Shown piece after piece: positions 1 to 64,000 of a DNA stretch of 64,000 nt. A program made the position numbers and the translations under genes. The stretch is from NCBI GenBank assembly GCA_019359435.1, contig JAHHHI010000072.1, positions 1-64,000 on the forward strand, read 5' to 3'. Origin of the DNA: Kaiparowitsia implicata GSE-PSE-MK54-09C (lineage in GTDB: Bacteria; Cyanobacteriota; Cyanobacteriia; Elainellales; Elainellaceae). How positions within the stretch are numbered: the stretch's first letter is position 1; each line of letters opens with the position of its first letter. A model generated the notes under the pieces. The model searched no databases. It had not been told where the DNA came from and saw nothing but the letters and a program-made list of their open reading frames with translations.

Positions 1-75
1 AGTATCTGCTCGACCGGGCAGATACTTCTCGATTCGTGCCCACTGGTCGTCGCGCAGGGCATAGCGTTTGGTCAT
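1..75 (-). CDS. IS5-type transposase, N-terminal fragment (cut by window edge)
   Basis: Reading the minus strand from an ATG at 75, the first 25 codons begin MTKRYALRDDQWARIEKYLP, which is the typical start of IS5/IS427-group DDE transposases (the N-terminal DUF4096-like region that precedes the catalytic domain). The frame stays open to the window edge, so the rest of the gene lies outside. About 80 bp upstream of the start lies the end of the element. The family call rests on this short N-terminal motif and on the context; intactness of the transposase cannot be judged. Confidence 0.75.
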   Translation of the reverse strand, partial: MTKRYALRDDQWARIEKYLPGRADT

Positions 76-164
76 TGGGCGATTCCGCTAGACTGGATGA
101 CATCGCAGCTTATGGCTTCTCTCTTAGCATGCTAAAAGTTATGCCGATTGTCCACACGCCCTAG
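1..164 (-). mobile_element. End of an IS5-family insertion sequence
   Basis: The minus strand read from 164 starts CTAGGGCGTGTGGACAATCG and leads after about 90 bp into the transposase start at 75, the usual leader length of IS5-type elements. CTAG at the border fits a CTAG or TA target. The other end and its inverted repeat lie outside the window, so the exact terminus (about 160-164) is inferred. The first 11 nt are the same as the ends of the two small repeats at 5778 and 35507. Confidence 0.6.
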
Positions 165-246
165 TGTCTGCGGCGTCGGGGTAGGCGTAAACTTTTGTAA
201 ATTAACGTGAATTAAATTGACGGGCACACCCGCTTTGGAAACTCCT

Positions 247-3200
247 CTAGGAAAGGGTGAGTCGTAACGTACAGACTTGCCAGGGGGCGATCGCCCCAGC
301 CTCCCCGGTAACAAAACCCGCTGTTGAAGCGGATGGGTCAGGCGATCGCTCCAGCAATCCGCAAGGCTGGATAGAGAGCGTTAACGGTTGAGAAATAGGG
401 GTGGGAGCGATCGCTTCATCTAGTCCGCTATCAGCCTGGTTGGCTGTCTCGGGGTCGGAATTGCCGGGCTTAAGCCTCAACGAGACGTTAGGAATCAGCG
501 AGGCGGGCTCGCCGTGGCACTCGTAGCAGCGCAGCGTCAAGTCGGTAGTTGATTCGGTTGTCATGCCTTCCCAAGGTTTGAGGGCTGAGAGAATCACGTT
601 GGGTGCATCGAGGGCAAGCCATTGATCAGTAAAGGGTAGGCCCGCACCCGGATAGTTCCTTGAGTTTCTTGAGTCTGGTGGGGTAGGGTGCAGGTACGCG
701 AGCATGGGCTGGTTTAGGGCATAGCCGTGGTGAGTGGTGCGATCGCCCTGCCAGCCTTGTCCACAGGGCTGCAGCGCATAAGTAAAGCGATGAGTACCCA
801 GATCGCACGCTGGATCAGGAAACACCGGGCGTCGCAAGAGCGACAGCCGCAGCACCGTGCCATCGGCATCATAGCCATGCTTGCCATCGCTCAAGAGGCT
901 CACGCCGTAGTCACCCTCGCTCAGGTGAGCCCAGCGCAGCGCCGGAACTTCCCACTTCGCTTGCTGAAGGGGATCGGTGGGGCGGGTGGGCTGCTGCTCC
1001 ATCCCAAAGGGCACCTCACGGATGAGGTGGGCGGGTTCTGCCAGATTGAGCGGAAAGGCGGCCTTCAGGAGCACCTGAGTTTCGTGCCAGTCAATCTGAG
1101 TGTGGATTTTGAGGAGGGGCGATCGCCCGTCTAGCTCATAGCACTGCTCAATGCGAGAGGCGCCCACCTGCCGCACCACCCGCACGCTAGCGCTGACAGG
1201 GGTTTGAACCACCGACTCAAGGTGAACCAGAGTGGCATCAGGCAGGCGATACTGCGCATAGGCGGGATCAATGTTCCAAGCATCCCAATATTGGCCGCGA
1301 TCGGCAAAGGCCTGCAACTCATTGCCTGCGCCACTCAACACCTGCCGCTGCCGCCGCTTGTCGTACACAGACGCCAGATTTCCAGTAGCGGCATCTACGG
1401 TGACCCGTAGATACTCATTTTCTAGGGTGTAGGCGTCCTGCTGAGACATCCGCGCCTGCGCCCCGCCTGCTGCTGCCGGGCAGAGCCAGAACCCGGCATA
1501 GCCCACACCGGGTACTGCGTCTGCTAAAAACGCCAGCCACCTCTCGCCCGATTTGTGCGACTCTACGATGCTAGGCACGGCCTCTGCATCGGCATTGAGA
1601 ACGCATGCCCCCTCCCACTGCATACTGCTGGCGACGGGCAGGGGCACGCGCACCACCTCTGAGCGAGTCCAGTTGAGCGGGTTAAAGACGGTCATGGGCT
1701 GCGCTTGAGGATGGGGCGGCGGCGGCAGGGCAATGTGTTGGGCGATCGCCCCCATCGCATCCGCTCGCACCGCCATCGCGGTATCTAGTGCGGCCTGCCA
1801 CTCCCGATTGGCGTCTTCATACACCTCTGGCACGGCTGACCCTGGCAAAATATCGTGGAACTGGTTGAATAGCACCTGCTTCCACGCGGTTTCAATTGCG
1901 TTGCTCGGAACGGCATAGGTCGTTAGCTGAGAGGCCATCGTGGCCCAGACCTCTGCCTCAAACAATCCGTCTTCACAGCGGCGATTCCACCATTTTTGGT
2001 CGGCGTGGGAAGTGTAACAGCCGCGATGGAATTCCAGATACAGTTCGCCTGTCCAGTCTGGAATGGGTTGCGCTGGAATGGGTTGCGCTGGAATGGATTG
2101 CGCTGAGCCTGAGGATGCCTTGGTCGTAGCCCTGGGCAACCCCGCTGTCGCGATCGCCCTATCCCCCAGATCTAACGCATCTTTTGGAGCTGCAAACCTG
2201 CGGTCTAAGAACGCTTCTGCGGTTGAGAATTGCAATCGGGGAAAGAAGGGCGATCGCCCCCAGCGTTGAGCTAAGTGCAGCATGTCGCGACTGGGGCCAC
2301 CGCCATGATCCCCTACGCCAATCAGCCACAGTGCTTCGGTCTGGCCTGTTTTGGCCTCCCACTGAATCGCATAGTCTGCCATTTTGACGGGGTGGATGCC
2401 CTCTCCAATGGGCGCACTGTGCAGGCTGGGGATGTGCGACTGCGTGGGCTGATGAGGATACGCGGGCGATCGCCACCAAAACAGCTCATGGGGAAACGCA
2501 TTGGTATCGTTCCACCGCAGCTTTTGGGTCACGAAGTAGCGAATCTCGCCCTGGCGCAGCAGTTGCGGCAACTGCCCGCAAAAGCCAAAGCTGTCGGGCA
2601 GCCAGGCGATCGCACTCGGTGTGCCAAACCGCTCTGCCACATAGCGCTGACCGTATAGAATCTGACGGGCAATGGATTCCCCGCTGATGGTGTTGAATTC
2701 TGGCTCAACCCACAGTCCCGCGGCCACCTCCCAACGACCGGCGGACACCTGCTGCTGAATGGCCGCAAACAAGTCGGGGCGGTGCTCCTCGATCCAGGCG
2801 TAGAGGGCCGGACTGGAGTGGGTAAAGATCAGCTCGGGAAACTCCGTCTGCAACTGCAGGACAGAGGTAAAGGTGCGCTGGGCGGCATCCCAGGTATCGC
2901 TGACGGGCCACAGCCACGCCAAGTCGAGATGCGCGTGCCCCAATAGCGAAATCTGCCGTTGCTGAATCCACTCTCCCAATGGCTGCAACTGCTGCCGGAG
3001 TGAAAGCAGCGCTGCATCAAATTGAGGGCGATCGCCCACGACTGTCCAATCAATCTGGGCGATCGCCCCGGCCACGTCCTGCAGGCGCTCTGGCGCAAAC
3101 TGGGCGGCATAGGCTTGCACCACGGCCAGTTCATCGGCGACAAACCCCGGTTCTGGGCAGGGTTCCAGCTCGTGATTGGGAATCTCGTAAAGGCAGCGCG

Positions 3201-3708
3201 ACTGCACCAGCGCCCCATCATCGTGGCCGGGGCTGACAAGGCGCAGGGCGATCGCCACTGGTTCCTCCGGAATTCCCGTTTGCCGAAGCTGCACCCGCGC
3301 CGAGCAGTCAAACAAGTCACCCGCCTGCACCAACGCCCCATCCACATAAATCTGCGCATCGTGAGCCCACCAGGTGAGCGCCAGCCGCACCGTCAGCCCG
3401 GTTAGCGGATACCCCCTAAGATGGGGCGGGAGGGTGAGCGCTAGCCCCAGCCAGATCACCTGCTGCCCCCGCGGCCAGACAATATGCTGGCGATCGGTGA
3501 GCGTGACCGGCTGCCAGGTGTGCCAGGCACTCGGCTGAAGGGCTTGGTCGGTGGGCAAATCACCCGAGTGAAGCCGCCAGTCTGCTTGCACATCCAACTG
3601 AGTGAGGCTGCGTAGACGGGCGATCGCGCCAGAGACCTTCTGCATCAGGGCTTCTGACGGCAACAAATTCGAGGATGGATTCGACATTAAAGCGGGGGAC
3701 TCAGGCAT
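247..3708 (-). CDS. Alpha-mannosidase, glycoside hydrolase family 38
   Basis: Large retaining alpha-mannosidase, about 1153 residues, expected to remove alpha-linked mannose from glycans. With the start at 3708 the zinc-binding motif HAHLDLAWLWP is at about residues 258-268 and the motif WLPDSFGF, whose Asp (about 372) is the family nucleophile, at 369-376. The mid-region FHRGCYTSHADQKWW and the C-terminal beta domains are also typical of GH38. No signal peptide is seen, so it is probably cytoplasmic. An insertion contains a 15-bp unit repeated three times (AQPIP, near 2056-2100). The open frame runs upstream to 3765; ATGs at 3708 (MPESP) and 3687 (MSNPS) are both possible and neither has a strong ribosome site. 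HIP1 sites fall in several low-complexity linkers and in the C-terminal tail. Confidence 0.9.
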   Translation of the reverse strand: MPESPALMSNPSSNLLPSEALMQKVSGAIARLRSLTQLDVQADWRLHSGDLPTDQALQPSAWHTWQPVTLTDRQHIVWPRGQQVIWLGLALTLPPHLRGYPLTGLTVRLALTWWAHDAQIYVDGALVQAGDLFDCSARVQLRQTGIPEEPVAIALRLVSPGHDDGALVQSRCLYEIPNHELEPCPEPGFVADELAVVQAYAAQFAPERLQDVAGAIAQIDWTVVGDRPQFDAALLSLRQQLQPLGEWIQQRQISLLGHAHLDLAWLWPVSDTWDAAQRTFTSVLQLQTEFPELIFTHSSPALYAWIEEHRPDLFAAIQQQVSAGRWEVAAGLWVEPEFNTISGESIARQILYGQRYVAERFGTPSAIAWLPDSFGFCGQLPQLLRQGEIRYFVTQKLRWNDTNAFPHELFWWRSPAYPHQPTQSHIPSLHSAPIGEGIHPVKMADYAIQWEAKTGQTEALWLIGVGDHGGGPSRDMLHLAQRWGRSPFFPRLQFSTAEAFLDRRFAAPKDALDLGDRAIATAGLPRATTKASSGSAQSIPAQPIPAQPIPDWTGELYLEFHRGCYTSHADQKWWNRRCEDGLFEAEVWATMASQLTTYAVPSNAIETAWKQVLFNQFHDILPGSAVPEVYEDANREWQAALDTAMAVRADAMGAIAQHIALPPPPHPQAQPMTVFNPLNWTRSEVVRVPLPVASSMQWEGACVLNADAEAVPSIVESHKSGERWLAFLADAVPGVGYAGFWLCPAAAGGAQARMSQQDAYTLENEYLRVTVDAATGNLASVYDKRRQRQVLSGAGNELQAFADRGQYWDAWNIDPAYAQYRLPDATLVHLESVVQTPVSASVRVVRQVGASRIEQCYELDGRSPLLKIHTQIDWHETQVLLKAAFPLNLAEPAHLIREVPFGMEQQPTRPTDPLQQAKWEVPALRWAHLSEGDYGVSLLSDGKHGYDADGTVLRLSLLRRPVFPDPACDLGTHRFTYALQPCGQGWQGDRTTHHGYALNQPMLAYLHPTPPDSRNSRNYPGAGLPFTDQWLALDAPNVILSALKPWEGMTTESTTDLTLRCYECHGEPASLIPNVSLRLKPGNSDPETANQADSGLDEAIAPTPISQPLTLSIQPCGLLERSPDPSASTAGFVTGEAGAIAPWQVCTLRLTLS
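2056..2100 (-). repeat. Three-copy 15-bp in-frame tandem repeat
   Basis: The unit GGAATGGGTTGCGCT occurs three times, the last copy with one change, and encodes AQPIP repeated inside a linker of the alpha-mannosidase. Its 15-bp length keeps the frame whatever the copy number. Confidence 0.8.
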
Positions 3709-3897
3709 TAATCTTCTAAGATGAAGGCAGATTGAACGATACAGCCTGAACCATCCAGCGTGCACTGCACAGTGCTACTCTGCGCCAGAACCCCCGTAGG
3801 GCCTGGTTATATCCGTGACCGATCAGACGCAGCGGTGGGATGAATCTGGTTTGTTCTATTTATCTTACGATTAACTGATTCGCTGAATCTCTTGCCT

Positions 3898-5277
3898 ATG
3901 GCCTCCCGTAGTCGATTCCAGAGCCGCATTCTCAGCCAGATCTCGCACAGCTCGCTGCGGGCACGAGATACTGTGGGGCGCTGGGCACGGCAGGCAACAC
4001 TAGCGACCCAATGGGGAGCGCAGATTCTGATCTATCCCCTATACGCAGGGGTTCAAACTGTGCGGCTAGCATCGCGACAATTACGCCAGAGTTGGCAGCA
4101 GTTGGAACCTCGCTTGCGGTTGCGATCGCCCGCTGCCGTTTTCAAACCGCTCCCTCTGCCCGATGCCGAGCGACCGCTGCAAGAGACCTTGGCTTTGGTA
4201 GAGAGCTTTGGCTTGGGCGTGGTCGCCTTGCCCGAGGCCGACTGGCTGGCGCGCTATGGCAGCAATCGCCGGGAAGAGCCGAGCAACACACAGTCTCCAG
4301 TCGCGTCTGCTGCGTTTCCCGCCTCGCCAATGGTGCAAGCCAATCCAGAAATTGCTGACACGGGTGGATTGGTGCGTCAGTCACAGGCGTCGGCTGTTAG
4401 CCCATCCGTTGGTACACTAGCTGGCACATCAACCGTTCCGCTGCCCGTCGTTGGCATTGCATCCTGTCTAACGACTCAGCGGCTGATGCTGGTTACGGTG
4501 CAAAATCAGATTCTCGATATCCTTACCCCTGAGCAGCAGGGGCGGCTGCGCCAGCGAATGGGTTGGGAGCTGTCGCAGTATTGGCGCGATCGCCGTCGGC
4601 TTGAGTCCACAACCGCCTATCGAGCCTTGCCCCTGCCCCCCGTGCGAGTGCAACCCCAAATGCTGCTGCCGATGCGCTGGTTCTATCAATTGATGGCGTG
4701 GGAGCAAACTGGGCCCGTGGCGATCGCCGCTGACTGGTTTGAGGAATCGGCGCTGGCGCTTTACTTTAGTCCCGAATCACCCGCCGCACCCCAAACGGCC
4801 AATGGGGATGATCCCTGGGACGATGATACCCCGGCTTGGTGGCCTTGGGAGGCGGAGGCGTCCACTGCATATCCCAATGGACGAGAGGCAAGCGGTGCAG
4901 CCCGATCCCTCGCTCGGCCAAACCCATCTCGATTAACAGGGCGATCGCCCCAGCGGCAATTATCGGGAACCGCTGCGGTGTCGGTGGCCGACCGACGCAG
5001 GGCGACTCAAACCTGGGCATCTCCCTCTGCTACCGATGGGGCGATCGCGCCGCACACCCAACCCGAGTCTGCCGGCGCGATCGCCCGAACCAGTGCGTCA
5101 GCGCAATCGTCAGATTTATCGGCTCCCACCTCTTATATCGACACCAACGCCAAGTTGGTGCGCTACGAAATGCATCCCCTAGAGCGGCTGCTGCACTGGA
5201 TCGACCGCAGCGTACTGTGGGTTGAAGAGCAGGTAGAGGCGGTAGTGCGCTGGCTGCGGAACCGTTTGCCGCGCTAG
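3898..5277 (+). CDS. Conserved hypothetical protein, 459 residues
   Basis: Not recognised. The frame has cyanobacterial codon use and frequent HIP1 sites and no competing long frame. The N-terminal part is basic and amphipathic (MASRSRFQSRILSQ), the middle (about 75-290) mixes helices with short strands, and about residues 305-420 are low complexity, rich in Pro, Ser and HIP1-encoded AIAP/GRSP peptides. The last 45 residues, with the stretch YEMHPLERLLHWIDRSVLW, look like a conserved amphipathic helix. No signal peptide or clear membrane segment. The frame can begin at TTG 3892, but the ATG at 3898 (MASRS) is preferred. It is divergent from the mannosidase gene with about 190 bp between them. 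Confidence 0.75.
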   Translation: MASRSRFQSRILSQISHSSLRARDTVGRWARQATLATQWGAQILIYPLYAGVQTVRLASRQLRQSWQQLEPRLRLRSPAAVFKPLPLPDAERPLQETLALVESFGLGVVALPEADWLARYGSNRREEPSNTQSPVASAAFPASPMVQANPEIADTGGLVRQSQASAVSPSVGTLAGTSTVPLPVVGIASCLTTQRLMLVTVQNQILDILTPEQQGRLRQRMGWELSQYWRDRRRLESTTAYRALPLPPVRVQPQMLLPMRWFYQLMAWEQTGPVAIAADWFEESALALYFSPESPAAPQTANGDDPWDDDTPAWWPWEAEASTAYPNGREASGAARSLARPNPSRLTGRSPQRQLSGTAAVSVADRRRATQTWASPSATDGAIAPHTQPESAGAIARTSASAQSSDLSAPTSYIDTNAKLVRYEMHPLERLLHWIDRSVLWVEEQVEAVVRWLRNRLPR

Positions 5278-5393
5278 TGCGTCAAGGGCCAAAGCTCCAG
5301 CTTGCGAGGGATTTCGCAGCATCAGTCTAAAATGCGCCACGCTTTTCGATATGATGATTGTGCTTGTTAATGCGTATATAACCTGAGATTTCT

Positions 5394-5510
5394 ATGCTGA
5401 CACTCAAAATTGTGGTTTATCTCGTGGTGGCGTTTTTCATTGGCCTGTTCGTGTTTGGGTTCCTATCGGGAGACCCAGCCCGCAACCCCAATCGCCGCGA
5501 TTTGGAATAA
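5394..5510 (+). CDS. psbI: Photosystem II reaction center protein I (PsbI)
   Basis: A 38-residue protein, [20 protein letters not shown] onward, ending in [18 protein letters not shown]. This is the PsbI signature: one N-terminal transmembrane helix (about residues 4-26) and a polar tail with DPxRNPxR. PsbI is a small thylakoid subunit of photosystem II next to D1 and helps its early assembly. The length equals the usual 36-38 residues. The gene is isolated; a hairpin lies shortly downstream, so a monocistronic transcript is likely. Confidence 0.96.
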
Positions 5511-5528
5511 TCCTTAGATCAATGACGC

Positions 5529-5562
5529 CTGAAGGGTGTGGGATTTACCCAACCTCCTTCAG
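5529..5562 (+). terminator. Hairpin downstream of psbI, possible terminator
   Basis: CTGAAGG (5529-5535) pairs with CCTTCAG (5556-5562), and the inner GTGGG/CCCAAC stretch can add pairs. There is no T-run, so this may be a processing or stabilising hairpin instead of an intrinsic terminator. Confidence 0.45.
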
Positions 5563-5777
5563 ATCAGTGACGTTTAGTCCCCTGCGTTGGGGTAGTGGGT
5601 GTCCTCATAGCGGTGATGATTTGGGTGCGCTGGTGAACCCACTGCGCTTGATCCCCTGGCATCGCGTACCCGCCTGGGTTGCAACTCGTTAGTGCGGCTT
5701 AGCTGGAGTCGTGGAATCTGCCCTATGCGTAAATTCCACGGCTTTATGCTGCCAGATCTACTAGCTAGATTGAACGA

Positions 5778-5909
5778 GCTAGGGCGTGTCATCAATTCTG
5801 ACTAAAAGCCTTATCTCATCAGCGTTGCCACGCCCGACTAACAAACAGGCTAGAGGCTGTAACCCCTGATTTTTGTGTCAGCCGCAGTCAATTGATGACA
5901 GCCCCTAGC
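5778..5909. mobile_element. MITE-like element, 132 bp with 20-bp terminal inverted repeats
   Basis: The left end GCTAGGGCGTGTCATCAATT (5778-5797) and the reverse complement of the right end, GCTAGGGGCTGTCATCAATT (5890-5909), agree at 18 of 20 positions. No coding capacity. The first 57 nt (5779-5835) are shared with a second copy at 35508-35564, including an identical 20-nt start and an identical AGCGTTGCCACGCCC at the same distance. Both ends carry CTAG, like the IS5-type end at 164, so a related transposase may have mobilised it. Confidence 0.6.
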
Positions 5910-6060
5910 ACCCAGCGTGGGCGATCGCCCTGTCTCTGCTTTAATGCGGCAGTGTGTAGTAATCTCACTGGTTCAGTGGTTTCGCAACCGTTGTTGAGTG
6001 CATCTCCCCACCGATGGGCTAGATAGCGGCGTGAGGCTGTTTATGTAGATTTGGTGTCTT

Positions 6061-9000
6061 GTGTTAGCTATGCCTTACTCGGTTCCGCCACCGCCTGTTG
6101 CTGTTGTTGATGTTGCGCCTGCCCAAGCTGCGATTGATGCGCCTGCTGTGGTTCTAGGTGAAGGGCGATCGCCCGCTGAGGCTAGCCATACAACGACCCT
6201 AACTGCCGTCTCTCCATCGAAGGCCATTGCAGATGTGGCTCCGCCGGAGTATCGCCATAGGGCTGAATTCAAGCTAGGCTCGCATCCAGAATCCTCAGCC
6301 GTGGCCGAGTCCGCAGCAGACTCATCGGCAAACTTATCGAATGTATCGGATTTGTCAGACGGATCAGACCCATCAAACCCACCCTCAGTAGCGCTCACCC
6401 CGCTAGACCTAAGAGAGACTGCGGCTTTAAATTCTGCTGCAGCGGCAGCGTCTGCCATCGCGCCGAGCGAAAACTCAACGCCACAATCAACGCCACAATC
6501 AACCTCCGCGCCCCAGCCTGACTCCCGCCTTGGCCCACGCGCTGCAGCGCCGCGATCGCCCTCGTCTCCCATCCGTTCCTGGCAACCTAGTGAGACTGCG
6601 GCATTGCCTCCCACCTCGACCCATGCCGCAGCATTGGGCGATCGCCTGTCAGTCGGGGTGCCCTCGAGTGAGCCTCGTTTGAGGAGGGCAGCGGCGTCTG
6701 AGACGGCCCACCCCCTGCGTGGCGTGCTGGGTGCCACAGAGCGACTGGCCCCGGTACCAACCCCAGTGTCGACTGGGGCGATCGCCCCAATTCCTGAGCG
6801 ATCCCGTGACGTGTCTCCGTCAGACACATCTCAGTCAGACGCATCTCAGTCAGACGCATCTCCGTCAGCGGCTGCCCTCACCGATACCCCCCTGCGCCAC
6901 AATCCCCTGCCAATTTTAGAGGGGCTAGCAGGCATGACCCAAGCTCGCATTATTGCCCAAACCCGAGATGCAGAGGGCAATGCGGAAGAGGGCGATCGCC
7001 AGATTTTGATCATTCCCAGCCCGGATGACTTGCCCGATCTATCTGACCCTGCGGCACCCGCCGATCTGGGGGAGCCTGAACCTATAGACCCCGACGAGTC
7101 TGACGATCCAGCGCTACTGCTGCCGCCATTCCCCACTGATCCCAGTCTGGATCAACCCGGTCTGCCGACGAGCCCTCCCCCTCCTCCGCCTGCATCCGCT
7201 GAGCCGGATGCCGCTGGGGATGCACCAGGGACTGTGCCCCAACTCACCCTAGAAATCGTTGATGTGGTGGAACTGCTGGCCGACGAGCAGGACATTGACA
7301 CGCTGCGGCAGAATTTGTTTGCCGAGGGCAATGTAGAACTCCGCTTTCGAGAAACCGTGCTGACCGCCGACCGAGTGCAGGTTAACTTGGTCAATCGGCT
7401 AACGGTGGCCGAGGGCAACGTGACCCTAACTCGGGGGGATCAGCTGCTTCAGGGCGATCGCTTTGAATACAACTTTGTGCAGGGCGCAGGGCAGATTGCG
7501 GGTGCCCGAGGCGAGATCTTTTTGCCGTCTGCTGGCGATGACTTCACCATTTTGCCGACGGATGTGAGCGCTCGCAGTTCACCCAGCGTGCCGCTCAGCC
7601 GCGTCTTGCGGCAAGATCAACCTGCTGGGCCGGTGACGGGGCAGCCTGGGATTCAGTTTGGCATCGGCAGCACGCGGGGCACCGATTTTGGCTTTGGGGA
7701 TTCGGGTGGAGAAATTCGCCGCTTTCGGTTTGAGGCAGAATCCGTTGAGTTTTATCCCAATGGGTGGCAGGCGCAGAATGTACGGCTGACCAACGACCCC
7801 TTTTCGCCACCAGAGCTAGAGCTGCAATCGCGCCAAGTAACCTATACGCAGGTGTCACCCACTCGCGCGATTGTGCGCGCCCGCAATCCGCAACTGGTGT
7901 TTGATCAAGGCTTGCGCCTGCCCACGTTGCAAAACCAAATCATTATTGATAATCGCCGCCGATCTTCGAATCCCCTCGGGGTCATCGGCATTGATGATGA
8001 CTTCGGCGGGATCTATGTGCAGCGCCCGTTTAACGTGCTAACGACGAACCAGGCACGGTTTACCCTATCGCCGCTGATTTTGCTGCAGCGGGCGGTGAGC
8101 GACAATAACTTCAATATCTTTGATCCGTCTAGCTTGGGGCTCGTTGCTGAGCTGGACTATGACCTAGGCCCAGGGGTTTCTCTAGAGGGCCGTGGGGTCT
8201 TTGAGTCGCTAGATTTTGCTGAGCTGAGCGATCGCTTTAGCGGCAGCTTGCGGCTGCGACAGCCGCTAGGAATCCACCAGCTCACCACCGAGGCGACCTA
8301 CCGCAATCGCCTGTTTAACGGGTCGCTCGGGTTTCAGCGGGTGCGGAGTAGTGTGGGGGTGGTGCTGACATCTCCGGTCTTGCAGTTGGGCAATTCGGGC
8401 GTTTTTCTCAGCTACCAGGGCAGTGCCCAATACATCACGGCGACCACCGATAATGCAGAGCTGCTTGACCCCGGCGATACAACAGGAGACGTCAGCTTAG
8501 GACGGTTTCAGGGCAGCGCAGCGCTCAGCCGTGGCTTTCGCCTGTGGACAGGGACTCGACTGCGCCCCCGCCCGGATGAGGGGTTGCGCTTTACCCCCAC
8601 GCCGATTACGCCCTTTGTGCAGCTTGTGACTGGGCTGCGGGGCACCGTTAGCGCCTATACCAATGGCGATGTGCAGCCCTTGCTAACAGCTAGCATTGGC
8701 ATCAATGGCCAGTTGGGCAATTTTTCCCGCGATTTCCTTGACTATACCGGGTTTAATATTACGTTTTCTCAAACGGTTCAGGGGGGCGAATCGCCCTTCC
8801 GATTTGACCGAGCGGTCGATCGCAGCGTGCTGTCGCTCAGTTTGTTGCAGCAAGTGTATGGGCCGTTTCGGGTGGGCGTGCAGACCTCATTCAGCCTAAA
8901 TCGTGAAGAAACGATTGATACGGACTATATTTTGGAATACAGTCGCAGAACGTATGCCGTTACATTGCGCTACAACCCAGTGCGCGAGACCGGCTCCTTT

Positions 9001-9105
9001 GGGCTCCAGATTAATGATTTTAACTGGGGAACCCCCAGAGACCCCTTCGCAGGGCCCGGAGAGACTGCTACGGTAGAGGGAGGGGTGCGGCGCTCAGACG
9101 ATTAG
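6061..9105 (+). CDS. DUF3769 / OstA (LptD)-like outer-membrane protein
   Basis: About 1014 residues. The first 390 are disordered and very rich in Ala, Pro, Ser and Asp, with tandem SDASQ units. Then comes an OstA/LptA-like beta domain at about residues 395-470 (VVELLADEQDIDTLRQNLFA, VELRFRETVLTADRVQVN, VTLTRGDQLLQGDRFEYN), followed by a long beta-strand-rich C-terminal region that fits the cyanobacterial DUF3769 barrel. Such proteins are thought to take part in lipopolysaccharide delivery to, or assembly in, the outer membrane; that role is inferred from the fold. The frame opens with GTG at 6061; ATG at 6070 is the alternative. No clear signal peptide is visible at either start, so the true N terminus may differ. 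The next gene starts 17 bp after the stop, so the two are probably cotranscribed. Confidence 0.85.
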   Translation: MLAMPYSVPPPPVAVVDVAPAQAAIDAPAVVLGEGRSPAEASHTTTLTAVSPSKAIADVAPPEYRHRAEFKLGSHPESSAVAESAADSSANLSNVSDLSDGSDPSNPPSVALTPLDLRETAALNSAAAAASAIAPSENSTPQSTPQSTSAPQPDSRLGPRAAAPRSPSSPIRSWQPSETAALPPTSTHAAALGDRLSVGVPSSEPRLRRAAASETAHPLRGVLGATERLAPVPTPVSTGAIAPIPERSRDVSPSDTSQSDASQSDASPSAAALTDTPLRHNPLPILEGLAGMTQARIIAQTRDAEGNAEEGDRQILIIPSPDDLPDLSDPAAPADLGEPEPIDPDESDDPALLLPPFPTDPSLDQPGLPTSPPPPPPASAEPDAAGDAPGTVPQLTLEIVDVVELLADEQDIDTLRQNLFAEGNVELRFRETVLTADRVQVNLVNRLTVAEGNVTLTRGDQLLQGDRFEYNFVQGAGQIAGARGEIFLPSAGDDFTILPTDVSARSSPSVPLSRVLRQDQPAGPVTGQPGIQFGIGSTRGTDFGFGDSGGEIRRFRFEAESVEFYPNGWQAQNVRLTNDPFSPPELELQSRQVTYTQVSPTRAIVRARNPQLVFDQGLRLPTLQNQIIIDNRRRSSNPLGVIGIDDDFGGIYVQRPFNVLTTNQARFTLSPLILLQRAVSDNNFNIFDPSSLGLVAELDYDLGPGVSLEGRGVFESLDFAELSDRFSGSLRLRQPLGIHQLTTEATYRNRLFNGSLGFQRVRSSVGVVLTSPVLQLGNSGVFLSYQGSAQYITATTDNAELLDPGDTTGDVSLGRFQGSAALSRGFRLWTGTRLRPRPDEGLRFTPTPITPFVQLVTGLRGTVSAYTNGDVQPLLTASIGINGQLGNFSRDFLDYTGFNITFSQTVQGGESPFRFDRAVDRSVLSLSLLQQVYGPFRVGVQTSFSLNREETIDTDYILEYSRRTYAVTLRYNPVRETGSFGLQINDFNWGTPRDPFAGPGETATVEGGVRRSDD

Positions 9106-9122
9106 CCCCCAAAGGTTTGACT

Positions 9123-10085
9123 ATGACGCAGCCGCTCAATGATCCGGCTTTTACGATGACCGCTGACTTGCTGACGCGGTACTCCTTTGACATGGGCGCG
9201 TTTAGTGCTCCCCAGCTTGTGGGCTATTGGATGCGAACCTATCCGCTGGCCTGGGTTCGGGCTGCCATTATCGAAGCGTTGTATCAGGGACGCTACAAAT
9301 CGATATCGGTGGGGCAGATTCTCTCCATTTGGCAGCGGCGAGGACAGCCGCTTTATCATTTTAATTTTGAGTTTGAGCAGATGATTTGCGGCGGGATGGC
9401 GGTGCCTGGGTCTGGACTGGGGAACGCTGATGCCGCTAAGGCTGATGCCGCTAAGGCTGATGCCGCTAAGACAGAGACGAGTCAACCTGCTGACTATTCC
9501 CTCGATTCTCCCCTGCTCTGCGATCGCCCACCTCTGAATCAGAATGCCGGTTTACCGGATGCACCCAGGGCGATCGCCCCCTTTGGGTTTGGGCGCGACA
9601 GCACCCGCGCAGAGGATGGCCCATCGGCCACTGCGCCGACTGCACCGCCGACTGCACCGGAGGGCGATCGCTCTGGTTCGGCGATCGCCCCGTCGGATCA
9701 ACCGGAGTCCAGCGGTGCTGACCTTGCCGACAACCCTGCTGCGGGGGGGCATGCGACGCCGGATGCCGCACCCTACCGTGCCGCAACCTATCGCGGAATC
9801 ACTTACAACATCGCCAAACCGCTCACCCTAAAACCGATTAGCGTGAGCCTAGCCGATCTAGATGAGTGGCTGCATCAGGATTCGGCCAAGCAGCCCATTC
9901 ATCATTTTATCCCCGATGTGGAAGGGTCTGATTTTTACGAAAAGCTGCGCGCGGTTGCCCAAGGTGATGAGTCTACGAGCGCTGCGATTGCCGCGGATCG
10001 CATGGCGGCGGACAGGCTGACAGAGCGGGCGGCAGAAATCGTTGTTCCGCCTGTGATGCTAGACGGCTCTGGTGAGTTGGATTAA
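9123..10085 (+). CDS. Conserved hypothetical protein, 320 residues
   Basis: Not recognised by function. The N-terminal 90 residues are well structured (YSFDMGAFSAPQLVGYWM, QGRYKSISVGQILSIWQRRG), look helical, and read like a conserved cyanobacterial domain. A low-complexity middle (about 100-225) has three copies of a 15-bp unit encoding ADAAK and several HIP1-encoded AIAP/GDRS peptides. A second structured block lies at about 235-290 (HHFIPDVEGSDFYEKLRAVA). No membrane segment. The ATG at 9123 is preferred over the TTG at 9117. It directly follows the DUF3769 gene and is probably in the same transcript. Confidence 0.8.
   Translation: MTQPLNDPAFTMTADLLTRYSFDMGAFSAPQLVGYWMRTYPLAWVRAAIIEALYQGRYKSISVGQILSIWQRRGQPLYHFNFEFEQMICGGMAVPGSGLGNADAAKADAAKADAAKTETSQPADYSLDSPLLCDRPPLNQNAGLPDAPRAIAPFGFGRDSTRAEDGPSATAPTAPPTAPEGDRSGSAIAPSDQPESSGADLADNPAAGGHATPDAAPYRAATYRGITYNIAKPLTLKPISVSLADLDEWLHQDSAKQPIHHFIPDVEGSDFYEKLRAVAQGDESTSAAIAADRMAADRLTERAAEIVVPPVMLDGSGELD
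9427..9471 (+). repeat. Three-copy 15-bp in-frame tandem repeat
   Basis: The unit GCTGATGCCGCTAAG occurs three times without change and encodes ADAAK three times in the linker of the unrecognised 320-residue protein. Exact identity of the copies suggests recent slippage. Confidence 0.9.
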
Positions 10086-10231
10086 CGGGAGTCTTGAATC
10101 CGCTCAAGCTCTCTTAACCCGACCTGAGTCTGATAGAACTGACGCAGTTGGACGATTTGTAGGAGGCGCAGTCTTCCCCAAATCGTCCCAAGCTCCTAGG
10201 ACGCCGTGCGTTGTGCCTCAGTCTTGTCGGA

Positions 10232-11272
10232 CTAGCGATTGGCCGATTGCCGCAGTGCGGGCAGGCCGCGAAATAGCAGCGCGGAGTCGTGGACGATGGT
10301 GGCGGCAAGGGCCGGAACCTGTTGGGTGAGGGTGTGGTAGAGCAGCGCGCTGTCGCCCCCGGTGAGGGCGATCGCCCCGGTAGAGTAGCGGGTGCGCCAC
10401 TGGTGCGCTTGGTGCTGAATGAGGGCGATCGCCCCCTGCAGCACACCGCTGAGAATCGCCGTCGGGGTATCCATGGCCCAGAGGGGAACCTGGGGCGTGA
10501 ACTCTGCCCCGGTGAGATCGGGGAGTGCGGCTGTGCCCTGGGTGAGCGATCGCACCTGTAACCTTAACCCAGGAACAATGCACCCGCCGAGCAACTGCAA
10601 GGCTTCATCGGCTGCTGTGATAGTCAGGGCAGTGCCTGCATCCACCACCAGCGTCGGTGCGCCCCATTGCGCCGCCCCCCACAGCGCCAGTGCGCGGTCA
10701 ATCCCCAAGGTGGGATATAGGCCCCGCAAGGGAATCTCAGCCAGCGTTAGGGCGTGAGCCTGGGGATAGGCCAGCCAGCCTTGCCCCTGCGCGGGCACTA
10801 CTGACGCAACCCACAGGGGCGGGGGTTGGGTGAAGGACAGGGCCGAAGTGATCAGATCCTCTGGTTGACTTGGTGAATCGAGATGAGAATCACGACGGGC
10901 ATGGATGAGGCAATGATTGAGAGGATCTATAAAAGATTCAACGAAAGATGCTACGGAGCGATCGCCCGCCAACTCAACGGTAGATCGAGATGCATGCCAG
11001 TCAACATGAGGCGCTGAATGCGGAGGGAGATGCGTCCAGGACTGGATGAGATCTGCTGAAAATATAGGCTGCTCCATAAAGCCAGACTGGGTGAGATGGG
11101 CGATCGCCCCTTCCGATAAATGGGGTGTATCCCAGGTGTAGCAAAGCTGCTGCCGCTCAAATAGCGCCCAGTGCAGGCGGCTGTTGCCCACCCCTAGCGC
11201 TAGCCAGCGATCGCCATCCTTTTTCGATTTCCTGTGCTCGCTCACCGCACCCCCACCTGAAACAACTGACAC
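10232..11272 (-). CDS. coaX: Type III pantothenate kinase
   Basis: Phosphorylates pantothenate with ATP, the first step of coenzyme A synthesis, in the cytosol. The ASKHA-fold signs of CoaX are visible: WLALGVGNSRLHWALFE near the N terminus (phosphate-1 motif; the usual DxGN Asp is replaced by Gly in GVGN), LVVDAGTALTI around residues 205-215, and GGCIVPGLRLQVRSL, the substrate-binding glycine segment. At 346 residues it is longer than the usual 250-270; extra length lies in the N-terminal half with Ser/His-rich inserts. It starts 31 nt inside the 3' end of holA on the same strand, which suggests coupled expression. Confidence 0.88.
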   Translation of the reverse strand: MSVVSGGGAVSEHRKSKKDGDRWLALGVGNSRLHWALFERQQLCYTWDTPHLSEGAIAHLTQSGFMEQPIFSADLIQSWTHLPPHSAPHVDWHASRSTVELAGDRSVASFVESFIDPLNHCLIHARRDSHLDSPSQPEDLITSALSFTQPPPLWVASVVPAQGQGWLAYPQAHALTLAEIPLRGLYPTLGIDRALALWGAAQWGAPTLVVDAGTALTITAADEALQLLGGCIVPGLRLQVRSLTQGTAALPDLTGAEFTPQVPLWAMDTPTAILSGVLQGAIALIQHQAHQWRTRYSTGAIALTGGDSALLYHTLTQQVPALAATIVHDSALLFRGLPALRQSANR

Positions 11273-12234
11273 AGCTCAATCACCTTGCTGTGCATCCACA
11301 CTCGCTCGTTGGCGCCCTGCTTCAGGCCAAATTCTAGCTCTAGCAAGATGGGTAGACTGCGTTGCAGGCTATGCAATGACAGCCGCTTGACATCTTGTTG
11401 CAAGAAGTAGATGCGTTTGGGATTTGAGATTTCTGCTGCGGTGGCGATCGCCCGTTCATCGCGCTCCCCCGACTCTAGCATCAGCTTGATCCACAGCCAG
11501 GTACGAAATTGCCCGACGAGGGTGGCCACCACTCGCAGGGCAGGCTCATTGCGATTGAACAAATCAGTCACGAGGGCGATCGCCCGTCCGGTTTCGCCTT
11601 GGCGAATCGCTGCGGCCAACTGCAAGCTGTTCTGCGTGGTGGCAGAGACGAGCGCCGTCACAGCATCCTCATCCAGGGGATTGTCTAAATCTCCGGCAAA
11701 AATTGCGAGCTTTTCTAACTCGGTGTGCAATTGGCGGGTATCGTTGCCCACCGCTTCTGCCAGCAGTTCTACGGCTTTGGGTGTGAGCTTAAGGTTGCGT
11801 TCTTTCGCCACTTGCTTTACCCGCTGCACCAGTTGATCGGTCTTCCACGGAGGGATGGCGGCAAACTCCCGAATATCAGCATGTTTTTGCAGCAGCTTGG
11901 TGGATTTGATGCGCCCGTCAGGTTTGCTCGGGGTAGTGATGAGCAGTACCGTAGAGTCGGGCAGGGCGGGCAGGGTGCGCTCTAGCTCTGCCAGCACCTC
12001 TTCAGGACAGCGCTGGCAGATGGGGGTGTCTACTAGCCAGACCAACCGATTGCCGCTGCCAAACGGCGGCGTCATGGCCTGGTTGAGCGCTTGCACGATG
12101 GCGTCTGGCTGCTCTGGCGTAATCTTGTCGTAGTTGAAGCTGGCCCAGGTGGCATCAAGGGTGCGATCGCGCAATTGGGCGATCGCTCGCTGCATGGCAA
12201 AGTCATCTTCGCCCCAGAATAAGTAAATTGGCAT
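11242..12234 (-). CDS. holA: DNA polymerase III subunit delta
   Basis: The delta subunit of the clamp loader opens the beta sliding clamp. The 330-residue length is typical. N-terminal MPIYLFWGEDDFAMQRAIAQ, the middle segment LLITTPSKPDGRIKSTKLLQ, and TPKAVELLAEAVGNDTRQLH with ELEKLAIFAGD belong to the HolA family (AAA+ lid and collar domains). It lies upstream of and overlaps coaX. The tRNA-Val gene starts about 47 bp upstream on the other strand. Confidence 0.93.
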   Translation of the reverse strand: MPIYLFWGEDDFAMQRAIAQLRDRTLDATWASFNYDKITPEQPDAIVQALNQAMTPPFGSGNRLVWLVDTPICQRCPEEVLAELERTLPALPDSTVLLITTPSKPDGRIKSTKLLQKHADIREFAAIPPWKTDQLVQRVKQVAKERNLKLTPKAVELLAEAVGNDTRQLHTELEKLAIFAGDLDNPLDEDAVTALVSATTQNSLQLAAAIRQGETGRAIALVTDLFNRNEPALRVVATLVGQFRTWLWIKLMLESGERDERAIATAAEISNPKRIYFLQQDVKRLSLHSLQRSLPILLELEFGLKQGANERVWMHSKVIELCQLFQVGVR

Positions 12235-12281
12235 ATGGGCTTACAGCAACACCATACCTATGCTATGTTAATTAACTGCGC

Positions 12282-12355
12282 GGACGTATAGCTCAGTTGG
12301 TTAGAGCACCACGTTGACATCGTGGGGGTCACTGGTTCGAGTCCAGTTACGTCCA
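12282..12355 (+). tRNA. tRNA-Val (anticodon GAC)
   Basis: A full cloverleaf of 74 nt. Acceptor GGACGTA pairs with TACGTCC followed by A; the D arm has GCTCAGTTGGTTAGAGC; the anticodon stem CCACG/CGTGG encloses TTGACAT, giving anticodon GAC for valine codons GUC/GUU; the T arm is CTGGTTCGAGTCCAG. CCA is not encoded in full. The small-gene module from 12384 lies just behind its 3' end. Confidence 0.96.
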
Positions 12356-12383
12356 TCCTCTTTTATACAGTAGGTCTTACTCA

Positions 12384-12704
12384 TCACTCAGATTGTTGCA
12401 ACTTGAGCAGTGCTCTTGCCTTGGCGATCCGAACCAGATGCTCAGCATATTCGTAGTGCTGCCACCACTGCTCTTCGGTATCTGTGAGGCCAACGGTTTC
12501 AGCCTTAGTCAGCAAATCTGTGACCTGTTGCTGCAAGGCTTCTGTGGGTTTGAGGATCAGAATTTCTTCAGCAGACGGTAAAGCCGCCAAAAATTCCAGC
12601 ACATCCGCTAATCCAGAAAATTCAGCTTGCCCTGAGGCTATCCATTCTCGGAGCCCCAACTCCAGTATCTCCGGTAACTGGTCGGCCAACGGATTGAGCC
12701 GCAA
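12384..12704 (-). CDS. Small conserved hypothetical protein, 106 residues
   Basis: Not assigned to a named family. It is Leu/Glu-rich and helical (LADQLPEILELGLREWIASG, then TEEQWWQHYEYAEHLVRIAK) and resembles small cyanobacterial proteins often found near toxin-antitoxin-like genes; that link is an impression. The only start is TTG at 12704, with no ATG upstream in frame, and a degenerate repeat lies just behind it at 12713. The gene may thus have lost a few N-terminal codons. It lies on the same strand as the DUF4926/DUF6883 pair with a gap of about 40 bp. Confidence 0.6.
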   Translation of the reverse strand: MRLNPLADQLPEILELGLREWIASGQAEFSGLADVLEFLAALPSAEEILILKPTEALQQQVTDLLTKAETVGLTDTEEQWWQHYEYAEHLVRIAKARALLKLQQSE

Positions 12705-12712
12705 CGCGCAGC

Positions 12713-12744
12713 TAGCTCAACCAGCCTACCTCAGGCTGTTCCCC
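12713..12744. repeat. Degenerate dispersed repeat, copy A
   Basis: The 32 nt starting TAGCTCAACCAGCCTACCTC agree with 13462-13493 at about 26 of 32 positions by eye. Both resemble eroded copies of the GGTTGAG-type palindromic repeats common in cyanobacterial intergenic DNA. The two copies flank the DUF4926/DUF6883 genes. Confidence 0.45.
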
Positions 12745-12746
12745 GA

Positions 12747-13004
12747 CTAGACAAATTTCAGTCGTGATCGCACGGTCAGAATTTCGTCCGATCGCAGGGG
12801 TGCAACGGCAGATTTCGGCACCGTCACCACATCAATAGACTCACCCAGGGCATTAAACACTTCAAGGATGTAGCCCTCTTCGCCATCTTCAGGATCCGGC
12901 ACCGTATCAATGAAGGTAGCAATGTCGCCCTGTCTGAGGTTGTACTCGGGGAAGTCTTGATTCATAGAGACGCGGCTATACAGTGGAATCGTGGTGTCTT
13001 TCAT
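12747..13004 (-). CDS. DUF4926 domain protein
   Basis: 85 residues. The segment YNLRQGDIATFIDTVPDPED followed by GEEGYILEVFNALGESIDVV is characteristic of DUF4926, small SH3-like beta proteins of unknown role. The ATG at 13004 overlaps the TGA of the upstream DUF6883 gene by 4 nt (ATGA), so translation is probably coupled. Pairs of DUF6883 and DUF4926 genes recur in cyanobacteria in toxin-antitoxin-like arrangement, but no toxic activity is established here. The longer frame to 13061 would overlap the upstream gene by 61 nt and is not preferred. Confidence 0.82.
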   Translation of the reverse strand: MKDTTIPLYSRVSMNQDFPEYNLRQGDIATFIDTVPDPEDGEEGYILEVFNALGESIDVVTVPKSAVAPLRSDEILTVRSRLKFV

Positions 13005-13321
13005 CGTTTTGGCTTTAAGGTGACGAACTGGATAATGCCGTCTTTGGCGCGTTCTATCCAAACTGTAACAACAAGCAGGGTGCCATTAGGGCCAAGAATC
13101 AAACCTTCAACCAGGTAGTAGGTTCCATATTTATCTTGGCGATCTGAGACAGCATCATGGGTCTGAATCAAGCTAAAGATCGCTTGTTTAAGCTGGTCAG
13201 GGTTGTCTTGGGTAAATCCGGCTTGGGCAAGAAATTTAGATTTATCATCTTCAGGCCGTAAAACTAACAGGTACTGGGTTAGCTTGGCATCGGGAATGAT
13301 GATAGTGCCTTGCAGTTTCAC
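13001..13321 (-). CDS. DUF6883 domain protein
   Basis: 106 residues: IIIPDAKLTQYLLVLRPEDD, then KSKFLAQAGFT and YYLVEGLILGPNGTLLVVTV and WIERAKDGIIQFVTLKPK. This is the DUF6883 pattern, a compact alpha/beta domain found alone or at the end of secreted toxin-like proteins. The start is GTG at 13321. The 3' end overlaps the DUF4926 gene by 4 nt. A role as a toxin, with DUF4926 as partner, is a hypothesis from gene pairing only. Confidence 0.8.
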   Translation of the reverse strand: MKLQGTIIIPDAKLTQYLLVLRPEDDKSKFLAQAGFTQDNPDQLKQAIFSLIQTHDAVSDRQDKYGTYYLVEGLILGPNGTLLVVTVWIERAKDGIIQFVTLKPKR

Positions 13322-13620
13322 TCTATTTTCGCCCCTCGCCGCAAAACCCTACGGTCTGTCCCTACCGCCAAGCGTGCTGCTCACAGGTGCGCCGCGCCAG
13401 CCGCACGGTTTCATCCTCGCCACTATGGGCCAACAGATAGCCTCGAGTGCGATCGCAGGTGTAGCTCACCCAGCCCACTTCAGACTGTCCCCTTCTTGAG
13501 AGGGGCGGGCTGTAGCCCAGGCTCAGTAAGATACGGCAAAGCTACACGAATTTGCGTCATTTTAGGACAGTGTGGGTAGAGAATTGGTCTGCCAATGGGG
13601 AAATGAGGGAACTTTGTAGT
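13322..13620. other. Intergenic region with repeat remnant
   Basis: No gene supported. It contains the second copy of the degenerate repeat (13462-13493) and one HIP1 site. The overlapping plus-strand frames (13203-13499 and 13310-13579) show no family resemblance. Confidence 0.5.
13462..13493. repeat. Degenerate dispersed repeat, copy B
   Basis: Begins TAGCTCACCCAGCCCACTTC and matches copy A at 12713-12744 in the same orientation with about six differences. It stands on the other side of the DUF6883/DUF4926 pair. Confidence 0.45.
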
Positions 13621-16600
13621 TTAGTACTCGCCGACAAAGTCTGGATGAACCCAGAGGAACTCCCGACGCTTGTTTTGCACTTTCACTAAGCCGCCAAAGC
13701 CAGGGTCTTTTTCTTTTAGCAGGGCGTGAAGCTCTCGCAGCATGGAACCTTGGGCACGAATGGCTTCGCCCTGGTCAAAGTCTGCTGAGTCTCGTTGGGT
13801 GAACCAATCTACGGCGATGTTGCTGCCTTTAATGCCAAGCTCAAGGCTTTTTTGCCCAAGATCTAGTTCTTGTTTGATGCCTGCGTAGGTGGCATCGTCG
13901 AGCATATACTGGGTTGCAGAAGCCGCCACGGGTAACACCAGACTCAAGGTGCCGGTGACAAGTTTGAAGTAGGGAATAGCTTTGGTAAACCACTCTCGGT
14001 TTAGTTCTAGCTCATAAACCCCTTGTTTGCTGCCAGGCGGGTTGAGCACGGGGAGCGGTTTGCGCGAATGCTCGCACCAGAGCGTGAGCTGAAACTTTTC
14101 GCTGATCCATTTGGGGCGATCGAAGAATCCTGGATCAACTGGCTTGAAGCTAAACAGACGGGGGCCGTCTTTGGCTTCATCGGTGAGCATTTGCATTAGG
14201 TAGGCAAATTGCTGATCAATCTGGCTCAGGATAGTTTGTTGATCTTTTGATAACGCCTGATGACGGTGCTGATTCCGATGATCAAGCGTCACCAGATCCC
14301 GACGAATTACCTTGAGTTCATCTTTTACAACAGCTTGAAATTGGTCAAGGCCAATGGCTTGGGAGGGGGGAGGATTGGTCGCAGCGTTGTTGAGCAGTTG
14401 ATCGATGTTTTGCCATTCATCACAACCAGAAATCGGACAGGGAAATTCTGGGCGATTTTTCTTTTTGCTCTCAATCAGCTTCTGCACTTCAAAGAGACCG
14501 TGCCCAGGTGTTTCCATGCCACAGGGAGCGATGCATGGCACCATGATGTTGCAGTTCAGTCCTTCCCAGAAGCTCTCCACCAGCCATTTCACTTCTTCAG
14601 TAAGATAAGCGAGAAATCGTTCAGGGTAGGCAGCTCGGACGGTAATTTTGACATCGGTGCCAACGTGTTCTAGCAATGCCCGGCCATTGTAGTCGTTGTC
14701 AAGCATCAAGCCCCGCTGCCAATGGACGCTGTTATTGTAGTTGTTCCTGCCTAGGGAATATTTATGCAAACGCACAATCAACTGGTAAAACAAGCCTTCG
14801 GCTGGAGCCAGTTGCCCGCGATCGTCTACGATGCGACAGACTTGCACCTGTTGGCGGTCTCCATCTTGTGGTTGCTCACCCCAATTGGGCAATTGCTTTG
14901 GCCGATTATCAGGCACTAGTTGGGCAACTAGGCTAGCGGCGCTTTCTTCCTTAGAAGCCGGATCGAGCACAACTTTATAGGAGAGATCAAACCGCTCCAT
15001 CAATCGCAGGAATATTGGATGGAGGTCTGGGGGATAGCCGTCTTCACCTGCGAACGGGGGATGGCTCCACACTTGGCTAAGATGGGCAAACTTGACCAGT
15101 CCGTTACGGCGACGGGTCATTTCATCATCCAATACAAAGCTGATTGCTTTCGCTAACCAATCGGGCTTGAGGATGACAATGTCTTGAAGAATAGGATCGT
15201 AATGGTAGTGCGTTAACAGCCCAAGTCTATGAGAAATTTGGATGAATAATTCTGCCTGCTGGTGATCAATATTTTGGTCTGCACATAGGCGCAGCACCTC
15301 GCTATAGGGTAAATAAGGTTGGTTGCGTTCTTGCAACTTTTCCCTTGTCTCTTGCCATTTTTTCGGAACGGTTCGACCCATGCCAGGTAAGTAAGCGGTG
15401 ACATTCGCAATTGCTGCTCGCAGTTCTGCAATTCCCTTACAAGCCTTCTGTTCCGAATTCGGTTTGCTATCGACGTAAAAGAAACCAACAACAGTATCGT
15501 TGCCAAACAGGTCAGTCAATTCTTGACGGTCAATATCAGGCTGTCGTTGTCCCGGGCCATCGTGGGTTGCCACAACCAAAATTTTGGCATCGGGTTCGCG
15601 ATGCTTAATCAGAGTAATCCATTCTTTGACAAACCCCTGCTGTGGCCCCTCCCGGGGCTTCCAGATGACCAGATAGACCGCAGATTCACTAAAAAATAAC
15701 TGGTGGGTCGGTCGATAAACCCGTTGGCCACCAAAATCCCAACCATTGAGTGTAATTTCTGTGCCGCTATCAGAATCGGTCACAACCACAGGCTTAATTT
15801 CGATGCCGTGAGTTGTGGGGCGATCCTCTATCCAGTTATCTCCGCGCAAGGCTCCCAACAAGCAACTCTTCCCTACTTCCCCCTCGCCCACTAAAATCAG
15901 CTTTGCCTCATTGAGAGGTACCTCTCCCTCTGCTTTTGCCCGTAGGTATTGCATGACGGCTGCCGTATCTTGTGCGTAAGCAGCAGCAAGATCAGGGTTC
16001 AATGGATTATCGCTAAGGTCAAGCACTTGCAACTGAGTGAGTGCGGCGATCGCAACTGGCAGTTCCGTCAATTGATTCCTTCTGAGGTCAAGCGATTGCA
16101 ACTGAGTAAATGCTGCGATCGATTCCGGTAGTTCCGTCAATCGATTAAAGCTGAGGCCAAGTGTTTTTAACTGGGTGAGTGCGGCGATCGATTCCGGTAG
16201 TTCTATTAATTGATTATTGTCGAGGTCAAGCGATTGCAACTGGGTGAGTGCGGCAATAGCCCTTGGCAATTCCGTCAATTGATTCCTGCTGAGTCTAAGC
16301 CCTTGTAACTGGGTGAGTGCGGCGATCGATTCCGGTAGTTCCGTCAATTGATTATCGCTGAGGTCAAGCGATTGCAACTGGGTGAGTGCAGCAATAGCCC
16401 TTGGCAATTCCGTCAATTGATTCCTGCTGAGTCTAAGCCCTTGTAACTGGGTGAGTGTGGCGATTGCCTCCGGCAGTTTCGTCAATCGATTAAAGCTGAG
16501 GCCAAGTGTTTTTAACTGGGTGAGTGCAGCAATAGCCTTCGGCAGTTCCGTTAATTGATTATTGTCGAGGTCAAGCCTTTTCAACTGGGTGAGTGCAGCA

Positions 16601-16785
16601 ACAGCCTTCGGCAGTTCCGCCAATTGATTACTTCTAAGATAAAACGATTGCAATTGGGTGAGAGTGGCGATCGCATCCGGCACTTCCGTCAACGCCATGC
16701 CGATAAGATCTAGGCTTGTCGCTCCTTTTAGACAGGCTGCTTCAATACGCTGTTCTGCGTTCCAGTAGGCTACGTCTTGCGCCAT
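13621..16785 (-). CDS. Roco GTPase: LRR-Roc-COR protein
   Basis: 1054 residues. A short N-terminal helix is followed by about ten leucine-rich repeats of 23 residues (about 43-272; consensus TQLQSLDLSxNQLTELPESI). Next is a Roc GTPase domain: P-loop GEGEVGKS at 300-307, switch-II WDFGGQ, and ATHDG in the place of the NKxD motif, as in Roc domains. A COR dimerisation region follows from about 480 to 760. The last 300 residues contain a long helix and a C-terminal domain of unknown role. Roco proteins are GTP-controlled signalling scaffolds; bacterial targets are mostly unknown. No kinase domain is present. The LRR codons are nearly uniform and carry CGATCG-type sites at the same place in several units, so the repeats have been homogenised. 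Confidence 0.93.
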   Translation of the reverse strand: MAQDVAYWNAEQRIEAACLKGATSLDLIGMALTEVPDAIATLTQLQSFYLRSNQLAELPKAVAALTQLKRLDLDNNQLTELPKAIAALTQLKTLGLSFNRLTKLPEAIATLTQLQGLRLSRNQLTELPRAIAALTQLQSLDLSDNQLTELPESIAALTQLQGLRLSRNQLTELPRAIAALTQLQSLDLDNNQLIELPESIAALTQLKTLGLSFNRLTELPESIAAFTQLQSLDLRRNQLTELPVAIAALTQLQVLDLSDNPLNPDLAAAYAQDTAAVMQYLRAKAEGEVPLNEAKLILVGEGEVGKSCLLGALRGDNWIEDRPTTHGIEIKPVVVTDSDSGTEITLNGWDFGGQRVYRPTHQLFFSESAVYLVIWKPREGPQQGFVKEWITLIKHREPDAKILVVATHDGPGQRQPDIDRQELTDLFGNDTVVGFFYVDSKPNSEQKACKGIAELRAAIANVTAYLPGMGRTVPKKWQETREKLQERNQPYLPYSEVLRLCADQNIDHQQAELFIQISHRLGLLTHYHYDPILQDIVILKPDWLAKAISFVLDDEMTRRRNGLVKFAHLSQVWSHPPFAGEDGYPPDLHPIFLRLMERFDLSYKVVLDPASKEESAASLVAQLVPDNRPKQLPNWGEQPQDGDRQQVQVCRIVDDRGQLAPAEGLFYQLIVRLHKYSLGRNNYNNSVHWQRGLMLDNDYNGRALLEHVGTDVKITVRAAYPERFLAYLTEEVKWLVESFWEGLNCNIMVPCIAPCGMETPGHGLFEVQKLIESKKKNRPEFPCPISGCDEWQNIDQLLNNAATNPPPSQAIGLDQFQAVVKDELKVIRRDLVTLDHRNQHRHQALSKDQQTILSQIDQQFAYLMQMLTDEAKDGPRLFSFKPVDPGFFDRPKWISEKFQLTLWCEHSRKPLPVLNPPGSKQGVYELELNREWFTKAIPYFKLVTGTLSLVLPVAASATQYMLDDATYAGIKQELDLGQKSLELGIKGSNIAVDWFTQRDSADFDQGEAIRAQGSMLRELHALLKEKDPGFGGLVKVQNKRREFLWVHPDFVGEY
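16030..16700 (-). repeat. LRR-coding tandem repeat, 69-bp period
   Basis: About ten 69-bp units encode 23-residue LRRs of the Roco protein. Some units that are not neighbours are almost the same at nucleotide level, for example around 16260-16310 and 16400-16450, which fits duplication or gene conversion. Confidence 0.85.
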
Positions 16786-17011
16786 GTGCTCTCACCCGCG
16801 TTTTTTGCTGCCTCTGTTATAGCCTGTTGTCCTAGCAAATCTGGCACAAGACTCAAAATAAAGACCGCACAAGCCTATAAGCGCATCGCTCATTGTATAA
16901 AAAACCTCCACTAACGACTGATAGCAACCCCTCAATTCAAAGAATAAGGTGGTTGCCATCAGTGACTCTATTTCAGCTTGTTCGACTCGTATTGGAGCAA
17001 CGGTTCCGCGC

Positions 17012-19243
17012 TTACGAATCGCGTCCAATAGGCCGCAGTGCGCCTGCACCCGCCAGCGACCGATGCCCGTTCTGCTCTGCCATATAGTGCGGGTAGGTGC
17101 GGGGATATTGCTTAGACCCATTGGCCACCAGCCCTAGCACATTGAGCGATCGCAGCATTGCAGCAGCATCCATCAGCTCGGTTTGGGTAATGCGGTCGAG
17201 GCGAGCCACCATTACCACGGCATCGCAGTGGCTTGCCACCTGCATCACATCCGCCAAGCCCAAAATCGGCGGCGTATCCACCAGCACCAAATCATACTGG
17301 GCCGTGTAGCGCTGCATCAGTTGGCTCATCTGGTCAGACCCCAGCAGCGACACCGGGTCGAGCGGCTCTGGGCCAGCGGTGAGCACATCAATGCCCGTAT
17401 TGTGCCACTGAATCGGCGTAGGGCGAATCTCTGGCGTGCTGCCGTTTAACAGGGTAGAAAGGCCTTGCTGGTTGGGCAGGTTGCAGTGCTGATGCAACGA
17501 CGGACGCCGGAGATCGGTATCGATCACCAGCACGCGCTTCTGCATGCGGGCGGCACTTAGGGCTAACCCCAGCGTCAGCATCGACTTGCCTTCGCTCGGC
17601 AGGGCAGAGGTGACAATGAGCGACCGATGGGGCGCTGCTGGGTTCACCATCTGAATGGTTTTATAGATCAAGTCCAGCGATTCTCGGAAGGGTTGCCACT
17701 CTAGCGCTTGTCCTACGGATAGGGCGATCGCCCGTGACCCCGCCCGTCCTGCAGCAGCAGCCGAAGACGGCACCTCTACCGCAGGCAACACGCCGAGCAG
17801 AGGCAGCGGCGACTGGGTTTGCAGCTCATCTGAGGTATGCACGACGTTATCCATGCCCTCCCGCAAAAATGCGGCAATGCCACCGAGGAAGAGGCCCGCC
17901 ACCGCCGCCAACATCAAATTTTGGCGAATGCTCGGCCCGGTCTTTTCGCCCAATAGGGGCGGCTCCACCACTTCCCACGTAAAGCCACCGCGAGAGAGTT
18001 CGGCGCTAAGCTGCTGCCGTTGTTCCAGCAGTTGCTCTAGGGTGGCACGCTCAATTTCCACCTCAGGCTCTAGGCTGTCGTAGGTTGCAATCAGTTCAGG
18101 AAAGCGATTTAGCTCTTGCCGCAACTCTTGTTCGCTTTGGGTCAGGCTGGTTAAGACGGCCTCTAGTCCACCAATTTCGACCTGCACACTGGCCATCTCC
18201 GCCACGAGCGTCAGATCCGTTTGGCTGAGTTGCCCCGCTTGCAAAATGCCGTCTCCGTCCAGGTTCATCTCCGCCGGAGCTTGCCCTAACACCCGCTGCA
18301 TTTCCTGCCGCAGCAGGTCAATCTGGGTTTGCCGCTTTTCTTGCAGCACCGCCACATTGGGATCCGCATCCGTTAAAAACAACTGCTGCTCGGTAATTTC
18401 TAAATCCGTCGTTTGCAACTCATTCAACAGTTGCTGATAGCGCTCAGACTGGCTCAGTCGCGAGGCTACTAGTGCCGCTTGAGGCGACAGCGCAACCTGC
18501 TGCTGCAAGCCTGCAAACCGTGCCTGGGCATTGTCATACTGCGCTTGGATGGTTTGCCGCTCTTGCAGGGTTTGGTTGAGCGCTGCGGTCACAGCAGTGG
18601 CTTGCTCTTGGGGATTGATCAGATTTTGACCCTGGCGAAAATCGCGTAAATCGGATTGTGACTGCCGCAGGCTTTGCCGCGTGGTGTTGAGCTGCTGGTC
18701 GATAAATTCTAGCCCTCGAGTGAGGCGCTGCTCCTGCTGCTCTAAGTTGTACTCCTGATAGACCGCCTGAATTTCTTCAATCACCCGCTGCGTCTTGATG
18801 GGATCGCTATCCTCATACACCAGCTCAAAGATCTTAGTTTCAGTGCGGTTTTCAGTCACTTGGGACAGGCTGAGGCTGTCTTGAACATCGGCCAGCTCTA
18901 AATCGGGATACTCTGCCTGCAGTGCAGTCACCGCCTGCTGAATAAACTGAGAGCTGCGCATCAGATTGAGCTGCGTCACGTAGTCCACATCACGCTCTTG
19001 ATCAGAGACGCGAATGTTTTCATCGTCGAGCGATCGCGGCGTGCGGCTGCGATAGTTGGGCTCTACCAAGAGGCGCATTGAGCTGCGGTAGGTGGGTGGT
19101 TGCAGCAGCGTGAGAGGAATTGCCGCCAACACCGCAAGGCTAAACAGCCCAGCCAACCATAGCCGCCTCCGCCAGAACACAGCAACCAGTTGGCCATAGC
19201 CAAAGTCTGTTTCTTGGGTTGGAGTGAAGTTGGATGGGGTCAC
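17012..19243 (-). CDS. Wzc-like polysaccharide copolymerase / tyrosine autokinase
   Basis: 743 residues of the BY-kinase (Wzz-kinase fusion) type that controls polymer length and export in Wzy-dependent exopolysaccharide synthesis at the inner membrane. First membrane segment at about 28-50 (LWLAGLFSLAVLAAIPLTLL), Wzz domain, long periplasmic coiled coil at about 150-430, second membrane segment at about 445-465. The cytosolic kinase has Walker A SALPSEGKS, Walker A' VLVIDTDLRRPS and Walker B LVLVDTPP. The C-terminal tail has only a small tyrosine group (YPRTYPHY). A Wza-like partner lies 2.3 kb away on the other strand. Confidence 0.93.
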   Translation of the reverse strand: MTPSNFTPTQETDFGYGQLVAVFWRRRLWLAGLFSLAVLAAIPLTLLQPPTYRSSMRLLVEPNYRSRTPRSLDDENIRVSDQERDVDYVTQLNLMRSSQFIQQAVTALQAEYPDLELADVQDSLSLSQVTENRTETKIFELVYEDSDPIKTQRVIEEIQAVYQEYNLEQQEQRLTRGLEFIDQQLNTTRQSLRQSQSDLRDFRQGQNLINPQEQATAVTAALNQTLQERQTIQAQYDNAQARFAGLQQQVALSPQAALVASRLSQSERYQQLLNELQTTDLEITEQQLFLTDADPNVAVLQEKRQTQIDLLRQEMQRVLGQAPAEMNLDGDGILQAGQLSQTDLTLVAEMASVQVEIGGLEAVLTSLTQSEQELRQELNRFPELIATYDSLEPEVEIERATLEQLLEQRQQLSAELSRGGFTWEVVEPPLLGEKTGPSIRQNLMLAAVAGLFLGGIAAFLREGMDNVVHTSDELQTQSPLPLLGVLPAVEVPSSAAAAGRAGSRAIALSVGQALEWQPFRESLDLIYKTIQMVNPAAPHRSLIVTSALPSEGKSMLTLGLALSAARMQKRVLVIDTDLRRPSLHQHCNLPNQQGLSTLLNGSTPEIRPTPIQWHNTGIDVLTAGPEPLDPVSLLGSDQMSQLMQRYTAQYDLVLVDTPPILGLADVMQVASHCDAVVMVARLDRITQTELMDAAAMLRSLNVLGLVANGSKQYPRTYPHYMAEQNGHRSLAGAGALRPIGRDS

Positions 19244-19525
19244 GAGTCACCTCCCTAACTGGGACTTATATCGAAATATCGAAGATATCGAAGAAATCGT
19301 GGGCTTGTATGGAACCGAAGCTGGAATTGGGACGGGAGCTAGGGGGCTTTCGCGTGAGTCTTATCAGCGTAAGCCCAAGCTGTATGGAACCGGATGGGTC
19401 ACAAGATGCGATACTCAGGTTCCACACAGTTTGATGGCTCCGGACTGTCTTCTATGACTGTCTAGGGTATACTCTAGCGACAATGCGGGTTGAAGCCATT
19501 TAGAGAGGCTAATCATGAACGCCTG

Positions 19526-20635
19526 CTACATCAGAGTAGCGGGTTGAAGCCGCTCTGCCATAACCTGTTCGATCACGCGATCGATGGCCTGGTAAAACAC
19601 GGGTTCAGTGAAGTTTTGAATGGCGTGGTTACGGATGGCATGATAGTCCCATTGATATTTGTTGAACTCTAGCAGGGTTGCCTGAACTGAATCTGGCGTT
19701 TGGCGGCTGAAGAATAGCCCGGTTAGGCCAGGCACTTGGGTATCGAGCACCCCCCCTGCGCCATAGGCGATGACGGGTGTGCCGCTGACGTTTGCCTCGA
19801 TGGGCACCAGCCCGTAGTCTTCGAGTGCGGCCACGATCATGCCTCGCGCTTTTGCCATGAGGAGCGATCGCTCTTCATCGCTCACATGTCCTAAAAAGCG
19901 GATATTGCCCAAAGCTTTGGCTTCGAGTCGTTTGCGCTCGGGGCCGTCGCCCGTAATCAGCAGCGTCCAGCCCAACCAGTTAAAGGCTTCGATCACAATA
20001 TCAATGCGCTTGTAGCTAAGCAGCCGCGATGAGACCAAAAAGTAGTCTTCTTTTTGATCGGAGAACACAAATCGGCGATCGTCAATGGGGTAATTGATGG
20101 TGATGGCGTTTTGGTTGTAGATGCGGCGAATGCGCTCCTCGACGGTGGTGGAATTGGCGATATAGAGATCAGGCTCTCGGGCGTATTCCACATCGACGCG
20201 CTTCATGTGGTCAAACACCTTGCGGATAAAGGGATAAAGAGTTTGATACTCTCTGTAGCCCCGCAGGTAGGTTTTGGTATCCCATAAAAATCGGGTGACG
20301 TTATGGCAGAAGCAGATGTGCCGGGCATCAGGACGCTTGCGAACGGCTTTAGCAAAGGCTGATGTGCTGCTGATAATCAGGTCATAGTCTTGCAGATCGA
20401 GCGCCCGAAAGGCGGGGTAGTAAAAGGGCGCAAGCAATCGGAAGTATTTGGTAGCGCCGGGAACGCTTTGCAATGCTGTGGTGTTGACGGGGCGATCGCC
20501 CAAGTCAATAGTGCGATTGGGCTGGTAAAGCGACGTAAAAATGTCGGCATCGGGAAACCGATTGCACAACAGCTCAAATACTCGCTCTGCACCACCGCGC
20601 TGTGTTAAATAGTCATGAACTAGGGCAAGTTTCAT
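19526..20635 (-). CDS. Glycosyltransferase family 4
   Basis: 369 residues, GT-B fold. The N terminus MKLALVHDYLTQRGGAERVF has the GG-containing donor/acceptor loop typical of GT4. The C-terminal half has ISxx-like LLITGDGPERKRLEAKA and the E-x7-E motif (EDYGLVPIE, about residue 270) followed by GTPVIAYGAGG. It probably transfers a nucleotide-activated hexose in the assembly of the exopolysaccharide repeat unit. It lies upstream of the wzc-like gene on the same strand, with about 280 bp between. Its HIP1 sites and base use are host-like. Sugar specificity cannot be read from the sequence. Confidence 0.9.
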   Translation of the reverse strand: MKLALVHDYLTQRGGAERVFELLCNRFPDADIFTSLYQPNRTIDLGDRPVNTTALQSVPGATKYFRLLAPFYYPAFRALDLQDYDLIISSTSAFAKAVRKRPDARHICFCHNVTRFLWDTKTYLRGYREYQTLYPFIRKVFDHMKRVDVEYAREPDLYIANSTTVEERIRRIYNQNAITINYPIDDRRFVFSDQKEDYFLVSSRLLSYKRIDIVIEAFNWLGWTLLITGDGPERKRLEAKALGNIRFLGHVSDEERSLLMAKARGMIVAALEDYGLVPIEANVSGTPVIAYGAGGVLDTQVPGLTGLFFSRQTPDSVQATLLEFNKYQWDYHAIRNHAIQNFTEPVFYQAIDRVIEQVMAERLQPATLM

Positions 20636-21509
20636 GATGCTTTTAGACCCCTGATTGTGTTGGATAACGTGATTTATGACACAGGCTCAATGAAGCTAAT
20701 TCAATTGCTTGCTAAGCAGACGTTTGGCAGGAAATGAATGGGGCACCTGTAGATCAATGTAGATACAAGCAATGATTTTTCACTAAGCACAAATTAGCAC
20801 ATAATCCTAGAAATAATTCAGGTATTTAACGAGTCTCGTAGCGTACAATATTGGGATCTTGCGTAGCTTGTTTGATTTTTTAATATGCACAAAGGCTGGG
20901 ATCAACGGAATACGCTAGCTTTCAATTTCTACGCTAAATCTATCTTTCTAATGAAATATTTGTGTCTAGCTAAAGGCATAGATTTAATTCTGGGATAAAC
21001 CCTGCTTTTCTGTGATAAAAACTACATTGGCGAGTCTCAGTGCCTCTTAAACATAGACAAAGACAATGCCAGGGTTGAATCCCTAGACCCATTTTCAAAC
21101 AAGCGTTTCAAGAGATCGGCTTAATTGGCTGAGTGCGAAATTAGATGGAATCTAGTCAAGTCTAGCCAGTACCTGAGCAAGTGTCTATTTTTTTGCCGCA
21201 TAAGCCTTAATCAAGATATTATTCAAGGCGTTGTGACGCAATGTCTCAGTTTCATGGCAATCTTGCTTTTTGGAAAGACATGCTACGGTTGGAGTTGAAA
21301 AAATTAGATTTTATTTTGTAATTTAGTGTCAGACTTGATCCAGATAAATCTCAGATAAATAGGAGTGGCGAGAACGAACGTTGGGAACTTTCAATCTTCC
21401 ATTCAGTCATTAGGTTTGTTTAGTTAACGGCTGCTGTTTTTCGCTGATTGGTTTCTACGCTTGCCTATACCATTTTCTCAGTTTGTCGGGTTCTAATTAG
21501 GGAGCTAAT
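20636..21509. promoter_or_regulatory. Long divergent intergenic region of the exopolysaccharide locus
   Basis: About 870 bp without a credible gene between the divergent GT4 and wza-like genes. It is much more AT-rich than its flanks and has no HIP1 site until 21517. It presumably holds promoters in both directions and long leaders. I see no certain operator. Confidence 0.5.
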
Positions 21510-22664
21510 TTGATGCGATCGCCCATTATCCTTGGCCTCATGGTTTTCAACACGGGTGCTGTGATTGGTTTGCCGCCAGTGCTCGCCCAACCTGCCACTG
21601 AACTTCCCCAATTGCAACCAGAATTACAGCCTGAACCGGCTCCAGATCTCCCAGCGCCTGCGCTCCCCCCCGCTACACCTGAGGACACCCCAACCAGAAC
21701 TCCGGCAGGCACAGACTGGACAGCGGCTTATATGCTAGGCGCGGGCGATCGCATTGCCATCGATATCTTTGGCGCACCCCAGTACAGCGGTGAAGCTCTG
21801 GTGTTGTCGGATGGGTCACTGAACCTCCTGCGAGTCGGTCGGGTTCCGGTGCAGGGGTTGACGCTAGAGCAAGCCGCAGATGCCATTTCTGCCCAATATG
21901 CGACCTTTGTTCGCCGTCCGTTAGTGACGTTGGCCCTAGTTCAGGGTCGCCCCGTGCGCATCGGCGTCTCTGGTCAGGTCAATCGGCCTGGTTCCTACAC
22001 CATTGAAACCAACACCGATAACGCGGCTCAGAATCTGTCCGATTTTCCGACCTTGACCGAGGCGATTCGGTTAGCGGGGGGGATCACCTCCCAGGCCGAT
22101 CTGCGCCAAGTAGAAGTGCGCCGCCAAAGCCAAGGAAAAATCGAATCGCGACAGGTGGATTTGTGGAGCCTGCTGCAAACCGGAGACATGACTCAGGATG
22201 TGATTCTGCAGGCTGGGGATGCGATCGTGATCCCCGAGGTGGCCGCCCTCAGTGCCGAAGAATCGCTGCAGTTAGGCTCATCCAGCTTTTCGCCAGAGAC
22301 GATTCAGGTGTATGTCGTTGGCGAGGTGCAATCGCCTGGCCCCGTGAGCGTATTACCCAACACCCCCATGAACCAAGCATTGTTAGCGGCGGGGGGGTTC
22401 AACAATCGGCGGGCGCGGCGCAGTACCGTGGAGCTAGTGCGGCTGCAGCCCGATGGCACGGCCCAGAGGCGCACGGTAGCTGTAGACTTTGGTGAGGGCG
22501 TCACAGAAGAAACCAATCCCACCTTGAGAAATAATGATGTGATTGTCGTGGGACGCTCTGGGGTGGCGGCCTTTGGTGATTCAACGGAAACCGTATTAGG
22601 GCCATTCGGCAGAATCCTCTCTAATATCTTGGGTGTGTTCAATATCTTTAATCTGTTTGATTAA
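21510..22664 (+). CDS. Wza-like polysaccharide export protein with SLBB domains
   Basis: 384 residues. An N-terminal hydrophobic signal stretch (about 5-27) is followed by a Pro-rich linker. The Poly_export domain begins at about residue 72 (YMLGAGDRIAIDIFGAPQYS), then come SLBB domains (VRIGVSGQVNRPGSYTI; IQVYVVGEVQSPGPVSVLPN). Members form the outer-membrane channel for capsule or exopolysaccharide. No lipobox Cys is seen, unlike E. coli Wza. It lies in the middle of a cluster that is otherwise all on the minus strand. A terminator follows 40 bp after the stop. Confidence 0.92.
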   Translation: MMRSPIILGLMVFNTGAVIGLPPVLAQPATELPQLQPELQPEPAPDLPAPALPPATPEDTPTRTPAGTDWTAAYMLGAGDRIAIDIFGAPQYSGEALVLSDGSLNLLRVGRVPVQGLTLEQAADAISAQYATFVRRPLVTLALVQGRPVRIGVSGQVNRPGSYTIETNTDNAAQNLSDFPTLTEAIRLAGGITSQADLRQVEVRRQSQGKIESRQVDLWSLLQTGDMTQDVILQAGDAIVIPEVAALSAEESLQLGSSSFSPETIQVYVVGEVQSPGPVSVLPNTPMNQALLAAGGFNNRRARRSTVELVRLQPDGTAQRRTVAVDFGEGVTEETNPTLRNNDVIVVGRSGVAAFGDSTETVLGPFGRILSNILGVFNIFNLFD

Positions 22665-22703
22665 TTGTTTCTTACATGTAGCTTCCCTAATCTTTATTGA
22701 TTC

Positions 22704-22737
22704 AAGGATGTTTGCATTCAGCGAGCATCCTTTTTTT
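22704..22737 (+). terminator. Intrinsic terminator of the wza-like gene
   Basis: AAGGATG (22704-22710) pairs with CATCCTT, and the hairpin runs into a stretch of seven or more T. It sits 40 bp after the wza-like stop and in front of the convergent GT4 gene. Confidence 0.75.
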
Positions 22738-22786
22738 GATCTGTTCTCTTTCCTGATTCGAATCCTGGCTTTAATCCTTACTTTAA

Positions 22787-23959
22787 TCATTGCTGCAATG
22801 CAGGCTGCTGCTGTTGCTGCGGCACCAACTGTTGCATGATTCGATCAATTTGCGCGTTGGTATGAGATAGCTCAAAGCGCTGAGCCGCAACCATTTGAGC
22901 GTGATGGGCGATCGCCCTAGTCTGCTCAGGCTGCGCCTGCACAGTTTGAATCACCTGCGCTAACGCGTCTGCGTCACTGGGTGGCGTGAGCCAACCCGTT
23001 TGCCCTGGCTCCACCAACTCCATCACCCCACCGGCTGCCGCCGCCACGACGGGCGTTCCACACAGCATCGCTTCGACAATGACGCGACCAAAGGGCTCTG
23101 GTGCCGTTGACGTATGCGCGACTAAATCGCACAGCGTCATGAGTTGGGGAATGTCGTCGCGAAAGCCCAGAAAGTGGACGCGATCGCCCAACCCTAGGGC
23201 CGCGACTTGCTGCCGCAGTTGATCAGCATAGGCCTCCTCTCCAAACAGGGCATCGCCCACAAACAAAGCCACGACATTAGGAGAGCAGTGGCTAAGGGCG
23301 TCGATTAGCACATGCTGCCCCTTCCACGGGGACAGGCGGCTAAAGTGACCAATCACTAGGCGATCGCCCAAGCCGAGTGCGTGCCGCAGCGCAGTTGCTG
23401 CCGCCCGATGGTGTTGATATAGCGCTGCGTTAAACCCGTTGTAGACCACCTCCACTAGCTCCGCTCGTCCCCCAGCTGCGATAAAGGCAGTGGCACTCGC
23501 TTGGGAATTTGCAATCACACACGATGCAAATTGATTAGCTAACCCAACAATTAAGCGGCGATTGATCGAGCTGAAATGATCGGGAGAAACAATATCATGC
23601 AGGTGATACACCAGGGGCCGCTGCGATAATCCACTGGCGATCGCCCCAACCACCAACGCTTTTTGCGTATTGGCATAGATTGCATCATACTGGCGACTCA
23701 GTTGCACCACCTGAGAAATCAGCGGCACCACTTGGGTTATGCTACTTAACCCTTGCAGTAGGTTGCTGCCTTTGTTCACATTAATGGCACGCTCCGCAAG
23801 CACCCGCACAGGAACGCGGTGCTGCTCTAGCAGGGCGCGGAAGGGGCCATCAGCAAATAGACCGATAAGTGGGCGATCGCCATACTGCGAGGCAATGTCC
23901 AATAGACAAAGCTCCGCTCCTCCAGGTTTTCCACTTTGATCCAGAAACAAAATCCGCAT
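22787..23959 (-). CDS. Glycosyltransferase family 4
   Basis: 390 residues of GT-B fold. N-terminal MRILFLDQSGKPGGAELCLL, middle LVIGHFSRLSPWKGQHVLID, and the E-x7-E motif in PEPFGRVIVEAMLCGTPVVA (about residue 290) are classic GT4. A Gln-rich tail closes the protein. The gene carries HIP1 sites and host-like GC, in contrast to the next gene upstream, from which only 12 bp separate it. The compositional border of the cassette is therefore near 23,960. It probably adds one sugar of the repeat unit; specificity is unknown. Confidence 0.9.
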   Translation of the reverse strand: MRILFLDQSGKPGGAELCLLDIASQYGDRPLIGLFADGPFRALLEQHRVPVRVLAERAINVNKGSNLLQGLSSITQVVPLISQVVQLSRQYDAIYANTQKALVVGAIASGLSQRPLVYHLHDIVSPDHFSSINRRLIVGLANQFASCVIANSQASATAFIAAGGRAELVEVVYNGFNAALYQHHRAAATALRHALGLGDRLVIGHFSRLSPWKGQHVLIDALSHCSPNVVALFVGDALFGEEAYADQLRQQVAALGLGDRVHFLGFRDDIPQLMTLCDLVAHTSTAPEPFGRVIVEAMLCGTPVVAAAAGGVMELVEPGQTGWLTPPSDADALAQVIQTVQAQPEQTRAIAHHAQMVAAQRFELSHTNAQIDRIMQQLVPQQQQQPALQQ

Positions 23960-23971
23960 GTTTATCTGTCC

Positions 23972-25048
23972 TCACTGCAATTGTTTTTGCCATTGCGCAG
24001 CAACAGTGTCCAAGCTGTATTGCTGACTGCGCTCACGGGCATTAGCAGACATCTCACTCCACAATTCAGGATTTTGAGCGAGTGTACGAATATACCGGGC
24101 GTAACCATCAACAACACCTTCAGGAACCAAAAACCCATTACGACCGTGCTCAATCAAAGAGCGCGGCCCCACATGATCAGAAGCAACAACAGGTAAACCC
24201 ACAGCCATAGCCTCAATAATGACCATTCCAAACAGCTCCTCCCACTTCTTTGTCTTTAAAGAAGGAACGAGCAAAACTTGATGCTGAGAATAAATCTGAG
24301 CAATCTTATCTCGATCGGTTACGCGACCATAAACGTTCTGGTTAGAAAAAGATGTAGGCTCATTCACAAAGTCGCGCAATGATCCGTCTCCGATGAATGA
24401 AATGTTCACAGACAGATCACTTAGCTTTTTGAGTACCTCAGGCAAGAGTTTGATCCCTTTTTTTTCAGAAAGCTCACCTACATAAAGAATGCCAAAATCT
24501 TGGGAAAACGTAGATGGCCGAGCCTGAAAAAACTCATTACTGACCACATGGGGAATTACGGTGACATCAGCATTAGGATAGCGCTGTTTTATTTCCTTTT
24601 CAGAGGCCGAACTAACTGACACAATCCGCACATTTGGTGAGGTGAGAACTCGATTCCAGAATGCACGAAAAACACGACTTAACCATCCATATCGTCGAGG
24701 CACTTCATCAAGCCCCCAATATGGCCATGAAGTGTGGTAGATAAATTGATTATTAGATGCTAAAAGTCCGTACCAAACCATTCGAAAATCCCAAGGCGGC
24801 ATGCCGACAACAACAGTCTTATTTTTAGTAAATAGAACTTTAATGCGAAAGATTGCATTTTCGACCGCGCGTATTAGAGACCGTTTGAGCGTCTTTTTTT
24901 CACGCACAAAATCTCGAATAAACTTTTTTAGAACACTGCTCTCAACAAAATCAAGCGATTCAATTTCATTATCGCTCCGCAAGGTTTTCAGGGCTTCAAA
25001 ATATTTAGTTCCGTCAAATTCATGAACAACGACAACCTCAGAAGCCAT
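23972..25048 (-). CDS. Glycosyltransferase family 4
   Basis: 358 residues. The C-terminal GT4 half is clear: FGILYVGELSEKKGIKLLPE and EELFGMVIIEAMAVGLPVVA (E-x7-E at about residue 272). The N-terminal half is divergent, with MASEVVVVHEFDGTK and a short Trp-rich stretch (TSWPYWG). No signal peptide. AT-rich and free of HIP1, unlike the downstream GT4 gene, so it belongs to the acquired part of the locus. It is in operon order with 22787-23959. The acceptor is unknown. Confidence 0.87.
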   Translation of the reverse strand: MASEVVVVHEFDGTKYFEALKTLRSDNEIESLDFVESSVLKKFIRDFVREKKTLKRSLIRAVENAIFRIKVLFTKNKTVVVGMPPWDFRMVWYGLLASNNQFIYHTSWPYWGLDEVPRRYGWLSRVFRAFWNRVLTSPNVRIVSVSSASEKEIKQRYPNADVTVIPHVVSNEFFQARPSTFSQDFGILYVGELSEKKGIKLLPEVLKKLSDLSVNISFIGDGSLRDFVNEPTSFSNQNVYGRVTDRDKIAQIYSQHQVLLVPSLKTKKWEELFGMVIIEAMAVGLPVVASDHVGPRSLIEHGRNGFLVPEGVVDGYARYIRTLAQNPELWSEMSANARERSQQYSLDTVAAQWQKQLQ

Positions 25049-25155
25049 AGCACCTACCCTCTAAGAATAAATGTAGAAATTGCAGAAAAGGGAGTGATTT
25101 GCGGAATCAATTTATCTCTAGCTAAGGCACAAATTAAAATGACAAAACCGACGAC

Positions 25156-26370
25156 TCAAGATTTCAGGGCAATTGTCTTCTGATAAATGTCTTCCAGTCT
25201 GTTTATAATCTGATCCCAGTCATAGGTGGTTTCAACAAGTGTGCGGTTAAAGCAACCCATCTCTTGTTGCAATTCTGCAGACTGCAAAACTTCTAATAAG
25301 GCATTAGCCAATAGGATAGAATCCCCCGGAGGAACCTTGCGCCCACCCTTCTCATGAATTAGATATCCTAATCCACCAGAATTACTGCCTACAATAGGCT
25401 TACCACAGGCCATCGCTTCCAAAGCCACCATTCCAAAAGGTTCACTAAAGGATGGGAAACAAAAAACGGTAGACGATTGCATTAATTCAGGAATTCTAGC
25501 TCGCTCAACTTTTCCTAAAAGAGAAACTTTAGAGGGCGTGCTCATACGACAAATTCTGTCTTTTACCTGCTCAATCTCTTTCCCCCATCCGCCTGCTATA
25601 CGCAATTGACATGAGGGAATTTTCTGGTTTATTCGTTCAAACGCATCTAAAAGAACGAAAATTCCTTTATAGTCTGTCACCTTGCCTAAGAAGAGAATAG
25701 ACGGGGAATTGTCAGTAGAGTAAATTGGATATGGCTCAGAGGGAATCAGTGCTGCAAACTTTTTAACATCAATACCTGGCGTTAGATTGTGTATCTTCTC
25801 AGACATCAATCTAGGTAAAAGAAGCCTATTATATGCTGCTGGAGTGGCAACTAATACCGCCGCCGCTTGCTGTTGCTGCAAAAACACTAATATCTTCTTC
25901 AAAGACCGTAGAATTTGCTTTGGCCAGTATTCTCCAGAGAGGAGTTTGTAGGCCCATCCTCTATATTCATTAGAAGCAGCGGGAACTGGACCTAAGAAAA
26001 TAGGTTCTTTGGAAGGAAATAAAGCAAGGGTAATACCCGGAACCACAGGATTTAGCTGGTGAATAACATCAATCCTGTGTTTAGAACTAACCTCTTTAAA
26101 GACTTTTCTTAACTTGATCAGATAAGAAAGTCTTCCCGAAATTTTTAAATGATTATCTACCTTCATAGGATATAAATGAATGTTTTTGTTTAGCTCACCT
26201 TGAATATCAAAATGGCTAGTCGCTACATGAACAGAATGACCTCTCTCTGCCAACCGAGAAATAAACTCAAACGCGACTAATCCATCGCCATGAGGTTGAA
26301 CATTAGTTAATAGATCAGAGGGGTGCGGAATAAATATAGTGAGCCTTGTATTTTCCGAATTATTCAGCAT
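25156..26370 (-). CDS. Glycosyltransferase family 4
   Basis: 404 residues, GT-B fold. N terminus RLTIFIPHPSDLLTNVQPHG, then SILFLGKVTDYKGIFVLLDA and the E-x7-E motif SEPFGMVALEAMACGKPIVG near residue 310. AT-rich, without HIP1. Gaps of about 105 bp downstream and 135 bp upstream on the same strand suggest one long transcript. Likely one of the repeat-unit glycosyltransferases at the cytosolic face of the inner membrane. Confidence 0.9.
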   Translation of the reverse strand: MLNNSENTRLTIFIPHPSDLLTNVQPHGDGLVAFEFISRLAERGHSVHVATSHFDIQGELNKNIHLYPMKVDNHLKISGRLSYLIKLRKVFKEVSSKHRIDVIHQLNPVVPGITLALFPSKEPIFLGPVPAASNEYRGWAYKLLSGEYWPKQILRSLKKILVFLQQQQAAAVLVATPAAYNRLLLPRLMSEKIHNLTPGIDVKKFAALIPSEPYPIYSTDNSPSILFLGKVTDYKGIFVLLDAFERINQKIPSCQLRIAGGWGKEIEQVKDRICRMSTPSKVSLLGKVERARIPELMQSSTVFCFPSFSEPFGMVALEAMACGKPIVGSNSGGLGYLIHEKGGRKVPPGDSILLANALLEVLQSAELQQEMGCFNRTLVETTYDWDQIINRLEDIYQKTIALKS

Positions 26371-26506
26371 GATTTTTACTTCAGTTCGTGATATCCATCT
26401 GATGTGTTGAACTAAGGTGTTTAAGGGAATGCAAAAGCAACAACTAAAGCCCGTTGAACAATACTGATTAGTAAGGCCTCATGAAGGCATATAGCTTTGA
26501 AATGCA

Positions 26507-27301
26507 TTACAAGGAAAACTCATCACGTATTTTTTTAGTCAGTGGACGGCCTACTAAAAGTTTTTTTAGTTTCCCAAGATAGAAACGAGTTAAGTCGGCA
26601 GGATTCTTATTTTTCTTTGAGAAATACTCAAGAAAAATATTATCTCCGTGCCCAGTGATATATATAGATCCTGGGAAAGGCAAGGCGGAAAATGGATAAC
26701 CCATTTCTTTGAATAATTCAGGAATCTTTTTATGAGGTAGGTATGCTAACCCATCAATTTCATAGACATCAACTTCTAATAATGGCTTAAGCAATTCATA
26801 TTTGATAATATTACTTGTGCCACACTTCTCATAAAGATTAGAGCGTGGATAAATGATACTTCCTTCTGCAGGATATTCAAATCCTTTATCCACATACCAC
26901 CCGTTTTCATTGTTGTGCTCTTTGACATAGTGAGCTAAATGACAACTAACACAATCATCGGCATCTACAAACATTACATGAGATGGTTTGAAGCTCTCTG
27001 AGAACTTCAAACCCAACCACAATTTTCTCTTGTTGTCAGTGTGTTTTCTTTTTCTATCCTCTTTTGGATTTTCGATCGGCTCTGGAGGCGGAAAAGGTGC
27101 TTCTAAGTAACTCAGATTCTTGTGCTCAAACTCGATATTAGGCTTTTCATGGTGAACGACAATGACCTTGAATTCATTTGAAGTCTGGCTACAAACCGAT
27201 CTTACAGTCCTCTCAAGTAGCTGATTAACTTTATCCCAAGAGTTTGAAACTGTTTTACTCTTTAGAGGAATCACAAAAACTAGCATATTGATCTCCAGCA
27301 A
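26507..27301 (-). CDS. GT-A type glycosyltransferase-like protein
   Basis: 264 residues. MLVFVIPLKSKTVSNSWDKV, then LLERTVRSVCSQTSNEFKVI and VMFVDADDCVSCHLAHYVKE. The last holds the DxD-like metal motif (about residues 110-114) of GT-A enzymes. It resembles galactosyl- or GT2-like transferases that are short and lack membrane segments. Two starts are possible, 27301 and 27286 (MLVFV); the second fits family alignments better by eye. AT-rich, with no HIP1. Donor sugar unknown. Confidence 0.75.
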   Translation of the reverse strand: MLEINMLVFVIPLKSKTVSNSWDKVNQLLERTVRSVCSQTSNEFKVIVVHHEKPNIEFEHKNLSYLEAPFPPPEPIENPKEDRKRKHTDNKRKLWLGLKFSESFKPSHVMFVDADDCVSCHLAHYVKEHNNENGWYVDKGFEYPAEGSIIYPRSNLYEKCGTSNIIKYELLKPLLEVDVYEIDGLAYLPHKKIPELFKEMGYPFSALPFPGSIYITGHGDNIFLEYFSKKNKNPADLTRFYLGKLKKLLVGRPLTKKIRDEFSL

Positions 27302-27343
27302 TTAATATTTGAATGTCTCGTTCAGCAACCTTTTTCAAGAAGG

Positions 27344-28732
27344 TTAAACTAGCGTAGATTTCGATACTCTTTGTCCCTTATAGAATTGAGGACTCCCTGT
27401 ATACCTCTGAAAAGCCATTCCCATTCCCATAAACCCCCACAAAATCATTCCTGGAAGGCCAGTCATAGTAGAGCCAAAAAGCATCTGTATTATCAGGCCA
27501 AAACTAACTGCAAGAGAAGCACCTGCGAACGTATCATTTTTAAGCGAATCATCCCGAAATAGCTTAATTAGAATTAAGACAACCCCGCCAGTGTACAAAC
27601 CCCCTCCTAGCCATCCGAGTGTAAGAGTCAAGTCCAATATTCCACTATCAAGCAATCCGTGACTATAGCCAAAACCGGATCCTAAGACATTACTTAACGC
27701 AGCTCCTAGCATCCTACTGTAGTGGCCCAATCTTGCATTTGCGCTGCCGTCACTCTCAAGCGTTGTAAAGGTTTGAAGACGTTCGACTACGAGATCGGAG
27801 AATGGCTCTAGGAAAATTAAAGGAATAGAGCACATTAGAGCAATTGCTAAAGTTAAAACCAAACGAATTTGAAGGCTAGACTTTAAGGATGAAAATAATA
27901 AAGCTAGCCCAACCAACCAACCTAACCATGCTGATCGGACAAGTGTCAGGAGGAAAGATAAGTAGCCAACAGCGGTTGCAGGTAAATTTAAAGAACTTTC
28001 GCGGCTTAAAATCAGTAGCAGACCAGCCATCATTACCTGAGAATATACACCTGGGCCATTCATTGTGCTCCACACACGAATCCTCAAAGGTTCTGGATCA
28101 CCAAAAGCTCTGGCGTTTTCAGTCATTAATATATTTGTTTCGAGCCAAACTCTATCCCAGTCAGGCAAAACTAAATACTGAAATACTCCGTACAAGCCTG
28201 TTAGAAGGACACACCAGAGAAAGATATTCTGTGTGTGTTGCTTTAGGCTTGGATATTCTCTCCACCTTGAGTAGAGATAAAATCCAAAAAAGATTGGGCA
28301 GGACCACTCAAGAAAGCTTGTCAATACAGAAGTATATGGAGATCGGACTAATCCTATAAAAAGTGCATAGACTGTTCCCAGGAAGGCTAGTAAAAAACAT
28401 GTATCTGTTTTGTTTTCAACTTTTATGGATTTTTGCGTAAAGGTGAGTGCGCTAATCAACGTAACTAAATAGGGGGCTAAAAGAATTGGACTTGGTTCGG
28501 TGTAAGTGGAATGATAATCTGCCAATCTTCTTGCAAAGGGAGATAGGAACCATATCCACCAGGTAAAGCCCATATATGTGAGTGGACTATTGGCGTATAA
28601 GAAAAATCCTGCTAGAACAGCAGTTGAAGGAAAGATAAGATTTAAAAATTGAGGAGCCACGACTAAGCTCGCTAATGAAATAGCAATAAATATTGCGATA
28701 ACTGTCCAGGCTGAGGAGAGCTTTGAGGGCAT
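27344..28732 (-). CDS. Wzy-like O-antigen polymerase/ligase membrane protein
   Basis: 462 residues with about 10-12 hydrophobic segments along the whole length. A larger polar loop lies around residues 165-225, and the segment ALSNVLGSGFGYSHG with the nearby RLGHYSRM recalls the periplasmic loop of O-antigen ligase/Wzy proteins (PF04932). It would polymerise lipid-linked repeat units at the periplasmic face. It stands next to the flippase, as expected for a Wzx/Wzy pathway. AT-rich, without HIP1. Wzy proteins diverge strongly, so the call rests on topology, the loop and the context. Confidence 0.8.
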   Translation of the reverse strand: MPSKLSSAWTVIAIFIAISLASLVVAPQFLNLIFPSTAVLAGFFLYANSPLTYMGFTWWIWFLSPFARRLADYHSTYTEPSPILLAPYLVTLISALTFTQKSIKVENKTDTCFLLAFLGTVYALFIGLVRSPYTSVLTSFLEWSCPIFFGFYLYSRWREYPSLKQHTQNIFLWCVLLTGLYGVFQYLVLPDWDRVWLETNILMTENARAFGDPEPLRIRVWSTMNGPGVYSQVMMAGLLLILSRESSLNLPATAVGYLSFLLTLVRSAWLGWLVGLALLFSSLKSSLQIRLVLTLAIALMCSIPLIFLEPFSDLVVERLQTFTTLESDGSANARLGHYSRMLGAALSNVLGSGFGYSHGLLDSGILDLTLTLGWLGGGLYTGGVVLILIKLFRDDSLKNDTFAGASLAVSFGLIIQMLFGSTMTGLPGMILWGFMGMGMAFQRYTGSPQFYKGQRVSKSTLV

Positions 28733-28819
28733 TGTCTTTTGTTCTAGGTATTTTGAGACTTTAATAAATTGATGGCTTTTGGTTTTCTAGAATACTAGAA
28801 TCTTTAGATAATTTTAGTA

Positions 28820-30178
28820 CTACGATCTACCTAGAGCTAATACTTTCTGAGTGATAAGCCTAATATCTTGCTTAGTGATGATTAATGATGGTGGCCTTGC
28901 CTTTAGAAATAAGGGGAATGAGACCAGAATAAAGGCCAAACGGAACGAGGTGGATATCAATAGAGAAAGGGCTGCGCCTATTAACCCCATTGAAGGAATC
29001 AGGAATATCATGCATGGAATATTAAGTCCCAAACCTATGCCTTGTAGAACTGTTACAGTTCCAGGTTTCCCTGATGCCATAAATGCTTGAGCCAGCACCA
29101 TCGTAGTTCCGTTTACTACTACTTGAACTACTAATATGTTGAGAGTAGGTGCTGCTTCTATAAATTCAGAACCATATAAAAGGTTAAGCAGCAAGGGACT
29201 AAGAATGACTGTTATCAAGCCAATTGAAATCATTAGAATTAGGTTTACTCTTGCAGCTTGACCTGTCATTCTGATGATCTCATCAACCGGTTGCCCTGCG
29301 GTCTTTGGGAACAAGACTGTCTTAAAAGCTTCTTGAAAAACGCTCAGCATGCGAGATAGGCTTAACGCTACTACGTACGTTCCCATCGCCGTTGGGCTAA
29401 GAAAGCCTACTACTAATGCTTGGTCAATGTTTGCTGCAACTGTTCCTAGCAAGCTAATTCCGTAGGAACGAAATCCATAGTCCAATAATCGTCTAGTTGC
29501 TGAACGTAGGTTTGACCATTGAGGCTTAATTCTTTTCCAAAGTTGAACTAGAGTCCATGCGAAAATAGGGATTCCATTCAGAACATAGGCGAGAGAGGAG
29601 GTGAATGGATTTAAGGCATTGATGACTAACAGTAAGATCAGTAGTAGAAGCGTTATGGAAGGAATTAATAACCTTAAACGGTTAGAAGCTGAAAACTCCC
29701 CATTGGCTTCGAGCGCGGACAAAATGATCAACTGAACCAAAACTATTGGAGAGTTGAACATCAGCAAGCGAGCAAAGGTAACCACCTCCCCTGAATAATT
29801 TTTTAGGAGCAGTGGCATTAGAGCAATGCCAAAAATTGTTGCAGCTAGACCTGTCAATGTGCCTATAAGTAAAGCGGCAGCGAAAAACTTTGCTCGTTCT
29901 TCTGGATACTTTCGGAAGTTATAGACTACAGAAGTCGGCAGGCCTAGGGTTAACGTATTTGCCAAAAACATAGGCCACAGAATCATGGCAGATTGCTCGC
30001 CTCGACCTTCTGGCCCGAGAAATCTTGCTGTGATGATGCCTGTACCTACATTGACCCCAATGATTAAGAACCGAGATAGAACTGTTTGCAGAACTGCAGA
30101 GGTACTATCTTGACCTTTTAGAATCCACTGAGTTGCCAGCTTAATGGAACTCTTAAACCTAAGAAGGTTTGCAATCAT
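28820..30178 (-). CDS. Wzx-like oligosaccharide flippase
   Basis: 452 residues with 12-14 predicted membrane helices. The N-terminal motif VNVGTGIITARFLGPEGRGE is typical of the MOP/Polysacc_synt superfamily (lipid-linked repeat-unit flippases). It moves undecaprenyl-linked units over the inner membrane for Wzy. It lies 87 bp upstream of the wzy-like gene on the same strand. AT-rich and without HIP1, like the rest of the cassette. Confidence 0.9.
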   Translation of the reverse strand: MIANLLRFKSSIKLATQWILKGQDSTSAVLQTVLSRFLIIGVNVGTGIITARFLGPEGRGEQSAMILWPMFLANTLTLGLPTSVVYNFRKYPEERAKFFAAALLIGTLTGLAATIFGIALMPLLLKNYSGEVVTFARLLMFNSPIVLVQLIILSALEANGEFSASNRLRLLIPSITLLLLILLLVINALNPFTSSLAYVLNGIPIFAWTLVQLWKRIKPQWSNLRSATRRLLDYGFRSYGISLLGTVAANIDQALVVGFLSPTAMGTYVVALSLSRMLSVFQEAFKTVLFPKTAGQPVDEIIRMTGQAARVNLILMISIGLITVILSPLLLNLLYGSEFIEAAPTLNILVVQVVVNGTTMVLAQAFMASGKPGTVTVLQGIGLGLNIPCMIFLIPSMGLIGAALSLLISTSFRLAFILVSFPLFLKARPPSLIITKQDIRLITQKVLALGRS

Positions 30179-30634
30179 TAAACTCTCGCTTTCCTACCTT
30201 GTAGATGCTTGCAGTTATGGTCAAACTGCTTTAATAGAAACTCATTACAGCACGGCAATTCCTCACAGAGGCGATTTTGCTTCTTTGGTACGAGAAGCAA
30301 TGGCATGCAAGTGAGTTATAAGGCAGATTTTGACGCTAGGAATATATGAAAATATCCTGAGATTTGTTGCGCTTAAGATGTTCAGCGCAGTGCTACCCAC
30401 ATGGTATGGATATTCCCTAACAGTCTGTCCTTCAAGGCTTGTGTTTATTGCGTCTGACTTTTGCTTCGCATACAGGTTCGCCTGAAACCTTCAGGCGGTC
30501 GCCCTGTTTTGGAGCTTATTTTTTGACCTTTTTTCAACCTATAGATGAGTCATCTACAGATTTTGAAATGAGTCGGGGCAGTTAGTGACTTAGAGTTTGA
30601 TTTTCTCTAAACGTCAATTTCTGTTTTAGTCTGC
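30179..30634. other. Intergenic region with hairpin
   Basis: About 455 bp, no gene seen. A perfect 8-bp hairpin, CGCCTGAA (30479-30486) and TTCAGGCG (30490-30497) with loop ACC, stands between the sugar transferase stop and the flippase start. It has no T-run on either side. It may mark a transcript end, with a promoter for the flippase gene to the left. Confidence 0.5.
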
Positions 30635-31576
30635 TTAATAGGCTCCAAAGCCACTTAGAACTTTGGGCACGGTTAGCAGGAGGAATTTTAGATCACCTAG
30701 GAGCGACCATGTTGTGAGATACTCAATGTCGCAGCGATTAGCCGCTTCTAGATCCAATAAACAGGCTCGTCCTTGAACTTGCCAAGCGCCGGTAATTCCG
30801 GGGAGAGCATTGAGCCGATGTCGCTGCTCTGGGCTGATTCGTACTGCATCGTACAACGCCCAGGGACGCGGCCCGACTAGGCTCATTTCACCACGCAGCA
30901 CATTAAGTAGCTGGGGCAGCTCATCTAGGCTATATTTCCGCAACCACCGGCCGACTGGCGTAATGCGAGGGTCATCCTTTAACTTATGCAAACCAGATTG
31001 CTCACCCATAACCGCATGGTGGAGTGCTTCTGCATTAGGCACCATCGAGCGAAACTTGATCATCTGGAAGAGCTTGCCTCGCTCCCCAACCCGCCATTGT
31101 TTGTACAGCACAGGGCCGGGTGAGGTGAGGCGCACTGTGAGGGCGATCGCCACTAGCAAAGGGCTTAGTACCAGCAGCAGCAGTCCAGCCGCTAACACAT
31201 CAGCACTGCGCTTTAGCTTCCAGCAGAATGTATTGCGAATGTGAGTGCGTGTCCGCAGCGAAGGCAGCCGCAAAAAGGCTCGCTTCTCGCTAGCTCGGCA
31301 TAGAGAGGCCCAACGTTGTAGCGCTGCTTCTCCTAAATCTAAATCGAGATAAATATCGTCGGCATGCGTGTGGCTAATGCAATCTTCTAGCCATCGGTCA
31401 CCGCGCAATGCAGGCAGTGGGATCGATTGAGACAGGTGATCGCGGCTGACCCAGAGTCTTCCTCGACGCCACTTTAGATTGCAGAGAGGCACTTCTGTTG
31501 ATGGGGAAGAATTTAACTCAGGCAATTGCAGAATCGAAATCTTGGCGTAATTCAGAACAATGTTGCTTACCGTCAC
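30635..31576 (-). CDS. Initiating undecaprenyl-phosphate sugar-phosphotransferase (WbaP/ExoY-like)
   Basis: 313 residues. The C-terminal 200 form the bacterial sugar transferase domain: KRSADVLAAGLLLLVLSPLL (membrane-entering helix, about 118-140), SPGPVLYKQWRVGERGKLFQ, MIKFRSM, LRKYSLDELPQLLNVLRGEM and SLVGPRP. It moves a sugar-1-phosphate to undecaprenyl phosphate, the first step of the repeat unit. The N-terminal 110 residues are a soluble STAS-like or regulatory stretch. HIP1 returns within this gene (31141), so it is likely on the host-like side of the border or is at least ameliorated. It is transcribed in the same direction as the cassette. Confidence 0.92.
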   Translation of the reverse strand: MTVSNIVLNYAKISILQLPELNSSPSTEVPLCNLKWRRGRLWVSRDHLSQSIPLPALRGDRWLEDCISHTHADDIYLDLDLGEAALQRWASLCRASEKRAFLRLPSLRTRTHIRNTFCWKLKRSADVLAAGLLLLVLSPLLVAIALTVRLTSPGPVLYKQWRVGERGKLFQMIKFRSMVPNAEALHHAVMGEQSGLHKLKDDPRITPVGRWLRKYSLDELPQLLNVLRGEMSLVGPRPWALYDAVRISPEQRHRLNALPGITGAWQVQGRACLLDLEAANRCDIEYLTTWSLLGDLKFLLLTVPKVLSGFGAY

Positions 31577-32500
31577 GGGTGTATCTCCTCCTGATATCTG
31601 GTTTTGGGGTTAAACCGGATCACGTAGATCACAAAGATGGATTGGTTCGTAAAACATCAATTTGTAGCTTTGTAGCAAGGAACACAATCTAGTGAATCAA
31701 GCAACGATACTTCAGGAATTTTTACACTTGCTTGATAAGACTACGAGGTAGATGAAATTACGGTGAAGACATTGGAGCTGCTTCATATTCTCTACATAAA
31801 ACTAGAAGTTTTTGTGAAGATACTATAAAGCTGGATGACGACTACGCAATTTCACTGAGGGTGGATTTTCTGACTGAATGGGCTTGTTCCACCTTTGCAT
31901 CGACTGTAGCCGCCAAATTTCTAAATGGGATGCCTCTTTAGATAGATACCGTGAACTTGCGGGGATTATCCTCTCAGCTATGTAATTTTTCGATGTCTGT
32001 ACGATTTCACACACTGGAATCAGGGGAGAATAGTCCTGATACGGCATTAAATATAGGCGTTTGTGTACGGATATGGTGATGTATCTGACTAAGTAATAAT
32101 CAGGAATGAGCAGGCCAAGATTTTAATTTCGGCTAAGTGGTTGCACTCAAAATCTTGATCTTGAGCTCCTAGCTCAATTCTTGAAGCTGCTGGTTTTTGC
32201 GGCAGGGTTCAGAGCATCCAGAGGTTCATGCCAAACCGTTCCTGCCAAACCCTAGTTGGGTGCATCTGGTTTGGCAGGGCGAATACCGGTTGCTGCTACA
32301 GATTGACGAAACTGGGGGTGTAGGGCTCAGATTTGGTATCACTGGCTAGCAGAGGGCAATCGTGTTCGCGATTTCTTTTGCAGCGTGGTTTTGGGAATGG
32401 CAGAGGCCTGCTGTAGCTGGCAGAGCGAGTCAAATTCTCGCGTAGCCAAGGCTCTGCTTATCCAACTTTGTCTCGTCAACTCGACGACTGCCATCAGCAA
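31577..32500. other. Intergenic region, no firm gene
   Basis: About 920 bp. A 74-codon minus-strand frame at 31823-32047 has no recognisable family or clear ribosome site. The part 32150-32460 has higher GC and looks like decayed coding or repeat DNA, but I could not assign it. Confidence 0.4.
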
Positions 32501-33862
32501 TTAGACAGGGGCGATCGCCCTCAACGCCATCTGAGCTGTGCCATAGGCGGCCTCAGTCTGGGGAGAGCGCAAGACTGGGTGCCCCAAAAGCCGCGATCGC
32601 ATCTGCATCCACATGGCATTGTTAGCGCCGCCCCCAGCCGACCACACCTGTTGAAGGGGAGTTGCCCCTAATTCTTGCAGCAGCCGATATCCTTGAGCTT
32701 CAATGCGAGCAATGCTCTGAAGCAATCCATGCAGAAACTCAACTGCATCCTCGGGGCGAGGGTCTAGACATGGTTCTAAGGTGGGATCTTGGATGGGGAA
32801 GCGCTCGCCGGGTTTGAGCAGTGGGTAGTAATGCAGCGGACTGTCCTGAGTTGGATCGATGTGGCGGCTGTAGGCTTCTAGTTCTGCAGCGGTGAAAAAG
32901 TGCCGCAGCACGGCCCCGCCCGTATTGGACGCGCCACCGACCAACCATAGATCGCCCAAGCGATGGCTATAAATGCCGTAGCGACTATCGTCTACCCGAG
33001 TGGTGCTGAGCAGTTTGAGGACGAGGGTTGACCCCAGGGAGGTAACGGCATCGCCCGGCTGGGCCGCCCCGCTTGCCAGAAACGCTGCAATGCTGTCGGT
33101 GGTTCCAGCGCAGATTTGACACTGCGTTGAGATTTGAAACTGCTCGGCCAGATCAGAGCGAATGGGGGCGATCGCCTGTCCCGGTTCCATAACCTGCGGC
33201 AGCTGCACCCGCGCGGCGATCGGTGTTATCCAATCGGGATAGCGCAATGCGCCTACGTCATACCCCAACTTCAGCGCGTTGTGATAGTCGCTGATGCCAA
33301 CCCTGCCGTGCAAGAGGAACGCCAGCCAATCGGCCTGATGAAGCAGATAGCTAGAGGGCGTCGATAACGAATGTTTAGATTGAGGGTTTTGTGAATGATT
33401 TGAAGAATCCAGTAGCGAGTGAATGGATGAATGATCGGATTGATTAATCTTTGCCTGTTCGTTCAGCCACCAGATCAGTTTAGCGAGACTTGAGGTGGCG
33501 CTGATTACCGTGTGATCAGGAGGTGCAAGCTGTCTCACTATCTCTAGGATGGACGCGCCCCGGTCGTCGTTATAGAGCATCGGTTCACTCAGCGGAAGAC
33601 CCTGAGAATCACAGATCACGATCGTGGAGGATGTGCCATTTAGGGCGATCGCCCCCAGTCTTGTTCGCACCTCAATCGGGATTTGGCTCAGCAGTTCAAA
33701 CAGTGCATGTTGCCAGCTATCGGTTGTTTGTTCCGCCAATGAAATACTGGCTTGAGCCTGAAGAGTAGCGACCTGATCAAGTGCGATCGCCCGTGCCCCC
33801 GACGTTCCAAAATCTATCCCTAAAGCATAATCAGAATTCTCTACTTTTTTTGAAGGCTCCAT
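32501..33862 (-). CDS. FGGY-family carbohydrate kinase, D-ribulose-kinase-like
   Basis: 453 residues. N-terminal ATP-binding motif ALGIDFGTSGARAIALDQ, a second phosphate motif GDAVTSLGSTLVLKLLS near residue 270, and the C-terminal adenosine segment VWSAGGGANNAMWMQM. GIDFGTSGARA matches the subgroup of cyanobacterial and plant FGGY kinases reported to act on D-ribulose, so a role in salvage of free pentulose is likely. The assignment to ribulose instead of xylulose is inferred from that motif. Soluble. The next gene upstream on the same strand is only 41 bp away. Confidence 0.87.
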   Translation of the reverse strand: MEPSKKVENSDYALGIDFGTSGARAIALDQVATLQAQASISLAEQTTDSWQHALFELLSQIPIEVRTRLGAIALNGTSSTIVICDSQGLPLSEPMLYNDDRGASILEIVRQLAPPDHTVISATSSLAKLIWWLNEQAKINQSDHSSIHSLLDSSNHSQNPQSKHSLSTPSSYLLHQADWLAFLLHGRVGISDYHNALKLGYDVGALRYPDWITPIAARVQLPQVMEPGQAIAPIRSDLAEQFQISTQCQICAGTTDSIAAFLASGAAQPGDAVTSLGSTLVLKLLSTTRVDDSRYGIYSHRLGDLWLVGGASNTGGAVLRHFFTAAELEAYSRHIDPTQDSPLHYYPLLKPGERFPIQDPTLEPCLDPRPEDAVEFLHGLLQSIARIEAQGYRLLQELGATPLQQVWSAGGGANNAMWMQMRSRLLGHPVLRSPQTEAAYGTAQMALRAIAPV

Positions 33863-33903
33863 AGTGTTTTGCGTTCGTGTATTTGTTGTTTAAACTAATC
33901 TAT

Positions 33904-34899
33904 CTAGTCTGACAAAATTGTTGGGATCAAGGATGCGATCGCAGTTGAAACGCTGTTGTTTCCGTCTAAGCTTAAATGGATAGAATCTCGATAGAAGCGA
34001 TTGGCATCGGGCTCATCCTTCCAGGTGTTTAAAAAATCAATCCAAGTGATGTTATTCGCTTCAACAAAATCCCTCAGATGGATGCGGGCAAGATGTTCAT
34101 AATCTTGTTGTCCACCCGGCGCTAATTCTCGTCTTAACGGCGTGAGCAATAGAATCAGCGTGGCATTTTCTGCTTGCGTAAACTGATGCATGTCGTGGAT
34201 TGTGCGCAGGTTCTCTGCTACTGGGTCGGATGCTGAAATGGATGCTGAATCGGATGCTGGATCAGAATATTGGGTCTGGTGCTGCCAGCGGTGCCAGAGG
34301 CGGGCGATCGCCCACTTTGGTGGATGGGTAGGATAGGCGTAACTGCCCACGGGTTGAGAAGTCGGTGCTCCAGCAAACAGGTCATCCGTATTTAGCAACA
34401 GCAGCACGATCTGAGCATCGAAGGTGCCAAAGGTTCGGAGGTAACCCCACTCATTCTGGGGCCCCCAGGAACTGGCCGAGGCGTTGAGCACATCCGCTGA
34501 GGGAATGGATTTGAGCGGTGTGGTGGCTTGATTAGACGCTCGGGCTGTGATCTGGACGGTTAATTGCCGCTGAAGCAAGGCCGAAATCGTCTCGGTTTGG
34601 TCAATAGCTAACCCCCCGTTGGCGACGGAATCGCCCAGCAGCAGAATCCGCACGGTGTGGGCAGACCGCTGCTGAACCTCACCCGACCGCATCGAAACCG
34701 CGTTGGTTTCAAATCGCTTGCCGCGATGATTAAGCTGCTGATGAGGTTTAAGCCGATAGCCTGTGGCGGCATCGGCCACATAGCAGATGGGCTGATGCAG
34801 GCCGAGGGTGCGCAGTCCCGCTTCTATGCCAAGCAGCAATAGGGCGATCGCCCCCAGGCTCAGCAGCACCCTGACTAGTTCCCCCATGCTTGCATTCAT
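33904..34899 (-). CDS. SGNH/GDSL-hydrolase-like protein with N-terminal membrane anchor
   Basis: 331 residues. One hydrophobic helix at about residues 8-27 (VLLSLGAIALLLLGIEAGLR) is followed by an extracytoplasmic SGNH fold: block I ILLLGDSVANGG (about residue 85, nucleophile Ser), and block V FYRDSIHLSLDGN with the Asp-x-x-His pair near the C terminus. Such proteins often change acyl groups on exported glycans. A short in-frame Ser/Asp repeat (about 34220-34265) lies in a loop. It is 41 bp upstream of the FGGY kinase gene and may share its transcript; a link with the nearby exopolysaccharide locus is possible but not shown. Confidence 0.82.
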   Translation of the reverse strand: MNASMGELVRVLLSLGAIALLLLGIEAGLRTLGLHQPICYVADAATGYRLKPHQQLNHRGKRFETNAVSMRSGEVQQRSAHTVRILLLGDSVANGGLAIDQTETISALLQRQLTVQITARASNQATTPLKSIPSADVLNASASSWGPQNEWGYLRTFGTFDAQIVLLLLNTDDLFAGAPTSQPVGSYAYPTHPPKWAIARLWHRWQHQTQYSDPASDSASISASDPVAENLRTIHDMHQFTQAENATLILLLTPLRRELAPGGQQDYEHLARIHLRDFVEANNITWIDFLNTWKDEPDANRFYRDSIHLSLDGNNSVSTAIASLIPTILSD

Positions 34900-35351
34900 C
34901 TATGCCCAACTCAAATCTTAAGAAATTTAGCGATCGCCCATCAGCATTCGGCCATCACTATTGCTGAAGACCTTGCTCTGTAAAGGATCTATTCCAATTG
35001 CTCGACAGTATTGCCGCAGCAACCGGAGCTATTTGGTAGGCTGCACAACTGCCCAAATCTCTAATCACTCGCTAAAATCAAGGCGATTTTGGATATCAGC
35101 ACGGTCATTATTGCGTGTTCATCGATCCAGAATCTACTGAAGCACGGGTTCTTTAACTCTTGCGCGTTTTATGACAGGGTTTAAGTGACGGCAGTGCCAC
35201 GCCACTACGGCCATACCATTCCGCCCAGGGTTGCTTCAGTTCCCGAGTTCTACGGTCTGAGTTTTACTTTTCAAGCTCTACTTTTTAAGTTCTACTCAGC
35301 GTTCTAGTTCTGGTCAGCTATAGGTTCCACTACACAGGTCAATCGAGGGCT
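34900..35351. other. Intergenic region before the 38-residue microprotein
   Basis: About 450 bp with one HIP1 site near 34931. The stretch 35265-35325 has short imperfect repeats of TTCTACT/TTTTAAGTTCTAC type. No gene seen; it likely contains promoters for the divergent neighbours. Confidence 0.4.
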
Positions 35352-35468
35352 ATGAAATCTCAAAATACTGGCAACCTACTCACCGTTACGGTTTCTGGCG
35401 TCGTAATTCTAGGGGCGATCGCCTTTCTGCTCGTGTGGGCACTCCAAACCGCCTATGACTTCGTCTAA
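35352..35468 (+). CDS. 38-residue single-pass membrane microprotein, unrecognised
   Basis: The frame encodes MKSQNTGNLLTVTVSGVVIL, then GAIAFLLVWALQTAYDFV. A polar N terminus precedes one hydrophobic helix (about residues 10-32), like small subunits of photosynthetic or NDH complexes, but it matches none of PsbI, J, K, L, M, N, T, X, Y, Ycf12, PetL, M, N, PsaM or PsaX as I know them. A good ribosome site (GAGGG) lies 3-4 nt before the ATG. One HIP1 site lies inside. A MITE-like repeat begins 39 bp downstream. Function unknown. Confidence 0.65.
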   Translation: MKSQNTGNLLTVTVSGVVILGAIAFLLVWALQTAYDFV

Positions 35469-35970
35469 ATGCTCTATCAGCTAAATGCCTATCGCCAAGC
35501 TCTTTGCCTAGGGCGTGTCATCAATTCCACCCAAACGCTTTATGCTACGAGCGTTGCCACGCCCTAGGATGAGGCGTCATCCTTAAGCCCAGCGCTGCTA
35601 ACACCCGGAGCGACTCAATTTAGAGCAGCGGGAAAAGTTTTCTTAGGAGCCTGCACCCTTTATCACGGCTCCAAAAAATCTGGGTGCGAGCCTTGCGGAT
35701 GGCAGCCTTCAAGCCATGCCTCTTGCAGCCTAGTTAGTTCTGAACGTAAATTGATCACCCTGCCTGCAATGGTTCTGCGGACTGGGGCGAGTAGGTTTCA
35801 CAACCCAAGAGGGCCAATCTGCGCGGCGAATGCTGTCGCGCTAGACGTGTTGTGGACACAGCATACTACACTTGTGCTACATTTGTAATCACTAGAGAAC
35901 TGCGTGTTGGCTGCTGGTCGCGTCCCTGTGATGGGTTAAGACAGAACACGCTACGCAGGGGAGATGCCTC
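35469..35970. other. Intergenic region with MITE-like repeat
   Basis: About 500 bp holding the 62-bp repeat at 35507-35568 and the leader of the ABC exporter gene. No gene seen. Confidence 0.55.
35507..35568. mobile_element. MITE-like palindromic element, 62 bp
   Basis: Bounded by perfect 11-bp inverted ends CCTAGGGCGTG and CACGCCCTAGG. Positions 35508-35564 align without gaps with 5779-5835: the first 20 nt and the last 15 nt are the same, while the 22-nt middle is partly diverged. No coding capacity. It may be a minimal non-autonomous form of the longer element at 5778-5909. Confidence 0.65.
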
Positions 35971-37782
35971 ATGGCTCAATTAGCCTATATTTTTCGATAT
36001 TTCAGCCGATATAAACGGGCTGCTATTCTCAGCATTGCCGCTGCTTGCATCTTTCAGGTGATCGATTTGGCGGTGCCCTATTCGATTGGGCAAATCCTAA
36101 ATGTGCTGTCGCAGCAGCCCATTGATCCGATTACGCAAGGTCTGGTGAATCAGTTGGCGGCAGTGTTAGGTCAGGAGAGCGATCGCACCCTATCTTTGAC
36201 CGTCTTGCTGAGCATTATCTTTTTGGCTACCGTCGTGCGATCGCCCATTCAGCCGTGGTTGACCGACTGGTTCCATTGGGATATTGCCCTCCGCACCCGG
36301 CGCGACAAAACGAACAGTGCGGTGGCAAAAGTGCTGTCGCTGCCGCTAGAGTTTTACGACGAAAATAACCCAGGTCGGGTGACGGGGCGAATTGCCAAAG
36401 GCCTATCCAACCACACCTGGACCTATCCCCAAATTGCTGGACAGGCCATTCCCAAACTCGTTCGGATCATCGGTATTTTTGGGGTGATCTGGTTCATTGA
36501 GTGGCGCATTGCGCTGGCCTTTTTGGTGTCGTTTGTGGTGGTGCTGTGGTTCACCGTGGGCAAGCTGACGCGCCTAACGCGGAAAGAAGAATTGCTCGAT
36601 CGCCACATTGAAAACACCGAAAGCCGCACATCGGAAATCATCACCAATATCAAAACGGTGAAGGCGTTTGCGACAGAAGCCCATGAACTCAAGCGGCAGC
36701 GGCAGCGGCTTCAGCGCGAGTTTAACTATGTGATCTACCGCATCCATAAAGGCTATGTGGCGCTCTTTACCCAGACGGAGCTGTTCATTCAAAGCTGCGT
36801 GTTTGCCATTTTGGCGCTGACGCTGTGGGCCACTGTGCAGGGGCAAATTTCGTTAGGCCACTTTATTACCACGCTGACGCTGTCGAGCATGGCTTACTCA
36901 GAGCTAGAGCCAATTAGCGACATGGCGGAGGTGTTTGCTCGGCGGTTTGCGTCGATGGTGCGCTTCCATGAGTTCATGCAGATTCCGAATGGACAGGATG
37001 CAGCGGTGCTGGATCACCCTGAGGGAACGCCGCAGTATCAGTTCACGGGCAAGGTGCATTTTGATGGCGTGAGCTTTGGCTATGAGGCCGATCGCCCGGT
37101 GCTCGACCGCATTAACCTGCTGATTGAGCCGTGCCAAACGGTGGCGCTCGTGGGGCGATCGGGGTCTGGCAAGTCTACGTTGGTAAAGCTCCTGTTCCGC
37201 TATTTTGAGCCGCAGTCGGGCCGGGTGTTGATCGATGGTCACGATGTGCGATCGCTCGATGTGACGGGCTATCGCAAGCGCTTGGCGATCGTGCACCAAG
37301 AGGTGGATGTGTTTAACGGCACTCTATGGGACAACCTCACCTATGGCAATCCCCAGGCCACAGAGGCGGAGGTGTTTAACGCCTGTGCGATCGCCCGAGT
37401 AGATGAGTTCGTTCCCCTGTTGCCGAATGGCTATGGCACGGTGGTGGGCGAGCGGGGTATGCGACTCTCGGGCGGACAGCGGCAGCGGTTGGGCATTGCG
37501 CGGGCGCTGTTGGTGAATCCCGATGTGCTGGTGTTTGACGAAGCCACCTCTAGCTTGGATTATGAATCGGAGCGATCGATTCAGCTCGCCATGCAAAACA
37601 TTCTGGGCACCCGCACAACCCTGATCATTGCTCACCGCCTGAGCACAGTCCGCGAAGCTGACAAGATCGTCGTGTTGGATAGCGGGCGGATTGCAGAGGT
37701 GGGCAGTCATGCCGAACTGCTGGCCCATGGCGGCATCTACCATCGCCTCCACGCCCTGCAAGAATCGGGAGAGCTGAGCTAA
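35971..37782 (+). CDS. ABC exporter, fused permease and ATPase
   Basis: 603 residues, the half-transporter size. Six membrane helices lie in about residues 15-310. The ATPase domain has Walker A GRSGSGKST (about 395-403), signature LSGGQRQRLGIARALL, Walker B VLVFDEATSSLD and the switch His in IIAHRLSTV. It is of the MsbA/lipid, peptide or drug exporter type; substrate unknown, and no accessory gene nearby helps. It acts as a homo- or heterodimer in the inner membrane. The start at 35971 follows AGGGGAGATGCCTC, a good ribosome site. Confidence 0.93.
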   Translation: MAQLAYIFRYFSRYKRAAILSIAAACIFQVIDLAVPYSIGQILNVLSQQPIDPITQGLVNQLAAVLGQESDRTLSLTVLLSIIFLATVVRSPIQPWLTDWFHWDIALRTRRDKTNSAVAKVLSLPLEFYDENNPGRVTGRIAKGLSNHTWTYPQIAGQAIPKLVRIIGIFGVIWFIEWRIALAFLVSFVVVLWFTVGKLTRLTRKEELLDRHIENTESRTSEIITNIKTVKAFATEAHELKRQRQRLQREFNYVIYRIHKGYVALFTQTELFIQSCVFAILALTLWATVQGQISLGHFITTLTLSSMAYSELEPISDMAEVFARRFASMVRFHEFMQIPNGQDAAVLDHPEGTPQYQFTGKVHFDGVSFGYEADRPVLDRINLLIEPCQTVALVGRSGSGKSTLVKLLFRYFEPQSGRVLIDGHDVRSLDVTGYRKRLAIVHQEVDVFNGTLWDNLTYGNPQATEAEVFNACAIARVDEFVPLLPNGYGTVVGERGMRLSGGQRQRLGIARALLVNPDVLVFDEATSSLDYESERSIQLAMQNILGTRTTLIIAHRLSTVREADKIVVLDSGRIAEVGSHAELLAHGGIYHRLHALQESGELS

Positions 37783-37986
37783 TCCACACGCCTAGGGTGC
37801 TGAAAACACTGGACGGGCGGTATTTTTGAGACATGGCCTAACCCGACCTGGGGTGGAACCATGTCTCAATGGCAGGCGGCGGCTCGATACGTGAAGCGAA
37901 ACGCCCCGACTCTATGCGTTCTGCATGGAACCAGGGCGTTCTCGTTCTGTGCTGATTGGGCGATCGCCCTGCAGCAGCCTACAAGG

Positions 37987-38742
37987 CTACAGCTTTGTGA
38001 CGGTGGTCCAGAGTTCGCTCAGCAGTTCTTTGACGCGCTTTTCTCGGTGAGAAATGGCGGTGCCCAGCTCGCTAAATTTGGCTTCTAGCTCGGTTTGCTT
38101 TTGCTCAATCAGCGTCGGTTCCCCGGCTTTCTGCTCTGCTTTGGTGCGCTCATACCAAGACTTGGCGTTTTCTAGATGGGTTTTAACATCATCGTAGCGA
38201 TCGCCATAGCGGGCGGCCAAGTTGGCATCCAACACGGCGAGCTTGGCTTTTAGACGTGCATACTGCTGCTGCATTTGTTCAAAGGCTTCAGAATCTTTGG
38301 CGGCGGCGATCGCCTGTTCTAGCAAGGAGTTCGCTTCTGCCGAACTGTCGGTGGCAGCCGTCTCAATGGTGACCAGTGCGCCGTCTACGTCGGCCTTGAG
38401 CTGGGCTTCTTCTTTGATGATTTGAGATTGCAATTGCTCAACTTGCGATTGCGTCTGGGCGATCGCCGTTCGTCGCTGGGTGCTAATGCCTTCAATAGCG
38501 CCCTCAACCGACGCCTGAATATCGTGGCTGGTTTCTTGACCTTTGCTTCTTAAATCGGTGATGACGGTCGCCACTGCATCGCGGGCAATGCCACCCAATT
38601 CTCCCGATCCACCCTTTAGCTCAGTCAGCGTTTGGGCGATCGCCTCTTTCACAATGGCTCTAATTCGCTCCGTGCGCAGTCCGCCTTCGTCCCGCGCTTT
38701 TTGCAAGTCTTCCGTAATCCGTGTCTTCATTGAATCAGTCAT
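37987..38742 (-). CDS. Helical coiled-coil protein of unknown function
   Basis: 251 residues, nearly all alpha-helical with heptad-like patterns (SQVEQLQSQIIKEEAQLKAD; LEQAIAAAKDSEAFEQMQQQ). The N-terminal part (TRITEDLQKARDEGGLRTER, then IRAIVKEAIAQTLTELKGG) resembles a helical domain seen in bacterial proteins of unknown role. No membrane segment. The ATG at 38742 is chosen because GGAAGGAGAAGGG lies just before it; the open frame to 38781 has no such site. It is convergent with the ABC exporter. Confidence 0.75.
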   Translation of the reverse strand: MTDSMKTRITEDLQKARDEGGLRTERIRAIVKEAIAQTLTELKGGSGELGGIARDAVATVITDLRSKGQETSHDIQASVEGAIEGISTQRRTAIAQTQSQVEQLQSQIIKEEAQLKADVDGALVTIETAATDSSAEANSLLEQAIAAAKDSEAFEQMQQQYARLKAKLAVLDANLAARYGDRYDDVKTHLENAKSWYERTKAEQKAGEPTLIEQKQTELEAKFSELGTAISHREKRVKELLSELWTTVTKL

Positions 38743-39064
38743 CGCCCTTCTCCTTCCAGATGTGTCCTGCATTGGCTTCACGTTGGGTTGCGCCAGCGTG
38801 TTGCGTTTTGACTTCGGCGTTTATCGCGCGTCGTCACAGTTCACAATCCGCCGTAGTCCGCCGTAGTCCCAGCCGTGTCTTTAGCCTATCAAGTCCAGCC
38901 TGTGGGTCTGGTTCTGGCCCGGTTCGGATAACCTGCACCCCACAGTAGGGATTGCCCCGGCGGGCAGCATAACTCTGCCCAATGGAGGAGACAGTGGGAG
39001 AGTTTGGGAGAGAATGAGAGAAATCGGGAGACGTAAATCGTCCATTACCCCGCCCCTGACACCC
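38743..39064. other. Intergenic region
   Basis: About 320 bp between the coiled-coil gene and the pentapeptide gene, both on the minus strand. It contains short direct repeats (CCGCCGTAGTC twice near 38850; GGGAGA motifs near 38995-39035). No gene seen. Confidence 0.4.
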
Positions 39065-39820
39065 CTACCACGGGCTGCGCTCAGGGCAATCGCGGAAGGA
39101 ATATTCGCCACCGGGGAGGTGCGTCTGGCACACAATGGCGGTGTCAAAGGCTCCGGCATCGACTTGGGCGCGCCCCATAGTGGTGCCCGTAAAGTCGGTG
39201 CCGTTTAGGTTTGCGCCGCGCAGGTCTACGTTATACATCCCGGCATCGGTGAGCTTGGCACCCTGCAAGTTTGCGCCGCTGAGGTTGGCATCCTTTAGCG
39301 AAAGCTGGCTCAAGTCCATGTCGTGCAAGTCTAGCCCGCTCAGGTCAGCCCCCATCATTCCCACACGATGCGGCCCGCCAATTTTTGCCCCGGTGAGGGT
39401 CGCGCCGCGCAGCACGGCCCCGTTGAGGCTGGCCCCGGTCAAGATGCTGTTGCTGAGGTTGGCTCCGGTCAGGTTTGCCCCGTCTAGCACGCTGCCTTCA
39501 AAGGTGGCCCCGCTGAGGTTGGCGTTGCTGAGGTCGGCTCCGGTCAAATAGGTGGTGCCTGCCCCAAACTGCGAGGGCGGACTGCTGAACTTGGCCCCGC
39601 TCAGGTTGGCCCCGCTCAAGTTTGCGCCGCTCAGGTCGGAATAGACGAAGTTCACCCCAGAGAGGTCTTCGCCAGAAAAGTCTACGCCTTTGAGATTGCA
39701 CTCAATGCATTCGCGCTGGGTTAGCACCCGCTGCCGAGGATTGCCGAAGCTAACGCTGCAACCGGCTAGCATCAAGGCGCTGACGCCACCTAAAACAATC
39801 AGCCAAGCTAAATATTTCAT
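39065..39820 (-). CDS. Pentapeptide-repeat lipoprotein
   Basis: 251 residues. A lipoprotein signal peptide (MKYLAWLIVLGGVSALMLAGC) has the lipobox LAGC with Cys at residue 21. Then come about 30 A(D/N)LxG/S pentapeptides in several blocks (GVNFVYSDLSGANLSGANLS; DLHDMDLSQLSLKDANLSGA), which form a right-handed quadrilateral beta helix. The repeat is broken by a non-repeat insert near SPPSQFGAGTTYL. Cyanobacteria have many such proteins, and for most the role is unknown. The signal peptide indicates a membrane-anchored periplasmic or lumenal site. Confidence 0.88.
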   Translation of the reverse strand: MKYLAWLIVLGGVSALMLAGCSVSFGNPRQRVLTQRECIECNLKGVDFSGEDLSGVNFVYSDLSGANLSGANLSGAKFSSPPSQFGAGTTYLTGADLSNANLSGATFEGSVLDGANLTGANLSNSILTGASLNGAVLRGATLTGAKIGGPHRVGMMGADLSGLDLHDMDLSQLSLKDANLSGANLQGAKLTDAGMYNVDLRGANLNGTDFTGTTMGRAQVDAGAFDTAIVCQTHLPGGEYSFRDCPERSPW

Positions 39821-39886
39821 GAGGGCGGGTGATCAGAGGATCAGGAGTTGAGTCTTCTTAATATCCTTCCCTATTTCGTCCCGCGA

Positions 39887-41566
39887 TCAGAAAATATTGA
39901 GCAATGCCTGAAACGCTTCGTCATCTCGAATAGAGTCAAAATCTGAATCTGTCTGCGCCATCTCGCGATAGGCCGACTTTAGTTCGATAGTCCTTTTTAA
40001 GGTTTCAACAGCAGCTTCCACATTACCTTGCAAGCCATAGCAACAAGCCTTGTTATACCAAGTACTTACGTAATTAGGTTTGATGGCAAGAGCATGGTCA
40101 TAAACGGCGATCGCCTCCTCATAGCGGCCTAAGTTACGCAGCGCAACTCCTTTGTTGTTGAGCGATCCGTGATCGTCCGGTTTAACAGCAAGAGCTTGAT
40201 CATAGGCGGCGATCGCCTCCTCATAGCGGCCTAAGTTACGCAGCGCATTTCCTTTGTTGTAGAGCGCTTCGTGATAGTCAGGTTTGAGGGCAAGGGCTTG
40301 GTCATAGGCGGCGATCGCCTCCTCATGGCAACTTAAGTCATCCAGCGCATTTCCTTTATTGTTAAGCGCTTCGTAGCCGTCAGGTTTGAGGCTTAGGGCT
40401 TGGTCATAGGCGGCGATCGCCTCCTCATAACGGCCTAAGTTCCCCAGCGCATTTCCTTTGTTATTGAGCGCTTCGTATGTGTCAGGTTTGAGGGCAAGGG
40501 CTTGGTCATAGGCGGCGATCGCCTCCTCATAGCGACCTAATTCATCCAACGCAAACCCTTTGCCGGAGAGCGCGTTGTGATAGTCGGGTTTGATAGCAAG
40601 GGCTTGATCATAGGCATCGATCGCCTCTTCATGGCGGCCTAAGTTCGCCAGCGCAAACCCTTTGCCGGAGAGCGCGTTGTGATAGTCGGGTTTGATGGCA
40701 AGGGCTTGGTCATAGGCAGCAATCGCCTCCTCATACCGGCCTAAGTCCGCTAGCGCCACTCCTTTGTTGTAGAGCGCGTTGTGATAGTCGGGTTTGATGG
40801 CAAGGGCTTGGTCATAGGCAGCGATCGCCTCCTCATAATCTTGATTCGCAGCAAAGACCCTGCCTTGTTCGCGTAGCAAATCCACTTTGCGGTCTAGCGT
40901 TTGATTTGGGTCATCAATCAAGTTTCGCAACTCGGCTAACTTTTGAATTCGCTCAGCCGGGGTAAGTTTAAGATATTTGTCATAGTCGCCATGCGCTGAC
41001 AACGAACGCTGTTGTAGTTCAGCCTGATCGACAGGCAACTCAAAAATGCCCGATCGCCAATCAAAAAAGTCTGGAGCGCGATGAATTAGATAGTTTTTAG
41101 CAAATAGCGGAATGAGAAAAACAAAGCAAGTGGTGAAGCTATCACGAAAGTTTTCGCGCTGTTGGTTTAGGTTCACCATCACGGGGGGTACGCCCTTCCA
41201 GCTATAGGAGCGCACCTCTTTCTCCGCCCAGCCTAGATGGCGCTTAGTGTCTTCATAGGCATAGAGCGAGTGTTCTAGCCCCTGAATAAACACCACATCG
41301 AGTGATTTGTGCTCTGCCAAAAAGGCTTTGATTTCTCGATAAATATTGCCGTCTGGGATTGCGTCCGTAAACCTCAGCGTTGCCATGCGCTTTTGCGGCA
41401 GGTCTGTCCTTAGCCGCTCAATGACTCGCTTTCCCTCGGCTGGCGAACATTGCACAAACAGCAGCCCAAAGCCTTGGTTGCGGCGAATGGCCCGTTGCAA
41501 CGCTTCGTACTCTTCCTCCGCATCGGGGGGTGCGGCGTCGTCCCAGAGGTCAAGATTCTGGCTCAT
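39887..41566 (-). CDS. Degenerate P-loop NTPase-like domain fused to TPR array
   Basis: 559 residues. The first 180 look like a P-loop NTPase that has lost its catalytic residues: FGLLFVQCSPAEGKRVIERL has a P-loop-like turn (40-47) with Arg in place of Ser/Thr, and LDVVFIQGLEHSL (89-100) is where a Walker B would be, without the acidic pair. From about residue 238, eight full 34-residue TPRs and one partial follow (YEEAIAAYDQALAIKPDYHN), almost the same in sequence. The gene starts 17 nt inside the 3' end of the active AAA ATPase gene, so the two products are probably made together. Such arrangements fit NTP-dependent conflict or signalling systems, with TPRs as sensor or scaffold; that is inference. 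Confidence 0.85.
   Translation of the reverse strand: MSQNLDLWDDAAPPDAEEEYEALQRAIRRNQGFGLLFVQCSPAEGKRVIERLRTDLPQKRMATLRFTDAIPDGNIYREIKAFLAEHKSLDVVFIQGLEHSLYAYEDTKRHLGWAEKEVRSYSWKGVPPVMVNLNQQRENFRDSFTTCFVFLIPLFAKNYLIHRAPDFFDWRSGIFELPVDQAELQQRSLSAHGDYDKYLKLTPAERIQKLAELRNLIDDPNQTLDRKVDLLREQGRVFAANQDYEEAIAAYDQALAIKPDYHNALYNKGVALADLGRYEEAIAAYDQALAIKPDYHNALSGKGFALANLGRHEEAIDAYDQALAIKPDYHNALSGKGFALDELGRYEEAIAAYDQALALKPDTYEALNNKGNALGNLGRYEEAIAAYDQALSLKPDGYEALNNKGNALDDLSCHEEAIAAYDQALALKPDYHEALYNKGNALRNLGRYEEAIAAYDQALAVKPDDHGSLNNKGVALRNLGRYEEAIAVYDHALAIKPNYVSTWYNKACCYGLQGNVEAAVETLKRTIELKSAYREMAQTDSDFDSIRDDEAFQALLNIF
40090..40850 (-). repeat. TPR-coding tandem repeat, 102-bp period with HIP1 in register
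   Basis: Eight units of 102 bp. Most units carry GGCGATCGCCTCCTC, with HIP1 at the codons for AIA of EEAIAAYDQA; a few have GCAATCGCC or CATCGATCGCC instead. Nucleotide identity between units is very high. Confidence 0.9.
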
Positions 41567-42893
41567 GGCGGTCGTGGTGGTTGAGCGCGGTTTTGAACTC
41601 GTCGATGCCTTCGATCAGGGGGTGAACATTGTGCCAGCGCTGGATCTCACCTTGATCATCAGCATAGCGATATTCCAGCACACAGCGGTTAAATAGCAGG
41701 TTGCGATAGTCGTCTTCATTGGGCAGGCTTTTAGTGCGATGCACAACGGCGAGTTTGGCCCAGTCGGTTGCGTCTACCGTGGCGCGGTAAGTATTGCGGG
41801 CGCGGGTGATGGCCTGGCGCACTGCCACGGCTTGAATGGGAAAGGTATCCGTCCAGTCTAGGCTGGTTTGCATGAGCTGCATCACCTCGCGCATGTGGCC
41901 GCCGCTGGCGAGGCAGATCTGGTTTAGGGTGTCTGTCTGGTCAAAAATGGCGGTTTCCAGATCGGCGTTAGGGGCATGGCGTTCCACCCGTTTGCGAATC
42001 AGTTCTTTAACCTTATTGAATCCCGGCTCGTTTAGAGATCCATCGGGATACCGCACCATCACCATCGGCAGCACTTGGCAGTCGCCATAGCTGTCGCGCA
42101 GTTGCGTGGCTCGGTTGGAATAGACCAGGGAAATTGGCACGGTATAGATCACATGGCAATCGAGCTTGCGGAGCTGCCCACTGCGGTCAATAAAAATTTC
42201 GTCGTGGTTTGTTTTGCCGTCGTCGCGAGGGCAGGGCACAATCCGATCCAGGTTATCGGCAATGACGACGAGGTTGCCATGCCCTAGGGTTTGCTTGGCT
42301 TCGACAATAAACTCGTTCAGCGCATCAATCAGTGAAATAGAGTGGGCATCGACCTGTTTGCGAATGGTGTCGCGGGTGCTGGGCACTTGCCGCAGGGTGG
42401 CGGTGAGTTTCGAAAACTGAGAGATTTGGGCATTTATCTCCAGTTTGTCAAATTCCACATCTGAGAGAGCCAAGCCCTTTAGCTCATTCCAGCGCGACTT
42501 GAGCCAGTTGGTGAGCGGGGAAGGATTGGCCTGATCTCGCAGGTCTTCCAGAATGTGGCGGGTGCAGGCCAGCAAGATATCGGTGTATTGGGTGTCGTCT
42601 TCGTCGATATCTTCGTCAGCGGCAAAATAAACGACCTTAAAGCCGTTGGCATTGAGGTGCTGCTGCAGCCGTTTGAGTTCTGTAGATTTGCCCACGCCCC
42701 GATGCCCGGTGTAGAGCTGATAGGTGGGCTGGTTCGACCGCTGGATGCGCCGACCCAGTTCGCGCACGATGTTGTCGTTGCCGCGCACGGCATGGCAATC
42801 CACATAAAACGCATCCCCCGGCTCTAGCGGACGAAAGGGATCGAAGGCGTTGTAGATGTCGGCGATCTGCTGTTCGCTGAGCAGGCGGGGCAT
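41550..42893 (-). CDS. AAA-type ATPase, STAND/Orc-like, paired with TPR protein
   Basis: 447 residues. Walker A GHRGVGKST at 63-71, Walker B LVVIADNLDR at 208-217, and a sensor-like Arg/Thr segment (HVIYTVPISLVYSNRA) around 255-275; the C-terminal third is helical with a winged-helix-like end (RNLLFNRCVLEYRYAD, then WHNVHPLIEG). It is like the AAA_16/Orc1-Cdc6 type ATPases used as switches in signalling and defence. No nuclease, protease or membrane domain is fused. It overlaps the downstream degenerate-NTPase/TPR gene by 17 nt. The AAA fold is sure; the biological role is not. Confidence 0.85.
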   Translation of the reverse strand: MPRLLSEQQIADIYNAFDPFRPLEPGDAFYVDCHAVRGNDNIVRELGRRIQRSNQPTYQLYTGHRGVGKSTELKRLQQHLNANGFKVVYFAADEDIDEDDTQYTDILLACTRHILEDLRDQANPSPLTNWLKSRWNELKGLALSDVEFDKLEINAQISQFSKLTATLRQVPSTRDTIRKQVDAHSISLIDALNEFIVEAKQTLGHGNLVVIADNLDRIVPCPRDDGKTNHDEIFIDRSGQLRKLDCHVIYTVPISLVYSNRATQLRDSYGDCQVLPMVMVRYPDGSLNEPGFNKVKELIRKRVERHAPNADLETAIFDQTDTLNQICLASGGHMREVMQLMQTSLDWTDTFPIQAVAVRQAITRARNTYRATVDATDWAKLAVVHRTKSLPNEDDYRNLLFNRCVLEYRYADDQGEIQRWHNVHPLIEGIDEFKTALNHHDRHEPES

Positions 42894-43226
42894 AGGCTAC
42901 AGAGAGTAGAGTTGTCCTATATCTTAGTCGTAGAATTAACGTCGGTTCGGCAAATGTCTAACCCCGTTCTGTACCCGCCATAAGACTCGACTCACCGCAT
43001 CAAACCCAGGTTGAATGAAGAACGACGGCGATGCAAAGCCTTTTTCAAGGAATAAAACGGTTGTACTAAACTTGCAGTACACTATCAGCAGTATTTAGCA
43101 GCACGGGCTCATGCAGTGAGCTGCTGCTCTGGCAAATTGTGTCGTGATTGTGCGTTGCTGCCCCCGCAACGGAAGCCTAGGCGATACAATCGTTAAGATG
43201 TGTTACTGACTTGGCGATCGCCCCTT
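42894..43226. promoter_or_regulatory. Intergenic region upstream of uvrA with GTACT dyad
   Basis: About 330 bp between divergent genes. GTACT (43063-43067), eight spacer bases and AGTAC (43076-43080) form an 18-bp dyad about 150 bp upstream of uvrA. It shares GTAC with cyanobacterial LexA sites but not their known spacing, so it is only a candidate operator. Nothing else is seen. Confidence 0.35.
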
Positions 43227-46200
43227 ATGCCACCCCGCACCCGCAAAGCCACGTCCAAGCAAGACCCCAAGCCCGAGGTATCGCTGAGCGATGCGCTGCC
43301 CAACGGCAACGGTCAGCATTCCAACGGCGAGCAGCATGGCAAATCCGATGGCAAACTGGGCAAGCTGCAGGTGCCCAAGCGCAAGCCCAAGACCGTGCCC
43401 ATCGACCCCGAAAACTGCATTCGCATTCGCGGGGCGCGACAGCACAACCTTAAAGATATTGACCTAGAGCTACCGCGCGATCAGCTGATTGTGTTTACCG
43501 GCGTCTCGGGGTCTGGCAAATCTTCCCTCGCCTTCGACACCATTTTTGCCGAGGGACAGCGCCGCTATGTAGAATCCCTCAGCGCCTATGCGCGGCAGTT
43601 TTTAGGCCAGGTCGATAAGCCCGATGTGGATGCCATTGAGGGGCTCAGTCCCGCCATCTCCATCGACCAAAAATCCACCTCCCACAACCCCCGCTCCACA
43701 GTGGGCACCGTGACGGAGATTTACGACTATCTGCGCCTGCTGTATGGACGGGCGGGTGAACCCCATTGCCCCGAGTGCGATCGCTCCATTGCACCCCAAA
43801 GCATTGATGAAATGGTCGATAAGATCATGACCCTGCCCGATCGCACTCGGTTTCAGATTCTTGCGCCCGTGGTGCGGGGCAAAAAGGGCACCCACAAAAA
43901 ACTGCTGTCTGGGCTAGCTGCCGAGGGCTTTGTGCGGGTGCGCGCCGATGGCGAAGTGCGCGACCTCAACGACAATATTGAGCTGGATAAAAACCACTCC
44001 CACAACATCGAAGTCGTGGTGGATCGCTTGGTGAAGAAAGAGGGTATTGAGGAGCGGCTCGTGGATTCGCTCTCGACCTGCCTCAAGCGGTCAGAAGGCA
44101 TCGCTATCATCAACGCTACCCTGCCCAAGGCCGAAACCGGGGGGGATAATGTGGTGCCGTTCCCCACCAATCCCGATTTGCAATTAGCGGTGCTACCCCT
44201 CATGGCGGCAGAGCCTGCGGGGCGCTATGGCAAAGCCGATGACGACGAGAAGAAAAACCAGGTGGATCTGGTCTTCTCGGAAAACTTTGCCTGTCCCGAG
44301 CATGGCGCAGTGATGGAGGAGCTATCGCCCCGGCTATTTTCCTTCAACTCGCCCTATGGCGCGTGCCCCCACTGCCACGGACTCGGGAGCCTGCGCACCT
44401 TCTCGGCAGAGCTGGTGGTTCCCGACCCGAAGCTGCCTGTCTATGCGGCGATCGCCCCCTGGTCTGACAAAGACAACACCTACTACTTCTCGCTGCTCTA
44501 CAGCGTCGGCCAAGCCTTTGGGTTTGAGCTGCAAACGGCCTGGAATACGCTGACGCCCGATCAGCAGCATGTGGTGCTGCATGGTTCCCCAGAAAAAATT
44601 TATATCGAATCGGACTCGCGCTATCGCGAAACCAAGGGCTATCAGCGCAAGTATGAAGGCGTGCTGCCCATGCTAGAGCGGCAGTATCGCGAGGCCAGCT
44701 CCGACGCCTATAAGCAAAAGCTCGAGCAGTATCTGGTGGATCAGCCCTGTGAGGTGTGCGGGGGCGATCGCCTAAAGCCCGAAGCCCTAGCCGTTCGGCT
44801 GGGTCAATTTCGGATTCACGACCTCACGGGCGTGTCTATTCGCGATTGCCTGAACCGCGTCAACGCCATGCAGTTGTCGCCTCGACAGGCGCAAATCGGC
44901 GACTTGGCTTTAAAGGAAATCACCGCACGGCTCCAGTTTTTGCTGGATGTGGGGCTCGACTATCTCACCCTGCACCGCACCGCAATGACCCTCTCGGGTG
45001 GGGAAGCCCAGCGCATTCGCCTCGCCACGCAGATCGGCTCTGGCCTGACGGGCGTGCTCTATGTGCTCGATGAACCCAGCATCGGCCTGCACCAGCGCGA
45101 CAATGACCGCCTGCTTGCCACCCTGACCCGCCTACGCGACCTGGGCAACACGCTGATTGTGGTGGAACACGACGAAGACACCATTCGCGCGGCAGACTAT
45201 CTCGTGGATATTGGCCCCGGTGCGGGCGTTCACGGCGGCAGCATCGTCGCGCAGGGCAGTCTCGACCATTTGCTGTATGAACAAGACTCGCTCACGGGAG
45301 CCTATCTGTCGGGGCGGCGGATGATTCATACCCCCACCGAGCGGCGCAAGGGCAATGGCTGCTTCCTAAAACTCAAAAACGCGCAGCGCAACAACCTTTG
45401 CAATCTCTCGGTCGATATTCCCCTTGGCAAGTTTGTCTCGGTGACGGGGGTTTCGGGGTCGGGCAAGTCCACCCTGGTCAATGAACTGTTGTATCCCGCG
45501 CTGCAGCACCATTTCGGGCACAAAATCCCTTTCCCTAAAGATTTAGGCGAGCTCAAAGGCCTGAATGCACTGGATAAGGCGATTGTGATCGACCAATCTC
45601 CCATTGGCCGCACGCCGCGCTCTAATCCCGCCACCTATACCGGGGTGTTTGACGTGATTCGAGAACTGTTTACCGAAACCATTGAGGCCAAAGCGCGGGG
45701 CTATAAGGCGGGGCAGTTTTCGTTCAACGTCAAAGGGGGACGCTGCGAGGCCTGCGGGGGGCAGGGCGTCAACGTGATTGAGATGAACTTTTTGCCGGAT
45801 GTGTATGTGCAGTGCGAGGTGTGCAAAGGCGCACGCTACAACCGCGAAACGCTGCAGGTGAAGTATAAGGGCAAGTCCATTTCCGACGTGCTTAACATGA
45901 ACGCGGAGGAAGCGCTAGAGTTTTTCATCAACATTCCCAAGGCGGCGGCTAAGCTGCAAACCATGGTGGATGTGGGTCTGGGCTATGTGCGGCTGGGGCA
46001 AACAGCGCCAACGCTCTCGGGCGGAGAAGCGCAACGGCTCAAGCTGGCCACAGAACTCTCACGCCGCGCCACGGGCAAAACCCTGTATTTGATTGATGAA
46101 CCCACCACGGGCCTGTCGTTCTATGACGTGCATAAGCTGCTGGACGTGCTGCAACGGCTGGCCGATATGGGCAACTCTATTCTGGTGATTGAGCACAATC

Positions 46201-46349
46201 TGGATGTGATTCGCTGCGCTGATTGGATTATTGACCTAGGGCCAGAGGGGGGCGATCGCGGCGGTCAAATTATTGCCCAGGGCACTCCAGAAGAGGTGGC
46301 GGCGCATCCCACCTCCTATACCGGGCACTACCTCAGAACGGTGCTATAG
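43227..46349 (+). CDS. uvrA: Excinuclease ABC subunit A
   Basis: UvrA scans DNA for bulky lesions and loads UvrB in nucleotide excision repair. About 1040 residues: two ABC modules with GVSGSGKSS and [10 protein letters not shown]-loops, two LSGGEAQR signatures, VLDEPSIGL and LIDEPTTGL Walker B motifs, and zinc-finger Cys sets ([28 protein letters not shown]). An N-terminal extension of about 60 Lys/Pro-rich residues precedes the usual start [15 protein letters not shown]. The ATG at 43227 (MPPRTRK) is chosen over GTG 43200. A GC-rich HIP1 palindrome follows about 45 bp after the stop. Confidence 0.97.
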
Positions 46350-47047
46350 CGCTTGGGGGTGACGTTCCACCCGAGGTGTTGAGCTGTGGGTTAACAGGGG
46401 CGATCGCCCCTATCTGCCAACGCTCCGACGAATTACTGAGGGCTATTTTTGTTCCCTATAAACATTCATGATATTTTGAAGATGAACGGGCAACGCGTAT
46501 CCCGGTTACACCCGATTGTCAAACTAAGTACTGAGGCACCCTAAACAACGGCGCAACGAAGAGACCCGACTGCACCTACGGGCGATCGCCCCTTTCTGTG
46601 CTTCGTCTCAGCATCTAGCCTTCGCTACATGCCTGGTCTCCGCAGCTTGTGCCATAAGCCACACTACAAACCCGGAATTCCTTGTGGGCTATTCTCCACG
46701 ACGGTTATTTAACCTACACGAAACCATCTCTGGGTCACCCTGACCCAGCGCCTTAGGGTGGCTGCTATGCTGCTAGACGGCCCGCGCCGTCTGCAGCGCA
46801 GGAAATACAAGATTTTATACCCACTCTTCAAGCTGGGATGAGATATTTTTTAACTGGGTTTGCAGAGCTTAGTTAAACCCCGTATCTACAACCGCTGGCT
46901 AGAGAAATGGGATTCAATCTGAGCTTTAGTTCCGAGTTTACGTGTGGTCGTTGTGCTGAGCCCCAAAAACGTACTGACGACCCCCTTGCGGATTAAGCCG
47001 CTGTTGTTCATTTCTCTCATTGTTGTCCAATACTGCAGGTCTTTCCT
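46350..47047. promoter_or_regulatory. Intergenic region upstream of ocp
   Basis: About 700 bp. Near 46396-46411 an AGGGGCGATCGCCCCT palindrome lies behind uvrA. The rest must hold the ocp promoter, but I cannot mark it with confidence. No gene seen. Confidence 0.45.
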
Positions 47048-48007
47048 ATGCCAATTACCCTCGATTCCGCCCGTGGTATTTTCCCAAAAACACTTTCAGC
47101 GGATGCTGTTCCGGCTACAGTTGCCCGATTTAACCAACTCAGTGCTGAAGATCAGCTCGCGTGGATCTGGTTTGCTTACCTAGAAATGGGCAAAACCATC
47201 ACCATTGCCGCCCCGGGTGCAGCCAGAATGCAGTTTGCCGAAGAGACGCTAAAGCAAATTCGCAGCATGACGTTTCAAGAACAGACCCAGGTGATGTATG
47301 ACCTGGCTAACCATGCCGATACACCCCTGTGTCGCACCTATGGCACCTGGTCAACCAATATCAAACTGGGGTTCTGGTATCAGTTGGGACAGTGGATGGA
47401 AGAAGGCGCGGTGGCTCCCATTCCTGCTGGATACGAACTGTCGGCCAACGCCACAGCAGTATTGGATGCCCTGAAAGGATTGGATCAGGGGCAGCAGATT
47501 ACAGCACTGCGCAGCTCTGTGGTGAATATGGGGTTTGAGCCAGACAAGTCGGGTGAGTACTCCCGAGTGGCAGAACCCGCCGTCCCCCCCCAAGATATGG
47601 CGCAGCGCAGCAAGGTTGCCATCGAGGGCATCACCAACGCCACGGTGTTGAACTATATGGACAACCTCAACGCCAATGATTTTGATGTGCTGATTGACCT
47701 GTTTGCCCCCGATGGTGCCTTGCAGCCTCCCTTTCAGCGCCCCATCGTCGGACGCGAGGCGATCCTCCGCTTCTTCCGCGAAGAATGTCAGGATCTGAAG
47801 CTCCTACCTGAGCGCGGCGTAGCGGAGCCCGCTGACGATGGCTATACCCAAGTCAAGGTAACAGGCAAGGTGCAAACCCCTTGGTTTGGAGCTGCGGTCG
47901 GCATGAACATGGCCTGGCGCTTTTTGCTGACTCCCGACAACAAGATTTTCTTTGTGGCGATCGACTTGCTCGCGTCTCCCAAAGAGCTGCTGAACTTGAT
48001 GCGTTAG
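47048..48007 (+). CDS. ocp: Orange carotenoid protein (OCP1 type)
   Basis: 319 residues, the photoprotective blue-light sensor that binds a ketocarotenoid and quenches the phycobilisome. The N-terminal carotenoid domain (1-165) has the pigment contacts Tyr44, Trp41 and Trp110; Arg155, which makes the interdomain salt bridge and binds the phycobilisome, is kept, and its partner Glu is at 246. Tyr203 and Trp290, the hydrogen-bond pair to the keto group (201/288 in Synechocystis numbering), lie in the C-terminal NTF2-like domain. The linker is two residues longer. The sequence fits OCP1 instead of a separate helical or C-terminal homologue. No FRP or ketolase gene lies next to it. A perfect palindrome follows. 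Confidence 0.97.
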   Translation: MPITLDSARGIFPKTLSADAVPATVARFNQLSAEDQLAWIWFAYLEMGKTITIAAPGAARMQFAEETLKQIRSMTFQEQTQVMYDLANHADTPLCRTYGTWSTNIKLGFWYQLGQWMEEGAVAPIPAGYELSANATAVLDALKGLDQGQQITALRSSVVNMGFEPDKSGEYSRVAEPAVPPQDMAQRSKVAIEGITNATVLNYMDNLNANDFDVLIDLFAPDGALQPPFQRPIVGREAILRFFREECQDLKLLPERGVAEPADDGYTQVKVTGKVQTPWFGAAVGMNMAWRFLLTPDNKIFFVAIDLLASPKELLNLMR

Positions 48008-48066
48008 AGGCCGCATTAAGCTCTAGGTTTGACTAGAGTTTGCGGTGCGTTAGCATCATTTGATAA

Positions 48067-48113
48067 GTTCAAAACCCGTGCTGCTTGCAATGCAAGCAGC
48101 ACGGGTTTTGAAC
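48067..48113. terminator. Perfect 23-bp-arm palindrome downstream of ocp
   Basis: The left arm (48067-48089, starting GTTCAAAACCCGTGCTGC) is the exact reverse complement of 48091-48113, with one base between. The A-run at the start and TTTTG near the end make it work as a bidirectional terminator-like hairpin. It lies 60 bp after the ocp stop. Confidence 0.7.
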
Positions 48114-48324
48114 GTTTAGCTCTGCACCACGGGGCTGAGCTATTTCTGAAGAACTTCGCTGTGTGATGTTAAACCTTGCTGGGTTACCCTTAGTCAGGCA
48201 GGGCAAGAGCCATTCGCCTCTACGCAGATGGCCGTTTTAGAACCGGGGGGATGGGATTCGATTTGATATTAGGCCCAAACGATGTTTATTAAAAGAGTGG
48301 GGGTTTAGCAGCAAGACTTCAACC

Positions 48325-48534
48325 CTATGGCTCATGCAGGATGCGCTGCGTCAAGGCAATGATTTGCTCAAATTGAAAGTTTTTGACCCACCCGCTTAGA
48401 CTCTCTGCAAAGGAGGGATGGGACTCCGAAATTTGTTCAATGAGCTGTAGCAGGCGCTCTTCAAATCCAGCGTAGGGCGTATAACGGATTTTTGATATGC
48501 CTATAATAATAAAATTAATTCCACAATTCAGAAT
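48325..48534 (-). pseudogene. C-terminal gene remnant, unrecognised
   Basis: An open minus-strand frame ending in TAG at 48325 with no ATG, GTG or TTG near its upper end. It encodes KIRYTPYAGFEERLLQLIEQ, then ISESHPSFAESLSGWVKNFQ and FEQIIALTQRILHEP, which reads like real helical protein. Upstream there is an AT-rich stretch and a TGA at 48535-48537. It does not look like FRP. A decayed gene is the simplest reading. Confidence 0.4.
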
Positions 48535-48576
48535 TCATTGATTATAAAAGTTCTAGTAGAGGTGCTCAACCAGTGT

Positions 48577-48612
48577 TTTTTGGGGCGGGCTGTGTCTGCC
48601 CCAAAAAAACAC
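48577..48612 (-). terminator. Terminator-like hairpin behind the Coq4-family gene
   Basis: GTGTTTTTTGGGGC (48573-48586) pairs with GCCCCAAAAAAACAC (48598-48612) around GGGCTGTGTCT. On the minus strand the hairpin leads into a T-rich tract directly after the stop at 48615. Confidence 0.6.
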
Positions 48613-48614
48613 TA

Positions 48615-49316
48615 TTAAACTGAGCCTGATTGCCTTCCATCGTGCGAATGGTTGTTGTTGGCGAACGGTAGGCCAAGGTGCGATCGCCAGTCTGCTAAGG
48701 GTCGTTCCCAGTTTTCTTCCCACTTTTGGGCTAGCAGCGGTTGAGTCTGGTTGCCCAGGCGATAACCGAGTGAAATCTGCTCCAGCAGGTCATCCATTGC
48801 CTCCGGCTTTTTGAGCAACGTTTCGAGCACGCCGCCTGCCACCAACATCGCTGCTAATGGACGGCGAACCTGTGCCAACTCAAACGCTTTTAGACCCAGC
48901 TCTCCTTTCTCATCTACCCCAAAATTCGTCACAATATGCCAGATGTCATGGGTCTGACGCATGCGCATCAAGAAATAAGAAATATCGTCTGTTACGGCAG
49001 ACTTACGATAAAAGTTGGGATCAAATCCCGCATTGGTAATGTACTGGGCATAGGCATAGCCCAATGAGTCTGGCGACATTTGAAGCAGTGCCGCAATATC
49101 GGGCGACGGTGCAAGGTAACGCTCTTCAAACAGTTGAGTTATGCCGGGCTTCGTCTTGGCATAGTCCACAGCCAATCGGGTGGCTGGAATATTGCGCAAC
49201 CCGTCTTCAATATCGTAAACAGAATCTGTTTTTTCGGGATCGCGAATGAGCGTAACAACGCCCTTCAGCGTTGAGAGGACATCCCGCTGTCGTTTGAGTA
49301 AAGCCTGAAATCTCAT
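48615..49316 (-). CDS. Coq4-family protein
   Basis: About 233 residues. The metal motif QTHDIWHIVTNFGVDEKGEL, with H-D-x-x-H and a Glu 11-12 residues after the second His, is the mark of Coq4. In eukaryotes Coq4 takes part in ubiquinone synthesis (oxidative decarboxylation at C1); cyanobacteria make plastoquinone, so the bacterial role is open and may concern another quinone-like or isoprenoid lipid. No membrane segment. The ATG at 49316 (MRFQALL) follows GGAGCAGGAA, so it is preferred to the TTG at 49328. Confidence 0.88.
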   Translation of the reverse strand: MRFQALLKRQRDVLSTLKGVVTLIRDPEKTDSVYDIEDGLRNIPATRLAVDYAKTKPGITQLFEERYLAPSPDIAALLQMSPDSLGYAYAQYITNAGFDPNFYRKSAVTDDISYFLMRMRQTHDIWHIVTNFGVDEKGELGLKAFELAQVRRPLAAMLVAGGVLETLLKKPEAMDDLLEQISLGYRLGNQTQPLLAQKWEENWERPLADWRSHLGLPFANNNHSHDGRQSGSV

Positions 49317-49634
49317 TTCCTGCTCCAATACAGTACTGCAACGCCGCAGCCTGAGCTTATGTTCTTAAATTCGGCGGTTTAGTTTTAAGCCATCTTCCTT
49401 CATTATTCCCCGACCTAGAGTTGATTATTCGTACAAGCCAGGGATCGGTCTCTGTTGTTCTAGCGTTTATGGAATGGCGGGATCGCTCCAGACCTTCTCG
49501 ATACAAACCACAAGAGCCAGCCTGCATACCGCGCAGACTGGCTCTTAGGGTTTACAACTCACACTAAACCCATGCTACGGGTACGCATGGGCCGCATGGG
49601 CACTCGCATTACGTGGAGTTCTACAGACCTTGTT

Positions 49635-51053
49635 CTACAGGTCCTTAACGGAAGACACCAGCAGACCGACGACCTCTTTGGCGCTGCCAAACAGCATCGC
49701 GGTTTTGTCTTTGTAAAACAGTTCATTCTCGATGCCAGAGAAGCCAGCATTCATGCCGCGCTTGATCACAATCGTGTGCTGAGCGCGATCTACTTCTAAA
49801 ATCGGCATGCCGTAGATGGGGCTGCTCTGATTGTGGCGGGCAGCAGGATTCACCACATCATTTGCCCCAATCACCAGTGCAACATCCGTTCGTTCAAACT
49901 CGGGATTGATGTCATCCATATCGTGTAGCTGAGGGTAGGGCACATTGGCCTCTGCGAGCAGCACATTCATGTGACCTGGCATTCGCCCAGCAACGGGATG
50001 GATGGCGTACTTGACATCGACCCCAAGCCGCTCTAGCTGGTCGGCAAGTTCTCGCACGGCGTGCTGGGCCTGCGCTACTGCCATGCCATAGCCAGGCACG
50101 ATGACCACCGAGCGGGCATAGCCTAGCATCATTGCGCCTTCTTCAGCATCGATAGAGCGCACCGTTTTATCCATGGCGCTGTCGCCCGCTGCGCCCCCAG
50201 TTGCACTCTGTCCCGAACCAAAGGCGCTAAACAGCACATTGGTAATGGAGCGGTTCATGGCTTTGCACATAATCTGGGTCAGGATCAAGCCCGATGCCCC
50301 GACTAGTGCCCCTGAAATAATCAGCATATTGTTGGCCAGCACAAAGCCCGCCGCACTGGCTGCCAGACCGGAGAAGGAGTTGAGCAGCGAAATCACTACG
50401 GGGGTATCGGCACCGCCAATCGGTAGCACAAACAGCAGCCCTAGCAGCAGAGAGAGCACAATCATGCCCATCAGCACAGGGACACTCTCAGGATGGAGAA
50501 TTAGATAGACGCTGCCAACCAAGAACGCGGCCACGAGCGTGATGTTGACGGGCTGCTGCAGGGGGAAGGTGATAGGCGTTCCGGTAATTAAACCCCGCAG
50601 CTTCACAAATGCGAGCAGACTGCCGGTGAAAGTGATGCCGCCAATCAGCACACTCAAGATGATGGTTACTGCGGCATCAAGCGGCAAGCTGCCACTGCTG
50701 TGGGTGACGCGCCAGAATTCCCCAATGGCAATCAGCGACGAGGCCGCGCCGCCAAAGCCGTTGAGCAGGCCAACCATTTCGGGCATGGATGTCATCGCAA
50801 CGCGGGTTGCCATCACCGCGCCAATGGCGGCACCAATGCCAATGCCTGCTGCAATCAGGCCGTAGTTCAGCACCTGTTGATCGAGAAGGGTAGCGGCGAT
50901 CGCCACCAGCATTCCTACTGCGGCCAACCGATTTCCCTGGCGAGCAGACACGGGCGATCCCAGCTTCTTCAGCCCGAGAATAAACAGAGCAGAGGCGACC
51001 AGGTAACTCAGTTGAATGCCCGAGGGCAACCAGAGATTCATGTCCTGTAGCAT
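49635..51053 (-). CDS. pntB: NAD(P) transhydrogenase subunit beta
   Basis: 472 residues. Nine or so membrane helices in the N-terminal 290 residues form the proton path. The C-terminal NADP(H)-binding dIII has VVIVPGYGMAVAQAQHAVRE and ALVIGANDVVNPAARHNQSS with the Rossmann-like GYGMAVAQ turn. With PntAA and PntAB it couples hydride transfer from NADH to NADP+ to proton flow, in cyanobacteria probably at the thylakoid. The ATG shares its A (51053) with the TAA/TGA end of pntAB, so translation is coupled. Confidence 0.96.
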   Translation of the reverse strand: MLQDMNLWLPSGIQLSYLVASALFILGLKKLGSPVSARQGNRLAAVGMLVAIAATLLDQQVLNYGLIAAGIGIGAAIGAVMATRVAMTSMPEMVGLLNGFGGAASSLIAIGEFWRVTHSSGSLPLDAAVTIILSVLIGGITFTGSLLAFVKLRGLITGTPITFPLQQPVNITLVAAFLVGSVYLILHPESVPVLMGMIVLSLLLGLLFVLPIGGADTPVVISLLNSFSGLAASAAGFVLANNMLIISGALVGASGLILTQIMCKAMNRSITNVLFSAFGSGQSATGGAAGDSAMDKTVRSIDAEEGAMMLGYARSVVIVPGYGMAVAQAQHAVRELADQLERLGVDVKYAIHPVAGRMPGHMNVLLAEANVPYPQLHDMDDINPEFERTDVALVIGANDVVNPAARHNQSSPIYGMPILEVDRAQHTIVIKRGMNAGFSGIENELFYKDKTAMLFGSAKEVVGLLVSSVKDL

Positions 51054-51346
51054 TACGCCTTCACCTCTTTTTTCTTGAACATTTGCAGCATCCGATCCGT
51101 TACGAGGAAGCCGCCGACGACATTGATAGTAGCCAGCACCACCGCTATCAGTCCCAAAATGACCGACAGGTTTGTGTTGCCTTGCCCAGACACCAGCAAG
51201 GCTCCTACTAGGGAGATGCCAGAAATGGCGTTTGAACCTGACATCAGCGGCGTGTGCAGCGTGGGGGGAATTTTGTTGATCACCTCAAACCCCACAAAGG
51301 AGGCCAGAGTAAAGACCACCAACCCGGTGATTAACGTTTCTGACAT
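51053..51346 (-). CDS. pntAB: NAD(P) transhydrogenase subunit alpha 2
   Basis: 97 residues with three to four hydrophobic segments. VINKIPPTLHTPLMSGSNAI is the signature of the alpha-subunit membrane part, which is a separate gene in cyanobacteria. It ends in charged KKKEVKA. It lies between pntAA (about 100 bp upstream, with a hairpin in the gap) and pntB, which overlaps by one base. Confidence 0.95.
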   Translation of the reverse strand: MSETLITGLVVFTLASFVGFEVINKIPPTLHTPLMSGSNAISGISLVGALLVSGQGNTNLSVILGLIAVVLATINVVGGFLVTDRMLQMFKKKEVKA

Positions 51347-51396
51347 AAAAGCATGTTCCTATCGATAAGGCATGAATGAATTTAGCTGAATTGATC

Positions 51397-51430
51397 CCAT
51401 GGAATCGATTCCACTAAATCGATTCCATGG
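51397..51430 (-). promoter_or_regulatory. 12-bp-arm hairpin inside the pnt operon
   Basis: CCATGGAATCGA (51397-51408) pairs exactly with TCGATTCCATGG (51419-51430), with a 10-nt loop. It stands in the only wide gap of the operon, between pntAA and pntAB. No T-run follows, so it may guide RNA processing or stability instead of termination. Confidence 0.5.
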
Positions 51431-51449
51431 ATTTGGATGGCTCTGGACA

Positions 51450-52610
51450 CTAGCCCACCTGAGCCGGGGCCGTCAGCAGCCCGCGCACGCGTTCGTTGCG
51501 GATGTTGTGCTCATGGGTGAGGCAAGCGCCGCTGGTGATTTCATCCTCAAAGTTGAGGGCGATCGCCCCGTCTTTAACCAGGTGTTGCACCAGAGTCAGC
51601 ATGTTCTTTGAGAAGGTTTGACTGGCGTGAAAGGGCACCGACGAGGGCAAGTTAATCGGCCCAATCATGGTGACGCCATGACGGACGACCGTACCGCCGG
51701 GTTCAGTACCTTCGCAGTTGCCGCCCTGCTCTGCGGCCAAATCCACAATGACTGACCCAGGCTTCATTTGAGCAACCATATCCGCAGTGACCAAGCGGGG
51801 TGCAGCACGACCCGGCACCTGTGCAGTGGTGATCACCACATCAGACTGCTTCACATGCTCGGCAATGGTTTCTTGGGTGCGCTGCTTTGCGGCATCCGAC
51901 ACTTCGCGGGCATAGCCGCCAGCGGCGACTGTCTCTTCCTCAAGCTGCACTTCGACAAACTTAGCACCCAAGCTTTGCACTTCGGTTTTCACCGCAGGGC
52001 GAATGTCGAACGCTTCTACCACAGCCCCTAGACGCCGGGCCGTGGCGATCGCCTGCAATCCTGCAACGCCAGCCCCGATAATCAACACTTTTGCTGGGGC
52101 AATGGTGCCGGCTGCTGTGGTCAGCATTGGGAAGAACTTCGGCAACGCAGCGGCGGCGACCAGCACGGCCTTATAGCCTGCAATCGACGCTTGAGACGAC
52201 AGCGCATCCATACTCTGAGCCCGACTAATGCGGGGAATTAGCTCCATGCTGAAGGCCGTCACATTGCGCGCAGCCAACCGCTGCGCCAAGTGGGGATTGC
52301 CCAACGGGTCGAGAAATCCTAACAGCACCGCACCGGGTTTAAGCATGTCGGCTTCGTGCTGTCCCGTTTCGCGATCGCGCGGTGGGCTCACCTTGAGCAT
52401 GACATCGGCGGTGCTCCAGAGTTCATTGATATCTGGCGTGACGGTGGCACCCGCAGCCCGATAGGCGTCATCGACATAAAAGGAGCGATCGCCTGCACCC
52501 GCTTCTACCCAAACCTCTAACCCCTGTTTGACCAAGCGACTTGCACCATCCGGCGTCAGCGCGACCCGCCGCTCATTGGCATCTACTTCTTTCGCAACCG
52601 CTATTCTCAT
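51450..52610 (-). CDS. pntAA: NAD(P) transhydrogenase subunit alpha 1
   Basis: 386 residues, the soluble NAD(H)-binding dI of the transhydrogenase. MRIAVAKEVDANERRVALTP begins the alanine-dehydrogenase/PNT N-terminal domain. The Rossmann part has VLIIGAGVAGLQAIATARRLG (GxGxxG-type at about 175) and the segment VITTAQVPGRAAPRLVTADM. The membrane part is split off, as usual in cyanobacteria. First gene of the pnt operon; the 1.3-kb region upstream probably holds its promoter. Confidence 0.95.
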   Translation of the reverse strand: MRIAVAKEVDANERRVALTPDGASRLVKQGLEVWVEAGAGDRSFYVDDAYRAAGATVTPDINELWSTADVMLKVSPPRDRETGQHEADMLKPGAVLLGFLDPLGNPHLAQRLAARNVTAFSMELIPRISRAQSMDALSSQASIAGYKAVLVAAAALPKFFPMLTTAAGTIAPAKVLIIGAGVAGLQAIATARRLGAVVEAFDIRPAVKTEVQSLGAKFVEVQLEEETVAAGGYAREVSDAAKQRTQETIAEHVKQSDVVITTAQVPGRAAPRLVTADMVAQMKPGSVIVDLAAEQGGNCEGTEPGGTVVRHGVTMIGPINLPSSVPFHASQTFSKNMLTLVQHLVKDGAIALNFEDEITSGACLTHEHNIRNERVRGLLTAPAQVG

Positions 52611-53932
52611 GAATTCTCCTTACGTATAGAGTTTGTTTGCGTAGGCGCAGGCTTGAGGTTGCCGCCCAAACCAGACCGTTTGAGCCATGAACCCTCCTCA
52701 CGGCTTATGTGCTACGACACAATACAGCAGAATCTTGATGCTGTGGTTGGGGCGATCGCAGTCGATAGGTTATGGAGCGATGTCCTGAATGCTTTGGTTA
52801 AGCAGGCATCATGCGTTCAATCATGCCATGCGCTTAATGATGTAGTGTCTAAGCTGGTAGAAGCCCAACCCACAACCAGTAGACATCGACGATGGGCAAA
52901 ACAGGCTAAATGCAAACTTAGTCGTGAATCAAGGTCGTGAATCAGGAATCGGACTAAGCGGGCTTTTGCTGTGTTTGCAGCAGCAAACTTTACAGCCTCA
53001 AACTTTACGCTTATTCAAGAAAGATCCCGCTAGGCTGACGTAAATTCAAACAATCATTCATGTTTGTTTAAAGTTGCTGCAATGTTTATTGAAATCGTGC
53101 ATTGTGTCTGCCTAAAATATCGCATTCTATGCTGTCTCTCCCAACATTAAGTCAGCATTAAGCCATGGTGAAGCTCGATAGATAGGCTAACGCCCTAGTC
53201 TAATCTCGCAACCCGATACCTAATTTTAACGAGTTCATAAATAGGGCTGCTTGGCTTAGAACGTTCTCTTCGATGCCATTCGCTAAATGCACCGCCCATA
53301 CAAGCATCACACGAGATCTATTCAGATATGGTTCTTAACAACTCGTTCTTAACAACTCAAAGTTGGATAAAGTTGGATTTATACCTAATTTTGCGAATGC
53401 AACCCAAGTCTTGCAAGTCGGCTCACCCAGCGGGAAGAGCGTAGTGCTACATCTCTAATCCCCCTTCAACAATCCCAAGACAGAGTGCATCCCAGTTTTG
53501 CAGGTTTGCCCTCATCCCCCAGCCCCTTCTCCCGTTTTGGGAGAAGGGGAGCCGGATTCAAAGTCCCTCTCCCGCCCTGGGAGAGGAATTTAGGGTGAGG
53601 GTTACAACAGTGGGAGCACCTCCAGGACATCGCTTCTCCCGTTCTAGGAGGATTTTAGGGAGAGTTCTGCAAAAGCAGGATGCACCCAACATTGCTGATT
53701 CAATTTAGTTTAGGGACTCTCTACCGCGCTTGCCGCTGGAACTCAGTTAGGTCGCAAATTCTAACATTCAACATCCTAAGCTGTTGGCTCCAATACATCT
53801 TGCAGGTTGACTACCAAAACCAGGCATTATTTCAGGTTGTTTTAAGAATGAGGGGTTGGTCTCCGGTTGCCCCTCCCAATGTTCCTACATTCCTGATACA
53901 TCCCTGATCCCCAATCCATGCCCTCCCCACGG
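52611..53932. other. Long intergenic region with hairpin repeats
   Basis: About 1.3 kb. A 95-codon plus-strand frame at 52653-52940 has no family signs. One HIP1 site near 52752. The part 53500-53670 is a block of palindromic repeats. A plus-strand frame at 53680-53907 looks spurious. The pntAA promoter is presumably near 52,620-52,700. Confidence 0.5.
53511..53666. repeat. Tandem hairpin repeat (CCCTCTCCC type)
   Basis: CCCCTTCTCCC (53523-53533) and GGGAGAAGGGG (53539-53549) form a perfect 11-bp hairpin; CCTCTCCC (53566-53573) and GGGAGAGG (53579-53586) form a second; CTTCTCCCGTTCTAGGAGGA near 53633 is a weaker third. Repeats of this type are dispersed in many cyanobacterial genomes. Confidence 0.75.
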
Positions 53933-55192
53933 CTATCCCAAAACCTGCTCTAGCACCTCAATCAGCCGATCTACTTCGGCTAATGTGTTGTAATGCACCA
54001 TGCTGACCCGCACCACGCCACCCTGTGCAGCCCAGCCGAGATCATCCACCAGACGACGCGCGTAAAAGTCACCGTAGCGAATGCCGATGTGATGGGGATC
54101 AACCTGGAGGGGAATGGTGCTGCTATGAACCCCAGTCACGCGGAAGGAGATAGTCGGAACCCGCTGGGTGCGATCGCTCTCCTGATGGCCCACAATCTGC
54201 ACCTGGGGTTTGGTGCGAAGGTAGCGAAGAAGGCGATCGCTCAAGGCTTCTTCATGACGGCTTATGAGGTCAAACGCCTGCTCCAATTGCGATCGCAATC
54301 CAGAAGCCATCTCAGAGCCATAGTGGTGAGCGGCCAATCCTTGAAGATAATCACACAGCCCCACCATGCTGTAGCTCAGCTCAAAATTTACATTTCCCGG
54401 CTGAAACTTATAGGGAAGACTCTCATTGCCAATAAAAAAGTGATTCCACCCTGGCATCAACTCCCAGTGGTGCCGCTTGCCATACAGCACGGCATAGTGT
54501 GGCCCATACACCTTATAAAAGCTATAAACATAAAAATCTATATCCATCGCCTGCACGTCTACAAGGCGATGGGGAGCATAGGCCACACCATCTACACAAA
54601 TCATTGCGCCGTAGGCATGGGCTCGGTCGGCAATCTGACGGATGGGATTGATGGTGCCGAGGAGGTTCGAGGTGTGGGTTACAGCGACCAGCTTGGTACG
54701 GGACGACAGCAGCGCATCTAGATCCGCCAGCTCTAGCGAGAGGCTATGGAGATCAACCCGCCAAACCTTAACGACAATTCCCTGCGTTTCCAACTCCATC
54801 CAGCAACCAATGTTGGCTTCATGGTCAGAGTTGGTCACAATTACCTCATCCCCAGGCTGCCACGTCTGGCTGAGGCACCGCGCCAAAATCCTCAACAACA
54901 GGCTGGTAGAGCCGCCCATTACCACCTCTGCTGGGTCGGCTGCGTGCATGAGCGTGGCGATCGCTTGCGCCCCCTGCTGCACCCGCAGCGTAGCCTGTTG
55001 CGATATGTCGTATGATGCGCCCAATTGCACATTGGAGGTCAGCAAAAATTCCGTTAGCCGATCCACCACCGGCTGGAGAATCTGCGATCCCCCGGCGTTG
55101 TCCATAAAGATCCAATCCCCAGCCAGTGCCGGAAACTGCTGCCGCACATAGTCTAGGTGAAGCGATGGAGCGGACACGGTTGAATCTGGCAT
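53933..55192 (-). CDS. Class V aminotransferase, cysteine-desulfurase-like
   Basis: 419 residues, PLP-dependent fold type I. It belongs to the cysteine desulfurase-like group of uncharacterised VC1184 type: IFMDNAGGSQILQPVVDRLT near the N terminus, SDHEANIGCW, VCVDG-like MICVDGVAYAPHRLVDVQAM, and the PLP lysine in YSFYKVYGPHYAVLYG (about residue 230). A clear conserved active-site Cys loop of true NifS/IscS is not seen, so sulfur transfer is not certain. The ATG at 55192 (MPDSTV) is preferred over 55237. Confidence 0.87.
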   Translation of the reverse strand: MPDSTVSAPSLHLDYVRQQFPALAGDWIFMDNAGGSQILQPVVDRLTEFLLTSNVQLGASYDISQQATLRVQQGAQAIATLMHAADPAEVVMGGSTSLLLRILARCLSQTWQPGDEVIVTNSDHEANIGCWMELETQGIVVKVWRVDLHSLSLELADLDALLSSRTKLVAVTHTSNLLGTINPIRQIADRAHAYGAMICVDGVAYAPHRLVDVQAMDIDFYVYSFYKVYGPHYAVLYGKRHHWELMPGWNHFFIGNESLPYKFQPGNVNFELSYSMVGLCDYLQGLAAHHYGSEMASGLRSQLEQAFDLISRHEEALSDRLLRYLRTKPQVQIVGHQESDRTQRVPTISFRVTGVHSSTIPLQVDPHHIGIRYGDFYARRLVDDLGWAAQGGVVRVSMVHYNTLAEVDRLIEVLEQVLG

Positions 55193-55384
55193 AGCTGCGG
55201 AGATGTAGAGGCGAGAGAATGGGATGGAGCAATGCAATGCATCTCAGTTTAACCCCAGGTTGAGTTGCCTAACAGCCTTAGGCCTTGGCTTAACACACAA
55301 AACCGTATGAGCTAGGCGGCATGTCGCGCTATCTGCTCACACGGTTTCTTTAAACTCGAAACGCTTGCTGTTGGTCTGATGTGG

Positions 55385-55993
55385 CTAGTCGAGCCAGCTC
55401 ACCCGCACAAAATGCATTGGCTGACCCCAGCGATCGCCCTTGGCAGAGACATCGGCGATCGCCAGATTGAACGGGATCGCTGTCGTCACATAGCGCTGAG
55501 CCAGAGAACCCACATCTGGTGACAGGCTAGCTGCTGTTGCTGCCGCCATCCCAAAGCCCAGCAACTGACCCAGGGGATCTTTCGGCAACACAACCGTCAG
55601 CCCAGCAGCCAGACCCGCCGTCATCAGCATTCCCACTGATAGATTCGTGCCACAGCGGGGATGGACTGCCAAATTCCACTCGCCGCTCGTCAATCGCTGA
55701 AGCGCTACAGCGACAGCCCGCCGCAGATGCTCTGTCTCCACTGCACCATAGAGATAAAACCCTTCATCGGTAGACATGCCGCCCCAATCATCGCGGGAGG
55801 CACTGCCCTGCGCCACCTGTTGCATCTCCGCTAGCACCCACACCGTCGCGTGCTCTAGGGCGTGTACTTGGCGCACCATCAACATCTCTTTCAAACCAGG
55901 TAAAAAGCCTAGATGTTGAGCAATGTCTGTGTCTTGTGTGGGGCTCGGGGTAAAGTCAAAGCCAAAAAACTGTGAGGAGGTTGAAGCAGTCAT
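55385..55993 (-). CDS. DUF6391 family protein
   Basis: About 202 residues. The motif RQVHALEHATVWVLAEMQQ near residue 40 (H-A-L-E-H-A-T) and the segment GEWNLAVHPRCGTNLSVGML belong to the cyanobacterial and plastid DUF6391 family. Two hydrophobic stretches (about 118-160) suggest membrane association. Function unknown; the conserved His/Glu/Cys residues look like a metal or enzyme site. The frame runs up to 56020; the ATG near 55993 (MTASTSS) is a probable start. It is upstream of the aminotransferase on the same strand with about 190 bp between. Confidence 0.8.
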   Translation of the reverse strand: MTASTSSQFFGFDFTPSPTQDTDIAQHLGFLPGLKEMLMVRQVHALEHATVWVLAEMQQVAQGSASRDDWGGMSTDEGFYLYGAVETEHLRRAVAVALQRLTSGEWNLAVHPRCGTNLSVGMLMTAGLAAGLTVVLPKDPLGQLLGFGMAAATAASLSPDVGSLAQRYVTTAIPFNLAIADVSAKGDRWGQPMHFVRVSWLD

Positions 55994-56122
55994 AGGTCGT
56001 GCCCTCGTTGGCGTATCCATTTACTCTAGCGAAAACCGCTTAAGCACGCACATAGCCTCGGTTCACTGCAGCCCAACCGACCTTAGCTTTGTTTCACACT
56101 TCAGTGTTCTCGTTGCACGGCG

Positions 56123-56650
56123 TTAGCCCAGCGCCATCGCATCCGAGCGCCGCAGCACTGCCATGTCTTCGGCATCTAGCTCTGCCGGAGTGCCACTGCG
56201 AATCAGTTCGGCAAAATCTTCATTGGGCACCATGATGCAGAGGGCATACAGCCGTCCTGGGCCAATGTTTTCGACTTCGTGGGTGCCTTTGGGTGGCACT
56301 AACATGCTGTCGCCAGCCCGAATGTTGACGGTTTTGCCGTCGCAGGTGGCGCGACCTTCGCCCTTGAGCACAAAAAACATTTCGACTGCGAGCTGATGGC
56401 GATTCGGCGGCGTTTTGCCGCCCACATCAAAGATTTCGACGCAGTAGGTCAGAGACATATTCGCCACTGTTGAGTCGAAGACGATGGCTAATCGATTGCT
56501 GTCATTGGGGCTAATGCGAAACGCCTGATAATCCATTGGCGTTTTGAGCACGGGGATCACGCAGATGTCGGTGTCAGAATCCGAGTCAGGGTTTGTCTCG
56601 GGTTCGATGTTGCCTGTTAACACAGTCTCAGTGATGAACTCGGTAGTCAT
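56123..56650 (-). CDS. Cupin-domain protein
   Basis: 175 residues. Cupin motif 1 and 2 are visible at about 75-140: AVEMFFVLKGEGRATCDGKT, then RAGDSMLVPPKGTHEVENIG. The usual His pair of motif 1 is reduced (QLAVEMFF), while a His remains in motif 2 (GTHEVEN), so the metal site may be changed. A good ribosome site (CAGGAG) lies 8-10 nt before the ATG. It lies 39 bp behind the isochorismatase-fold gene and is probably cotranscribed with it. The role may be a small-molecule isomerase or oxygenase in the same catabolic route. Confidence 0.85.
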   Translation of the reverse strand: MTTEFITETVLTGNIEPETNPDSDSDTDICVIPVLKTPMDYQAFRISPNDSNRLAIVFDSTVANMSLTYCVEIFDVGGKTPPNRHQLAVEMFFVLKGEGRATCDGKTVNIRAGDSMLVPPKGTHEVENIGPGRLYALCIMVPNEDFAELIRSGTPAELDAEDMAVLRRSDAMALG

Positions 56651-56689
56651 GAGAATGGCTCCTGACGGGGTAAGTGAGTTGCGGTCGAG

Positions 56690-57490
56690 TTATTTGATTG
56701 TGGACAGTAGTGCGGGAGAATCGGCAACAAACCCGAAGCACTGGTTGACATTGTAGAGAGTGGCCTGCCAGCAAAACTCGGGCGAGGTGGTGGCGGTGCA
56801 GTCGCGCAGCAAAATGCAATCGTAACCAAGAAAGTTGGCATCTTGCAGCGTGGTCATCACACATTGGTCTGCATTGACACCGCCAAAGAACAGGGTAGTT
56901 TTTCCTAAATTGCGCAAAATGCTGTCAAGGGGGGTATCCCAAAAGCCGCTCATGCGGTATTTATCGATGCAGATATCGCTGGGATAAATCTCTAGCTCAT
57001 CGACCACTGCAGCGGCCCAGCTATCTTTTTGCAGCACGGGGGCGCTGTTGGTGGGAAGGGGATCGCCTAGCCCGATGCCGTCGCCTGTGGGGTTATAGAC
57101 ATGGCGTGTGGCGGGGTTGATGTTGAGCAGATCGGGACGGTTGCCCCAATTGACCCACAGAATTGGGATTTGGATACTCCGTAGGGCCGGGAGCAGGACT
57201 TGGAGTGGGCCAATGGGCGATCGTGCCGGAGATACATCCACACCAATGTGCGCTAGCCAGCCATCGGGATGGCAAAAGTCATTCTGCATGTCGATCACCA
57301 CGAGTGCCGCCTTCGCCAGATCGAGGTGCAGGGTTTTGCTGTCGGTCGGCAGGGTGGCCGGTTGGGGTGGCAGCGCCGGACGGGTAATGTCGGCGATCGC
57401 CCCATCCACATACCAAGCGTTGGGCGGCGTGCCCAGGGTTTGCAGAGATTGAGTCATGATGCGGGGTTGAGAAGCAGCTTGGGCATACAT
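56690..57490 (-). CDS. Cysteine hydrolase of isochorismatase fold (RutB-like)
   Basis: 266 residues. The catalytic triad of the family is visible: Asp in LVVIDMQNDFCHPDGWLA (about residue 70), Lys in VLQKDSWAAAVVDE (about 155), and Cys in FFGGVNADQCVMTTLQD (about 220). Such enzymes hydrolyse amides such as ureidoacrylate, N-carbamoylsarcosine, nicotinamide or biuret. Length and the long N-terminal segment fit the RutB side of the family. Starts at 57490 or 57457 (MTQSL) are possible. With RidA, a cupin and an amidohydrolase nearby, degradation of a nucleobase or ureido compound is likely. Confidence 0.87.
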   Translation of the reverse strand: MYAQAASQPRIMTQSLQTLGTPPNAWYVDGAIADITRPALPPQPATLPTDSKTLHLDLAKAALVVIDMQNDFCHPDGWLAHIGVDVSPARSPIGPLQVLLPALRSIQIPILWVNWGNRPDLLNINPATRHVYNPTGDGIGLGDPLPTNSAPVLQKDSWAAAVVDELEIYPSDICIDKYRMSGFWDTPLDSILRNLGKTTLFFGGVNADQCVMTTLQDANFLGYDCILLRDCTATTSPEFCWQATLYNVNQCFGFVADSPALLSTIK

Positions 57491-57909
57491 CGAACGGTTG
57501 GAGAAGTCAGAAGGAGTTCAGAAGGGGTCGCAAGTCCAACTCAATCTTGGGGGATCACTTGAGAATAAGCAGGGATAAAGCCGCTGAAGATTTGAGCTGA
57601 AGGGTCGATAAAGATTGAGTGTTGAGTGTGGGGATCAATTCAATACTCAGAGCAACCCTCAGAGCTTAAAACTACAATTCATTCATCCTTGAACGACTGC
57701 ATTTTAATGATTACGTCAGCATCGTCTTGTCTTAGTGCATAACCCGCCTTGCATTCCGTATCCCCAGACACTACATTCCAAGACCCTACAGAATTCCTTA
57801 CCACTGTCATGAGGCATCCTAGAACTCTTAAAAATATTGAATGGGTTGGCACAAGACCCGCTCACGCCAACCCATTTCACTGCTTGCGAAAAGCCGCATA
57901 CCGACTGAT
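57491..57909. other. Intergenic region
   Basis: About 420 bp between the RidA and isochorismatase genes, both on the minus strand. AT-richer, with no gene or repeat recognised; it may hold a promoter for the hydrolase-cupin pair. Confidence 0.4.
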
Positions 57910-58305
57910 TTAGTCAGCGTCACCACAGTACGCAATCACGTCGATTTCGATATCGCCATAGTCGGCCAGCGCAATGGTGCCGATGGTGGTGCGTCCGGGC
58001 AACCGATCTGGCTTAAAGTAGGAGCGATACACTTGGTTCACGGTGTCAAATTCCCGAAAATCGGTTAAAAAGATTCGGGCCATAACAACGTTGTCTAGGC
58101 TGCTGCCACAGTGTTCTAGCACCAGCTTTAGGTTTTCCATCACACGGGTCGTTTGCTCATCAATGGGGCCACGCACGACTTTGCCCGTGGCAGGGTCTTC
58201 GGCAAGCTGTCCAGAGAGAAACAGAAAGTCGCCAGCACGGACAGCATGGCTGTAGGGCGCGACGTTGGGTAGAGCACTTTCGGGAAGGGTGATGTAATTC
58301 AGCAC
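57910..58305 (-). CDS. RidA family protein (enamine/imine deaminase)
   Basis: 131 residues, the full family length. AGDFLFLSGQLAEDPATGKV, QTTRVMENLKLVLEHCGSSL, and LPGRTTIGTIALADYGDIEI with the Arg that binds the carboxylate of the substrate, then the closing IDVIAYCG. RidA proteins hydrolyse reactive enamines or aminoacrylates; the RutC member acts in pyrimidine breakdown. The start is GTG at 58305. It diverges from the amidohydrolase gene by about 425 bp. Confidence 0.93.
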   Translation of the reverse strand: MLNYITLPESALPNVAPYSHAVRAGDFLFLSGQLAEDPATGKVVRGPIDEQTTRVMENLKLVLEHCGSSLDNVVMARIFLTDFREFDTVNQVYRSYFKPDRLPGRTTIGTIALADYGDIEIDVIAYCGDAD

Positions 58306-58731
58306 GGAGACACTCGAATCAAATTTGCAGTACGACTGCTCAATTTAGCCTGAAAGGGAATCTGTCTGAGTGACTTGATATATCAAGTCACACAACGTTA
58401 CATACTCAGTCTGAGATAAAACCCGGATCTATTTTCCTGCACGACTCGAATCTCTACTTTGCTGCCAATATCTTACAATCCAGAAACATCCGGCGTATTG
58501 CGGATCACAGGACGGCACGCGCAGAGGCATCAGGTGCCGCAGCAAAATTCAAACAGTGCCCTAGTGAAAGAATCTTTTCAATCAGGAGGTTCTGATCAGG
58601 GAGTTCCGATTAAGGACTGACGACGGAGTTGTTCTGAGCAACGAGCGCCAGAGCCGTGGTGCCAACCCGGTTATCCCGCATGGTGCCCGGATGCTAGCTT
58701 GACTGGTTTTATTGACGCAGAGGAGCAGAGG
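58306..58731. promoter_or_regulatory. Divergent intergenic region
   Basis: About 425 bp between ridA-like and amidohydrolase genes. Near 58371-58388 the segment ACTTGATATATCAAGT is a perfect 16-bp palindrome (58373-58388), a good candidate operator or hairpin between two divergent genes. No gene seen. Confidence 0.45.
58373..58388. promoter_or_regulatory. Perfect 16-bp palindrome, candidate operator
   Basis: ACTTGATATATCAAGT reads the same on both strands. It lies about 70 bp upstream of the ridA-like start and in the middle of a divergent gap, where a shared repressor site would be placed. No regulator gene is seen nearby. Confidence 0.45.
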
Positions 58732-60159
58732 ATGAACGCTGTAGGGACGGAGATTCGGGGTGCATTGCTGCCCCAGGGCGAGAGTGACACGGCGGTCAAT
58801 GTGCAGATAGAGGGAGGGGCGATCGCCGCTGTAGACGCCTCCACTGGTCAGGAGACCAGCCCCGCCTCGGGATCGGGATCGGTGGTGTCGGGAACCAACA
58901 AGCTGCTGCTGCCTGGCTTTGTCAACGCCCACACCCATTCCTCTGAAATGTGGCAACGGGGGCTGATCCCCATGCTGCCGCTAGAGCTATGGCTGGCAGA
59001 TCTCTACGACACCTCACCGATGGAGCCCGAGATGATCTATCTCAGCGCCTTGGGCACGGCAGTTGAGACGTTGCTGTCGGGCGGCACGACGGTAGTGGAT
59101 CACTTAGCGATGATCCCCGGTAAGGAGCTGGAGTCTGTGGAAGCAGCGGTGCGCGCCTACCGCGACGTGGGAATTCGGGCTTTTGTGGGGCCATTAATTC
59201 AGGACTCGAACCTGCCGGATTCGGTGCCATCGGGTGGAATACCCCGAGAAACGCAGCCTTATCCCATGAGCACCGACGCCACGCTGGATTTTATGAAAAC
59301 GGTGATCGACAAATTTCATGCGCCGGAGGATGGGATTTTCATCATGATGGCACCCACGGGCGCGCAGCTCTGTTCTGATGCCTTGTTAGAAGGCTGTGTC
59401 GCTTTGAGCGATCGCCATTCCCTCTGCCGCCACACCCACCTGCTTGAAACCAAGGTTCAGCAGATGCATGCCTATGAAAAGTATGGGCATAGCGCGGTTG
59501 AGCACCTGCACCAGCTTGGTTTTTTGGGCGATCGCACGTCTCTGGCGCATTGTGTATGGCTTACTGAAGCCGACACCCAGATTCTGGCAACAACGGGATC
59601 AACCGCTGTTCACAATCCTCTCAGCAATCTGCGGCTGGGCAGTGGCATTGCCCCCATTCTGAAGTACCGTCAGGCGGGGATTAACGTGGCCTTTGGCTGT
59701 GATGGGGCCGCCAGCAACGACTCTCAAGATGTGCTGGAAGTGCTGAAAATTGGCAGCATTTTGCACAACACCACTACGTTTGAGTATCGCGACTGGATTA
59801 GCCCTCGTGCAGCGGTGCAGATGGCGGCTCAGGGCGGTGCTACTGGGCTGGGGCTGGGCGATCGCCTGGGTAAAGTGGCCCCTGGCTATAGCGCTGACTT
59901 GGTGCTCTACGACTTGACAAGCCTATCGCTGCTACCCCGCACCGATCCCGTTGGGCTGCTGGTGCTTGGGCGGCCCACTCAAGTGGTGGATGCAGTGTGG
60001 GTCGCTGGCAAGCCTGTGGTGGTAGATGGCAACGTCACCACAGTGGATGTGGAGGGGCTAACCCAGGCGCTGCTTGAGCGACAGCAGAAATTCCCTAGCC
60101 TGACCACCCGTGCTGAGATGGAACCCCACTATCGCCACATCATGACGTTGGCGGATTGA
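58732..60159 (+). CDS. Amidohydrolase of the ATZ/TRZ deaminase type
   Basis: 475 residues, metal-dependent deaminase or hydrolase of the amidohydrolase superfamily. LPGFVNAHTHSSEMWQRG holds the first metal-site His pair; CRHTHLLETKVQQ (His), LAHCVWL (His) and AFGCDGAASNDSQD (metal Asp) complete the site. Near relatives deaminate S-adenosylhomocysteine, methylthioadenosine, guanine-like bases or s-triazines; the substrate here cannot be read. It stands divergently to ridA-like, isochorismatase and cupin genes. The ATG at 58732 follows AGGAGCAGAGG and is preferred to TTG 58699. Confidence 0.9.
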   Translation: MNAVGTEIRGALLPQGESDTAVNVQIEGGAIAAVDASTGQETSPASGSGSVVSGTNKLLLPGFVNAHTHSSEMWQRGLIPMLPLELWLADLYDTSPMEPEMIYLSALGTAVETLLSGGTTVVDHLAMIPGKELESVEAAVRAYRDVGIRAFVGPLIQDSNLPDSVPSGGIPRETQPYPMSTDATLDFMKTVIDKFHAPEDGIFIMMAPTGAQLCSDALLEGCVALSDRHSLCRHTHLLETKVQQMHAYEKYGHSAVEHLHQLGFLGDRTSLAHCVWLTEADTQILATTGSTAVHNPLSNLRLGSGIAPILKYRQAGINVAFGCDGAASNDSQDVLEVLKIGSILHNTTTFEYRDWISPRAAVQMAAQGGATGLGLGDRLGKVAPGYSADLVLYDLTSLSLLPRTDPVGLLVLGRPTQVVDAVWVAGKPVVVDGNVTTVDVEGLTQALLERQQKFPSLTTRAEMEPHYRHIMTLAD

Positions 60160-60283
60160 GGCCTCGGCTAGCAGACGGGGCGAGCTTGGCTAGAATAACG
60201 GTGAGCGGTCACAACGCGGCGACTCATCTCGGTCGCGGTTGCTCTGCTCAATTGCAACGTACAGATTCCCTTTCGTTTTACCT

Positions 60284-61024
60284 ATGGAGCAACTCCAACT
60301 TTGGCTGTATCAGCTTCAGCAGTTTGCTGACGGGGCTGTGGCTACGCAGCTGACGCAGCTGACGCCCCTTAGCCTGGGCATCATTTTTGGGGCGGGGCTG
60401 CTCACGAGCCTAACGCCCTGTATGTTGTCGATGCTACCTATCACCATTGGCTATATTGGCGGCTACGAAACCCAGAGCCGGGTGCAGGCGGCAACGCAGT
60501 CCACCTGGTTTGCCTTGGGGCTGGCGACTACGCTGGCTGCGCTGGGCATTGTGGCGGCGATCGCCGGACAGGTCTATGGCAGCATTGGCCTTGGTTTGCC
60601 CATCATCGTCGGGGCGATCGCCATTCTCATGGGGCTGAACCTGCTCGAAGCACTGCCGCTCCGGCTTCCATCACTCAACTCCACCGACTGGATTTCTCAG
60701 GACTGGCCGAATAGCCTGCGCTCTTACCTGCTGGGTCTCACGTTTGGGCTAGTGGCATCGCCCTGTAGCACCCCCGTGCTGGCCAGTCTGCTGGCCTGGG
60801 TGTCTTCTACCCACAATCCTTTATTGGGTGGGGGGCTGCTGCTGGCCTATACCGCGGGGTATGTGGCTCCGCTGATTCTGGCGGGTACGTTCACAGCCTC
60901 GATCAAAAAACTGCTGGCGCTGCGTCAGTGGTCGGGCTGGATTACTCCGGCTAGTGGCGTGCTGCTGGTGGGGTTTGGGGTGTTTACGCTGCTGTCTCGG
61001 CTGATGCCGAGCGGTGCGTTTTAG
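60284..61024 (+). CDS. ccdA: Cytochrome c biogenesis / thiol-disulfide transporter CcdA
   Basis: 246 residues with six hydrophobic helices. The paired redox Cys are in LTSLTPCMLSMLP (helix 1) and GLVASPCSTPVLASLLAWVS (helix 4). CcdA moves electrons over the thylakoid or plasma membrane to keep apocytochrome c thiols reduced, in the Ccs (system II) route of cyanobacteria. The ATG at 60284 (MEQLQLWL) is preferred to the frame start at 60239. No ccs1 (ccsB) gene follows in this window; sppA begins 140 bp downstream. Confidence 0.92.
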   Translation: MEQLQLWLYQLQQFADGAVATQLTQLTPLSLGIIFGAGLLTSLTPCMLSMLPITIGYIGGYETQSRVQAATQSTWFALGLATTLAALGIVAAIAGQVYGSIGLGLPIIVGAIAILMGLNLLEALPLRLPSLNSTDWISQDWPNSLRSYLLGLTFGLVASPCSTPVLASLLAWVSSTHNPLLGGGLLLAYTAGYVAPLILAGTFTASIKKLLALRQWSGWITPASGVLLVGFGVFTLLSRLMPSGAF

Positions 61025-61167
61025 GACTGGATTGTCCGTCCGTGATCCCAACCACTGCAAGGCCCGAAAACGAAGATAAACCTCTCAGGACAGGGGGCTG
61101 CTCAGTCAAGATTTTTCCAAGTCTCTGCGTTCGTGGCTGCTCATTTACGTTCTTTATTGTTCTTCCT

Positions 61168-62982
61168 ATGCGCTCCTTTTTTAAGCACGTTTTTGCTACC
61201 TTTGTCGGCTTGGTTCTGTTTGGGAGTGTGGGTTTAGGCGGGTTGCTGGTGCTGGTTGCCGCGGCCACGTTATCCACTCGCGCTGCACGACCGCAAATTC
61301 GCAATCAAACCGTTCTCACAATCAACCTGGCGCAGGGGTTTCAGGATGCGGGCAGGAGCGATCGCCCCGACAGCACCCTGGTGCAGTTGGCTACCGGACG
61401 CACGGTGGTTGAGCCCATTCCCTTGCGGGATGCCATTCGCGCCATCGAAGCCGCCGCCGAGGACGATCGCATCACGGGGTTATACCTGTCTGGTAATGTG
61501 CGCCCTGTAGCGGGTTCGGGGTTTGCCACCCTGCGGGAGCTGCGGCAAGCCTTGGAAACATTTCGAGAAAGTGACAAGCCCATCTATGCCTATAGCGATA
61601 GCTGGAGCGAGCGCGACTATTACCTGACGTCGGTGGCGACGACGGTAATGATGAACCCGACCGGAGCAATGGAGTTCAACGGGCTAAGCGCTGAGACGCT
61701 GTATTTTGCAGGGGCGCTGGAGCGGCTAGGGGTAGACGTGCAGCCGATTCGGGCAGGTGACTTTAAATCGGCGGTGGAGCCCTTCACCCGCACGGATAGC
61801 AGCCCCGAAGATCGGCAGCAGCGCCAAAGTTTGCTGGATGACCTCTGGCAGTCGTTTTTGACCGACACTGCGGCTAGTCGCGATTTGTCACCCGAGGCAC
61901 TGCAGGCGTTGGCCGATGAAAAAGGGCTATTGCTGCCAGAGGAAGCGCAAACCGCTGGCCTCGTTGACGAGGTTCGCTATGCCGATGAGGTGCTAGAGAG
62001 CCTGAAGGCGATCGCCGCTCCCCATCGCGATCCGTCCAACAACGGCGCTGAAACGTTTCGGCGCGTCAGCCTGTCGGGTTATATCACCGCAATGCCGCCC
62101 GCCCGTCGCCAGGGCGATCGCGTCGCCCTAGTGTATCTGGATGGCGATATTGTGGCTGGGGCAAGCGGCCAGCGCCAAATTGGGGGCGATCGCACGATGT
62201 CTCTGCTGCGACAGCTTCGAGAAGACGACGATGTTAAAGCAGTTGTGCTGCGGATTAATAGCCCCGGCGGCAGCGCCACAGCTTCCGATGCGATCGCCCG
62301 CGAAGTGGCGCTCACCCAGGTCGAGAAACCCGTGATTGCCTCAATGGGGAGCGTTGCTGCGTCGGGTGGCTACCAAATTGCGACGCATGCCCAGACCATC
62401 TACGCCTCGCCCAATACCGTGACGGGCTCCATTGGCGTGTTTGGGTTGATCCCCAATTTTCAGCAAATCGCCAACAACAATGGCATTACCTGGGATGTGG
62501 TGAAAACCGGACGCCTAGCCGACATGATGACGGTGACGCGCCCTCAAACCACCGAAGAGCTAGCCATTCAGCAAAATATCGTGAATCGCCTCTACACTAG
62601 CTTTTTAGACATGGTTGCAGAAACGCGAGATCTGCCGCCTCAGCAAGTGGCCGAAATTGCCCAAGGCCGGGTGTGGTCTGGCGTGAGTGCGCAACAGGTG
62701 GGTCTCGTTGACGAACTGGGAGGACTCGATGATGCCCTGGCTGCTGCCGCCGCCGCTGCCAGCCTAGGCGACACCTGGCAGGTGCAGGAATACCCCGAGC
62801 GATCGCCCCTGCAACAGCTGTGGTGGCTAGATTTGCTGAGCCGAGCCTCGGAGATGCCAACGCCAAACACGAGGATTACCCAATCCATCCAACAGCTAGA
62901 AGAGGAATTTGCGCTGCTGCAAGCCCTGGATGATCCCTTAGGAGCCTATAGCCGTCTGCCCTTTCAATGGTGGATTGAGTAA
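61168..62982 (+). CDS. sppA: Signal peptide peptidase SppA, 67K type
   Basis: 604 residues, the long tandem-domain form. An N-terminal membrane helix (about 10-33) is followed by two ClpP-like domains. The Lys of the Ser-Lys dyad is in RAGDFKSAVEPFTR (about residue 197), and the Ser is in ASMGSVAASGGYQIATHA (about 398). SppA cleaves leftover signal peptides in the membrane; cyanobacterial SppA homologues have been linked to antenna breakdown under light stress. The ATG at 61168 begins the typical MRSFFKH signal-anchor; the frame upstream to 61042 has no such logic. Confidence 0.95.
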   Translation: MRSFFKHVFATFVGLVLFGSVGLGGLLVLVAAATLSTRAARPQIRNQTVLTINLAQGFQDAGRSDRPDSTLVQLATGRTVVEPIPLRDAIRAIEAAAEDDRITGLYLSGNVRPVAGSGFATLRELRQALETFRESDKPIYAYSDSWSERDYYLTSVATTVMMNPTGAMEFNGLSAETLYFAGALERLGVDVQPIRAGDFKSAVEPFTRTDSSPEDRQQRQSLLDDLWQSFLTDTAASRDLSPEALQALADEKGLLLPEEAQTAGLVDEVRYADEVLESLKAIAAPHRDPSNNGAETFRRVSLSGYITAMPPARRQGDRVALVYLDGDIVAGASGQRQIGGDRTMSLLRQLREDDDVKAVVLRINSPGGSATASDAIAREVALTQVEKPVIASMGSVAASGGYQIATHAQTIYASPNTVTGSIGVFGLIPNFQQIANNNGITWDVVKTGRLADMMTVTRPQTTEELAIQQNIVNRLYTSFLDMVAETRDLPPQQVAEIAQGRVWSGVSAQQVGLVDELGGLDDALAAAAAAASLGDTWQVQEYPERSPLQQLWWLDLLSRASEMPTPNTRITQSIQQLEEEFALLQALDDPLGAYSRLPFQWWIE

Positions 62983-63361
62983 GTCAATTCAAGCGTTGGT
63001 TTGGGATGCTGTCGATGATGGGTCACGTGCGCTCAGCCCGAATCTGCTAAGTTACAGCTGGCGCAAACGTCTTATAATCCTCTGCGGGCCGTCTATTCTT
63101 CAAGACTTGCGTATTTTAGGATTAAGGCATGTTCTGTAGCAGAGTCTCTATAGCGGCGATTGTTTGGCTTTGTTGCAAGGGCGATCGCCCTAAATGCTGA
63201 GTAGATTGTGCCAATATGCACCATGCTCTTCCCCTAACCTCTAGACTATGACTCAGCATGATGACTTGGCCTAGATGATTTAACCTTGACGATTGGCTCC
63301 CAAGCCTTTAATCCGCAAGCCTTTGATCCTCAAGCCTTGACCCAGTCTGTTCTTCACTCAG
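62983..63361. other. Intergenic region upstream of mgtE
   Basis: About 380 bp with one HIP1 site near 63182 and direct repeats of CAAGCCTTTRATCC type at 63301-63337. No gene, and I could not see a magnesium riboswitch fold by eye. Confidence 0.4.
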
Positions 63362-64000
63362 TTGAAACCCTTGACCTCTATCGATAGCGACGCCACTGCA
63401 GCAGCTGCCGTATCACGCCAGGAACTTCAAGAACTGGTGCGATCGCAGCTTGAGACTTTGCTTGAGCAAAACAACCTGCAGGGGGCCAAAGCCCTGCTGG
63501 TGCCGGTTCAGCCTGCTGATATTGCCGAGGCCATTGAAGGCTTACCCGAGGCAATGCAGGCGATCGCCTTTCGGCTACTGTCCAAAGCCGAAGCCATTGA
63601 GGTATACGAATACCTCGACTCCTCCATTCAGCAAGCGCTCCTGGAAGAATTCAAACGGCAAGATGTGCTCGATATTGTGGATAAGATGTCGCCTGACGAC
63701 CGGGTGCGTCTGTTTGACGAGTTGCCAGCCAAAGTGGTCGCAAGGCTACTGCCGCAGCTCAGCCTAGAGGAGCGCCGCAACACTGCTCTGTTGCTAGGCT
63801 ATGAGCCGAGCACCGCTGGGCGCATTATGACGCCCGAATATATATCTTTGAAGGAATCTTGGTCGATTGAGCGGGCGCTCGAAGAAATTCGCACCCTCGC
63901 CAACGTCAGCGAAACCATTTACTACCTGTATGTGATCGATGGGGCTCGCCGCTTGACAGGCATTCTTTCGCTGCGCACGCTGGTAGTAGCGCAGCCAGAG
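63362..64000 (+). CDS. mgtE: Magnesium transporter MgtE, N-terminal part (cut by window edge)
   Basis: The frame is open from a stop at 63338 to the window end. The visible 213 residues contain the MgtE N domain (QELQELVRSQLETLLEQNNL, PADIAEAIEGLPEAMQAIAF, DVLDIVDKMSPDDRVRLFDE, LLPQLSLEERRNTALLLGYE) and the start of the first CBS domain (STAGRIMTPEYISLKESWSI; YLYVIDGARRLTGILSLRTL). MgtE is a Mg2+-gated channel; the cytosolic N and CBS domains sense Mg2+. There is no ATG in the first part; TTG at 63362 or 63371 seems to be the start. Confidence 0.92.
   Translation, partial: MKPLTSIDSDATAAAAVSRQELQELVRSQLETLLEQNNLQGAKALLVPVQPADIAEAIEGLPEAMQAIAFRLLSKAEAIEVYEYLDSSIQQALLEEFKRQDVLDIVDKMSPDDRVRLFDELPAKVVARLLPQLSLEERRNTALLLGYEPSTAGRIMTPEYISLKESWSIERALEEIRTLANVSETIYYLYVIDGARRLTGILSLRTLVVAQPE

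Follow-up and report, generated by a model that had tools for sequence, protein, structure and literature searches.

An overlapping gene pair in Kaiparowitsia implicata

The stretch of Kaiparowitsia implicata GSE-PSE-MK54-09C DNA analyzed here (64,000 nucleotides; hereafter, the window) carries a pair of genes whose open reading frames overlap by 17 nt; inspection of the frames confirms both their positions and the start of the downstream gene inside the upstream one, as given in an initial annotation of this DNA (Table 1). The upstream gene codes for a putative ATPase and the downstream one for its partner, which combines an N-terminal domain (ND) with an array of TPR repeats. The neighbours of the pair are uvrA and a gene for a pentapeptide-repeat protein.

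Table 1. Position of the gene pair and its features in the window
Feature	Position	Strand	Basis
ATPase gene, 447 aa; predicted ORC/Cdc6-TnsC-STAND type core and C-terminal winged-helix-like region	41550..42893	-	ORF, Pfam, AlphaFold2, fold matches
Partner gene, 559 aa; predicted dead AAA+-fold ND and TPR array	39887..41566	-	ORF, conserved adjacency
Walker A GHRGVGKST, ATPase residues 63-71	42681..42707	-	Sequence; conservation in 50 relatives
Walker B LVVIADNLDR, ATPase residues 208-217	42243..42272	-	Sequence; conservation in 50 relatives
ND, partner residues 1-183; predicted AAA+ alpha/beta core without lid	41018..41566	-	AlphaFold2 model, fold matches
Degenerate P-loop CSPAEGKR, ND residues 40-47	41426..41449	-	Walker A in 0/133 relatives
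Walker-B-like strand VVFIQGLE, ND residues 91-98; Asp lost, Glu kept	41273..41296	-	Sequence; 62 sequences
TPR array, one divergent and eight canonical 34-aa repeats, residues about 225-531	39974..40894	-	Pfam
102-bp tandem repeat inside the TPR array	40076-40837	-	DNA repeat analysis

A predicted active ATPase and its degenerate partner

The upstream protein is matched by the Pfam model AAA_16 (6e-9; score 37.0 against a cut-off of 32.6), and the nSTAND and KAP models score it under their cut-offs. Both nucleotide-binding motifs had been described as intact, and in 50 relatives their key residues proved to vary hardly or not at all, the fully invariant ones being G63, H64, G66, G68, K69, S70 and T71 in Walker A and D213, L215, D216 and R217 in Walker B. 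The P-loop is kept in 122 of 124 loci, and four arginines (R174, R178, R302 and R335) are conserved. Fold matches to the AlphaFold2 model (pLDDT 91.7) fall in an overall Z range of 12-15 and include TnsC (15.3), ORC/Cdc6 (14-15), the archaeal STAND ATPase 2fna (14.9), CED-4 (13.4) and plant resistosomes. Judged by its motifs and modelled fold, the protein is an AAA+ ATPase of the ORC/STAND clade, with intact NTP motifs, and is predicted to be active.

The partner presents the opposite state of the same motifs. Its P-loop site reads QCSPAEGKRV (residues 39-48), and Walker A is found in 0 of 133 relatives, which bears out the earlier view of this P-loop as degenerate. The accompanying claim that an acidic Walker B is missing holds for the Mg-binding Asp, which is lost, but not for the Glu: in the Walker-B-like strand VVFIQGLEHS, G96 is invariant and E98 nearly so across 62 sequences. 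Two arginines of the ND, R137 and R163, are conserved. The AlphaFold2 model of the ND (pLDDT 85.5) has the strand-helix order of an AAA+ core over residues 13-183, without the C-terminal helical lid or bundle. The fold matches listed for this model are of the AAA+ type, with TnsC the best (Z 10.9) and the AAA+ domain of yeast Sir3 among them.

In none of 62 members did the ND yield a relevant Pfam match, and a profile-profile comparison of ND and ATPase gave no join (hhalign Prob 0.2). Because sequence profiles fail to connect the two, the AAA+ identity of the ND rests on the predicted fold and the lost motifs; on these grounds, we predict that both proteins share the AAA+ fold and that the ND is a catalytically dead, iSTAND-like AAA+ core. 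The possibility raised in the initial annotation, that a profile match would reveal the ND as a known unrelated enzyme, was ruled out, there being no relevant Pfam, PDB-sequence or PADLOC match, and the predicted fold is AAA+-like.

Inactive cores of this kind have precedents. The iSTAND and iSTAND2 domains of MoxR-vWA ternary systems, which are common in cyanobacteria, are inactive AAA+/STAND cores that are paired with an ATPase and have been proposed to act as sensors (PMC7159879, PMC8195603). The ND shares with them the inactive core and the pairing with an ATPase; unlike in those systems, neither MoxR nor vWA occurs at the window pair or among the recurrent neighbours of its relatives, and the ATPase is ORC/STAND-like rather than a MoxR protein. 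The iSTAND domains of BREX proteins BrxB and BrxF adopt a P-loop fold that lacks both the Walker motifs and the C-terminal helical bundle (PMC12839542), as the ND is predicted to do, but PglZ, BrxC and other BREX genes were not seen nearby, and no beta-sheet cap insert was identified in the ND.

The fold matches invite a different reading, namely, that the pair is an ORC/TnsC-like nucleic-acid-binding machine in which the dead subunit would be the nucleic-acid receptor and the TPRs would recruit clients. The DNA-loading proteins TnsC and ORC/Cdc6 provide the nearest folds of the ATPase and, in the case of TnsC, of the ND as well, and inactive STANDs have been proposed to sense nucleic acid (PMC8195603). 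However, DNA binding does not follow from likeness of fold, the scores of CED-4 and plant resistosomes come within about 3 Z units of the top ATPase matches, and among the neighbours no nuclease or transposase is conserved. We regard this reading as quite improbable.

Rapid turnover of the TPR arrays

Pfam detects nine TPR stretches in the window partner, eight of which are canonical and in phase. These eight had been called nearly identical; their number stands, and "similar" is the more fitting word for units of 102 bp that match at 83% in DNA and at about 75% in protein. Partners contain anything from 0 to 34 repeats, and loci with ATPases that are 97-99% identical nonetheless differ in the repeat counts of their partners (27 vs 7, and 4 vs 7). 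In those close orthologues, repeats with the same index are no more similar than randomly paired repeats. The arrays turn over fast, and repeat-by-repeat orthology is absent between relatives with nearly the same ATPase. This turnover, along with the contrasting fates of the two P-loops, upholds the initial description of a live ATPase joined to a dead partner with a fast-changing repeat scaffold.

The variation follows the TPR structure. Within arrays, variability is 0.53 at TPR positions 2, 5, 9, 12, 13, 33 and 34 vs 0.16 elsewhere, and it is higher at these seven positions in 48 of 48 arrays. The seven make up the concave, specificity-determining ligand-binding surface of TPRs (PMC1261162). 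At these positions, pN and pS are about equal (0.29 vs 0.32; 0.42 vs 0.39 in the window array), whereas at framework codons pN is about a third of pS (0.08 vs 0.23), which indicates purifying selection. Because concave positions vary across TPR families generally (PMC1261162), we compared the arrays of the pair with other TPR arrays. The controls are less self-similar (p 0.001) and have a lower binding-position contrast ratio (1.42, against 2.06 in the arrays of the pair; p 0.005), in a small set of 12 arrays taken from DNA stretches, some of which are pieces of the same family.

These figures bear on the simplest alternative, under which array change would be neutral and due to slippage-prone repeats, and the pair would be no more than a scaffold or chaperone-like ATPase of an ordinary kind. 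Tandem 102-bp units can indeed expand and contract, and the general variability of concave positions fits such a view. Clear purifying selection on the framework next to binding positions with pN about equal to pS, and an internal identity higher than in the control arrays, both argue against it, and we consider neutrality decidedly unlikely.

A closer parallel is found among fungal NLRs with highly conserved TPR, WD or ANK repeats, which show length variation, signs of concerted evolution and variation of the concave face (PMC4986451). The arrays of the pair resemble them in length variation, in signs of concerted evolution and in the variable concave TPR face. The differences are that fungal NLRs carry the NOD and the repeats on one polypeptide whereas the pair divides ATPase and repeats between two subunits, and that the window array, at about 75% identity, lies below the HiC threshold of the fungal NLR type (85% over at least 100 aa).

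Conservation and distribution of the pair

Of 292 genomes sampled from the phylum, 67 have relatives of the ATPase (P0002) and 45 have the ND. Searched with an iterated ND profile, 147 of 160 AAA loci have an ND directly downstream of the ATPase on the same strand; 5 of the 13 others are at contig ends, and one (L073) has the ND upstream. Distant ATPase subfamilies retain an adjacent ND in 32 of 36 loci. Among 108 non-redundant close pairs, the genes overlap in 70, by exactly 4 nt in 55 (-4, the usual ATGA coupling). Conservation of the arrangement in more than 100 non-redundant relatives places it beyond chance, and the neighbourhood survey speaks against the scenario, entertained in the initial annotation, of homologues that are usually apart. 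AAA and ND distances are correlated (Pearson 0.84; Mantel 0/999), as expected for any co-inherited neighbours.

One genome from another class of the phylum carries two ATPase-ND pairs, and the best 80 matches among 84,980 species genomes of bacteria and archaea were all cyanobacterial, mostly from filamentous genera. The taxon sample was weighted to Nostocales, and open reading frames were called mechanically. In Nostocales, the recurrent neighbours are cofG, hflX, gshB and a glutaredoxin gene (named by eye from sequence), which constitute a conserved housekeeping locus. A conserved third gene was ruled out, the recurrent neighbours reflecting Nostocales synteny. No copy of the pair was found in phage records or IMG/VR, and no defence-island surroundings were seen for the window type. 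A search of the literature, in which few subscription papers were covered, found no published account of the pair.

Modular outputs in relatives

That no effector is fused to the partner, as first noted, is true of the window copy but not of the family, in which outputs, fused or appended, occur at few loci (about 7 of 118 close ones) and are diverse. Okeania SIO3I5 encodes an ND-TPR-CHAT fusion, CHAT being a caspase-like protease (PF12770, 3.8e-54), and a subfamily at 35% identity has the architecture ND-TPR-nSTAND1-WD40. An orphan ND protein contains a LuxR HTH within its TPR array (3.6e-16). Calothrix NIES-4101 carries ND-TPR-HetZ_rel_2 (1.3e-110), and a profile constructed for this analysis recognized the same extension in Fischerella muscicola and genome G091; other Nostocales genomes searched have HetZ_rel_2 as a free-standing copy elsewhere. 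HEAT is also among the minority partner modules, in a curated-model scan that covered part of the partner set.

Three loci have a short ND that terminates in an RHH-like tail. The ND gene shares an 8-nt overlap with the following gene, whose product begins with a matching RHH-like segment and continues with TPRs (0 of 1000 shuffles in nine of nine comparisons of segment and tail). Two of these third genes encode outputs, the heterocyst regulator HetZ (6e-166) and a GAF-SpoIIE phosphatase (5e-58). The layout of tail and segment matches the shared-adaptor principle of EADs (PMC8195603). A search with the RHH-like adaptor for more three-gene versions recovered no further ND-RHH operons and matched mainly one short slr0373-like protein per genome (frames of about 115-150 aa). 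Two genomes carry a diverged ND that lacks an ATPase and sits upstream of a hybrid histidine kinase. A Nostoc plasmid encodes a fusion of a SAV_2336 domain protein with a distant relative of the ATPase, and MoxR and VMAP genes adjoin it. Taken over all relatives, the outputs are no less regulatory (HetZ-related, LuxR, PP2C) than death-like (CHAT).

A proposed two-subunit switch

The pair has the look of a receptor in two parts, not of an ordinary enzyme. We propose, with moderate confidence, that its products are two subunits of an ATP-gated signalling switch or receptor, the dead AAA+ subunit holding a variable TPR recognition array. The active ORC/STAND-clade ATPase would be the switch, and the ND would pair with or cap the active subunit in a physical complex. 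The C-terminal TPR solenoid would recognize a variable ligand or partner, and binding would be coupled via the ND to the nucleotide state of the ATPase. The assembled complex would then drive an output, a module that differs between members of the family. This output may be fused to the TPRs (CHAT protease, HetZ-related domain, LuxR HTH or nSTAND1-WD40), may reside in a third protein (HetZ or PP2C phosphatase) docked via the common RHH-like adaptor or, as we infer for the window copy, may be a separate protein acting in trans.

In its layout, the pair resembles the published operons of active and inactive STANDs. Kaur et al. 2021 (PMC8195603) described a two-gene mobile operon with an active and an eroded STAND NTPase and GT4 or HEPN outputs. 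The present loci (147 of 160) likewise have adjacent genes, one for an active NTPase and one with eroded motifs fused to variable modules. Unlike in that operon, the variable part here is a TPR array, with CHAT, HetZ, LuxR, HEAT and nSTAND1-WD40 in a minority, and no GT4 or HEPN module was recognized in the part of the partner set that was scanned with Pfam or inspected. That operon is further marked by an arginine finger in both subunits, for which the conserved arginines of the ATPase and of the ND would be candidates here. Because the GT4 and HEPN modules were not seen and the likeness is one of layout, we do not file the pair under the Kaur operon.

MalT/LAL-type regulators combine a STAND switch, a TPR sensor and a LuxR domain. 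A STAND-like switch and a TPR sensor recur in the pair, and a LuxR HTH in one orphan ND protein; the differences are the two polypeptides, the catalytic inactivity of the one that bears the TPRs and the position of the LuxR HTH inside the array.

The proposed switch has two narrower forms. In one, the pair is an antiphage or conflict system in which the TPRs would sense an invader product and the complex would trigger dormancy or death; this form overlaps in probability with the general switch. The CHAT protease of Okeania is consistent with such a role, as are the SAV_2336-fused relative, whose MoxR and VMAP neighbours recall VMAP ternary systems (PMC7159879), a relative that an Acaryochloris plasmid carries between two recombinases and next to HicAB, and array hypervariability of the kind seen in fungal NLR recognition repeats (PMC4986451). 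Against it stand the housekeeping setting of the Nostocales copies, the lack of matches in phage records and IMG/VR, the weak PADLOC matches (PDC-S20, 1e-5), the lack of an effector adjoining the window copy and the regulatory nature of the HetZ, LuxR and PP2C outputs; we rate it as unlikely. The likeness to conflict or signalling systems drawn in the initial annotation survives as active/inactive STAND logic (PMC7159879, PMC8195603), whereas a conflict role finds less support, the Nostocales copies lying at a housekeeping locus, no copy having been found in phage records or IMG/VR and regulatory outputs being as prominent as death-like ones.

In the other form, the pair would serve multicellular cyanobacteria as a regulator of development or stress signalling, and its usual output would be HetZ-type transcription factors, kinases or PP2C. 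Independent associations with HetZ families, LuxR HTH and SpoIIE/PP2C point this way, as do the hybrid histidine kinase downstream of diverged orphan NDs and the retention of the pair at the cofG-hflX-gshB locus in Nostocales. However, a conserved developmental regulator would not usually have arrays that turn over so fast, the HetZ-family genes of the window genome sit on other contigs, and one CHAT fusion suggests proteolysis or death. This form appears to us somewhat unlikely.

Implications

Returning to the two-subunit switch, we tentatively extend it, with some doubt, to a cyanobacterial family of two-subunit NLR-like receptors, each comprising an active ATPase, an obligate dead AAA+ partner and a hypervariable TPR array, with outputs swapped between HetZ, PP2C, LuxR and CHAT, that might recognize self, non-self or partner signals in filaments. 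If this is true, cyanobacteria would have divided an NLR-like receptor between two subunits, a live ATPase and a dead one that bears the repeats, which stay together as an operon phylum-wide and are plugged into regulatory (HetZ) and protease (CHAT) outputs. The pair would then offer a tractable bacterial case of AAA+ signalling through a dead subunit and a non-eukaryotic example of a recognition surface that diversifies rapidly.

Variation in the partner protein

The N-terminal domain (ND) of the ATPase's partner, a predicted AAA+ core without a functional Walker A motif and, in the window copy, with TPRs after it, recurs in diverse contexts. The Okeania SIO3I5 partner carries a CHAT part with HFSCH and SACETG motifs, which hold the expected His and Cys. 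In Pseudanabaena, tandem NDs precede the TPRs, and at six loci (L065, L067, L071, L173, L195 and L202) the ATPase lies between an upstream ND-TPR protein and a downstream short ND without TPRs.

In the three-gene loci, a short ND with an RHH-like tail is followed by an RHH-TPR protein, which bears HetZ in L154 and GAF-SpoIIE in L156. The RHH-like adaptor common to both proteins resembles the slr0373 family, present as one copy in many larger cyanobacterial genomes.

ND genes also occur without a neighbouring ATPase gene. None of the genes adjoining the L072 ND-TPR gene, whose product has a LuxR-type HTH inside the TPR array, encodes the ATPase. Likewise without an ATPase, diverged ND-TPR genes in L097 and L098 lie immediately 5' of a gene for a 1214-aa dCache-HAMP-PAS hybrid histidine kinase.

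Coordinates of the features (L numbers, loci in other genomes)
Feature	Location	Strand	Remark
Orphan ND-TPR protein with LuxR-type HTH	L072:4967-6865	-	
Diverged ND-TPR and hybrid histidine kinase genes	L097:1810-6993		
Same	L098:1978-7234	-	
Partner with two NDs, Pseudanabaena	L193:8346-11714		
LRR and Ras-like GTPase protein, 1054 aa	window 13621-16785	-	read by eye
Three-gene locus	L154:1617-4134		
Three-gene locus	L156:5778-8460		
Three-gene locus	L199:8329-10318		
VMAP/MoxR/SAV_2336-ATPase cluster, Nostoc C057 plasmid	L230:4030-9821		
ATPase and giant ND protein, Acaryochloris plasmid	L232:3795-15142		
ND-TPR-CHAT partner, Okeania SIO3I5	L215:5293-9198		

Another repeat protein and plasmid-borne relatives

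Elsewhere in the window, leucine-rich repeats precede a Ras-like GTPase with an intact P-loop (GEGEVGKS). By eye, this product is of the ROCO type, a candidate second switch-plus-repeat protein besides the ATPase/ND pair.

On the Nostoc plasmid, genes for a VMAP-M1/VMAP-C protein, MoxR, a distant relative of the ATPase fused to a SAV_2336 domain, and a small membrane protein follow in that order. The Acaryochloris plasmid pairs an ATPase with a 1920-aa ND protein, flanked by two tyrosine recombinase genes and HicAB genes; thus, mobile DNA can carry distant members of the family.
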